NCBI GenBank assembly: GCA_003224145.1 | Contig: QHYN01000243.1 | Coordinates: 1-39,730, forward strand | Reading direction: 5' to 3' | Origin: Acidobacteriota bacterium | Lineage (GTDB): Bacteria; Acidobacteriota; Terriglobia; Acidiferrales; UBA7541 | DNA length: 39,730 nucleotides | In this document: piece after piece, positions 1 to 39,730 of the stretch | How the letters are laid out: each line of letters opens with the position of its first letter | Position numbering within the stretch: position 1 is the stretch's first letter | The notes under the pieces: model-generated | What the model saw: the letters and a program-made list of their open reading frames with translations, nothing else | Database searches by the model: none | What the model was told of the DNA's origin: nothing | Translations under genes and position numbers: made by a program

Positions 1-159
1 AAAAGAAGGATCAGAGCCTCGTCGCTCCGCGGCTTACAGGGCCGCTCCGTGACGGGCCAAAACGGTCAAGCAGCTAAAGGAAAAAAAAGAATGAACGTCG
101 TGCGGGCTGGATGCCGCGAGAACACTTCCGGCTTGCGGCTCAGGGAGAACTATTTTTCG

Positions 160-1100
160 CTTGACATCCCCTTATATAGGACTTCCGGATAGCCGACGTC
201 CATGATGAGTCTTCGTCAAGAGGGCAAAAGCTCTCCTGACGCGCTCGGGAGGAGCGCGTGAAACTGGTTTTTCGGGCCCTTCAGCTCGCGTTCGTGCCTC
301 TCGGCGTCGGTTCCCATGGTAAATAGAACCAGACATCCATTTACTGTCTCAGCCATGAATGGCCTACATAGAAGATTGAGTTAGTGATCTCCTGCCAGTC
401 TTGAAACAATCCGAAGGGAGCATCCGGAGCTTGCACTCCTTCGCCCAGTCGGCTACCAGCAAGACCTGGCAAGCCGCGCGCTGAAGAAAACCTCCTGATT
501 TCTCCACCGTCTACGCGGCGGTGCGGTTTTCTCTTTCTACTGTTAGAAATTCTTTTTGGCGTCGATCCACGGCGATCAAGTACGCCACCAGCTTGCGCGC
601 CACGGCGAGGGTCGCTCGGTTCGCGTTTCCTTTCTATCTCTCCCGGTCATACAGCAGCGCCAGCCCAGAACTCCGTCGCGGTGCCAACTTGGCCGCCTCG
701 ATCAGCACGCTCTGCAGATGCTTGTTGCGCTGCTTGGAAAGAGGGGTGCGCTTGATCCTGTTTGCCGAACTGTTCTCCGCGCCGCACAGCCCGCAGTAAC
801 TGATAGCCTTTTTTATCGACGAGAAACGCTTCACATCCCCAATTTCGAGCACCCAGGTCAGCGCCGTGACCGGGCCGACCGCTGGGATCCATCTGTCCAG
901 ATCGAATCGTGTTGCAGGAATCGCGCCTTCTGCGTGAATCTGACCACTTCCATCCTTCACGCAGTAGCTGATCCTTTTCTTGTGAACATCCAAGCCGATG
1001 TAATACATACTTTGCATGGGGGAGCCTCCTTGGTTGTCTCTGAATCAGCACGGTCGCTGAGTTCAGCTTTTGTACACCAAGCGCTCCTCCTGACTCATAC
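160..1100 (-). mobile_element. Defective IS110-family element (approximate limits)
   Basis: This stretch holds a degenerate IS110-type transposase gene (511-1017, minus) and about 350 bp of noncoding DNA downstream of it. No other gene is recognisable in 1-510. In the IS110/IS1111 group, elements lack ordinary terminal inverted repeats and carry a long noncoding end that encodes a guide (bridge/seek) RNA. The noncoding stretch at about 160-510 would fit that, but this is inference. The ends are not defined by repeats I can see, so the limits are approximate. The transposase has lost its centre and carries a stop, so the copy cannot move by itself. Confidence 0.5.
511..1017 (-). pseudogene. 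IS110-family transposase, internally deleted with a premature stop
   Basis: The N-terminus reads MYYIGLDVHKK, the start of the DEDD (RuvC-like) domain with its first catalytic Asp. After about 45 residues the protein jumps directly to IPAVGPVTALTW and FSSIKKAISYCGLCGAE, which belong to the C-terminal Transposase_20 domain. From memory of the family, about 200 residues are missing, including the rest of the catalytic domain. A TAG at about 634-636 interrupts the frame. The same frame then continues with KGNANRATLAVARKLVAYL, the family's usual C-terminus, to the stop at 511. Family recognition is by motif. Inactivity follows from the deletion and the stop. Confidence 0.8.
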
Positions 1101-1248
1101 ATTCAAACAATCTGTTCAGAATGTACCTTTACCACTGTCCGGCTTGGGCGCCCAATTCCCGCAAGCGGCTCACGGAATCGAGAACCCGTCGTCTTATATA
1201 TGGGTTTTCGATGCCTGCCCGGCAGTGTTCAAGAAGAAAGAGGCCACA

Positions 1249-1653
1249 ATGTTGGAAAAGGGCTATTTTGCCGCAGTTGTCGCCTGCATCCTATGGGTCT
1301 GTCCCATAACTCTTGCCCAGAACACCGCTGCTAGGACAGCGGAGGAGCTCGTTGGACTCTGGGGTAATGAGCAAATCCTCTCGCCGATGCTTCGTGGTGA
1401 ACTCACCATTGATGCCCGCGGCCCAACTTGGCGGGCCACCATCGGAGGGTTCAATGCCCCTGTTCAACATGAGAAGGATAGACTTGCCTTCACCCTCCCT
1501 GGCGGACAGGGTGAGTTTCGCGGCCAGATGAGTGTTCCGTCACACTGGGGTAGTATCCCATCCAGCGAGCGCTTGAGCCCTAGTCGCATCCCCTTGTCCG
1601 AAGCCACAGCGGGAAACTTCCCGCAACTCGTCTCTCACGAGTTGCCCGTATAA
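1249..1653 (+). pseudogene. Truncated secreted protein, N-terminal fragment
   Basis: The ATG at 1249 opens a 134-residue frame starting with a signal peptide (MLEKGYFAAVVACILWVCPITLAQ). The next part, about residues 25-95, contains LVGLWGNEQ, GELTIDARGPTWRA and LPGGQGEFRGQ. I associate these with the N-terminal domain of large secreted serine hydrolases (beta-lactamase-like) from Acidobacteria, but this is memory-based and not certain. Those proteins are several hundred residues long, whereas this one ends soon after GEFRGQ in sequence that looks out of frame. No catalytic SxxK region is present. A longer frame opening upstream at 556 runs antisense through the IS110 remnant and is not the start. 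Confidence 0.5.
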
Positions 1654-2178
1654 TCGGTGAGAAATGGAGCGCACGTGGCATTCGGACAAACGCCAGAGTG
1701 ACGGAAGATGAAGCCGACGAAGGTTCCGGCTTGACCGCCTTATGGAGGTGCGACCGTCGGATTGCGCAATGCTCGACCGCGAGTGTCTTCGCGTGGACGA
1801 CGCAGATGGCAAGTCTTATCAGTAAGGCGGTTGGCGGGTGGATGACGCGCAATATGTCCTTTGCGGAGCCGCAGCCGCATCCCCTGTCCTGGGTCCCTGG
1901 GAAAACACCTTTTGGGACCCCATCGCCATACGGCCGGTCCTTGGTACGTTGGACGTGGTATTCGTAGTGAATGCCAAGGCGAGCAAGCTGACATTCACCG
2001 ATGGAACTGCCGTCATAGACCTCGATGCGCTGTTGAAGCCTTGAAGCGTCCTGCGACAGTCCGCAGGGCCTCGAAGGAGGTTGCACTTGGCACAGTAGTG
2101 TCATCGAGAGCTTCGACTCCATGTTTTGCTTGCATCCCGCAAGCACTGGGAGTACAAGGATGTTAAGGGAGAGCACTC
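1654..2178 (+). other. Degenerate or intergenic stretch before the TPR gene
   Basis: No convincing gene spans this interval. Several short frames overlap on both strands with no clear winner. One plus frame from a GTG at 1838 to 2044 (68 codons) contains the protein-like stretch VVFVVNAKASKLTFTDGT and could be the tail of the gene broken at 1653, but I cannot assign it. Just before 2179 the sequence GGGAGAG is a good ribosome-binding site for the next gene. Confidence 0.35.
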
Positions 2179-3210
2179 ATGAAGTTCATCCGTGCCGGCT
2201 TACTTCTCGCGGCCCTCAGCACGGTGGCGATGCCGCTCTTCGCTCAGGACGATCCGTTCTCAAAGCCGGAGTCAAGCGGACCAGCGGACTGGACGGAAAG
2301 CCCCATCAAGCCGGAAATCGCAGGCTTCGTAAAATATCGCGGCTCTGGCGACATTCCGACTTCAATATCGGTTCGCCTGCAGACCACGTCGGGGGCATTT
2401 ATTCAGGAGACGCGCACAGGAAAACTCGGTGAGTTTTCCTTTCCGCGGGTCGCTTGTGGCGATTACGTCATTGCCGTAGACGCTGCGGGATACCGACCGG
2501 TCCGGATGCACGTGGAACATTCATTTATCCCCATGGAGCCCCTGCAGGTCTATCTGGTAAGGGCAGAGGGTGAGGCTTCCACAGCTGCGAGCGACGAGGG
2601 ATTGATTTGTCCGCCGGATGTGCCGGCCAAGGCTCGCAAGGAATATGAGAAAGGCCTGCAGGCTCTCACAGAGAAGAATGAGGTGGAAAGCATCGCGCAC
2701 CTCCAGAAAGCTGTGGACATCTATCCCACTTTCGAGCTCGCGTACATGCACCTGGGGTGGGTCTATTTCCGCCAGCGGAGCTTCCCACAAGCCCAGCAGG
2801 CGCTGGAAAAGGCAATTCAGATGAATCCGAAGAACGCCGTGACCCATGCGATCCTGGGCAACGTCCGGCGACAGGAGAATCAACTTCCCGAGGCCGTGCA
2901 GGAGCTTGAGCAATCGCTAAGTTTGGAAGAGGCTTCTTCGCGAACACATCAGGACTTGGGAGAGATTCTGCTCAAGCAAGGGAAAGTCAGTCAGGCCTAT
3001 CCCCATATTTTCAGGGCGCATCAATTGAACCCCGGCAATGCTTCAATTCATTTGGAGTATTACAACACCCTGATTCTGCGGAATGAGTATGCTCCAGCCG
3101 CGGCCGAGCTGGATGAATTCCTTCAACTGTTCCCAAAGCATGCTCTGGCCGCAAAGGTGCGTCAGCAGCGGGAAGACTTGCGCGCCAGGCTGGAGCAGGC
3201 GCGCCAATGA
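2179..3210 (+). CDS. Secreted protein with carboxypeptidase-regulatory domain and TPR repeats
   Basis: This 343-residue protein begins with a signal peptide (residues 1 to about 23, ending LFAQ). Residues about 37-125 form a beta-rich carboxypeptidase-regulatory-like (CarboxypepD_reg) domain, with GEFSFPRVACGDYVIAV and then AGYRPVR. Residues about 155-330 are tetratricopeptide repeats, for example EYEKGLQALTEKNEVESIAHL and HLGWVYFRQRSFPQAQQALE. The last 20 residues are basic and helical. It is probably an exported, periplasmic scaffold for protein-protein contact; the partner is unknown. The domain pairing is common in Acidobacteria. The gene is followed by, and converges on, the CRTAC1 gene with a 50-bp gap. 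GGGAGAG lies just upstream of the ATG and supports this start. Confidence 0.85.
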   Translation: MKFIRAGLLLAALSTVAMPLFAQDDPFSKPESSGPADWTESPIKPEIAGFVKYRGSGDIPTSISVRLQTTSGAFIQETRTGKLGEFSFPRVACGDYVIAVDAAGYRPVRMHVEHSFIPMEPLQVYLVRAEGEASTAASDEGLICPPDVPAKARKEYEKGLQALTEKNEVESIAHLQKAVDIYPTFELAYMHLGWVYFRQRSFPQAQQALEKAIQMNPKNAVTHAILGNVRRQENQLPEAVQELEQSLSLEEASSRTHQDLGEILLKQGKVSQAYPHIFRAHQLNPGNASIHLEYYNTLILRNEYAPAAAELDEFLQLFPKHALAAKVRQQREDLRARLEQARQ

Positions 3211-3260
3211 CGCGCGGCGAATAGTGCTGCTCCACTTTTGTGTGCACGAATTAGAGAGCG

Positions 3261-4994
3261 CTAATACTTCGGAATGGCTTTTGGCACGTCGAGCACGAGA
3301 ATGCCCTGCCCTTCCGTGATCCTGAGAAACTGATCCGCTCGCAGGTCCTCAGATTTCTCCACCAGGCCGCTCGGCCATCGGACTTCGAGAGATTGAATGC
3401 GCGTTTCCTGGCCGAGTCCAAAGTGCAGGCGGATGTCGTTGTTGGACATGAAACTGCCGCCGCTTCTGACTTCCGCAGTTTGAACCAGACGACCGGCGGT
3501 GATACGCACGCGCGCCCCGATCGCATCGCGGTTACTCTTCGTGCCTACTAGCCGCAAGGTGACCCAATGTTTCCTGTTCCCGCCGTCGTTGCGAAGCAGC
3601 GTCGGCCGATCGTTTAAATTCACGATGAGGATGTCCATGTCGCCGTCATTATCGCAATCGCCGAAGGCGACTCCGCGGCTGGACTTTTCGATCAGCACTC
3701 CGCCCCCGATCTCGTCGGTGACATCACGAAAATGCCCGTCTCCCTGGTTGTGAAATAACTGCTTGCGCTCCAGGAATTTGGAGCCCAGAGCATACTGATC
3801 AATCTGCGGATAGATATGGCCGTTGGCCACGAAAAGATCGAGGAACCCGCCATTGGCAAGGTCCACGAAGCCAGTTCCCCAGCCCATGTAGGGCAGCGAA
3901 GGACCTGCTAGCCCGGTTGGGTAACTCACGTCGCGAAATGTGGCTTTTCCGCCGTTCTCGTACAGCGTGTTATAGTCTTGGGAAAAATTCGTAACGAAAA
4001 TGGCAAAGTTTCCATCGTGCTTATAATCACCGACATCCACGCCCATGCCCGCTTGAGCCGCCCCGGCTTCACTCAGGGCTGCGCCGGCTTCCAAGCCTAT
4101 TTCAGTGAACGTACCGTCCTTGTTGTTGCGGAAGAGAAAATTCGGGGTGGAGTCATTGGCCACATAAATATCGGGCCAGCCATTGTTGTCCAAATCGCTG
4201 AAAACAACACCGAGCCCATAATAGCCGGGGTCGTGAATGCCGGCCTGTTCGGTCACATCGCTGAACATGCCGTTGCGATTGTTGTGCAGAAGCACGTCCG
4301 GCTCGCCGCGCAACCCACGCGGTCCACACAGTACATCCATTCCCATGTATTGACAGAAGGAACCCTGGCTGGGTCTTGGCGTCTTCTCTGGATCAAAGGC
4401 AACATAGCGCGCTACGTATAGATCAACGTAACCGTCGCGGTCGTAGTCGCCGAACGCGCAGCCCGTGCTCCAGCCCGTGACGCCCGCCCCCGCTGCGGCA
4501 CTCACGTTCGTGAACGTGCCGTCGCCATTGTTCCGGAACAAGTGGCTCGAGCCAAAGCCGGTGATGTACACGTCCTCCGTTCCATTGTTGTCGTAATCGG
4601 CCACACAGACACCCATTCCCCACCCGCGCGCCAGAAGACCGCTCTTCGCCGTCACGTCCGTGAAAGTGCCATCACCGTTGTTCTTGTAGAGCGTGGCGAT
4701 GGGGTCGCCTCCCGTCTTCAGGTGTTCCAGCGTTGCTCCGTTGACGACGAGCAGGTCCATGAGCCCATCGTTGTTGTAGTCGAACCAAGCTGCTCCGTTG
4801 CCCACCACCTCCAGCAGGAAGTCCTTCTTCTGCTCGCCGGAAACATTGAGCACCGTGACACCGGCGGCCTGAGCAACGTCCGTCAGGCGAATCCCAATGG
4901 ACTCCTGTGTGGGCACCAACTCCGGGAGAACGGTGCCTGCCAGAACACAAGTCAACACCAATACAAGAACGATGGCTTTCACGCGGGACATCAT
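3261..4994 (-). CDS. CRTAC1-family secreted protein (FG-GAP/VCBS repeats plus ASPIC/UnbV domain)
   Basis: This 577-residue protein has an N-terminal signal peptide (MMSRVKAIVLVLVLTCVLAG). At least seven beta-propeller blades follow with calcium-loop motifs: DYNNDGLMD, DYDNNGTED, DYDRDGYVD, DLDNNGWPD, DYKHDGNFA, DLANGGFLD and DCDNDGDMD. The last ~80 residues form the ASPIC/UnbV domain (HWVTLRLVG, IGARVRI, SGGSFMSNNDIRLHFGLG, EVRWPSG). It is probably an exported or surface integrin-like propeller; no enzymatic role is established. In Acidobacteria such proteins often sit beside or are fused to TPR proteins, and here TPR genes flank it on both sides. It is divergent from the 5099 gene, with a 104-bp shared upstream region. 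The start could equally be the second Met. Confidence 0.9.
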   Translation of the reverse strand: MMSRVKAIVLVLVLTCVLAGTVLPELVPTQESIGIRLTDVAQAAGVTVLNVSGEQKKDFLLEVVGNGAAWFDYNNDGLMDLLVVNGATLEHLKTGGDPIATLYKNNGDGTFTDVTAKSGLLARGWGMGVCVADYDNNGTEDVYITGFGSSHLFRNNGDGTFTNVSAAAGAGVTGWSTGCAFGDYDRDGYVDLYVARYVAFDPEKTPRPSQGSFCQYMGMDVLCGPRGLRGEPDVLLHNNRNGMFSDVTEQAGIHDPGYYGLGVVFSDLDNNGWPDIYVANDSTPNFLFRNNKDGTFTEIGLEAGAALSEAGAAQAGMGVDVGDYKHDGNFAIFVTNFSQDYNTLYENGGKATFRDVSYPTGLAGPSLPYMGWGTGFVDLANGGFLDLFVANGHIYPQIDQYALGSKFLERKQLFHNQGDGHFRDVTDEIGGGVLIEKSSRGVAFGDCDNDGDMDILIVNLNDRPTLLRNDGGNRKHWVTLRLVGTKSNRDAIGARVRITAGRLVQTAEVRSGGSFMSNNDIRLHFGLGQETRIQSLEVRWPSGLVEKSEDLRADQFLRITEGQGILVLDVPKAIPKY

Positions 4995-5039
4995 CTTGCC
5001 GGAGGGGCGAGGACTGGTCGGACCGAGACCATTTTTCTG

Positions 5040-5055
5040 TTCTCGCGTGCGAGAA
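5040..5055. promoter_or_regulatory. Perfect inverted repeat between divergent genes
   Basis: TTCTCGC-GT-GCGAGAA is a perfect 7-2-7 inverted repeat in the 104-bp gap between the divergent CRTAC1 (start 4994) and TPR (start 5099) genes. Its size and position suit a dimeric regulator's operator. No regulator is identified and a chance hairpin is possible. Confidence 0.35.
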
Positions 5056-5098
5056 TGCAGTAGAGAATACCAATATTCAGGGCCTACGAAACACCGAA

Positions 5099-6766
5099 AT
5101 GTTTTTCAAGCGAATCCACCTGGGTGCCGAGCGGTCTCCTTTCGAGGGGAACGTGGTTCCTGGCCTGGTTACTGGCAGCCCAGCCAGGCGACCGGCCGCG
5201 ACACTTCTGGCTTGTTTCCTTCTGTCCACGCAGGCATTGTCCGGCCAGGAGCCGAGCTGGCCGGAGCTGATGGCTGCGGCTCAAGCTGCATACCAGCGGG
5301 CAGACTATGCCCGGGCCGAACGGCTTTTTGTCTCAGCCCTCAAGCAGACAGAAGAGCTTGGTAACACCAGTCCAAAAGTGGCAACGACTCTAAACAACCT
5401 GGCGGAGCTTTATCGCACGCAACGGCGCTACGCCGAAGCCGAACCTCTGTACCTGCGAGCGTTGTCCATCCTGAATGCCGCCGGAGGTCTGGATCAACTC
5501 GAAGCGGCCACGGTCCAGAATAATCTCGCGTTCCTCTATCACGAACAAATGCGATACGCTCAAGCCGAACCGCTCTTTCGGCACACGCTCGAGACTCGTG
5601 AGAAGTTCCTGGGTCCCGAAAACCCCGAAGTCGCCACGACTCTGAACAATTTAGCCGAACTCTTGCGCGCTCTCCATCGCTACCCCGAAGCCGAAACAAG
5701 TTACAGGAGAGCACTGGCCTTGCGGGAGAAGGCTTTCGGCCCGGAGCACCCGAAGGTAGCCGTCTTGCTTAACAACCTGGCCATGCTCTGCCTCGACCAG
5801 GGCCGATATACAGAAGCCCAGCCCTTGCTCGAGCGGGCTCTGGCGATCCGCAGGAGAAGCCTGGGTCCAGAACATCCCGACGTCGCCACCACCCTGAACA
5901 ATCTTGGCGAACTCAGGCGCGCTGAGAACCAGCTTGCCGAGGCCGAGGGCTTCTACAAGCAGGCGCTTTTGATTCGAGAAAAGTCATTCGGCCAGAAAAA
6001 TCCCGAAGTGGCCACGATTCTCCACAATCTCGGTGTTCTCTACCAGGATGAAGGGCGTTATGCCCAGGCGGAGCCGTTGCTACAGCGCGCGATGGAACTG
6101 CGCATCGCTGCACTCGGCGAGGACGATCCTAAAGTGGGGGCGGCCCAGAGAAGTTTAGGGGAGCTCTATCAGTTCCAGGGGCGCTATTCGGAAGCCGAGC
6201 CACTCCTGAAGCGCTCGCTCGCGATTCAGGAGCGAGTCGTGGGAACGGACAGCATTGTCTTGGCCAGGGTTCTGGACGCGCTGGCGCTCACCTATCAGTT
6301 CGAGGGCCGCTATCCGGAGGCGGAGTCCTTTCTGAACCGGCTCCTGCAGATTCGCGAAAGGGCCACCGGGGAAGAGCATGAGGACATAGCCAAGACGCTG
6401 AACAGCCTGGCGGGAATTTATCGGCTCGAAGGGCACCCCGCGCAAGCCGAGCCGGTCTATCGGCGCCTACTCCTCTTGCAGGAACGGATTCTGGGTCTCA
6501 AGCACCAGAAGGTCGTCGCGACGCTGGACATACTCGCTGGGGTTACGTTGGAGCAGGGGAAATTCGCCGACGCAGATACGTTCTTTGAGGAGGCCCTCAG
6601 CATCCGCAGGGAGACACTCGGCGCGGATCACCGGGAAGTTGCGAGCGCCCTCGAAACTTATGCGTCGCTGCTGCGGAAGGCGAAGAGGCTAGAGAAAGCA
6701 GAAGAATTGGAAGCGAAAGCCCATTCCATCCGCACCAACTCTGCCGGGCAATCACCGAAGCAGTGA
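5099..6766 (+). CDS. Kinesin-light-chain-like TPR protein, exported
   Basis: From the ATG at 5099 this is a 555-residue protein. An upstream in-frame start at 4907 would overlap the divergent gene and adds no recognisable sequence, so it is rejected. Residues about 30-55 include a hydrophobic stretch (ATLLACFLLSTQALSGQ) consistent with a signal peptide after a long N-region. The remainder is about eleven TPRs with the 42-residue spacing of the TPR_10/TPR_12 (kinesin light chain) type, recurring as VATTLNNLAELYR, YAEAEPLYLRAL and REKxLGPEHPxVA. No catalytic domain is visible. It is likely a periplasmic or envelope-associated interaction scaffold. The binding partner is unknown; neighbouring genes suggest the same envelope cluster. 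Confidence 0.85.
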   Translation: MFFKRIHLGAERSPFEGNVVPGLVTGSPARRPAATLLACFLLSTQALSGQEPSWPELMAAAQAAYQRADYARAERLFVSALKQTEELGNTSPKVATTLNNLAELYRTQRRYAEAEPLYLRALSILNAAGGLDQLEAATVQNNLAFLYHEQMRYAQAEPLFRHTLETREKFLGPENPEVATTLNNLAELLRALHRYPEAETSYRRALALREKAFGPEHPKVAVLLNNLAMLCLDQGRYTEAQPLLERALAIRRRSLGPEHPDVATTLNNLGELRRAENQLAEAEGFYKQALLIREKSFGQKNPEVATILHNLGVLYQDEGRYAQAEPLLQRAMELRIAALGEDDPKVGAAQRSLGELYQFQGRYSEAEPLLKRSLAIQERVVGTDSIVLARVLDALALTYQFEGRYPEAESFLNRLLQIRERATGEEHEDIAKTLNSLAGIYRLEGHPAQAEPVYRRLLLLQERILGLKHQKVVATLDILAGVTLEQGKFADADTFFEEALSIRRETLGADHREVASALETYASLLRKAKRLEKAEELEAKAHSIRTNSAGQSPKQ

Positions 6767-6814
6767 GCGACGCTCGAGCTCGGCTTCTGACTGCTTACCT
6801 CTTGCTGTCGCCTC

Positions 6815-6850
6815 AAAAAAGAAAGCGGGCTGGCTCTGCAGCCAGCCCGC
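6815..6850 (-). terminator. Rho-independent terminator of the Oar-like receptor gene
   Basis: Read on the minus strand, an 11-bp perfect GC-rich stem (GCGGGCTGGCT and its complement) with a 4-nt loop at 6825-6850 is followed by TTTCTTTTTT. It lies 26 bp beyond the stop of the receptor gene at 6876. Confidence 0.85.
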
Positions 6851-6875
6851 CGTCAAAGGTTGTTGCTATCCCGGT

Positions 6876-9800
6876 TTAGAACTCAACCCGGAAGCCGATC
6901 TGGATAAATCGGGGGTTGTTCCGCGTTGAGTTGATGACGCCGAACGTTGACAGATCCGTCGCGTCAGTCCCCGGATCGTTGAATATCGGGTGGTTGAAGG
7001 CATTCAGGAAATCCGCTGTCAGGCCAATGGCCACTCTCTCTGTGACTTTCGTCATTTTACCCACGGAGAGGTCTACTTGCCAGCTCGGCAAGCCGCGGAT
7101 TGCGCCGAAGCCGAACCTGTGGTCCTGGGAGATCAGCGGGTAGCGGAACATGCTGGAGACCGTTTCGGGGTTTGCGAACAGGTTCATGTCCCCGGTAGTC
7201 CCCACGCCATTCGACCCGGTCACGCCAATGTGCCTCGAGGCACCGGGGTTCTTGAAGCTGCTGTTGGGAAGGTTGCAATTGATCTGGGGATTCTCTGTGC
7301 CGTAGTCGAACCCTCCGAAGACGCACAGCGGGAAGCCGCTTGCGTAAGTCCAAATGCCGGCCCAGTGCCACCCTCCGATGATCTTGTTCACCACCGCGTT
7401 GTTGCCGCCAAAGCGCTGGCCTTTCCCGAGAGGCAGCTCGTGGTACCAGTGGAAGTTGATGACGTGGTGGCGATCGAAGACCGAGGGTCCACGATCCCAT
7501 TCCGGACGGAACGGCGAGGTCGCGCTGAACTGCGTGTTCTCCTGATTGATCCCGAAGATATCAATCGAATGACTGTACGTATAATTGGCATCAAAGGTTA
7601 TGCCATGCGACATGCGCTTGTGGATGGAGACGAACCCGGCATGGTAGTCCGATGTGCCATGGTGAGTCGTCAGGTTGTTGACGAGCACCTGGATGTTGTC
7701 AAGGGGCTGCTGCCCATTCTTGAAGCGCAGAATGTTTATGCCTGTGCCGGGGGTATTCATGATGCTCCAAAGGTCGCCGGTGCCCGCCTCGAAGTTGAAC
7801 TGATCGGCCAGGTAGGCCGTTACGCTGGAGAAACCGCTGCAGGTGGCATTTACAGCGCAGGCGGCCCCGGCCATGTTCTCGAACCAGGGCTCGGGAGTGA
7901 TCGCCCCTCCGGCACGGACCTCCTGAGCAAGGCCGTCAAACGCGACACCCAGGCTCTGTCCGGATGTCGGATCCTTAAACATGAACGGAGTGGCATTCAT
8001 GTCCGCGTTCTGGACAAGGTCACGTCCGAGCCGTCCCACGTAGCCGACTTCCACGAGCAAGTTCCGCGGCAGCTCGCGCTGCACGGTGAGGTCAAAGCTG
8101 TGGGAGTAGCCCAGGGTGAACCCGGGATCGATCATGAAGGAACGGGTCTCGCCGTAGGGCGCCGAGACCGCAAAGGGGATGCTCGCCGCCTGCACGGGTT
8201 GTGCGCTCGGCAAGATATTGCTTCCGTCCCCGTCAAACCCGAGGCGGAATGAATTGGCCGGAGTGCTGCCGCCGGAGCAGGTTCCGTTTCCGATGGGCGG
8301 TGGGGCCTGCGGCCCGCGGCAACCCTGGATCTGGCCAAGGCCCACGCCCAGGAGCGGCGTCATAACCAGGCCAACGCCGTTCATGCGGGCATGTGTTACC
8401 GACCAACCGCCGCGAAGAACGAGCTTGCCGTTCCCGAGGCCGTGGAGGGAAGAACCTGGATGCCAGGCGAACGCCAGCCGCGGCCCAACGTTGTTCCAGT
8501 CAATGTGATTCACGACGTACGTGTTACCGGCCACGTGGCGCACGGGAGAGAAGGCGATGTCCGGGTTAAGGATCTGGCCATTCAACGCTGCCGCCTCGCG
8601 CGCTTGAAAGAGAGTGGTCAGGTCCACGGGCAGGCCGCTGTCTGCAAAAATAGGAACCATCTGCCGGCCTAGTTCTTCCGTGGGGGGTTTCTGCACCTGA
8701 TAGGTGAGGCCCAAGGTGAGAGTGAGTGAAGGCCTTACGCGCCAAATATCTTGGCTATAGCCCTCGACGGCATGGATGTGGACTTGGGCCCGGAGCGGCG
8801 TGCCGAGCGGCAGCGGATTCAGGTCACCGTCACGCGCCAGGAGCTGTGCCGACCTGTCTGGGATCCCCATCAGGGCGGCGTAGAAGTTGTTCCACTTGCT
8901 TCGATCGCCTGAGGAAGCGATGCAATTGGTGGATACGATTGCGCCGTTCGCCGGATCCCCATTGCAATTGGGCGGACGGAAGGTGGACGCGACGGTGAAG
9001 AAACTCCCCGCGTTCAGGTAGAAAATAGGCCCAAGGGCCAGCCCGCCGGTCACCTTGTCGGTGCGCTGGTGATAGATATTCTCAAACCGGTAGCTGCCGC
9101 CGAACTGCCACGTATGGCGGCCCTTGATGTAGGTCAGGTTTTCGGAAGCGAAGGTGTCTTTGCCATTCCAAACGCGCGAACGCGCGTTCTGGGTGTCAAT
9201 ATTGTACGGGTCGGCGAACTTCGTGCTCGAAGTGGCACCGGTACCCTCGCCCGCGAGCGACAGCGCAGCGGCTGTGCCCGAAACCTGTGGTAAGGGCGGC
9301 CTGGTGGCCCACTCCCACCAGTGCCGGTACCATGAGACGTGGGTCTCGCTTAGCAGCCTAGGGGTGATCTGGCCGATGAGGCCGGCGACATAGTAGCGCG
9401 GCTGGAGCGGATTTATGCGCGTCGAGCAAGGTGCGCTGCAGCCGCTGATGCCGACGATGTCAATCTGCTGGGTGCCGGGCTGGAAGTAGTATTGGTAGCG
9501 TCCGCTGCCAAAAAAGTTCCATCTGTCGTTGATCTTGTAATCCACGCGTGCGACAGCAAATTCTTGCCGGATGCCATTGGCGGCGTTAGCCCGGTAGCCA
9601 ACAGTGTTCAGACCGTCTCCCAAGGCTACGCCTGTGACCTGTCCCGGGAGTTGGGCCATATCCGCCAATGTCACAGGGCTCGCGCCGCGGCCCTGCGGTT
9701 CGCACGTGGCAAGCCCCGTCGAACTACAGAAGGAAGCGATCGGCCCATTCGCCGGATTGAAGTTGTACTGGACATTGTTACCACCCAAGCACGCGAAAGT

Positions 9801-10853
9801 GACTGGGTCGAAACCGTTAGCACAGTCATGGAATGTCATGATTCCACTTCGCAGAGCGGTCGACGGAACGGTGCGGGTAAACGTAAACGTCTGCGGGAAC
9901 CGGCGCCCCTCATAGAGACCAAAGACGAACAGGCGGTTCTTGAGGAGTGGACCACCGATGCTGCCGCCGTAACGGTTGTCCTTTAGCTCCTTCCTCGCAA
10001 TTCCGGAAGCGTTGTTGTCCCAGCTGTTGGCGTTGAAATCGTCGTTTTGGTGATACCACGAGACGGTGCCGTGAAGGTCGTTGGTGCCGCGCTTGGTCAC
10101 CATTAGCACCTGGCCGCCCTGGGAACGCCCGAAGCTGGCGTTGGGGTTCGTGGTGTTTACGCTGAACTCTTCGATGCTATCGACCGGTACCGGCACGATG
10201 GGCCTGATTTGGCCGGTAAACTGCGTGTTGTACCCACCGCTGGCTTCCGTGTCGCTGGTGGCGTCGCCGCCGTCAATCAAAAACGTTGACTGGTCGCTGC
10301 GCGCTCCCGCAACTTGTCCGCCGTTATCGGTGCCGATCCCCGCCGACATCGGCGCCACGACCGGTTGCAAAGTCAAAAGACTCGTTACGCCACGGTCCCC
10401 CGTGGGCAAATACTTGAGCTCGTCGCCGCCGACGACAGTGCCCACGGTTGAATCGCTTGTCTGCAACTGCGCGCCAACCACCGCGGTGACTTCGACGAGT
10501 TCGCTCTTCTGGCCCAACTCAAGTGTCGCATCGATGGTATAGGACTTGGATAGGTTAACGTCGAATTTGGCCAAAGACCAAGATCGAAATCCTTCTTTGG
10601 TTACGCTCACTTTATAACTGCCGGGAGCGACCGTCGGAAAAAGATACTGTCCGGCGGAGTTTGTAGTCTGCGTGTACGAGAAGGTCGTCGCAAGATCCGT
10701 CAATGCAACAGTCGCGTTGGGCACAACCGCGCCTGACTTGTCATAGACAGTCCCGCTAACCAACGCCGAGGATGCCGTCTGCCCTTGTAGATTTCCAGCA
10801 GTCACCAGAAATGTACAAACCACCGTCAATAACACAAGTTTCCAAAAACGCAT
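6876..10853 (-). CDS. Oar-like TonB-dependent receptor with carboxypeptidase-regulatory domain
   Basis: The start is the ATG at 10853, preceded by GGAGGAGATCG. The frame is open upstream to 10982 but that part lacks sense. The 1325-residue product has a signal peptide (MRFWKLVLLTVVCTFLVTAG), then a CarboxypepD_reg domain at about residues 30-115 (VSGTVYDKSGAVVPNATVAL, GSYKVSVTKEGF). A plug-like region follows, with LPTGDRGVTSLL and STFLIDGGD. The rest is a long outer-membrane beta-barrel ending in FRVEF, the usual C-terminal aromatic signature. Members of this family are outer-membrane receptors or transporters, abundant in Acidobacteria, often thought to take up polysaccharide-derived or other large substrates; the ligand is not predictable here. 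It has its own promoter and terminator, so it is probably monocistronic. Confidence 0.92.
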   Translation of the reverse strand: MRFWKLVLLTVVCTFLVTAGNLQGQTASSALVSGTVYDKSGAVVPNATVALTDLATTFSYTQTTNSAGQYLFPTVAPGSYKVSVTKEGFRSWSLAKFDVNLSKSYTIDATLELGQKSELVEVTAVVGAQLQTSDSTVGTVVGGDELKYLPTGDRGVTSLLTLQPVVAPMSAGIGTDNGGQVAGARSDQSTFLIDGGDATSDTEASGGYNTQFTGQIRPIVPVPVDSIEEFSVNTTNPNASFGRSQGGQVLMVTKRGTNDLHGTVSWYHQNDDFNANSWDNNASGIARKELKDNRYGGSIGGPLLKNRLFVFGLYEGRRFPQTFTFTRTVPSTALRSGIMTFHDCANGFDPVTFACLGGNNVQYNFNPANGPIASFCSSTGLATCEPQGRGASPVTLADMAQLPGQVTGVALGDGLNTVGYRANAANGIRQEFAVARVDYKINDRWNFFGSGRYQYYFQPGTQQIDIVGISGCSAPCSTRINPLQPRYYVAGLIGQITPRLLSETHVSWYRHWWEWATRPPLPQVSGTAAALSLAGEGTGATSSTKFADPYNIDTQNARSRVWNGKDTFASENLTYIKGRHTWQFGGSYRFENIYHQRTDKVTGGLALGPIFYLNAGSFFTVASTFRPPNCNGDPANGAIVSTNCIASSGDRSKWNNFYAALMGIPDRSAQLLARDGDLNPLPLGTPLRAQVHIHAVEGYSQDIWRVRPSLTLTLGLTYQVQKPPTEELGRQMVPIFADSGLPVDLTTLFQAREAAALNGQILNPDIAFSPVRHVAGNTYVVNHIDWNNVGPRLAFAWHPGSSLHGLGNGKLVLRGGWSVTHARMNGVGLVMTPLLGVGLGQIQGCRGPQAPPPIGNGTCSGGSTPANSFRLGFDGDGSNILPSAQPVQAASIPFAVSAPYGETRSFMIDPGFTLGYSHSFDLTVQRELPRNLLVEVGYVGRLGRDLVQNADMNATPFMFKDPTSGQSLGVAFDGLAQEVRAGGAITPEPWFENMAGAACAVNATCSGFSSVTAYLADQFNFEAGTGDLWSIMNTPGTGINILRFKNGQQPLDNIQVLVNNLTTHHGTSDYHAGFVSIHKRMSHGITFDANYTYSHSIDIFGINQENTQFSATSPFRPEWDRGPSVFDRHHVINFHWYHELPLGKGQRFGGNNAVVNKIIGGWHWAGIWTYASGFPLCVFGGFDYGTENPQINCNLPNSSFKNPGASRHIGVTGSNGVGTTGDMNLFANPETVSSMFRYPLISQDHRFGFGAIRGLPSWQVDLSVGKMTKVTERVAIGLTADFLNAFNHPIFNDPGTDATDLSTFGVINSTRNNPRFIQIGFRVEF

Positions 10854-10953
10854 CGATCTCCTCCTCCCTCGACAAACGCCATCAATATGAAAGGCAAACA
10901 AAACACAGGGACATCGCGCAGTTGAGCCACTCGCCCGCCACCATTGACATGGG

Positions 10954-10982
10954 AAACTAGTACCAGACGGCGATGGTGTCAA
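10954..10982 (-). promoter_or_regulatory. Promoter of the Oar-like receptor gene
   Basis: On the minus strand a perfect -35 box TTGACA (10977-10982) is separated by 17 bp from TAGTTT (10954-10959), a weak -10. Transcription would begin about 95 bp before the ATG at 10853. Assignment rests on the -35 box and spacing. Confidence 0.55.
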
Positions 10983-11003
10983 GCCTTTTTTTAGATTAAG
11001 CTG

Positions 11004-11981
11004 ACATAAGTTTTAGATAAGGTTAAGCTTGAAGGCCCCGTTCCTGGTCCATTCGAACAGTGAATTTTCCGGCCTCTGGGTGGATCTGCCTGGGATAGGG
11101 CCAGCCCGCAAACACCAATTCACGCAACCACAGGTGCTGGCGATCTTGTGTTTGATGCGCAACGAAGACTGGACCTTTCGCGAAGCCGAAGTGCGGCTGT
11201 GGGAGCATAGCAAGTTGCGCGCGGTGCTCTGGCTTTCCAGCTTGCCCGACTACACCACAGTGTATCGCTTCTTGTGGCGGCTGCCGGACGACACCATCGA
11301 GAGCGTATTGGGAGAATCGACGGGCTGCGGTAGCTGTTGACGGCACCGGGCTCTCGCCTTATGCCGTCAGTACCTACTTCATCCGCCGCAGTGAGGAGCA
11401 GATCCGCGGAAAAACCCGCTATCGACGCTATCTGAAGTGGCTGATGGTGGCCGACGTGGATCGCCAGATTATCCTGGCGCAGCAGGCGCGACAAGGCCCG
11501 CGATGCGACACGCCGGCACTGCCCGGCCTGGTGGACGCGGCCAGCCGCACCCAACCCATCGGTCTGGTGCTGGCCGACGCCGAGTTCGACTCCGAAGCCA
11601 ATCACCGCTACATTCGCACGGCGCTGGGGGCCGACAGCGTGATCCCTACCAACCCGCCGCGCGGCATCCCGGTGGGAGAAATCCGCTACCAGATGCATGG
11701 TGTGCGGAACTTGTATGGGCCGCGCGCGAAGATAGAAACAGTCTTCTCGGTGATCAAACGCAAGCTCTCGGCCAAAGCACCGGGGCGCCGTGATAGGGCT
11801 GGTGCTCACGGTCTTGATTATAGTTTCTTCGTGGCAATTGTGTCTCGTGAACGAGCGCCCGTTTCCCTAGGGTCATAAACACCACCTTTGGAGAGAAGAT
11901 TTATACCAGATGGTGTTGCATCGACCTGTTGAGCGCACAGCAGTTATCGGACAAGTTCCTCCCTGTGTCAAAAACTTATGT
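11004..11981 (+). mobile_element. Decayed DDE insertion sequence with putative 11-bp inverted ends
   Basis: The sequence ACATAAGTTTT at 11004-11014 recurs inverted as AAAACTTATGT at 11971-11981, bracketing the broken transposase gene at 11029-11878. The enclosed length of 978 bp suits a small IS4/IS5-type element. No flanking target duplication is obvious, so the exact ends remain uncertain. The element separates the receptor gene from the selC island. Confidence 0.5.
11029..11878 (+). pseudogene. IS4/IS5-type DDE transposase, frameshifted
   Basis: The first frame (11029-11340) encodes an N-terminal part with LCLMRNEDWTFREAEVRL and LPDYTTVYRFLWRLP. It then runs into a stop after a +1 frame change near 11320. 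The second frame continues with AVDGTGLSPYAVSTY (first catalytic Asp), VLADAEFDSEANHRYI (second Asp) and YGPRAKIETVFSVIKRKLS, which fits the IS4-superfamily Y-x2-R-x3-E-x6-K signature exactly. The C-terminus (APGRRDRAGAHG) also looks altered. All three acidic residues survive, but the split frame should abolish function unless frameshifting occurs. Subgroup assignment is uncertain. Confidence 0.75.
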
Positions 11982-12341
11982 TTTTCGGCGACGCAGAAAG
12001 TGTGCGACGCTCGGTTCTCATTAGAGTCGAGAGCAGCCGAGTGAAAATCCGTACGCGTGTACCAAAACACCTCGTTTGATACGGCTATTTTCTGCCCGAC
12101 GAAAGATCGAAGAATCAAATAGATGGGCCGCCCTAATCTGGCACCCTTTGATACTCCGAGAAAGCAAGCGGAGATATGTGACACATTGGGGATATCAAGG
12201 GCACTGCGCAGCGAGCCGTTTTATCCTTGCCCAAAAACCTGCCTGAAATTGCGTCTCTAAATCCCTAGTGAATGGTGAGCCACTCCGTGTTGCAAATGCA
12301 GTCGATTAGGGGCGCACCCAAACTGTCCTGAAACCACACGT
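11982..12341. other. No recognisable gene
   Basis: Between the IS right end and the first island gene I see no convincing coding frame. A 103-codon minus frame at 11873-12184 overlaps the IS end and has no familiar motif. The left boundary of the island may lie in this stretch, but I found no copy of any tRNA-Sec segment here. Confidence 0.4.
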
Positions 12342-13094
12342 TTGTTGCACGGGGAAACGAATCGCAGCGGTAAGATTGGGCCTAAGAAAGAGAAGCCCTG
12401 GGCTGCGAACCCAGGGCGGAAAGGCAAACTCTCTGTGAATCGAGCGAAGGCTATACCCGCGGACTCGCGGAAAGCAAGCCCCGCGAAGAGACGCGGCGAG
12501 AGCACGAAGCACACCGCCCCCAACTCCTCTCATCACGCAGAAACGCGGAAACCCGATCGTGCCGCACAGAAGCACGTACCAGAATCAAAAGCAGGAACGG
12601 ACTTACTGCTCGCTTTTGAGAATGAACTATCCGCACAAGACAGCGAGAAACGCTGCCGCTCAGCGTTTCGTTCTCTGACCGGCCCCGATCGGTGCGCGCC
12701 GGACAAGCTCATGTGGAGCGTCACAACCGTCAAATGGACTTTCGAGCATCATTATCGGATTCAAGATGAACCCTGCCGAATGGATTCGAAGAAGCTCGCA
12801 ACACTTGTTAAAAAAACCCTCTGGGTTGCAGGAGAGTGGGAGCAGCAATTCCAAACCGTGTTCGGCAAGGAAGTTTTGCAACGGGCCGAAGGTCTTGATC
12901 TCCCCAAGAGCGAGGGAGGATTCCTTAGAGTGCCGCAAAGGTTGCGATTGCTCGCAAATGAGGCGAGAACTATTCACCAAGGTACCTGGTGGGCTACAGG
13001 GACGAAAAACTACGACGAGAATACCCTCCGCGTCTGGCGCAATCAGCACCCCCAGGCAATTACCTGCGCCCGCCTCAGACTCAGCAAACGTTAG
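12342..13094 (+). CDS. Hypothetical basic protein of the selC island
   Basis: This open frame of 250 codons begins at TTG 12342; a GTG near 12435 is an alternative start, and no ATG is available early. The first 90 residues are strongly basic and low in complexity (PKKEKPWAANPGRKGKL, KASPAKRRGES). The C-terminal half looks folded, with WSVTTVKWTFEHHYRI, LVKKTLWVAGEWEQQFQTVFG and LRVWRNQHPQAI. I recognise no family. The basic N-terminus suggests nucleic-acid binding, which is inference only. It is the first gene of the colinear island and lies about 100 bp before the XRE gene. It could be partly non-coding, given the weak start. Confidence 0.45.
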   Translation: MLHGETNRSGKIGPKKEKPWAANPGRKGKLSVNRAKAIPADSRKASPAKRRGESTKHTAPNSSHHAETRKPDRAAQKHVPESKAGTDLLLAFENELSAQDSEKRCRSAFRSLTGPDRCAPDKLMWSVTTVKWTFEHHYRIQDEPCRMDSKKLATLVKKTLWVAGEWEQQFQTVFGKEVLQRAEGLDLPKSEGGFLRVPQRLRLLANEARTIHQGTWWATGTKNYDENTLRVWRNQHPQAITCARLRLSKR

Positions 13095-13197
13095 AGCAAC
13101 CCCCCATTTTTGCGCGCTGTGCTAATGGCGCGCCTCAGTGTGTTTATCCCAAACTGCGCGTGTTGCGGCAAACGTTGCCGCGCGCGGAGGATCACCG

Positions 13198-13440
13198 ATG
13201 ACAGCATTGAGAAAATTGAGGGAGCGGGCAGGGCTCACGCAGTTTACCGTCGCCAAAAAGTCCAGTGTACCGAGGATGCGATTGAGCCTAGCCGAGTCCG
13301 GCCAATTGCGTTTGCGCCCCGAGGAAGAGGCCGCAGTGCGAGAGGCGATCCGCAAGGGACTCGAACAGCACGCTGCGCAGTTGCGGCGCCTGTTGGCGAG
13401 CAAGCAGGGCAAACCCGAGGTCGCAACGGCCCAAGCTTAG
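13198..13440 (+). CDS. XRE-family helix-turn-helix regulator, 80 residues
   Basis: The ATG at 13198 is preceded by GGAGGATCACCG, a good ribosome-binding site that decides the start over the longer frame from 13138. The product begins MTALRKLRERAGLTQFTVAKK, the typical first two helices of an XRE/Cro-type DNA-binding domain. The following SSVPRMRLSLAESGQLRLRPEEE supplies the recognition helix and fourth helix. The C-terminal 30 residues are a charged helix. Such small regulators usually control integration or replication genes of mobile elements. Here it precedes the winged-helix and replication genes. A GC-rich hairpin (CGCCGGG/CCCCGGCG) lies about 20 bp after the stop but has no T-run. Confidence 0.75.
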   Translation: MTALRKLRERAGLTQFTVAKKSSVPRMRLSLAESGQLRLRPEEEAAVREAIRKGLEQHAAQLRRLLASKQGKPEVATAQA

Positions 13441-13529
13441 CTTCCAGAAACGCAAAACGCCGGGACAGGAAACCCCGGCGCTCCGCAAACTTATCCGCGT
13501 GGCAAGCGCGGACTCTGAAAGGCACAGAC

Positions 13530-13739
13530 GTGGCGAAGTATAGGAAGACCGCAGAAAATCCGCAAGCAGAAAAATCCCGCTCGATAAATGAGCATCGACA
13601 TCCGTGGGCCGTCGCGTTTTCGCCGACGCGCATGCGACAGCCTGACTGCAATGAGATTCGATCAGTGAAGGACGAACCATTCGGGAAAGCGTTCCGGTCG
13701 CTACGTCATTCACGGGAGGGTCATTATGCCGAACGATAA
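13530..13739 (+). CDS. Possible small hypothetical ORF
   Basis: A GTG at 13530, preceded by AAAGG, opens a 69-codon frame ending at 13739 (VAKYRKTAENPQAEKSRSI... HYAER). The product is basic and matches no family I know. It lies between the XRE and winged-helix genes of the island. The stretch may instead be noncoding spacer. The upstream extension of the same frame to 13110 is only a shadow of the XRE gene. Confidence 0.25.
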   Translation: MAKYRKTAENPQAEKSRSINEHRHPWAVAFSPTRMRQPDCNEIRSVKDEPFGKAFRSLRHSREGHYAER

Positions 13740-13838
13740 CACGATCACAATTTCACAGGAACGATTCTCACAAATAGAAAAACGCGCCGGACGGCGCCCG
13801 TCCGGGCGAATCGGCAACTCACCAGGGCATTTCACATC

Positions 13839-14174
13839 TTGCGCGACGCAGGACACGCGGTCGCGAATCGCGAGCAGTTTCTAACTTCGATTGAGCACGG
13901 CGGATTCGGCATCACGCAGATTGCCACCAGGATTTTTGAACTTCGCAAGCTCGAATGTGTGATCGATAGTTTCCGCGCCAATCCTTCTGATGCCTTCGTC
14001 AGTTATCGACTCGTCTCCGCTCCTGCGGACATCGAAGAACGTCTTGATCGCCGCGAAGGATACAGCTCGCCAAAGCAAAGCACTGGCGGCTGGTACAAAG
14101 ATTCAACAGGCAGGGAGCGGCCCTCTGCCGACACGTCCGATTTGCCACTTTTCGCGGGGTTGCAAGTTCCATGA
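13839..14174 (+). CDS. Winged-helix DNA-binding protein (HTH_39-like)
   Basis: The frame encodes FHILRDAGHAVANREQFLTSI, then GFGITQIATRIFELRKLECVIDSF and AFVSYRL. This is a helix-turn-helix plus wing resembling the small HTH_39-type domains of phage and mobile-element proteins. The only start within the domain is TTG at 13839. The same reading frame is open upstream (NRQLTRAFHI) without a start codon, whereas an ATG at 13726 with good context opens a different frame (MPNDNTITISQERFSQIEKRAG). A frameshift between the two near 13790-13810 may therefore have split the original gene. The stop overlaps the start of the CHC2 gene at 14171, so the two are translationally coupled. Confidence 0.55.
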   Translation: MRDAGHAVANREQFLTSIEHGGFGITQIATRIFELRKLECVIDSFRANPSDAFVSYRLVSAPADIEERLDRREGYSSPKQSTGGWYKDSTGRERPSADTSDLPLFAGLQVP

Positions 14175-15277
14175 ATCGAGCGCTCGCCGTCATTCCCGAG
14201 ACTCAGGATATATCTAGGCCGGATGTCGCTTGGATAAAGAAACACGTTTCTATCCTGCGTGTGGCGCGAGCGCTTGGTTTGACGATTCGACGCGGCAAGG
14301 CGAAATGCTGGCGCGTTGAGAACCATCGGCATGGTGACGTTGATCCGTCCCTCAGTTTTTTTGAAAAACGAAACCGTTGCCGCTGCTTTGTCTGCGATAT
14401 GAAGGGCGGACACTCGAACGTTGACCTTGCAATGGGTGTCCTCGGATGTGATTTTGGCTCCGCCGTCCTTTGGATTGCGGAGCGCTTTTCTGTCCCTAAT
14501 GTCAAAGTGGGACGCCCATCGGGGAATGCGCTTGCATCTCCCACACCCTACCGCGTCGGCGTTCATGGCTCTGCATGGGAAGTTGTCGTTCGCTCTGGCA
14601 TGTGGGGAATGTTTACCTCTGCCGAGCGTAGCCTACTCTTCACCCTCGACAAATGGCAGGACGTGGAAACCGGGATAACCCGTCTGTCCTATCGTGCCAT
14701 CATGCGTTACAGCGGCGTCGCCAAGCTCGGGAACGTTTCGAGCGCCATCAAAGTACTAAAAAAAAATCCACGCACTGCAATCCGTCCCCAGCCTGCGCGT
14801 CGGCCTTGTGCGTGAATGCTCCGCCTATCGCGTCATCCTTGATGACCCTAAATTCTTGGAACTGTGCAACGCCGTCTATACGTCGGCCAGAGAAGAGATA
14901 GTTCAAGAGCGCGAATACCGTGCTTCCCAAAAGGCGAAACGTCAACGGGACGCCCGCAAGCCTAACGGACCATCCTTGCATGTGGTTGGTCAAAACACGA
15001 ATACAAAAGGGGGGTTCCACCCCCCTGTACCCCCCCCGCATCATGTATTTCCAATTTCAATTCCAAACCTGAAACCAAAAGACAGGAAGCACCTACCTGT
15101 GAAGGTCTAAACCTCTCTTCCCCTCGGGCAGCGCGTGCCGATTTATCGCTTCCCCCTGGGCAGCGTGAAATTGGAGTTTTGCCGGTTTCCAGCAAATCAG
15201 AAACACTACGCTGGCAAGTGCTGCAAAGACAGGCCGACGAGATCAAAGCCAAGTACGGGGTGAAGCCATGCAAATAA
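14171..15277 (+). pseudogene. CHC2 zinc-finger (primase-like) replication protein, frame broken at two homopolymers
   Basis: The ATG at 14171 starts a protein with a DnaG-type CHC2 zinc finger: C46, H54, C72 and C75, with DPSLSFF between them as in DnaG. A helical domain follows (RSLLFTLDKWQDV, RLSYRAIMRYSGVAKLGNVSSAIKVLKK). The frame fails right after an A9 tract (14758-14766). A +1 shift there continues with IHALQSVPSLRVGLVRECSAYRVILDD and an EEI...EYRASQKAKRQR helix. A second change at the G6/C8 tracts (15009-15037) returns to the first frame and gives SKSETLRWQVLQRQADEIKAKYGV to the stop at 15275-15277. Sequencing error, decay or programmed slippage are all possible. It probably served replication of the island. 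Confidence 0.65.
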
Positions 15278-15668
15278 ACAATTGGCAGACCGAGAGACCT
15301 CGGGGCGAGTCGCAGAACAATGTACTGGTACCAAGATTTTTTCTGACATTTTCCGTTTTCGAAGCCTCTTTAATAGTAGAGGGCTGTGTCGCCTATGAAA
15401 GTTTTGCAGCGAATCGACAGTCTCTATCGTCTTCGCCACTGTGGTGAGGGTGAATGGTGCATGAAAAACACAGATCACCGTATCCGTCACCCTCGCGTTC
15501 ACTTCGCCGATTTGGTAAGTGCCGGAAGGAGAAGCGATTGAGCGCAACGAGACGCTCGATGCTGGTTTGGGGTGCCGCGATTGTGTGATGGCGACCGCGC
15601 TCCAATCCAGTCCTGTGTTAGACTCCGCGCCAGCAACGTCATCGTCGCCGAGGATGGAGAGCACCATC
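15278..15668 (+). other. Integrase leader region, no gene seen
   Basis: About 390 bp precede the integrase ATG. An imperfectly spaced inverted repeat CCTCT...AGAGG sits at 15365-15382 in an AT-rich patch. A long upstream extension of the integrase frame to 15519 lacks the usual integrase N-terminus and is not favoured. I see no tRNA-derived attachment repeat in this stretch. Confidence 0.35.
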
Positions 15669-16889
15669 ATGCCCCGGCGGCGCTTCCAGTCTGGACGCGT
15701 CTATCAGCGAGGTACCCAATGGGTTGGATCGTACCGCGAGTATGAAGTCAACCCGAAGACCGGCAAGCGGGCAAGGAGGACGATCACCTTCGATGCGACC
15801 GTTACATCGGAGCGTGCGGCAAAGGCTGCCCTTCAACCATACCTGGACGATTACAACGCCAGGGCCAAGGAGAACCTCAAACCCTCAGCACCCTCAAGAG
15901 CGGGAAAATCAGTCAGAGCGCTCATCACAGAGTGGACCGACAAAATCCTTCCGAATCGAAAACCAGGGGGAGCGCGTGCTGCCCTATCGCACATTCGGAC
16001 ATATATTCTCCCGCAGCTTGGCGAGGTTCCTTTGCGTGAACTGAATCTCAGCCAGCACCAAGGGTTCGTAACCGCAGTCGGCCGGCGTGTCGATCGCCGG
16101 AAGACTGCGGAGAACGTCTACGGCACCCTCGGCTCGATTTTGAATATCGGACGAAAGTGGGGTTACGCGATCCCGAACGTTGAAAAGAGAGACATCGTGT
16201 TCCCTGCTGACAAAAAACCCCAACCGCAGATCTTTTTCTTTGACGCTGACACAGCCGCGCGAGTCATCAATGCTGCGGTGTACCCCTACAAACTCATGCT
16301 CCTCATCGCCGCGGTGTGCGGCCTCCGCATAGGCGAAGTTACCGCTCTGAAAGTCAGTAGCCTCGACTTCAAGCGGAAGCTCATCCAGATCACCGGCGCC
16401 CTGGACTACGCCACTCGAAAGGAAGGCACCCCGAAGAGTGACAATAGCGCAGCTCCAGTCTGCATGTCCGAGCTGCTCACGAAACACTTGCACAACTGGC
16501 TCACGAAACACTACAAGCCGAACGTGGACGGCTATCTCTTCACCAATTCCAAGGGCAAGCCTTTCCTGTCCGACAACGTTGTGAAATACGGAGTTCATCG
16601 GGCAATGACAAAACTTGGGATTGAAACTGCGAAAGGCGTTCACGTCGGCATCCACTGCTTCCGACACGGCGTTACGTCAGAACTGCTCCAGTCCGGCACC
16701 CCGATTCACGTTGTCACCCGGCTTATGCGCCATGCTGATTCCAACGTCACTCTGGAGCACTACGCGCACATCGTTGGCGATGCCGAGCGGGTTGCGTCTG
16801 AGAAGTTCTCTCTGAGGATCGGGCAAAACATCACTCAATTGGAGTCAGACTCCGAATTGGAGTCAACTTCCTCTGTTAAGACCGCGTGA
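15669..16889 (+). CDS. Tyrosine-type site-specific integrase
   Basis: From the ATG at 15669 the product has 406 residues, a normal length. The N-terminus (MPRRRFQSGRVYQRGTQWVGSYREY) is an AP2-like arm-binding domain. A SAM-like core-binding domain spans about residues 80-180. The catalytic domain shows R220 (CGLRIGEV), H329 and R332 (HCFRHGVTSELL), H355 (RHADSNVT) and the nucleophile Y365 (LEHYAH), so all key residues are present. It should excise and integrate the island. Its stop is 10 bp from the 3' end of the tRNA-Sec gene, the classic position of an integrase beside its attachment site. The tail (LESDSELEST) is acidic. Confidence 0.93.
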   Translation: MPRRRFQSGRVYQRGTQWVGSYREYEVNPKTGKRARRTITFDATVTSERAAKAALQPYLDDYNARAKENLKPSAPSRAGKSVRALITEWTDKILPNRKPGGARAALSHIRTYILPQLGEVPLRELNLSQHQGFVTAVGRRVDRRKTAENVYGTLGSILNIGRKWGYAIPNVEKRDIVFPADKKPQPQIFFFDADTAARVINAAVYPYKLMLLIAAVCGLRIGEVTALKVSSLDFKRKLIQITGALDYATRKEGTPKSDNSAAPVCMSELLTKHLHNWLTKHYKPNVDGYLFTNSKGKPFLSDNVVKYGVHRAMTKLGIETAKGVHVGIHCFRHGVTSELLQSGTPIHVVTRLMRHADSNVTLEHYAHIVGDAERVASEKFSLRIGQNITQLESDSELESTSSVKTA

Positions 16890-16899
16890 AAAAAGGACT

Positions 16900-16998
16900 T
16901 GGCGGAAGCGTGTGGGAGTCGAACCCACCATTCGACCCGCAAAGGACCGAATCGCCGGCTTTGAAGGCCGGGGAGATCACCGGACCCCTTTCGCCTCC
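16900..16998 (-). tRNA. selC: Selenocysteine tRNA, anticodon UCA
   Basis: On the minus strand the 99-nt gene starts GGAGGCGA and ends CGCTTCCGCCA, with CCA encoded. The acceptor arms pair for seven bases with one G-U. The anticodon stem CCGGC/GCCGG closes the loop CUUCAAA, giving anticodon UCA, which reads UGA. A long variable arm (GATTCG with CGAAT) and a GTGGG/CCCAC T-stem with loop TTCGACT complete the tRNA-Sec shape. It delivers selenocysteine with SelB; selA, selB and selD are not in this window. The -10 box at 17006-17011 and the 30-bp duplicate of the 5' end at 17779 are described separately. Confidence 0.97.
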
Positions 16999-16999
16999 G
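16970..16999. repeat. 30-bp direct repeat, left copy (5' part of selC)
   Basis: This copy covers nucleotides 1-29 of the tRNA-Sec gene plus one upstream base. It is identical to 17779-17808 over 30 bp. The sequences diverge immediately outside on both sides, as expected for core sites of a site-specific integration. Confidence 0.9.
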
Positions 17000-17306
17000 T
17001 TCCTAATAATACCTTCATCCCGCGAAAACTGATTGATGTACCCAACGCGCTCAGTCTCAAAAACTGACGCTCGAGCAGCGGTTGTGTCAGTTCATTGCAT
17101 GCGGCTTAAAGCAGTCCCGGCCATCTGTCTCGTTATTGTGCCAGGATCGCGAGCAACTCGGAACTTAGTGGTAACCCATTCAAACTTCCGAGTTGGCAAA
17201 CAGGCGCCCTGAAACCGCCGTTGCGCAATAAAATAGATGGGATACGAAATCTGGGTTGCCGCGTGTATTGTTCGGTCCCCGCTAAGAGGCTTCGTTCCTT
17301 TCAGTT
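17000..17306. other. Spacer between selC and the GH3 remnant
   Basis: Beyond the -10 box I see no gene or repeat here. A minus-strand frame of 164 codons (17092-17586) runs antisense to the GH3 remnant and looks like a shadow. Confidence 0.4.
17006..17011 (-). promoter_or_regulatory. -10 box currently in front of selC
   Basis: On the minus strand TATTAT lies 7 nt before the tRNA 5' end. No good -35 hexamer is present at 16-18 bp; the best matches are weak. This contrasts with the promoter beside the partial copy at 17814-17843. Confidence 0.45.
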
Positions 17307-17778
17307 TTGGGAAGGGCCGTGGATTTTCTCCCTGCACCAGGTGTAAACCTGTGCTTGACGGTTTGCGCCCGCATGCCTCAACCTGCGGATCGCCCGTGGA
17401 TGGATAAGACGCTGTCGCCTGACCGCCGCGCGGACCTGGTGCTGAAGGAGATGACGCTCGACGAAAAAATCGGCTTCGTCCACGGAAACGGCATGCCCGG
17501 CTGGGGGCCACCGAGGCCCAGGGCTTATCTCGGCAATGGCGGCGCCGGTTTCGTACTCGGTGTGTGCCGCCGCTGGGCATTCCCATGATTCAGATGAGTG
17601 ACGCCGCCTACGGCGTGCGCAGTAGCGGAGAGAACGGGCGCTACTCGACGGCTCTGCCGTCTCCCCGGCCTTCAAGCCGCCTCATGTTGTAGCTTTGCGC
17701 GCAGTTCGAGCCCGATCAGCACGCTCTACGCGCAGGCCGCCTGCACGTCCCAACTGGAAGCCAGTGCAACATTGAACA
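17307..17778 (+). pseudogene. Glycoside hydrolase family 3 fragment
   Basis: The frame contains RPWMDKTLSPDRRADLVLKEM, then TLDEKIGFVHGNGMPGWG and YLGNGGAGFVLGV, the N-terminal part of a GH3 beta-glucosidase or xylosidase. A frame change near 17565 moves the continuation (VPPLGIPMIQMSDAAYGVR and SGENGRYSTALPS) to another frame. Further changes follow, and the homology dissolves just before the 30-bp tRNA repeat. GH3 enzymes have 700 or more residues, so less than a fifth remains. There is no signal peptide or credible start. It is a dead fragment, probably brought in with, or cut by, the event that duplicated the tRNA end. Confidence 0.8.
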
Positions 17779-17808
17779 GGGGAGATCACCGGACCCCTTT
17801 CGCCTCCG
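17779..17808. repeat. 30-bp direct repeat, right copy (orphan 5' end of tRNA-Sec)
   Basis: Identical to 16970-16999. It retains only nucleotides 1-29 of tRNA-Sec, so it cannot make a tRNA. It is followed on the right by a good minus-strand promoter. Confidence 0.9.
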
Positions 17809-17813
17809 GGAGC

Positions 17814-17843
17814 AGTATAGAAGAGGGGTCTAGGCAGGCTCAA
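17814..17843 (-). promoter_or_regulatory. Probable ancestral selC promoter
   Basis: On the minus strand TTGAGC (17838-17843), an 18-bp spacer and TATACT (17814-17819) lie 6 nt before the first base of the orphan tRNA-Sec 5' end. Both hexamers are close to sigma-70 consensus. It starts 8 bp beyond the stop of the 17851 gene. Confidence 0.6.
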
Positions 17844-17850
17844 GGCGGGT

Positions 17851-20319
17851 TCAAGAGCGTTGCGACACGAGGGCGGCGGCCACATTTGTGCGGATCAGGG
17901 CGGCGACGAGATTGTAGAGAGCCGGGCTGGTACAGACCTCGTAATAGTAATGCTCAGTGGGGCCGCCGATTTTTCCGTCGGGGAGCAATTTGCGGGCAAA
18001 GGCCTTGCGGATCACAAGCAGCTCGACAGATTCGCCGAGGGGAACTTCGCCGTAAAAGAGGGTGACGCTTTGCTTGCCCCAGGGCATCTCGAGTCTGGTT
18101 TCAACAGAATCGAGAGAAATTTCCTCGGAGAGTTTCTGAAACCCTTCTTCGTTGATTTCGATGCCGTTCATGTTGTAGCGAACGAGGAATTCGTCCAACT
18201 CTTCTGCAGAGGCGCCTTCCATTGTGTTCAAGAACTGATAAATGGAGAAGTGCGTCTTCTGTTTGGCGAGCATGCGCTTGGCGAGTTTGGCGCATCCGGA
18301 GAGACGGTCGGATACATTGAGGGCTTTGGAGATCATGATGCGCGAATCGCCGTCGGTCCAATACGTGGGAGCGTCGCCTTGAAAGGCCACGCCAAGGCCA
18401 AGTTCAAGAGCCGGGAGATCGCTGGAGGAAGCTTGCTCGTTGTAGGAATTGCATACGGCGAGGATCTGGCGGGAGAGAATGCAGGCTTTGGCCACCGGGC
18501 GCGCGTAGGCAACGGAGGATTCGGTTTCGAAAATCGCGAGGATGATGGCATCGCCTTCAATGAAGACTTTTTTTGCGGAGTAGCGGTCGAGAAGCTTTTT
18601 GACAGGCTCGTGCAAATTCAGGCTGAAATGCGAAGCAGGATTCAGGCCGCGAGAGAGGAGATCCTGGGTCATGCGCGTGGAGCCGCGAACGTCGGCTTTG
18701 ATGATGACGTGCGACACGACAGTGTCCTGGGCAGGACGGGCCTCCTCCGGAAGGACACACTCGTAGAGCCGGTTATTGAGGCGGGAGAGTTCGCGGGCTT
18801 TTTCCGTGATGACCAGATTGATGCGTTCCATGCAAGTGGTGAGATGCTCGGCATCGCGAAGATCCCTGTGCAAACGAAGGAAATCCGCGGCGAAGCGCAA
18901 AACGGCGGCTTGCAGCTCCTCGCGGGAGAACCGCCGAATTTTCCTGGAAAGTTCTTCGATGGTTTTGAGGGACAACTTCTTCGCTGGAACCTGCTTGATA
19001 ACCCGTTCGACCTGCTTTAGCTCATCCTTGGACACCAGTGCTTTACGAAGCTGCTGGAGGTGCACGGGCGGACAGTAGTCGGAAACGATGGGGCGGATTT
19101 CGTAGCTAGCCAAGACGTGGTAGAGAATCTCGTGCTGTTCGAGGCGATCGAGAAGCCTCGTCAAAAGCTGTGCGCGAAGGGAGGCTCCCGCCTCCGGCCC
19201 AAAACCCGGATCAAAGAGCCGGCCAGCGTTTTCCGGCTCGTTGAGATACTCGCCGAGCCTGGCCTCGCGATCCTTGTGAAAGAAATCGAGCTTTTGGCGG
19301 GCTTCCTCGACCTGCGGCCCAATTTCTTCGAGCTTTAATTCCTGATGCTTGAGGCGGAGTTCGACGTCGTGCAGAGAGGCTTTGAGGTCGCCGGGAGCAC
19401 CGGAGTTCAGCATTTTCTTGAAAAAACCGTCGCTCCGTTCGAGGCGTTTGCGGGCGTTTTCCCGTTGCTCCTCAAGGTTAGCAATTTCATTGCGGATGGC
19501 TTGAATGGCCTCGAGCACGGCGGTGTGCGCCAGTACAGCTTCCTGGCGTGCCGGTTCGTCAGTGATGGTGAGACCCGCCTCGCGGAGGAATTCCTGGAAT
19601 AGGGCGTCCATAGCTTCGAAGCGGTCGGGGTCGCGAACATAGTTGCCCAGCAAAACGTAATGTTCGAGGAAAAAGACGTCATCCTTGCCACCATCCAGAA
19701 ATATCAGGCGATTCTTGCAAAGCTCATAGTAGGGCGAGAAATCTTCGCCGAACAATGCGCGGCGGGTCCTGGCGATGGCGTTATCCTCCACATCGGCGAC
19801 GATCTGCGCCACCTGCTGCCCGACGCGGCGAATGACCGCGCGACGCGCCGACTGCAGCTCGGACAAGCGCGCTTTGATGACGTGAGCCTGCTGGCTGCGT
19901 TCGAAATGCTCGCCGCGTTGGCGAATCCATTCCTTGCCTTCCAGAATGAGGTTGCCGAACTGATTGCCGATTTCGAAGGTGAGAAACTTCAGCAGGCTCA
20001 AGCGGAAGAGCAGATCGATCTCGATGTTTTTGTGATATTTGGCCAGCGTAAGAGAGCTGTGGAGAACCTCTGAGAGCAATTTGCGAAAGCCGACAGAGTC
20101 CGGCCCGCGGGTGGCGCGGAGTTCGACACCCGGAAGATAGGTGGAACTGGCGGTCTGACGGATGAGATCGAAAAGATACTCGCGGGCAGCCTGGACGAAC
20201 TTTGGACTTAGGAAAACGTCGTGGTGGATGTTGTCCACCCCGATGGCCAGCGTCCCCATGGGGATGGTGACGTTATAGCGTTTCAGGTCGATGTGGGACG
20301 CTTCGGACGAGCTGGACAT
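17851..20319 (-). CDS. Large coiled-coil protein with class III nucleotidyl-cyclase-like domain
   Basis: The ATG at 20319 (822 residues) is preferred over a TTG at 20349. Residues 1-265 are helical and of unknown family (RYNVTIPMGTLAIGVDN, ALFGEDFSPYYELCKNRLIFLDGGKDD). About 265-350 is a coiled coil (EEQRENARKRLERSD). About 360-530 is another helical region. Residues about 536-690 resemble a class III adenylate/guanylate cyclase core: HVIIKADVRGSTRMTQDL, with metal-ligand candidate D543, and FIEGDAIILAIFE, with candidate D590, then SKALNVSDRLSGCAK. The last ~130 residues are unassigned. No membrane segment is visible, so it should be cytosolic. It is the last gene of the minus-strand block, next to selC. 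Whether it makes a cyclic nucleotide is unproven. Confidence 0.75.
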   Translation of the reverse strand: MSSSSEASHIDLKRYNVTIPMGTLAIGVDNIHHDVFLSPKFVQAAREYLFDLIRQTASSTYLPGVELRATRGPDSVGFRKLLSEVLHSSLTLAKYHKNIEIDLLFRLSLLKFLTFEIGNQFGNLILEGKEWIRQRGEHFERSQQAHVIKARLSELQSARRAVIRRVGQQVAQIVADVEDNAIARTRRALFGEDFSPYYELCKNRLIFLDGGKDDVFFLEHYVLLGNYVRDPDRFEAMDALFQEFLREAGLTITDEPARQEAVLAHTAVLEAIQAIRNEIANLEEQRENARKRLERSDGFFKKMLNSGAPGDLKASLHDVELRLKHQELKLEEIGPQVEEARQKLDFFHKDREARLGEYLNEPENAGRLFDPGFGPEAGASLRAQLLTRLLDRLEQHEILYHVLASYEIRPIVSDYCPPVHLQQLRKALVSKDELKQVERVIKQVPAKKLSLKTIEELSRKIRRFSREELQAAVLRFAADFLRLHRDLRDAEHLTTCMERINLVITEKARELSRLNNRLYECVLPEEARPAQDTVVSHVIIKADVRGSTRMTQDLLSRGLNPASHFSLNLHEPVKKLLDRYSAKKVFIEGDAIILAIFETESSVAYARPVAKACILSRQILAVCNSYNEQASSSDLPALELGLGVAFQGDAPTYWTDGDSRIMISKALNVSDRLSGCAKLAKRMLAKQKTHFSIYQFLNTMEGASAEELDEFLVRYNMNGIEINEEGFQKLSEEISLDSVETRLEMPWGKQSVTLFYGEVPLGESVELLVIRKAFARKLLPDGKIGGPTEHYYYEVCTSPALYNLVAALIRTNVAAALVSQRS

Positions 20320-20447
20320 TAGAGTTCGTTGGGCATGTCCTTTTGCCAACGGCTTCTTTTCACGGTAGCAGCCGGACTGGGGCCGGGCAAGGAATCTAGG
20401 GGCCGGGCGTAACCAGAGAGTTAGGAGAGAGGCGGTAGGATCAGGGC

Positions 20448-20876
20448 TCAGGCAGGATCCAGGACAGTAATCCGGCGGGAATCACCGCCCAGATGCTCAA
20501 GGCGCACACGGGTCAGCGGCCAAGGGGATTGGAGGGGGAACTTTTCCGACCACTCCAGAATGGCGACAGCGGGAGCAGCAAAGATGTCCTCCAGGCCGAG
20601 GGTCTCAAAATCATGAAAGCTCTCGATGCGGTAAAGGTCCGCATGGTAGACCTTGGCTTTCTTGCCGTAGACGTGCACTAGCGTGAAGGTGGGGCTGGTG
20701 ACATCGTCTTCGTTGGCGGCACCGAGGCCGGACACCAGGCCCTTGGTAAGAGTGGTTTTTCCAGTGCCGAGATCGCCGGTAAGGAGCACCAAGAGGGGAG
20801 ACTTCAGGTGTTTGGCGAATTCCTTGCCCCACTGGATAGTCTCCTCGGCGGAATGGGTGATGATTTCTTCAACCAA
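20448..20876 (-). CDS. tsaE: tRNA threonylcarbamoyladenosine biosynthesis ATPase TsaE
   Basis: This is the ATPase subunit that works with TsaB and TsaD to make t6A37 on ANN-decoding tRNAs in the cytosol. Walker A is GDLGTGKTT. Also visible are TSPTFTLVHVY, HADLYRI and ILEWSEKFP, all family hallmarks. The open frame reaches back to 20993 inside nnrD. The likely start is TTG 20876 (LVEEIITHSAEET), 9 nt after GGAG, giving 142 residues, the normal length. It overlaps the nnrD stop by 8 bp, so the pair is probably translationally coupled. This pairing with nnrD is common in bacteria. Confidence 0.93.
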   Translation of the reverse strand: MVEEIITHSAEETIQWGKEFAKHLKSPLLVLLTGDLGTGKTTLTKGLVSGLGAANEDDVTSPTFTLVHVYGKKAKVYHADLYRIESFHDFETLGLEDIFAAPAVAILEWSEKFPLQSPWPLTRVRLEHLGGDSRRITVLDPA

Positions 20877-22479
20877 ATTGACGCATCTCCGCGATGAGCC
20901 GGTGATACGTGGCAGGGAGGGCGTCCGCAATTTCGCCTGCGAGAAGCCCGGCTTCTTCCCGCTGGGCAGTGCATTCATCGCCTGCTCCACCATGGAGATA
21001 GATACCCAGTGTCAATGCGGACTCCCAATGCTGCACGCCGAACTGGGAAACGGTTCCAGCAAGGATTCCAGTCAGCACGTCACCGGAGCCACCTTTGGCC
21101 ATACCCGGGTTTCCTGTCGTATTCACAAAGGCGCGGCCGGCCGGCGTGGCAAGAATGGTGTGAAATCCCTTGAGAATCACATGGGCCTTCCAAGCTGCTG
21201 AGGCTTTCCGGGCAATGGCAAGCCGATCTGCTTGCACAGTCGCATTCGAAACGCCGAGAAGCCGGGCCATCTCGCCTGGATGAGGTGTCACCACAAGATG
21301 CGGCGTCTTTCGCCGAGCCAAGTCACGTGAGCGCCCAGCAAACGCGTTCAAACCATCAGCGTCCAGAATCACTGGTAACTCAGTCTGCCGGACAAGAGAG
21401 GTGACGAATCTTTGCGTCTCCTTGTGCGTTCCAATCCCGGGACCAACGGCGAGAAGAGTCTTGCCCTGTGTAAGCGCGCGAATGTGACTGGCTTTCCAAT
21501 TTGCCGCTGCGATCGTGCCCACTTTGGTAGAAGCAAGCGGCTCTGTCATGAGTTCCGCTTGTGCCGCGGCGACAATGGGAAGCACGACATCCGGGGTGGC
21601 GAGAGTCACCAAGCCAGCCCCGGCCCGGAGCGCGCCGCGTCCCGCAAGGATGGCAGCGCCGGACTTTCCCAGCGATCCCGCAACCACCAAAACGTGGCCA
21701 AACCTGCCTTTGTGAGCATCGAATTGGCGGACGAAGGGAAGCTCTCGAAACTCTTGCGGTTCGACCCAGCGAATCTTTTCCTTGCCAAGCTCCTCGATGA
21801 GCTCACGCGGCGAACCTATGTCGCGCACGTGGAGCTTTCCGCAGCATGCTGAATCCCGGGAAATGAGCTGACCGATCTTTGGAGCGGTGAAGGTGACAGT
21901 AGCGTGAGCGCGTAGCACGGGCCCCTGGGAGGGTTCTCCATCTGATGGGAGCCCAGAGGGGGTATCCACAGCAACTACGGCTTCGGGTTCTACAGAAGTG
22001 GCATCGCGCGAAATCTTATTGACCTCTTCAATCACGGAAGCGAGGAGCCCTTCGACTTTGCCCTTCAGCCCGGTGCCCAGGAGAGCGTCCACAATCAAGC
22101 GCGATTTAGCGATTTCGCCGCGACCCCGCTCCCATTGCGCGCAAGCTGTGATTTCCTGAATCTTGGCTCCCGACTTTTTGAGTCGCGCGAGATTTTCGGC
22201 GGCGTCTCCGCGAACCGCATCCTGGCCGGCGAAAATACAGACCTCGGGTTTCAAACCCGCCTCTTGAAGATGACGTGCGACAACAAAGCCATCGCCGCCG
22301 TTATTCCCCTTACCGCAGAGTATCGCCGCGTGAGTTGTGACGACGTCGCTGTAGGAAGAACGAAGGAATTCCCAAAATCGCGTGCCCGCGTTTTCCATCA
22401 ATTGGAGGCTGCGAATGCCGTACCGCTCCGTGGTGAGGCGATCCACTTCGCGCATTTCGGCGGCAGTAAGAGCTTTCAT
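20869..22479 (-). CDS. nnrD: Bifunctional NAD(P)H-hydrate epimerase/dehydratase
   Basis: This 536-residue protein repairs damaged NADHX and NADPHX. The N-terminal YjeF_N epimerase domain (about residues 1-215) shows CGKGNNGGDGFVVARHL and VDALLGTGLKG. The C-terminal dehydratase domain (about 240-530), ribokinase-like, shows GHVLVVAGSLGKSGAAILAGRGALRAGAG, ILDADGLNAF, VVTPHPGEMARLLG and the signature GNPGMAKGGSGDVLTGILAG. Both domains appear intact. The gene lies 18 bp after the SDR gene and overlaps tsaE. The start Met (MKALTAAEMREVD) matches the family's usual N-terminus, although no strong ribosome-binding site is present. Confidence 0.95.
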   Translation of the reverse strand: MKALTAAEMREVDRLTTERYGIRSLQLMENAGTRFWEFLRSSYSDVVTTHAAILCGKGNNGGDGFVVARHLQEAGLKPEVCIFAGQDAVRGDAAENLARLKKSGAKIQEITACAQWERGRGEIAKSRLIVDALLGTGLKGKVEGLLASVIEEVNKISRDATSVEPEAVVAVDTPSGLPSDGEPSQGPVLRAHATVTFTAPKIGQLISRDSACCGKLHVRDIGSPRELIEELGKEKIRWVEPQEFRELPFVRQFDAHKGRFGHVLVVAGSLGKSGAAILAGRGALRAGAGLVTLATPDVVLPIVAAAQAELMTEPLASTKVGTIAAANWKASHIRALTQGKTLLAVGPGIGTHKETQRFVTSLVRQTELPVILDADGLNAFAGRSRDLARRKTPHLVVTPHPGEMARLLGVSNATVQADRLAIARKASAAWKAHVILKGFHTILATPAGRAFVNTTGNPGMAKGGSGDVLTGILAGTVSQFGVQHWESALTLGIYLHGGAGDECTAQREEAGLLAGEIADALPATYHRLIAEMRQFG

Positions 22480-22497
22480 GGGAGATTCATGGCGCGA

Positions 22498-23241
22498 TCA
22501 AAGCATCCATCCGCCGCTGACATTGACGACTTGTCCGGTGACATATTCGGCCTCTTCGGAAGCAAAAAAGGCGACGGTGGCGGCAACGTCTTCGACCGTC
22601 GGAGGACGGCCAATCGGGAAACGCGCGTCACGAATGCGGCGAGCTTCTTCCAAAGTCAATTCGTTTTCGTCAATGCTAGAAGGATTCACGACGTTGACGG
22701 TGATTCCGTGTTTGGCCTCTTCGAGCGCCAGAGAGCGCGAAAGCGCGACGACGGCGGCTTTGGCTGCCGCATACGCCGAGATTTTCGCCTGGCCGAACGC
22801 GCGTTCCGCTCCCACTGCACCCATGTTGATGATGCGTCCCCAACGCGTTTTCCTCATGTGCGGCAGCGCTGCGCGGCACATGTACAAAACGGTAAAAAGA
22901 TTCGAGGCAAAAATGCTCTGCCAGTCGGGCAGCGAGGATTCCGCGAGCATGCCCCACCGAAAATCACCGACATTGTTAACCACCACATCCAGGCGCCCGT
23001 AGCGGTCGGCAACCGTTTTGACGAGTTGATCGCAGCGGTTCGAATCGGTGATGTCCGTTTCGACCGCGACACAGTCCGTGCCACTGGCCTGCAATTGGCG
23101 CAACGTTTGCTGTGCGGCAACTTTGTTGGAGCGATAGGCGATGGCGATACGCGCGCCATCCTGCGCGAGCCGCAACGCCAGTCCCCGGCCAATCCCGCGG
23201 CTCCCGCCCGTTACCAACGCTACGCGATTTCGAAGCGACAT
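22498..23241 (-). CDS. Short-chain dehydrogenase/reductase (FabG-like)
   Basis: The ATG at 23241 follows GAGGAGAAGA and gives 247 residues (MSLRNRVALVTGGSRGIGRG), the usual SDR length. The frame upstream to 23295 adds unrelated residues. Visible are the cofactor motif TGGSRGIG, VVNNVGDF in place of NNAG, and the catalytic Tyr/Lys in SAYAAAKAAV. GGWML at the C-terminus is typical of 3-oxoacyl-ACP reductase-like members. The substrate cannot be fixed. There is no acyl-carrier or fab neighbour, and accB/accC are 6 kb upstream, so FabG identity is only possible. It sits between the phosphatase and nnrD in the same direction. Confidence 0.88.
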   Translation of the reverse strand: MSLRNRVALVTGGSRGIGRGLALRLAQDGARIAIAYRSNKVAAQQTLRQLQASGTDCVAVETDITDSNRCDQLVKTVADRYGRLDVVVNNVGDFRWGMLAESSLPDWQSIFASNLFTVLYMCRAALPHMRKTRWGRIINMGAVGAERAFGQAKISAYAAAKAAVVALSRSLALEEAKHGITVNVVNPSSIDENELTLEEARRIRDARFPIGRPPTVEDVAATVAFFASEEAEYVTGQVVNVSGGWML

Positions 23242-23303
23242 TCTTCTCCTCGCGGAAAAGACCTCCAAGGATTTTTCAGTATAGCCTACGCGCAAAGAGC
23301 GTA

Positions 23304-25307
23304 CTACCGAAGCCGCGCGACGAGCACGGTCATGTCATCCGCTTGCTCGGGAGTTCCGGCCCATTCTTCCGCGGCGGCCATGAGCGACTCCGCAACCATC
23401 AGCGGCGCAGCCCCGTGAACTCGGACGGCCGCTTCCTTCAACCGGGGGATTCCAAATTCTTCGCCATAGACATTTTCCGGCTCGACCAAGCCATCACTAT
23501 AGCCGATGAGCAGCGAATCCGGCGCGACTTCCAGGATGCCCTGCTCATAAACGTAGTCCTCGACAACGCCAAGTACCATGCCACCCTTGTCCAGAAGATG
23601 TGCCGAGCCGTTGCAGATCAGAAAGGAAGGCAGGTGACCTGCGTTGGTATAGCGAAGAGTTCTTGTGGCGCTGTCGTAGACGGCAATGAAAAAGGTGGCG
23701 AAGCGGTCGTCACCGGTGTTGCGCACCAAATGTTTGTTCAGCCGTGAGACCAGCTCAGCGGTGCTCAGACGCTCGCTGCCTTCTGTCAGCATCTGGCTGC
23801 GCAGGGCCGCCTGCAAACTAGCCATGAGCAGCGCGGCAGAAATCCCTTTGCCGGAAATATCAGCGATAGCGATGGCCACGTGCGTAGGGCTGAGCTGGAT
23901 AAAATCATAGTAATCGCCGCTGACTGATCGCGCCGCTTTGCAAATGGCCTCGATTTCCACTCCCGGTACGGAGGGAAGCGTACTGGGAAAGAGCTGATTC
24001 TGGACTTCGCGGGCGATGGAAATTTCATTCTCGAGCCGTTGCCGCTTGTTCTGTTCTTCGATGAGCGTACTGATTGATCCGGTCATCTGGTTGAACGATT
24101 CTCCTAGAGCGCCGAGCTGGTCCATGCGCTCGACCTGAATGCGATGGGAGAAGTCCCCCGCCTGTACGAATTGCGTGCCCCGGTAAAGATCGGCGACAGC
24201 GCGGGTGATCCGCCGGGTCAAAACGATGCCCGTGGCGAGGGCCGCGGCTTCAATCAGAAGAAAAATGATTCCTACGAGGACAAAGAAGATGACATAGGAA
24301 GTGCGCAGTTCCCCCAGCGAGGTAAAAATTCTTGCATTCAATCGAGAAGGCCTGGCATTGGATACTGCGAGCAAGGGCCTGGCCGGGTCTACCGTGCCAT
24401 CTTTGTCCACAAAAACCGACTCCATACGAGAAACAACGTTCACCGGCGAATCGAACCAGAACATGGGAGCCTGAAGCGCGCGGTTGCTGGCCACGATACG
24501 TTTGGCCACGCGGTACTGTCTCCCGCCGGACGAATACAGAACGCTCTGCGGAGCATTTCCTTCGTATGTCTCCATGAGATTCAGCTGGATGACTCCCAGA
24601 TCGGGTGCAATGGTGCTGAGGAATTCCGATATGTCGGTTCCAGGAGTCGAAACGGGTACGCGGAGAATGACGCCCCGTTGTTCCTTGGGATCGTGAATCA
24701 TCCGCAGGCTGATGAGCGAGAGGGAATCCCCCTCTTGCATCAGGCCGGCAAAAGCGTTTTTGCTCTGCGGGGCCACTTTGCGAAGCAGCGGGAGATCCTT
24801 GGAAAACGTAATTTTCAGTCCCGGAAGCTCCCGGTCGTGGACGGCGTGAGATTCCGCGGCGAGGACGCGCTCCGATTCGTCCAGGGTGATGCTCGGCGGA
24901 AGTGTCTCGTGCGCGATGGCGATATGCTCGGCGATATCCGCGATCATCTCGATGCGTTGATGGAGATCTTCGTAGAGCAGGTAGGCACCCAACTGCGAAT
25001 AAAGAATCCGGGCGGCAAGAATGACGAGCGTTAGGATGGATAGTATCGGGACAACAGCAATGAACAGATAGGCGACAATCAGCCGGTTCCGCAAGCTCCA
25101 GAGCAGCCTGTTTCTCCACCAGCCGATTAAGCGAACGAAGAGATAAAGGCCCGCAAGCACCGCAAGGAACTTCAGAAAACTGAAGGGGCCGCCGTTTATC
25201 CCAAAAAGCTCGAGAAGTAATCCCGCTGCGGCGATTGCCGTGGAAGTAAGGTCCAGCCACGAGAGGCGGCCCCGGATTTCTTTCAGGCTCGCGAGGAAAG
25301 GTTTCAT
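23304..25307 (-). CDS. Membrane-bound PP2C/SpoIIE-type serine phosphatase with HAMP domain
   Basis: This 667-residue protein has hydrophobic segments at the N-terminus (TSTAIAAAGLLLELFG, FLKFLAVLAGLYLFV) and LIVAYLFIAVVPILSILTLVILAARI. An extracytoplasmic sensor-like region of about 220 residues follows, then another membrane segment (YVIFFVLVGIIFLLIEAAALATGIVL) and a HAMP domain (LTRRITRAVADL...DFSHRI). The C-terminal 230 residues form an RsbU/SpoIIE phosphatase: REVQNQLFPS, VSGDYYDF, IADISGKGISAALLMA, YTNAGHLPSFL, LLIGYSDGLVE and TVLVARLR. The metal-binding Asp residues are present. It likely dephosphorylates an anti-anti-sigma factor in response to an external signal. No STAS or HATPase partner is encoded nearby. 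Confidence 0.92.
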   Translation of the reverse strand: MKPFLASLKEIRGRLSWLDLTSTAIAAAGLLLELFGINGGPFSFLKFLAVLAGLYLFVRLIGWWRNRLLWSLRNRLIVAYLFIAVVPILSILTLVILAARILYSQLGAYLLYEDLHQRIEMIADIAEHIAIAHETLPPSITLDESERVLAAESHAVHDRELPGLKITFSKDLPLLRKVAPQSKNAFAGLMQEGDSLSLISLRMIHDPKEQRGVILRVPVSTPGTDISEFLSTIAPDLGVIQLNLMETYEGNAPQSVLYSSGGRQYRVAKRIVASNRALQAPMFWFDSPVNVVSRMESVFVDKDGTVDPARPLLAVSNARPSRLNARIFTSLGELRTSYVIFFVLVGIIFLLIEAAALATGIVLTRRITRAVADLYRGTQFVQAGDFSHRIQVERMDQLGALGESFNQMTGSISTLIEEQNKRQRLENEISIAREVQNQLFPSTLPSVPGVEIEAICKAARSVSGDYYDFIQLSPTHVAIAIADISGKGISAALLMASLQAALRSQMLTEGSERLSTAELVSRLNKHLVRNTGDDRFATFFIAVYDSATRTLRYTNAGHLPSFLICNGSAHLLDKGGMVLGVVEDYVYEQGILEVAPDSLLIGYSDGLVEPENVYGEEFGIPRLKEAAVRVHGAAPLMVAESLMAAAEEWAGTPEQADDMTVLVARLR

Positions 25308-25414
25308 AGAGCGGTCATCAGAAAGAATACTTTACCTGAAGAAGCGTGGGACGCGGAGGAGAAGCGCGCCTGAGAAATGCAGGCCGAGCGCTGCGCGCAC
25401 CGGCCCGTGGCAAG

Positions 25415-26941
25415 CTATTTCAGGCTGTTGCGTACCTTGCTGTGCTTGACGCTGTAGGTAAAGTAAATCACCATACCAATGGCCAGCCAGACGATTAACC
25501 GGATCCACGTGACGCCGTTCAGTCCAGCCATCAGTCCCAGCGAAACAACGATCCCCATGATAGGTACAAAAGGGACCAAAGGTGTCCGGAAAGGGCGTTC
25601 CAGGTCGGGCCGGCGGACACGCAAAATCCAAACGGACGCACAAACGATCACAAACGCCAGGAGAGTTCCAATGCTGACCATCTGGCCGAGACTGCCGATC
25701 GGCACTAATGAGCCCACAACTGCCACGCACAGTCCCACGATAGCAGTCGACTTCCACGGCGTCCGGAAACGCGGATGAATGTCCCCAGCCCACTTCCAAA
25801 GCAATCCGTCATGGGCCATCGAGTAAAACACGCGTGATTGCCCTAATAGCATGACCAGCATAACAGTACTAAGGCCAGCGAGTGCTCCGGCGTTTACTAC
25901 ATAGCTGCCCCACTTCACTCCGGTTTCGCGGATTGCCAAAGAGACCGGAGCGCCGATGTTCAAGCGAGAGTAGTGAACTGTGGCCGTCAGCAGGCCCGAA
26001 ACGATGATATACAGAATGGTGCAGACGACCAGCGATCCGAGGATTCCGACCGGCATGTCCTTTTGAGGGTTGCGGGCTTCCTGCGCCGCCGTGGACACGG
26101 CATCGAACCCAATATACGCAAAGAAAACCACTCCCGCTCCTCGCAAAACGCCGGACCAACCGTAGGCACCGAACGTACCCATATTGGGAGGCAGAAACAC
26201 CTTCCAGTTCGCGTGAGCCATGTCGGAATGCTTAAGAACGAAGGGGAGAGCGACGGCGATGAAAGTCAGCACTGCGGTCAGCTTCACGAAAACGATTGCG
26301 GTGTTAAAGTTTGCCGATTCCTTAATGCCAATGATGAGGATTGTGGTCACGCCTAATATCGCGAGGAACGCGATCAAGTTGAAAGTCGCAGTGGCCTGCG
26401 GCAAGCCGGCGGCCTGCCCCGGACTAAGGCTCAGGGCGGTTAGAGGCGTCCAGCGTCCGTCGTACAAAACCCACTTTGCACCGGGGACGTCACAGATTTG
26501 TGGTGGCAGGCTGATCCCGTAATCTTGCAGGAAGGCAACGAGAGTACTGCTCCAGCCGCTCGCGACCGTTGCCGCGCCAAAGGCGTACTCCAATATCAGG
26601 TCCCAGCCAATGATCCAGGCGATAATCTCGCCGAGCGTGGCATAACCATAAGTGTAAGCAGAACCGGCGACGGGAATCAGGGAAGCGAACTCGGCGTAGC
26701 ATAAGCCTGCGAATACGCAGCCGAAACCCGCGAGCACATACGAGAGCATGATCGCCGGACCAGCATAAAGTGCCGCGGCCGCCCCCGTGAGCACGAAAAT
26801 CCCCGCGCCGATGATGGCTCCAATTCCCAGCGTCACAAGATTGACAGGGCCGAGGGCCCGCTTCAGGCTGTGCTCGCCTGTATCGCCCGCCTCTTTCATC
26901 AGCGTTTCGAGCGACTTCGTTGCAAACAAGGGGTTGCCCAT
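25415..26941 (-). CDS. APC-family amino acid permease (cationic amino acid transporter-like)
   Basis: The ATG at 26941 follows GAGGAGGAGTTGC; the longer frame to 27001 is rejected. The 508-residue product has about 12-14 hydrophobic helices. The TM1 signature is GIGAIIGAGIFVLTG, preceded by the soluble MKEAGDTGEHSLKRALGP typical of the CAT/YfnA group. Other family stretches are YAEFASLIPVAGSAYTYGYATLGE and FFAYIGFDAVSTAAQEARNPQKDMP. It should import amino acids across the inner membrane. The substrate is unknown. It follows the second permease by 106 bp, and the two are distinct subfamilies rather than a recent duplicate. Confidence 0.92.
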   Translation of the reverse strand: MGNPLFATKSLETLMKEAGDTGEHSLKRALGPVNLVTLGIGAIIGAGIFVLTGAAAALYAGPAIMLSYVLAGFGCVFAGLCYAEFASLIPVAGSAYTYGYATLGEIIAWIIGWDLILEYAFGAATVASGWSSTLVAFLQDYGISLPPQICDVPGAKWVLYDGRWTPLTALSLSPGQAAGLPQATATFNLIAFLAILGVTTILIIGIKESANFNTAIVFVKLTAVLTFIAVALPFVLKHSDMAHANWKVFLPPNMGTFGAYGWSGVLRGAGVVFFAYIGFDAVSTAAQEARNPQKDMPVGILGSLVVCTILYIIVSGLLTATVHYSRLNIGAPVSLAIRETGVKWGSYVVNAGALAGLSTVMLVMLLGQSRVFYSMAHDGLLWKWAGDIHPRFRTPWKSTAIVGLCVAVVGSLVPIGSLGQMVSIGTLLAFVIVCASVWILRVRRPDLERPFRTPLVPFVPIMGIVVSLGLMAGLNGVTWIRLIVWLAIGMVIYFTYSVKHSKVRNSLK

Positions 26942-27047
26942 GCAACTCCTCCTCTGGGGGAGTCCTCCCCCGCGTTTCAGATGGCTGCCAATATGGCCCA
27001 AAGCATTGTACGGGTGCAGCGCCCCGCGCCCCTACAACAAAATCCAT

Positions 27048-28601
27048 TTAATTCGCAGGGGCCGTCTTGGATGTCCGGCGTGACCACACTAGGTAAACCG
27101 GAACACCGAGCAGCACGATCACCAATCCTGGCCAGGCCGTCTGCGTTCGGTAGAACAGCAGAACAAACATGATCGCTACTGCCGCAACGATGTAAAGCAG
27201 CGGCACGAACGGATAACCGAACGCCCGGTAGGGACGCTCGGCCTGAGGCCGCTTCGCGCGCAAGACGAAAATTCCCGCGATCGTGAGCGCGTAAAAAATC
27301 AAAACAGAAAAGACCACGTAATCGAGCAGGTCGCTGTAGAGATTGCCATAAGTAACGCCGCCCGCCGCATCCAGACGGCGCGTACGCAGCAAAACGAGCA
27401 CAGTAATCCAGATTCCCTGATAGATCAGCGCGGAGCCGGGCACGCCCTTGCTGTTCAAAGTGCCGGTCGAGCGGAAGAAGAGCCCGTCACGCGCCATGGC
27501 GTAGGAGACGCGCGCGCCGGCAAGAATCAGCCCGTTATTGCAGCCAAACGTGGAAATGATAATGGCCACCGCCATGATAGCAGCGCCCACGGGACCGAAG
27601 ATGGCGTTCAAGGCCGCGCTCGCCACGCGGTCGTCGGCAACGGTTTGAATCTGTACCAGGGGAAGCGTGCACAGGTACGCAAAATTCGCCAGGCAGTACA
27701 ACGTGATGACGATTATCGTCCCGAACGCCATAGAAAGCGCTACGTCGCGTTTTGGGTTTTTCACTTCCGCGGCGGTGAAGCCGATGTTGTTCCAGGCATC
27801 GGCGGAAAACAACGAACCAACTTGCGCTACGCCGTAAGCCACGAACAGTCCAAACGCGCCGCTCGCGGCCGTGATGGTGGGCACGAGGCTTCGCAGAAAA
27901 CTCGCGCCCGGTTCGATCGTTTGTGGGTTGCGAATAGCCCACAAGTGGCTGAAATTCTCGGTAATGGCTCCGGCATTTCTCCCCACGAAGATTCCCAAAA
28001 GAATCAGCCCCAGCAGCGAAAGCGTTTTCGCGCTGGTGAAAATGTTCTGAATCAGTTTGCCGAGCCGCACACCGAGCGTGTTGAGAAACGTGAGAAAAAC
28101 GATCATCAACACTCCCACCAATTGCTGGACTGACAGGCTGATGGCGTACTTCGAGCCCAGGGAAATGGGATGGACAATCCACGCCTGCGGAGAGATTGCC
28201 GGGAAGAGCACCCCGAGATATCTCGCAAATCCCACCGCCACCGCGGCGATCGTCCCCGTCTGAATCACCAGAAACAGCGTCCAGCCGTAAAGAAAACCCC
28301 AGAGCGGTGAATAGGCTTCGCGCAGATAAACGTATTGTCCTCCGGCGTGTGGGAATAGCGCCGCAAGTTCGCCGTAGGAAAGTGCGGCAGCAATGGTCAG
28401 CAGTCCGGTGAGAATCCATGTGAGCAGGAGCCCACCGGCCGACCCGGTTTGCCGCGAGATGTCCGCGGCAACGATGAAGATGCCGGAGCCGATCATCGAG
28501 CCAACGACGATCATCGTGCCATCGAACAAACCGATGGCGCGCACAAAGCCGTGCTCGGTTGCAGCGCTGCCCGGAGCAATCGCTTGTGTGGTGTCGGCCA
28601 T
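27048..28601 (-). CDS. APC-family amino acid permease (LAT/SteT-like exchanger)
   Basis: This 517-residue membrane protein has about 12 helices. TM1 reads IGLFDGTMIVVGSMIGSGIFI, the form found in LAT-type exchangers and SteT. It is followed by SYGELAALFPHAGGQYVYLRE. Also characteristic are FSADAWNNIGFTAAEVKNPKRDV and the C-terminal RAKRPQAERPYRAFGYPFVPLLY. It probably exchanges or imports amino acids. It lies 12 bp after thiE in the same direction, so it is probably cotranscribed with accB-accC-thiE. There is no evidence that it carries thiamine precursors. Confidence 0.92.
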   Translation of the reverse strand: MADTTQAIAPGSAATEHGFVRAIGLFDGTMIVVGSMIGSGIFIVAADISRQTGSAGGLLLTWILTGLLTIAAALSYGELAALFPHAGGQYVYLREAYSPLWGFLYGWTLFLVIQTGTIAAVAVGFARYLGVLFPAISPQAWIVHPISLGSKYAISLSVQQLVGVLMIVFLTFLNTLGVRLGKLIQNIFTSAKTLSLLGLILLGIFVGRNAGAITENFSHLWAIRNPQTIEPGASFLRSLVPTITAASGAFGLFVAYGVAQVGSLFSADAWNNIGFTAAEVKNPKRDVALSMAFGTIIVITLYCLANFAYLCTLPLVQIQTVADDRVASAALNAIFGPVGAAIMAVAIIISTFGCNNGLILAGARVSYAMARDGLFFRSTGTLNSKGVPGSALIYQGIWITVLVLLRTRRLDAAGGVTYGNLYSDLLDYVVFSVLIFYALTIAGIFVLRAKRPQAERPYRAFGYPFVPLLYIVAAVAIMFVLLFYRTQTAWPGLVIVLLGVPVYLVWSRRTSKTAPAN

Positions 28602-28613
28602 TCGTTATCTGCC

Positions 28614-29258
28614 TCAGGCGCCGGCCGCATGGTTCGCGGCGTCCAGAAGATCGAGATATTGTCGCGCGCGCGCTCCCGGATCAGGCGCACGGAGGACGTC
28701 GCTGACCACCGCAACCGAATCGGCGCCTGCTCGGATCACTTCCGCCGCGCGCTCCAGCGTGATTCCGCCGATGGCCACGATCGGCTTGTCTGTCAGTGGT
28801 CGAATCTGACGGACGAATTCCGTTCCGACCACCGGATCCGGATTCGCCTTGGTGGACGTAGAGAAGATTGGCCCCACAGCAATATAATCCACCGAAGTGG
28901 CCGTCGCGCGTTGGAATTGCTCCCTATTGTGTGTCGAGACGCCAACCAGCTTGCCGGGGCCGATGACGCTGCGCGCCGTTTCGGCCTCCAAATCTTCCTG
29001 ACCGACATGAACGCCGCTTGCTCCCGCAAGGAACGCCACATCGGCGCGGTCATTCACGATGAAAGTCACGCCCCGCGCAACCAAAAGGCCGGAAAGCCGG
29101 CTTGCGGAACCCAGCAATTCACGCGGGGTCGCGAATTTGTGCCGGTACTGCAGCAGACGAACACCGGCGTCGGCAAGCCTTTGAGCGCATTCTGTTTCGG
29201 GAATGGTCAGCAACGCTGCATCCAATATCACATACAGCCGCGGGAGAACAAGGCGCAT
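28614..29258 (-). CDS. thiE: Thiamine-phosphate synthase
   Basis: This enzyme joins HMP-pyrophosphate and the thiazole phosphate to give thiamine monophosphate in the cytosol. The 214-residue TIM barrel shows LLQYRHKF, FIVNDRADVAFLAGASGVHVGQEDL, the anion-binding GVSTHNREQF, YIAVGPIFSTSTK and PIVAIGGITLERAAEVIRAGADSVAVVSDVL. All motif blocks are intact. The family normally has QYR[DE]K in the substrate site; here it is QYRHK, a small difference. It starts 6 bp after the accC stop. No other thiamine gene and no TPP riboswitch is visible nearby. Confidence 0.95.
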   Translation of the reverse strand: MRLVLPRLYVILDAALLTIPETECAQRLADAGVRLLQYRHKFATPRELLGSASRLSGLLVARGVTFIVNDRADVAFLAGASGVHVGQEDLEAETARSVIGPGKLVGVSTHNREQFQRATATSVDYIAVGPIFSTSTKANPDPVVGTEFVRQIRPLTDKPIVAIGGITLERAAEVIRAGADSVAVVSDVLRAPDPGARARQYLDLLDAANHAAGA

Positions 29259-29264
29259 TCTCGT

Positions 29265-30614
29265 TTACTTTCCGTTCGTTCCTAGCACCCGCTCGATGAA
29301 ATGGGTATCGTACTTCCCCGCCGCAAAGTCCGGGTCCGCCAGGATTCGGCGGTGCAGGGGGATGGAAGTCTTGATGCCTTCGATGACGAACATCTCAAGC
29401 GCTCGCTTCATCCGGCCGATGGCTTCCGTGCGGTCACGCCCCTTAACGATCAGCTTGGCGATCAGCGAATCGTAGTACGGAGGGATGACAGCATCGGTAT
29501 AAGCGGCGGAGTCCACGCGCACTCCGGTTCCGCCCGGCGCCTGAAAGGTCGTAATGCGTCCCGCCGACGGCACGAACGTGTCGGGGTCCTCCGCATTGAT
29601 GCGGCATTCAATCGCGTGTCCCGAAGGGAGGATGGCCCCGGTAGCATCTTCCATTTTTTCGCCCGCGGCGATGCGAATCTGCGCCTTGATCAGGTCCACG
29701 CCGGTCACCAGCTCAGTCACCGGATGCTCCACTTGGATGCGCGTATTCATCTCAATGAAGTACAGTGAGCCTTCCCCGTCCATTAGGAATTCGACCGTTC
29801 CGGCGTTGGTATAGCCAATCTCTTCCAGGGCCTTCACCACTTTTGCGCCGAGGTCTTTTCTCCTCTTGGCGTCCATGATCGGAGAAGGTGATTCCTCGAC
29901 CAGCTTCTGGTGGCGTCGCTGGATGCTGCATTCGCGTTCCCCCAGATGGATGACCCTGCCATGCTGGTCGCCAAGCACCTGGAACTCAATGTGACGGGGA
30001 TGCTCGAGGAACCTCTCGGCATAGACATCCGGAGTGCCGAAGGCCTGCTGGGCCTCGTTGCGGGCTGTTTGATAGGCAGCAAGAAGGTCCTCTTGTTTGC
30101 GCACGACGCGCATGCCTCGCCCGCCCCCGCCGGCGGAGGCCTTTAGAATCAATGGATAGCCAATGCCGGCAGCCTCTGTGGCAAGCTGTTCTTCCCCTTC
30201 CACGATACCGTCGCTTCCCGGGATGGTCGGTAGGCCCGCAGCCTTCACTTCACGGCGTGCGCGGTCTTTTTCACCCATCAACTCGATGATTTCCGGCCGA
30301 GGCCCGATGAAGGTTATCTCCGAGGCCTCACAAACCTTGGCGAAATTCGCATTCTCGGAAAGAAATCCGTACCCGGGATGGATGGCATCCACATTGGTGA
30401 TCTCCGCGGCGCTGATCACCTGAGGAATGTTGAGGTAGCTTTCGCTGCTGCGCGCCGGCCCAATGCAAACCGCCTCATCAGCGAAGCGGACATGAAGCGA
30501 ATTGCGGTCCGCCTCGGAATAAACCGCGACAGTGGAAATGCCCAGTTCCTTGCAGGCGCAAATAACCCGCAGGGCGATCTCCCCGCGATTGGCGACAAGG
30601 ATTTTCTGGAACAT
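29265..30614 (-). CDS. accC: Acetyl-CoA carboxylase biotin carboxylase subunit
   Basis: This ATP-grasp enzyme carboxylates the biotin on AccB, the first half-reaction of malonyl-CoA formation. The 449 residues match the family. The N-terminal [18 protein letters not shown], the glycine-rich loop [29 protein letters not shown] and [21 protein letters not shown] are all present and intact. It lies 15 bp after accB and is followed closely by thiE. The carboxyltransferase genes accA and accD are not in the window. The same fold occurs in propionyl-CoA and pyruvate carboxylase, but the accB pairing supports AccC. Confidence 0.96.
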
Positions 30615-30629
30615 GGCGCCGTTTGCCGG

Positions 30630-31166
30630 CTACTTCTTCCGGCTCGGACGGATACCAAAGAGAGGCTGCCCGTATTCGACGGGCTGTCCATTCTCAACAA
30701 AGATGCGTACCACTTCGCCCGTCTCGTCCGACTCGATTTCGTTCATGAGCTTCATGGCTTCCACAATACAAAGCGTTTGGCCCGTCTCGACAAACGCTCC
30801 GACCTTTACAAAAGGCTCAGAGCCCGGGCTGGGAGAGCCGTAGAAGGTTCCGACAATCGGAGATTTCACCAGGTGCTGATCTTCGGTCGAACGCGCTTCA
30901 GTCGTCCCGGCACTCCCCGCGCCTCCCGGAATTCCCCGAGCCTCATCCCCCGAACCGGAAACAATGATCTCTGGGGCTGCCAGCGCACGCGGAGGCGCCA
31001 CCACGACTCCCGGCGACGGCTTGCGCAGACGGATGTGCAGATCCCCACGCGAGTACTCAAACTCCTCGAGATTGTGTTTAGTCATAAACTGCAGAAGCTG
31101 CTCAATCTGCTGGATTTCCGGATTGGCAAACGTCCGATCAGATTTTGAAGGCTTTTTGCGTCTCAT
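30630..31166 (-). CDS. accB: Biotin carboxyl carrier protein of acetyl-CoA carboxylase
   Basis: The ATG at 31166 gives 178 residues; the frame extends to a TTG at 31184 inside the peptidase gene. The N-terminal helix (IEQLLQFMTKHNLEEFEYSRGDLHIRLRK) is the usual AccB start. A Gly/Ala/Pro-rich linker covers about residues 50-95. The biotinyl domain (about 98-175) has SPIVGTFY and VEAMKLMNEIESD, with K139 as the biotin-bearing lysine. The carrier shuttles carboxyl groups from AccC to the carboxyltransferase. The gene begins 8 bp after the peptidase stop. The linker is somewhat long, but the protein is otherwise ordinary. Confidence 0.96.
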   Translation of the reverse strand: MRRKKPSKSDRTFANPEIQQIEQLLQFMTKHNLEEFEYSRGDLHIRLRKPSPGVVVAPPRALAAPEIIVSGSGDEARGIPGGAGSAGTTEARSTEDQHLVKSPIVGTFYGSPSPGSEPFVKVGAFVETGQTLCIVEAMKLMNEIESDETGEVVRIFVENGQPVEYGQPLFGIRPSRKK

Positions 31167-31173
31167 GCTTGTT

Positions 31174-32256
31174 CTAAAGCTCAATGAGATCCCGCGGTGC
31201 GCGGGTCAGAACTTCCGTGCGGCTCGCGTGCACAGCGACGTCATCTTCGATGCGAATTCCACCGATACCTTCCGCATACACGCCAGGTTCGATCGTAATT
31301 ACGTTTCCGGGTTCCAGTCGCCGCTTTTGACCCTTCGCCACTCTGGGGTCCTCATGTACTTCCAATCCCAGACCGTGACCTGTACTGTGCACGAAAAGAT
31401 GGTCAAGGTTGTACTTTGCTAAGACCTGCCTCGCCGCCGCGTCCACGTCCCCACAGGCCACCCCATTCTTTGCAGCTGCTATCGCCTCCGCCTGCGCCTC
31501 CAGAACTGCTTTATACCAGACTCGGATGCGTTTTGGGGCTCTGCCCAGAAAAACCGTGCGGGTGATGTCGCTGCAATAGTGGCCGAGTATAACACCCAGG
31601 TCTAGGACGACCAACTCATTTTTCCTCAATCGTTTGCCCGTGGGGCGTGCATGGGGAAGGGCAGCCCTCTTGCCAAAGGCCACGATAGTCTCGAAGGAAG
31701 GGCCCGAAGCTCCACGCTTGCGCATCTGGTACTCGATCTCCGCTCCAACCTCGCACTCGCGGACACCCTGCTTCAGGAGGCCGATGGCGAATTTCACAAT
31801 CTCTCCCGCCAGGATGGCTGCCTTGCGCATCTGGGCTAATTCCCCTGAGTCTTTGCGCATCCTTAGGGACTCTACGATTCCGGTGACTGGAACCCATCGC
31901 AATTGGCTCCCAGCCGCCTTCCGAACACTTTGTAGCTGGGACACAGTCAAATGGGTTGGATCAAAGCCTATACTCCGGACTCGCAAATCTTTCAGGAATC
32001 CGCCGACCGATTCAAACAGGGATTCTTTCTGTCGGCGGATCCGAACACTTGACGTTTCTTCGTGTCCCTGAACCATGAAACGCCCGTCGGTAATGAGCGT
32101 CGTGCCCTTCAGCGACACCACCAAGGCCCCTGCTTCCCCGGTGAACCCAGTCAAATAGAACCAATTGGCTGGGCGGGTGATCAACAGGGAATCAATCCTG
32201 GACTGGGGCAGAAGTGAAACCAATGCTCGCCGGCGGTGCTGGAACGGTTTCTTCAT
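31174..32256 (-). CDS. M24-family Xaa-Pro dipeptidase/aminopeptidase
   Basis: This 360-residue cytosolic metallopeptidase has the creatinase-like N-terminal domain (RIDSLLITRPANWFYLTGFTGEAGALVV) and a pita-bread catalytic domain. The metal ligands lie in VVLDLGVILGHYCSDITRTVFLG (two Asp), HSTGHGLGLEVHEDP (His), TIEPGVYAEG (Glu) and GGIRIEDDVAV (Glu), so all five are present. It cleaves peptides next to proline; dipeptidase (PepQ) and aminopeptidase (PepP) specificities cannot be told apart here. It is first in the accB-accC-thiE set, 66 bp after pilQ, with a 20-bp palindrome between them. Confidence 0.92.
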   Translation of the reverse strand: MKKPFQHRRRALVSLLPQSRIDSLLITRPANWFYLTGFTGEAGALVVSLKGTTLITDGRFMVQGHEETSSVRIRRQKESLFESVGGFLKDLRVRSIGFDPTHLTVSQLQSVRKAAGSQLRWVPVTGIVESLRMRKDSGELAQMRKAAILAGEIVKFAIGLLKQGVRECEVGAEIEYQMRKRGASGPSFETIVAFGKRAALPHARPTGKRLRKNELVVLDLGVILGHYCSDITRTVFLGRAPKRIRVWYKAVLEAQAEAIAAAKNGVACGDVDAAARQVLAKYNLDHLFVHSTGHGLGLEVHEDPRVAKGQKRRLEPGNVITIEPGVYAEGIGGIRIEDDVAVHASRTEVLTRAPRDLIEL

Positions 32257-32265
32257 AAATGGAAC

Positions 32266-32285
32266 GAGGAGACCATGGTCTCCTC
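32266..32285. promoter_or_regulatory. Perfect 20-bp palindrome between pilQ and the M24 peptidase
   Basis: GAGGAGACCATGGTCTCCTC is its own reverse complement and lies 9 bp before the peptidase start. In RNA it would form a hairpin covering the ribosome-binding region; as DNA it could be an operator. No T-run follows on the minus strand, so it is not a standard terminator. Confidence 0.45.
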
Positions 32286-32322
32286 TTTCCGGCCCCCCCA
32301 GTTAAATGAGTGATCTGTTAAA

Positions 32323-34395
32323 TTATCCGGGGATAATTCGCGGCGTCAAGAAGAACAACAGCTCCTGAGATTGGGTAGTGACGCTCCGCCGCCTGAAGAG
32401 ATTCCCAATCAGTGGCAGGCTGCCCACGAGCGGAGTCTGGAAGATATCCACGCGCTGTGAAGAAATGATGACGCCACCAATAACGACTGTACCACCGTCC
32501 GCGACAGTGACCTTGGTTTCCTCGGCTTGGGTATCCAGAGCCGGGATGCCTTGAATGCGCGGAATACCGGTGTCGATCGACGTGTTCTCCACGACCACAT
32601 CCATGAAGATCGTACCCTCAGCGGTAATCTGCGGGGTGACTTCCAACTTCAGCACGGCGTCCACGTACTGCACCGAGATCGTGTTGTTGATGGTCGTCTG
32701 GATCGGAATCCTGGTGCCCTGCTTGATTTGGGCTTTTTCGTTGTTCTGGGTGATGACCTTGGGCTTGGAAAGCAATTTGCCCACGCCCTTGGATTCCGCC
32801 GCAGTGATGATAAAGTCGATGGCGAAGTTTGACGACCTGTGGGAGAACAGGAAGCCGCTGCCGCCGGTCCCAAGACCCGCTGGGAAATTCGTGTTTAGGG
32901 GCAAACCGTTAGTGATCCCGTTGCCAGTCACTTGTGTTCCAGTGAAAATCAAGGGCGGGTTCAATGGTGTATCGGGGTGCTGGCCGCTAGCACCCACTTG
33001 AGGTGTCCCGCCAAACACGGTACGGCCGCTGCTTGTCTGCCCGGCGAAACCCAGTTGCGTGCCGATGTCCTCAGCAAAACTGCGTGAAGCGGATACCACG
33101 CGCGCTTCAATTTCCACTTGCTGCGACTTGCGGTCCAATTGGTGGATTAGGTTATCAATAATGGGTATGGTCGAAGGAATATCGCGAATAATAAGCTGGT
33201 TGGAACGCTCATCGGCCAATATGTCCCCGCGCGAACTGAGGAACTTCTTGAGCGTCGGCACCAAGCCGGAGGCCTTGCTATAGCTCAGCACGCGCGTGAC
33301 CGTGATTGGTGGAACCGCCTCGGCTTGCGCTCTTTGGAGATCGCGTTGAGTTTCCGCTTCGGTCTTCAAGGTGGCGCGCGTTGCAATGCGTAGCACGTTC
33401 CCGTTCAACTGCTTGTCTAAACTGTTGTTCTGCAGGACGATATCAAGCGCCTGGTCCCAGGGCACTTCGTCTAGAACAATCGTAAGGCTGCCCTTGACGG
33501 CGGGGTCCAGCACGACGTTCAATCCGCTAATCTCGTGGATTAGCCGGAAGAAGTCGCGCAAATCCACATCTTTCAGGTTCACGGAGATTGGCTCGCCAGT
33601 GTACTTCGCTGAGGTCTGTCCAGGTGCTGGCGCTTGCGTCGCCGCTGCCAGCACTCGTGCATTAGCATTAGTGGCCGCCAGGGTGTTAGCCGCCGTGTCG
33701 GCCTGCTGGATCGCTTGCTGGGCAGCTTCCTGCGAGCTCGCATCTGGACGGACCGGCTCATTCTTCCCGCGGAAAGATGCCAGTGCGACTGAGGGCTGGG
33801 TCAGTTCGCCCGGTAAGGCAAAACGAGGAGCGGAAATCTCAAGATTGTGAGCGTTGCGGTGAGTCGCTTTCCGCGGTGCTGGCGCCCCGTATTGAAATTC
33901 CGGCCGCGCCTGTTCAATCGTCTGGGACGTAACCACCGGCAACTTGACTGGTGCGTTCACCGGCGCGACAGTCGAAGTGTCGAAGGAAATGACCACCGCG
34001 CCTCCATCGCGCGAAACTTGATACGGTGTCGCCGCCGTCAGATCAATCACTACGCGCGCCACATCCGGTCGGTATTGCCCAAGGCGCACCCCCCGTACCG
34101 GCGCGGCCAACCCGGGGATAACCGTCTTGTCGACGGCCAGCCGGGCACCTGCAAAATCCAGCACCAAGCGATCCGGGCTGTGCATGCGAGCCGTGCGCAC
34201 GTCGAGACGGCCTTCGCCTTCTACCCGTACCGCCGCGCGTTCCGGCGACTGAGTGATGGCAACGCTGGAGATGACCGCGGCGGATTTCCTTCCGCCGGCG
34301 GGTTCCTGTGTCTGCGCCAGCATAGGACTGGTTGCCAGTGCCACGCTCGCAAGGATCAGGCAGCCATGTTTAAGGGCCGGCCAATTCGTCTTCAT
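32323..34395 (-). CDS. pilQ: Type IV pilus secretin PilQ
   Basis: PilQ forms the outer-membrane channel for the type IV pilus. The 690 residues start with a signal peptide (LILASVALATSPMLAQ). An AMIN domain follows at about 45-150 (RLVLDFAGARLAV, GVRLGQYRPDVARVVIDL). A low-complexity Ala/Gln-rich linker lies around 215-265. An STN/N0 domain follows (ISVNLKDVDLRDFFRLIHEISGLNVVLDPAVKGSLT). The N1 domain contains DERSNQLIIRDIPSTIPIIDNLIHQLD. The secretin domain covers about 440-690 (GKLLSKPKVITQNNEKAQIKQG, GGTVVIGGVI, VPLVGSLPLIGNLFRRR-like, LLFFLTPRII). Its ATG overlaps the pilP stop (ATGA), so the two are translationally coupled. Confidence 0.96.
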   Translation of the reverse strand: MKTNWPALKHGCLILASVALATSPMLAQTQEPAGGRKSAAVISSVAITQSPERAAVRVEGEGRLDVRTARMHSPDRLVLDFAGARLAVDKTVIPGLAAPVRGVRLGQYRPDVARVVIDLTAATPYQVSRDGGAVVISFDTSTVAPVNAPVKLPVVTSQTIEQARPEFQYGAPAPRKATHRNAHNLEISAPRFALPGELTQPSVALASFRGKNEPVRPDASSQEAAQQAIQQADTAANTLAATNANARVLAAATQAPAPGQTSAKYTGEPISVNLKDVDLRDFFRLIHEISGLNVVLDPAVKGSLTIVLDEVPWDQALDIVLQNNSLDKQLNGNVLRIATRATLKTEAETQRDLQRAQAEAVPPITVTRVLSYSKASGLVPTLKKFLSSRGDILADERSNQLIIRDIPSTIPIIDNLIHQLDRKSQQVEIEARVVSASRSFAEDIGTQLGFAGQTSSGRTVFGGTPQVGASGQHPDTPLNPPLIFTGTQVTGNGITNGLPLNTNFPAGLGTGGSGFLFSHRSSNFAIDFIITAAESKGVGKLLSKPKVITQNNEKAQIKQGTRIPIQTTINNTISVQYVDAVLKLEVTPQITAEGTIFMDVVVENTSIDTGIPRIQGIPALDTQAEETKVTVADGGTVVIGGVIISSQRVDIFQTPLVGSLPLIGNLFRRRSVTTQSQELLFFLTPRIIPG

Positions 34396-35060
34396 TGCTG
34401 TTCTCCTGAACTGGTGGAGTAAATTCGCTTATTTACCTGGCGTTCCACGGGCTTGCCGAAGGCATCCTTTCCTTCTTCATGGAAAGAAACGCCGTCCATG
34501 GTGATCTTTTCCACGCTGCCGTCATAGAGGTGGTCACCCTCGCGTAGGAAATAGGTGCGTGACTGCGGATTCGTTACCACGGCAATCATACCGTTCGGCG
34601 CTTTCACGATTCCGTCCAGCCGCAGTGTACTCACCTGGAGTCCTGCTTTGCCTGGAGGTAGAGCCGGGCCACCTTTGCCCTGCTGGCGGTTAATAAGGGA
34701 CTCAAAGGGATCACGGCGCGCCTGCTTTAATTCACTTTCCGCCGCAGCCGCTCGGCTGACGCCCGAAGGCTTTTCGACGGCCTTGGCCGGACGTTTGGCG
34801 GCTGCTTTGCCCGCCCGCTTGGACGAAGACTTAGCCGCGGGTTTTGCTGCGGGCTTAGCCGCCGATGTTGGTGCTGGCTTGGCCGGAGCCTGTGTCGCCG
34901 GTTTTCCAGGTGGTTGAGTCGCTTGCTGCGCGGTTTGACCCTTATCGCCCAGCGCAGACTTCACGTTGTTCGTGGTCGTCGCCGGGTTCACCTGCGCCCG
35001 CAATCCTGGAGCGACTGCCCCGATCAAGAGCCCTAGTCCGACAATTATCGCTGAACGCAT
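34392..35060 (-). CDS. pilP: Type IV pilus assembly lipoprotein-like protein PilP
   Basis: PilP links the inner-membrane PilNO complex to the PilQ secretin. The 222-residue protein has an N-terminal signal or anchor segment (AIIVGLGLLIGAVAPGLRAQ) without an obvious lipobox Cys. A Lys/Ala/Pro-rich linker covers about residues 55-100. The C-terminal beta-sandwich domain starts at RRDPFESLI, the family's characteristic RDPF, and includes LRLDGIVKAPNGMIAVVTNPQSRTYFLREGDHLYDGSVEKI. The linker resembles a histone-H1 tail and probably spans the periplasm or contacts peptidoglycan (inference). The missing lipobox is a departure from proteobacterial PilP. Confidence 0.88.
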   Translation of the reverse strand: MRSAIIVGLGLLIGAVAPGLRAQVNPATTTNNVKSALGDKGQTAQQATQPPGKPATQAPAKPAPTSAAKPAAKPAAKSSSKRAGKAAAKRPAKAVEKPSGVSRAAAAESELKQARRDPFESLINRQQGKGGPALPPGKAGLQVSTLRLDGIVKAPNGMIAVVTNPQSRTYFLREGDHLYDGSVEKITMDGVSFHEEGKDAFGKPVERQVNKRIYSTSSGEQQ

Positions 35061-35077
35061 AGTTCGCTCATTCCCGC

Positions 35078-35728
35078 TCAGTGTGCCCCAGCCGCACCGG
35101 CTTGAGGTTTGGCTCCGGGAGCCGGAGCCACACCCGTGTCAGGCGGCTTGGTGAAGAATGTTGTTGCCGTGAAGATTCCGGAAACCGTGGTGCCCGGACG
35201 CACTGGGTACTTTGTCCCTTTGGGCCTCTCCGGATCATCAAACGTCAAGTCACCCACGTTGATGATTCGGGACAAGCGGCCCAGGCGCCCAAAAAAGTCC
35301 AGAACATTGAAGTACGGGCCATCCGCCTGCACTTCAAATGGCATCTCGTAGTGATATTCCTTCGGCACGACGGCTTGCGCCGTGAGGCGGCGGATTTGCA
35401 CGTTGGAAGCGCTCGCCGCTCCCTGCAGGAGGCGGATAAATTCATCCGTCTCCTTCTCTTCCGGCACGATAGTCTTCAGCGTATCCAATTGCTTGTTGAG
35501 CGCATCCATCTGCTGCTTCAATTCCCCGTAACGCTGCTTGTAAACCGAAAGTTGTGTCACTTCCTGATTCAGCTTGGTCCGTTCCACTACGGCCTTATCG
35601 TAAGACTCCCGTTCCTGCGCCACTGGCGAGATAGGAACGTAAAGTCCTAGAAGAAGAATCACCACCGCGATGGCCAACGCCACCAAGGCCTGCATGAATA
35701 CCGACATGTCTCGAAACGGATTGGCCAT
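35078..35728 (-). CDS. pilO: Type IV pilus inner-membrane protein PilO
   Basis: PilO pairs with PilN in the inner-membrane alignment complex. The 216 residues begin MANPFRDMSVFMQALVALAIAVVILLLGLYV, a single membrane anchor. A coiled coil follows at about 45-85 (ERTKLNQEVTQLSVYKQRYGELKQQMDALNKQLD). The C-terminal ferredoxin-like domain includes EFIRLLQGAASASNVQIRRL, FEVQADGPYFNVLDFFGRLGRLSRIINVGDL and ISGIFTATTFF-like sequence. The tail (PPDTGVAPAPGAKPQAGAAGAH) is disordered. It lies 9 bp after pilN and 17 bp before pilP. Confidence 0.94.
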   Translation of the reverse strand: MANPFRDMSVFMQALVALAIAVVILLLGLYVPISPVAQERESYDKAVVERTKLNQEVTQLSVYKQRYGELKQQMDALNKQLDTLKTIVPEEKETDEFIRLLQGAASASNVQIRRLTAQAVVPKEYHYEMPFEVQADGPYFNVLDFFGRLGRLSRIINVGDLTFDDPERPKGTKYPVRPGTTVSGIFTATTFFTKPPDTGVAPAPGAKPQAGAAGAH

Positions 35729-35737
35729 GGCGTCCTC

Positions 35738-36382
35738 TTAACCTTTCTTTGCCGGCGCCTTGGCAGCCGGAGCCGCCGCAGGCGCGTTGGCGGGCCGGGC
35801 TTGCGCCGCCTGGGGCGGACTGATTTCAGCCGACATCTGGAAAACGAACGTTTGTATGGCCGTATTCTTCTCGTCCTGCTTCGATTCCTTGATTTCCACT
35901 TTCTGGAAATACCCGGAACGCTTCAGCGCGGTAATGAAATTTGCTACGGAATTGATCGATGCTGAGGACCCTTCCAGCGACAGGGTATTGCCCTTGCGGA
36001 CCATCTCCGTCAGCCACAGGTTTTCCGTCCGCGAGACGGTATTGGCAACCATGTCCAACAGTTCTTGGCCGCCGGTACGGTCCCGTTGCAACTGTTCGAT
36101 CGTGGCAACCCGCTGCTGCAAGATCGTTTTCTGTTTTTCAAAGGTCTCCACCTGCTGCTTGATTTGTTCGAGCTCCGTTTTCTGTGCCCTCAGAGTCTTG
36201 ATTCGATTGTTCTCTTCCGTCAATTGCTTCTGCCACGTGTAGTAGAAGAAGCCGAGCACGATGAGTCCCACGGCTACGCCAACGCCGATGAAAACCACAG
36301 GCATCGCGGCTCCGGTGTCCATTGCCATTGGCCGACGAGTCGCTCTTGGCCGAATTTGTCCCAGAAGGTTTATTCGAATCAT
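35738..36382 (-). CDS. pilN: Type IV pilus inner-membrane protein PilN
   Basis: The N-terminus MIRINLLGQIRP is the conserved INLLP-type cytoplasmic motif that binds PilM. A membrane helix follows (VVFIGVGVAVGLIVLGFFYYTW), then a coiled coil at about 55-100 (RIKTLRAQKTELEQIKQQVETFEKQ). A Fimbrial PilN domain comes next (GGQELLDMVANTVSRTENLWLTEM, SLEGSSASINSVANFITALKRSGYF). The tail is Ala/Pro rich. The 214 residues are normal for the family. The gene starts only 2 bp beyond the pilM stop, indicating tight coupling. Confidence 0.94.
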   Translation of the reverse strand: MIRINLLGQIRPRATRRPMAMDTGAAMPVVFIGVGVAVGLIVLGFFYYTWQKQLTEENNRIKTLRAQKTELEQIKQQVETFEKQKTILQQRVATIEQLQRDRTGGQELLDMVANTVSRTENLWLTEMVRKGNTLSLEGSSASINSVANFITALKRSGYFQKVEIKESKQDEKNTAIQTFVFQMSAEISPPQAAQARPANAPAAAPAAKAPAKKG

Positions 36383-36384
36383 GG

Positions 36385-37434
36385 CTAGTCGAAGCTCCTC
36401 AGCGCCAGACCTACGGCAATTACCAACCGTGGTGCCATATCACGGATCTGATCATCGCTGTGCCGGCCGGGATTGATGAGCACCCTGCGAAATGGGTTCA
36501 GTTCTTCCACCGGCATGGCGAACTCCTCGCGCAGCAGGTCTACCAGGCCTGGAACCCGCGCCGTGCCCCCAGCAACCACAATGCGCTGGATGTTCTCGCC
36601 GCTCGCCGTGGCTCGGAAGAAGTCAAACGTCTTTTGGATCTCCAGCGTGAGGATGTCCGAGACGCTGCGCAGAATCTGCTGCTTCTGCTCATCGGTGACG
36701 CTCGGGAGGGTGTCCCCTCTCTTCAGCCGCTCGGCATCCTCAAAGCTCAAGTCCAATTCCTTCTGCAGCGCGTCGGTGTACTGGTTCCCGCCCACGCTGA
36801 CGTCGCGGGTAAACAACGGTATGCCCCCGCGAACAATATTGATATTCATGACGCTCGCACCGATATTCAGCAGCGCAACCGTCTGCCCCGCGTCCGGTTC
36901 GTAGTTCACTTCGAAGCAGTTCTGCAGAGCGAACGCGTCAATATCCACCACCACTGGCGTTTTCCCCGCCTGCGCCAGCACGTTCGTGTGGTTCAAAATC
37001 TTGTCCTTCTTCACCGCTACCAGCAGGACGTCCATCTGCGAGTCCATCGACTCCAGCAGTTGGTAGCTCAGGTTCACGTCGGCGATATCGAACGGAATGT
37101 GCTGGCTGGCCTCGGAAGGGATCCGGTCGTAAAGCTCATCCTCGGTCATCAGCGGAAGCGGCACGCGCTTCACGATCACCGAGTGTCCTGAAACCGAAGT
37201 CGCCACGTTCTTGCTCTTGATGCGCTGCGCGTCGAAAATCTTGCTGATGGCGTTGGCAACCTGTGGCGCGTCCATGATCGCACCATCCACCACGGTGTCC
37301 GGAGCCAACGTTTCCATGCCAAAGCTCACCAGCTCATAGCCGGCCTTCGTTGATTTCAGCTCAACCGCTTTGATGGAGCTGGATCCTATATCCAGTCCCA
37401 CGATCTGCCTGCTCTTTCCGCCAAATAGCCCCAT
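36385..37434 (-). CDS. pilM: Type IV pilus actin-like ATPase PilM
   Basis: PilM is a cytoplasmic actin-like protein that binds the N-terminal peptide of PilN. The 349 residues open with KSRQIVGLDIGSSSIKAVELK, the phosphate-1 loop of the actin fold. Also visible are SGHSVIVKRVPLPLMTEDEL, IPFDIADVNLSYQLL, AGQTVALLNIGASVMNINIV (phosphate 2) and RIVVAGGTARVPGLVDLL (adenosine loop). It is the first gene of pilMNOPQ and lies 45 bp after the small HTH gene. A full, conventional member. Confidence 0.95.
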   Translation of the reverse strand: MGLFGGKSRQIVGLDIGSSSIKAVELKSTKAGYELVSFGMETLAPDTVVDGAIMDAPQVANAISKIFDAQRIKSKNVATSVSGHSVIVKRVPLPLMTEDELYDRIPSEASQHIPFDIADVNLSYQLLESMDSQMDVLLVAVKKDKILNHTNVLAQAGKTPVVVDIDAFALQNCFEVNYEPDAGQTVALLNIGASVMNINIVRGGIPLFTRDVSVGGNQYTDALQKELDLSFEDAERLKRGDTLPSVTDEQKQQILRSVSDILTLEIQKTFDFFRATASGENIQRIVVAGGTARVPGLVDLLREEFAMPVEELNPFRRVLINPGRHSDDQIRDMAPRLVIAVGLALRSFD

Positions 37435-37479
37435 ATTGCGGCCTCTTTTCTGACATCCGTTCCCGGTATTCTCGCCAGG

Positions 37480-37656
37480 CTACCGTCGCCTGCCGGTGGT
37501 CTGGCTCATTTTCCGTTCCATCCAGCGGTCCAGGATCGTCTTCCGAAGTTTCCAACGATTGCCGAGCTTGAACGCGGGAATTTCGCCTTCCGTGATGTAA
37601 CGGTACAGGGTATCCGGGGAAATGCCCAGATATTGCGACGCCTGTCTCACGTTCAT
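37480..37656 (-). CDS. Excisionase-type helix-turn-helix protein
   Basis: The ATG at 37656 gives 58 residues; the open frame runs up to 37767 but the upstream part has no sense. The product MNVRQASQYLGISPDTLYRYI followed by EGEIPAFKLGNRWKLRKTILDRWMERK is a complete winged HTH of the HTH_17/excisionase (MerR-like) class. It is a DNA-binding protein and, with pilM 45 bp downstream in the same direction, may regulate pilus genes (inference). An alternative is an excisionase remnant, but no integrase is close. No strong ribosome-binding site precedes the start, so a start in the GTG just before ATG is possible. Confidence 0.8.
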   Translation of the reverse strand: MNVRQASQYLGISPDTLYRYITEGEIPAFKLGNRWKLRKTILDRWMERKMSQTTGRRR

Positions 37657-37778
37657 CACTTCGCGCGATTCAATCACGAGGAACGCCACCCCGGCATTCA
37701 AACACACGCCAGAAATCACGACCCTGCGTTGCACCCCATTTGCGCTGCGGATGGATTGAGGGCACAACCCGTGGGAGC

Positions 37779-37808
37779 TTTATGACATTTTTTCACTCCG
37801 AGCGTCAA
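37779..37808 (-). promoter_or_regulatory. Candidate promoter for the HTH-pil operon
   Basis: On the minus strand TTGACG (37803-37808), an 18-bp spacer and CATAAA (37779-37784) lie about 125 bp before the HTH start. The -35 is five of six consensus and the -10 four of six. It is the only plausible promoter seen in this gap. Confidence 0.45.
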
Positions 37809-38090
37809 GGGATTCTATGCGGGTGTTGTCCTATCAATAGGGGTAGTTTTAGGCAGTTCGGGGGGTATTGACGGCAGCCACCCATAAGGCTAGTGTCTAC
37901 AGCATGACCTGCTACAATTAGTTGTATTTTTCTACCTCCCTACCTGTACGGCCGGACGGTTATCCTTTGAAGTCAGCTTCCTCTCGCAAAAGAGTCCTAT
38001 CCCATTATTCCAGGACCGTCGGACCATTTTTCTGTCTTCCCTCGGGGCTGCGGCCCGCTTCATTCCTTAAAGATATCTTGCAAACTCAAA
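37809..38090. other. Intergenic region between the pil operon and ubiD-like gene
   Basis: About 280 bp without a gene. I find no clear rho-independent terminator after the UbiD-family gene and no repeat or RNA. Confidence 0.5.
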
Positions 38091-39566
38091 TTATCCGAGC
38101 CCAAGAGATTTCCACAGGGCCTCGACCCGCTTCTTCGTCGCTTCATCCATCAAAATTTCATCCGGCCACGGCCGCGTAAATCCCTCCGTGCTCCATTTAC
38201 GCGTCGCGTCGATCCCCATCTTCGAACCAAAGTCTTGCAACCGCGCCGCATGATCCAGCGTGTCCACCGGCCCCAGCGAGAACTGCACATCCCGCTCCGG
38301 ATCGAGCGCGCAAAGCGTCTTCCACACCACTTCCCTGTAATTGTGTATATCCACGTCGTGGTCCACCACAACAATCACCTTCGTGAACATCGCCTGCCCC
38401 AACGACCAAATGGCACTCATGATTTTTCGCGCGTGCCCCGGATACGACTTCCGGATCGCCACAATCATCAAGTTATGAAAAATCCCTTCCGCCGGCATCG
38501 ACACGTCCACGATTTCCGGATACTGCATCTTCATCACCGGCAGGAACACCCGCTCGACGGCGTGCCCCATGAAAAAATCTTCCTGCGGCGGCGGCCCCAC
38601 CACCGTAGTCAGATAGATGGGCTCCTTGCGGTGCATCATGCATTCCACGTGAAAAACGGGGTACTCCCCTTCCAGCGAATAAAATCCCGTGTGGTCCCCA
38701 AAGGGTCCTTCCGTGCGCATCTCTTTCAGGTTAACGTACCCCTCCAGCACGATCTCCGCGTTTGCCGGCACTTCCAGTTCATTCGTTTCGCATCGCACCA
38801 TCTCCACCGGCTCGCGCCGCAAAAACCCCGCGAACATCATTTCATCCAGGTCCGGCGGGATTGGCAGCATCCCCGCCAGGGCCGTCGCGGGATCGGTCCC
38901 GATCGCCACGCTCACCGGAATCCGTCCTTCGGGATTTTTCTCCCGCGCCCGCCGAAAATGCTCTGCCCCATGCTTCTGCGTCTGCCAGTGCATTCCGGTG
39001 GTGCATTCGTCGTAAACCTGCATCCGGTACATCCCCACGTTGCGCTTCCCCGTTTCCGGATTCTTCGTGAACACCAGCGGAAACGTGATAAACCGCCCGC
39101 CGTCCTGCGGCCAGCATTTCAGGATCGGGAAGTCGAACAGTTTTACGTCTTCCCCTTGCCGCACCACTTCCTTGCATTCGCCCCCGTTCACTCTCTTCGG
39201 GAAAAACGATCCCAGCTCCGCCAGCTTCGGCAACATCTTGATTTTGTCGAAGAGCCCCTGCGGCGTCTCCATCTTCAGAAATCCCTGGATACGTTCGGCA
39301 ACTTCGCTCAGGTCGTTCACCTCCAACGCCATTGCCATCCGCCGCACGCTTCCAAACGCATTGATCAACAACGGCACGCGTGACCCTTTCGGCTTCTCGA
39401 ACAGCAGCGCCGGCCCCACGCTGTTCGGCGCGCGCCCCTTGTCCCGCGCCACGCGCTGCGCCACTTCGGTAATCTCCAGGATCGGGTCCACTTCCGCGCG
39501 CACCCGTTTCAATTCCCCTTCCTTCTCCAGCTTCCGCACAAATTCTCGCAAATCGCGATACGCCAC
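38091..39566 (-). CDS. UbiD-family (prenylated-FMN-dependent) decarboxylase
   Basis: The GTG at 39566 follows AGGAGGGAAGAA and opens VAYRDLREFVRKLEKEGELKRV, the normal UbiD N-terminus. The frame upstream to 39635 is rejected. The 491 residues include the conserved blocks RFITFPLVFTKNPETGKRNVGMYRMQV, VAIGTDPATALAGMLPIP, PANAEIVLEGYV with its conserved Glu residues, TEGPFGDHTGFYS, VECMMHRKEPIYLTTVVGPPPQEDFFMG and VDHDVDIHNYREVVW. It decarboxylates an unsaturated or aromatic acid using prFMN made by a UbiX partner, which is not in the window. A role in menaquinone or ubiquinone synthesis is possible but not shown by context. It appears to be transcribed separately from the pil block. Confidence 0.93.
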   Translation of the reverse strand: MAYRDLREFVRKLEKEGELKRVRAEVDPILEITEVAQRVARDKGRAPNSVGPALLFEKPKGSRVPLLINAFGSVRRMAMALEVNDLSEVAERIQGFLKMETPQGLFDKIKMLPKLAELGSFFPKRVNGGECKEVVRQGEDVKLFDFPILKCWPQDGGRFITFPLVFTKNPETGKRNVGMYRMQVYDECTTGMHWQTQKHGAEHFRRAREKNPEGRIPVSVAIGTDPATALAGMLPIPPDLDEMMFAGFLRREPVEMVRCETNELEVPANAEIVLEGYVNLKEMRTEGPFGDHTGFYSLEGEYPVFHVECMMHRKEPIYLTTVVGPPPQEDFFMGHAVERVFLPVMKMQYPEIVDVSMPAEGIFHNLMIVAIRKSYPGHARKIMSAIWSLGQAMFTKVIVVVDHDVDIHNYREVVWKTLCALDPERDVQFSLGPVDTLDHAARLQDFGSKMGIDATRKWSTEGFTRPWPDEILMDEATKKRVEALWKSLGLG

Positions 39567-39730
39567 TTCTTCCCTCCTGGTAATAAAGGCGGAACTTGCC
39601 CCGACCTTGTCGAAAGCCTGTGCCGGGCCGCCCACGTAGCAACGCGTGCGCCTGAGGCGCCAACTCTAGCACGTCGCCTCCGCCTTTTGTTGGACAGCCT
39701 CCCAGCCATCGCCGTAATCAGACCAAGAAG
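39567..39730 (-). other. Upstream region of the UbiD-family gene, cut by the window end
   Basis: A short GC-rich hairpin (GCGCC-TGA-GGCGC) occurs near 39648-39662. No gene start or clear promoter is seen before the window ends. Confidence 0.3.

What the first reader, a model, noticed from the sequence alone, without database searches (positions are those of the whole stretch)
16900..17843. selC partially duplicated, with apparent promoter exchange
The 5' 29 nt of tRNA-Sec plus one base occur twice as a perfect 30-bp direct repeat (16970-16999, 17779-17808). The complete gene at 16900-16998 now has only a TATTAT box in front of it. The orphan 5' end has a near-consensus TTGAGC-18-TATACT promoter. 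This fits a crossover in the 5' half of selC, so the inserted DNA (about 16999-17778, perhaps shortened by deletion) supplies the present promoter. Integration at tRNA genes normally duplicates the 3' end and keeps the native promoter; a 5' crossover that rewires expression of the only UGA-decoding tRNA would be unusual.
Basis: partly seen in the sequence, partly recalled or inferred. Interest (0 to 1): 0.7.

Follow-up and report, generated by a model that had tools for sequence, protein, structure and literature searches.

The report
tRNA-Sec gene rewired by 5'-half integration
In this bacterium the only gene found for the selenocysteine tRNA has been cut from its own promoter by inserted DNA that re-supplied the front half of the gene, most likely the shrunken remains of a mobile element of a known but rare kind that enters tRNA genes from the 'wrong' end.

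Summary
selC (16900-16998, minus) and an orphan copy of its first 29 nt plus one flanking base (17779-17808) form a perfect 30-bp repeat found only twice in the draft genome. In relatives a promoter like the orphan's (TTGAGC-18-TATACT) is joined directly to a complete selC, 31-61 bp from the neighbouring gene. So the orphan marks the native start of selC, and 16999-17778 is inserted DNA. Orphan selC 5' parts in two other genera end at the same nt 43, with an integrase gene or a piece of one against the 5' end of selC. Related integrases sit 5' of Asn, Lys, Arg, Leu and Met tRNA genes; five such elements leave orphans of exactly nt 1-40/41. Best reading: a decayed element that integrated through the 5' half of selC and brought its own promoter. 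This mode is known but rare (Islander: 159 of 3,919 islands; archaeal pTN3). The window keeps no detectable integrase, so the mechanism is inferred. The integrase at 15519-16889 belongs to a separate, ordinary 3'-end island.

The parts
16900..16998 (-). complete selC (tRNA-Sec, anticodon TCA), the only full copy found in the draft assembly
   Evidence: ARAGORN; own-genome searches
16970..16999 (-). copy 1 of the perfect 30-bp repeat: selC nt 1-29 plus one upstream base
17779..17808 (-). copy 2: orphan selC 5' part at the native position of selC; base 1 is at 17807
   Evidence: position against relatives
17660..17679 (+). inverted selC anticodon-arm piece (TCTCCCCGGCCTTCAAGCCG) that continues the orphan to nt 43 with one base missing
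   Evidence: inverted repeat I1
17660..17785 (.). 126-bp segment inverted between 7-bp inverted repeats TCTCCCC / GGGGAGA
   Evidence: re-inversion restores collinearity of the GH3 fragment over 387 bp
16999..17778 (.). inserted DNA between the repeats, absent at this place in relatives; no integrase remnant detected
17379..17652 (+). 5' part of a decayed glycoside hydrolase family 3 gene (frameshifted against the C222 copy); its continuation, 17682-17774, is inverted
   Evidence: 90-92% identical to the own-genome C222 copy, which matches Pfam Glyco_hydro_3
17814..17843 (-). native selC promoter, now orphaned: -10 TATACT at 17814-17819, -35 TTGAGC at 17838-17843
   Evidence: same type in relatives; letters checked
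17006..17011 (-). TATTAT, the only -10-like box close to the full selC; -35 poor; activity inferred only
15519..16889 (+). tyrosine integrase of a separate, classical 3'-end selC island; AATTGGAGTCA repeats at 16837 and 16855 inside its 3' end
   Evidence: Pfam Phage_integrase; relatives at selC 3' ends in G017 (91.5% over 106 aa, at a contig edge) and G008 (82.7-92.1%, in three pieces)
17851..20349 (-). conserved neighbour gene (832 aa, no Pfam or NCBIfam family) whose stop lies just upstream of selC in relatives; used as anchor

Best explanation
16999-17778 is the cut-down, rearranged remnant of a mobile element that integrated into selC by tyrosine-integrase crossover in the anticodon arm, with its attP carrying the 5' half of selC (nt 1 to 43) behind an element-borne promoter. 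At one junction the native promoter kept the displaced 5' half (17779-17808 plus 17660-17679). At the other, the element's promoter and 5' half were fused to the native 3' half, giving the present full selC. Later the interior, integrase included, was lost, a GH3 gene fragment came to abut the orphan, and 126 bp inverted. Shown: the native place of the orphan, the insertion, the exchange of 5' flank, the nt-43 edge shared with independent elements, and integrases on the 5' side in relatives. Inferred: that an integrase made this copy, and that the TATTAT flank now drives selC.
For: Native-type promoter joined to full selC in relatives. Orphan only at the native place. After re-inversion the orphan runs nt 1-38, lacks one A, then GCCG to nt 43; independent selC orphans in G042 and G054 also end at nt 43, and the G051 orphan printed ends at the same GCCG. 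In G054 an open 381-aa integrase frame ends 31 bp before the 5' end of selC; G042 has an integrase fragment there; G021, same genus as the window, has an integrase pseudogene on that side. The same integrase group sits 5' of tRNA genes in 19 of 30 class-level loci. Five elements have distal fragments of exactly nt 1-40/41. Three of 33 viral loci examined carry a tRNA 5' half just beyond the integrase with no full tRNA gene near.
Against: The window insert is 780 bp, holds no integrase remnant, and its GH3 DNA abuts the anticodon edge directly, which is not an ordinary element end. Its first 380 bp have no relative in the genus. The TATTAT box is no better than chance. In one search, 14 of 19 int-tRNA loci gave no distal 5' fragment (11 of these 14 stretches reach a contig end). 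The wider integrase family mixes 5' and 3' placement: 8 of 30 class loci and 31 of 80 wider loci are 3'-placed. Among 25 5'-placed wider loci only 3 show an upstream 5' fragment, two (L264, L275) have a 3' half downstream instead, and two (L266, L324) have short 3'-end matches.
Confidence: 0.78

Rival explanations
1. The full selC at 16900 is an extra complete copy brought in by another element, for example the classical island to its left; the native selC was then truncated to its 5' part by deletion and GH3 DNA was joined to it by chance.
For: Two complete selC copies exist in G027 (3.65 kb apart, 88% alike over 99 nt, each with a native-type -10) and two in G009, there across an N gap.
Against: Close relatives of the window integrase in G017 and G008 adjoin a single selC in the native place. 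A chance truncation need not end at nt 43, where independent elements end. The full copy has no 5' flank of the native type.
Confidence: 0.1
2. No integrase: DNA was inserted by illegitimate repair or template switching, and the 30-43-bp repeat is a by-product of the repair.
For: The insert is scrambled (a 126-bp inversion at 7-bp inverted repeats, a GH3 fragment), as in repair-made insertions.
Against: The repeat starts within one base of tRNA nt 1 and ends at nt 43, close to the limits of integrase-borne blocks elsewhere.
Confidence: 0.08
3. Assembly artefact of a draft genome.
For: 359 contigs; no reads available to check.
Against: The joint at the orphan falls at the boundary seen in independent genomes, and the repeat at the joints is only 30 bp. 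G012, G021, G034, G056 and G004 also lack the native-type selC -10.
Confidence: 0.04

Closest known systems
tRNA-gene islands with a 5' tDNA fragment (Islander database; [quoted passage not shown]
   Same: Intact tRNA gene plus displaced 5' fragment upstream in the same orientation; the element supplies the 5' part of the gene. Islander's Table 1 counts 159 islands with a 5' fragment against 3,760 with a 3' fragment (PMC4383910, passages).
   Different: The window remnant is 0.8 kb and lacks an integrase, so Islander's integrase and 2-kb filters would reject it. The Zhao and Williams paper is not held; its title was seen in the reference list, and a one-line citation in the text, of PMC6563490.
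pTN3-type integrases of Thermococcales (archaea)
   Same: 41 bp shared by attP and attB that include the tRNA-Leu anticodon; [quoted passage not shown] The review PMC8371274 says attB is the tRNA 5' half (passages).
   Different: Archaeal, and the integrase gene is disrupted by integration. In G054 the bacterial integrase frame is whole and lies beside the rebuilt tRNA gene. The enzymes' sequences were not compared.
classical selC insertions entered through the 3' end, e.g. Pf-tRNA-Sec phages of Pseudomonas
   Same: Same target gene. One such island adjoins selC in this very window (15519-16889). Pf-tRNA-Sec prophages use a 27-bp piece that ends in CCA, i.e. the 3' end of tRNA-Sec (PMC7549136, passages).
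   Different: The 3' end is duplicated. Here the promoter and 5' half are exchanged.

Membership tests
5'-fragment tRNA-gene integrative element | intact tRNA gene with a same-orientation 5' fragment upstream | tested here: met
5'-fragment tRNA-gene integrative element | fragment lies at the native place, insertion absent in relatives | tested here: met
5'-fragment tRNA-gene integrative element | shared block from tRNA nt 1 to the anticodon arm | tested here: met
   met only after undoing a 126-bp inversion, and with one base missing; as it stands the block is nt 1-29
5'-fragment tRNA-gene integrative element | integrase gene inside the interval | tested here: not met
   none detected in 16999-17778; hence called a remnant, not an intact element. 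Present beside selC in G054, as fragments in G042 and G021
5'-fragment tRNA-gene integrative element | length 2-200 kb (Islander filter) | tested here: not met
   809 bp from repeat to repeat
5'-fragment tRNA-gene integrative element | excision and integration by the integrase at the anticodon arm | not testable with these tools
   needs an enzyme assay or excision PCR
classical 3'-end selC island (for the 780-bp insert) | native promoter retained, 3' fragment at the far end | tested here: not met
   promoter displaced, 5' fragment instead
classical 3'-end selC island (for integrase 15519-16889) | integrase at the tRNA 3' end | tested here: met
classical 3'-end selC island (for integrase 15519-16889) | 3' fragment of selC at the far end | tested here: inconclusive
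   none in the window with up to 3 mismatches over 24 nt; fragments lie on other contigs, C106 and C118

The most novel reading that the evidence does not exclude
Acidobacteriota and some other bacterial phyla carry a group of phage-type integrases that repeatedly switches between entering tRNA genes through the 3' half and through the 5' half. In the 5' mode the mobile element takes over the promoter of the tRNA gene, selC among them, and after the element decays the host is left with a permanently rewired tRNA promoter. Several selC loci in this genus (window, G004, G012, G021, G034) would be such scars.
Probability: 0.45. Interest if true: 0.6.

Novelty: new member of a known kind. Interest (0 to 1): 0.45.

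Why it matters
Text-book tRNA-gene integration preserves the host promoter. Here inserted DNA has replaced the promoter of a gene that the selenocysteine pathway cannot do without (a full-length SelB gene is present in this genome). The group of elements found around it gives natural cases in which expression of a tRNA should depend on an element, and related integrases of both orientations with which to ask how an integrase switches the half of the tRNA gene it uses.

Tried and rejected
The window's own integrase as the cause: rejected, its relatives are of the 3'-end type. GH3 as a dispersed repeat that carried the selC piece: not supported; the own-genome C222 copy runs on past the joint without selC sequence, and the GH3 copies of other genomes were found but not read through. 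An integrase remnant in the insert: none found with three integrases as queries. Similarity of 16999-17377 to the genus: none. Orphan 5' parts in 17 other selC loci with gaps of 90 to 16,626 bp: none, apart from the second full copy in G027 and a 13-nt chance-level match in G034. Integrase remnants in nine gaps (G034, G056, G087, G012, G021, G030, G031, G027, G005): only in G021. Viral contigs with a selC 5' half of this type: 2 contigs matched; in both selC runs off the contig end beside a relative of the window's 3'-type integrase, so no support. A 14-base anticodon-arm pattern was too unspecific. In alignment A2 two of seven rows (G019, G007x) were taken on the wrong strand; I do not use that alignment.

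Full report
What is there. selC lies at 16900-16998 on the minus strand. Its first 29 nt plus one upstream base recur perfectly at 17779-17808; a 26-nt selC 5' pattern with up to 3 mismatches matches only these two places in the assembly. The window is one whole contig (C342) of a 359-contig, 4.79-Mb draft, 95.4% complete. Relatives in genome contigs whose contig lengths equal those of G042:C13 and G091:C9 are titled Terriglobia and Acidobacteria, so I take the family to be in Acidobacteriota (inference).

Which end is native. In relatives the 832-aa gene at 17851-20349 (found in 77 of 89 family genomes) is followed by selC. I fetched 40 stretches; in 13 genomes with a single selC the distance is 31-61 bp. 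In the window the orphan base 1 lies 46 bp away by the same measure and the full selC 855 bp. The orphan's promoter (TTGAGC-18-TATACT, 6 nt before base 1) is of the relatives' type: 30 of 37 selC copies examined have TATACT or TATAAT 6-8 nt before base 1 (G009, G027 and G034 appear twice). The 7 rows without it are G034 (twice), G012, G021, G030, G056 and G004; G030 has TATGCT there and may be native. The full selC of the window has TATTAT 7 nt before base 1 and no good -35; its score is reached by a third of random sequences.

The hidden part of the duplication. 17379-17652 is 90-92% identical to the start of a glycoside hydrolase family 3 gene elsewhere in this genome (C222), and 17682-17774 is the next part of the same gene, inverted. 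At the inversion joint lies TCTCCCCGGCCTTCAAGCCG, a piece of the selC anticodon arm; the 16-nt exact word was reached in 0 of 2,000 resampled inserts. Turning 17660-17785 round makes the GH3 fragment collinear for 387 bp and gives an orphan of nt 1-38, one missing A, then GCCG to nt 43.

The same edge elsewhere. A pattern search of 89 family genomes for the selC 5' end (59 had a match) gave four matches that are clearly not part of a full selC: the window, G042, G054 and G051; two more, in G036 and G059, lie in a selC cut by a contig end. The G042 and G054 orphans match their full copies exactly to nt 43, and the G051 orphan printed ends in the same GCCG, its full copy not being found. By contrast 13 rows are 3'-end pieces, as left by ordinary 3' integration (judged from coordinates; I read the sequence of three).

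The enzyme. In G054 a 381-aa tyrosine integrase (int54; Pfam Phage_integrase) ends 31 bp before the 5' end of the full selC, on a contig that also carries a DNA cytosine methylase gene; the orphan is on another contig. G042 keeps a C-terminal integrase piece in the same position (71.6% identity over 67 aa). G021, in the window's genus, keeps an integrase pseudogene on that side. A search of 299 genomes of the class found int54 relatives in 71 at E 1e-30 or better. Of 30 loci returned, 19 have the integrase 3' end facing the 5' end of a tRNA gene (Sec, Asn, Lys, Arg, Leu, Met), 8 have 3'-side placement and 3 have no tRNA near. I then fetched 20 longer stretches: 13 of these 19, five loci picked because one search showed a tRNA-like match just beyond the integrase, and two not checked before. 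In 19 of the 20 a tRNA gene follows the integrase. In 5 of these 19 a distal fragment is present, nt 1-40 or 1-41, with no more than 4 upstream bases shared (G070 Lys; G074, G091, G050, G047 Leu); G047 and G050 hold a second, shorter 5' piece as well. In 14 none was found in the stretch held; 11 of these stretches reach a contig end. So in these five elements the block begins at tRNA base 1 and the promoter comes with the element. At G042 selC 26 upstream bases are shared too.

Wider spread. Of 80 loci in genome contigs (a capped list), 25 are 5'-placed, 31 convergent at the 3' side, 24 without a near tRNA. Upstream 5' fragments were found in three of the 25: the G091 and G042 records again, and an Omnitrophota tRNA-Gln case, 92% over 38 nt with mismatches from nt 6 on. 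Half-gene 3' fragments were found in five of the 31. Two 5'-placed loci (L264, L275) have a 3' half downstream, presumably of another element, and two (L266, L324) short 3'-end matches. On a quick tree of 106 integrases (46 labelled 5', 34 3', 26 none) the 5' label needs 16 changes against a shuffled mean of 34.8, none of 500 shuffles as low: clustered, but switched many times (quick method, two long branches flagged, one of them the window's integrase). Of 80 viral-contig loci (capped list) I examined 33. Three (L342 Leu, L361 His, L371 Ser; 89-97% to tRNA genes of other organisms) carry a tRNA 5' half about 50-100 bp beyond the integrase with no full tRNA gene within 700 bp, as an attP should; two others (L344, L347) have a full tRNA gene at that place near the contig end; one (L343) has one on the other side; weaker or 3'-half matches occur in six more.

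What is known. Islander lists 3,760 islands with a 3' and 159 with a 5' tDNA fragment (passages). [quoted passage not shown] The pTN3 paper reports 41 shared bp (legend passage). PMC6563490 cites Zhao and Williams 2002 and others for the less frequent 5'-distal recombination (passage). Pf-tRNA-Sec phages use a 27-bp 3'-end piece (passages). Searches for selC with integrase and anticodon, for 5' half with own promoter (no hit) and for Acidobacteria with tRNA integration listed no 5' case in selC as far as titles and abstract beginnings show; the library lacks most subscription papers, so this is weak.

Judgement. The window shows a rewired selC that fits a known but rare mode of integration. 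The element itself has decayed beyond proof: no integrase, 780 bp, a GH3 fragment against the orphan. A full-length SelB gene is present (C178), so the pathway is presumably in use and the present flank presumably gives enough selC transcription (inference).

Noticed in passing
window 15519-16889 and left of it: A second, classical element enters selC at its 3' end, so this selC has foreign DNA on both sides. No selC 3' fragment marks its far end inside the window; fragments lie on contigs C106 and C118, C106 beside the same AATTGGAGTCA repeats.
   Followed up: partly
L092 (G027), selC at 5065-5163 and 8714-8812: Two complete selC genes 3.65 kb apart, 88% alike, each with a native-type -10, around one 956-aa frame (5500-8370 minus); no integrase found between them.
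   Followed up: partly
L086, L096, L109 (G034, G021, G004): Three genomes of the window's genus share a different, related selC 5' flank (read by eye: TTGAAT or TTGCGT, 17 nt, TAGGCT-like, 17-18 nt before base 1), perhaps an older element promoter fixed in a lineage.
   Followed up: partly
L194 (G051) about 3821-3863: Orphan selC 5' part with no full selC found in the assembly and what looks by eye like an ABC-transporter operon about 200 bp beyond it; possible loss of selC or a gap in the draft.
   Followed up: partly
L250, L251, L252, L253, L254: A separate integrase group sits 103-109 bp before the 5' end of tRNA-Ser genes in five genomes of the family; the four rows put in the tree form one supported clade.
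   Followed up: partly
L287 about 9412-9759: An int54 relative lies upstream of a tmRNA gene on the same strand in an Aminicenantes genome.
   Followed up: no
window 634-1017 (-) and 11444-11878 (+): Transposase fragments of the IS110 type and a DDE type.
   Followed up: no
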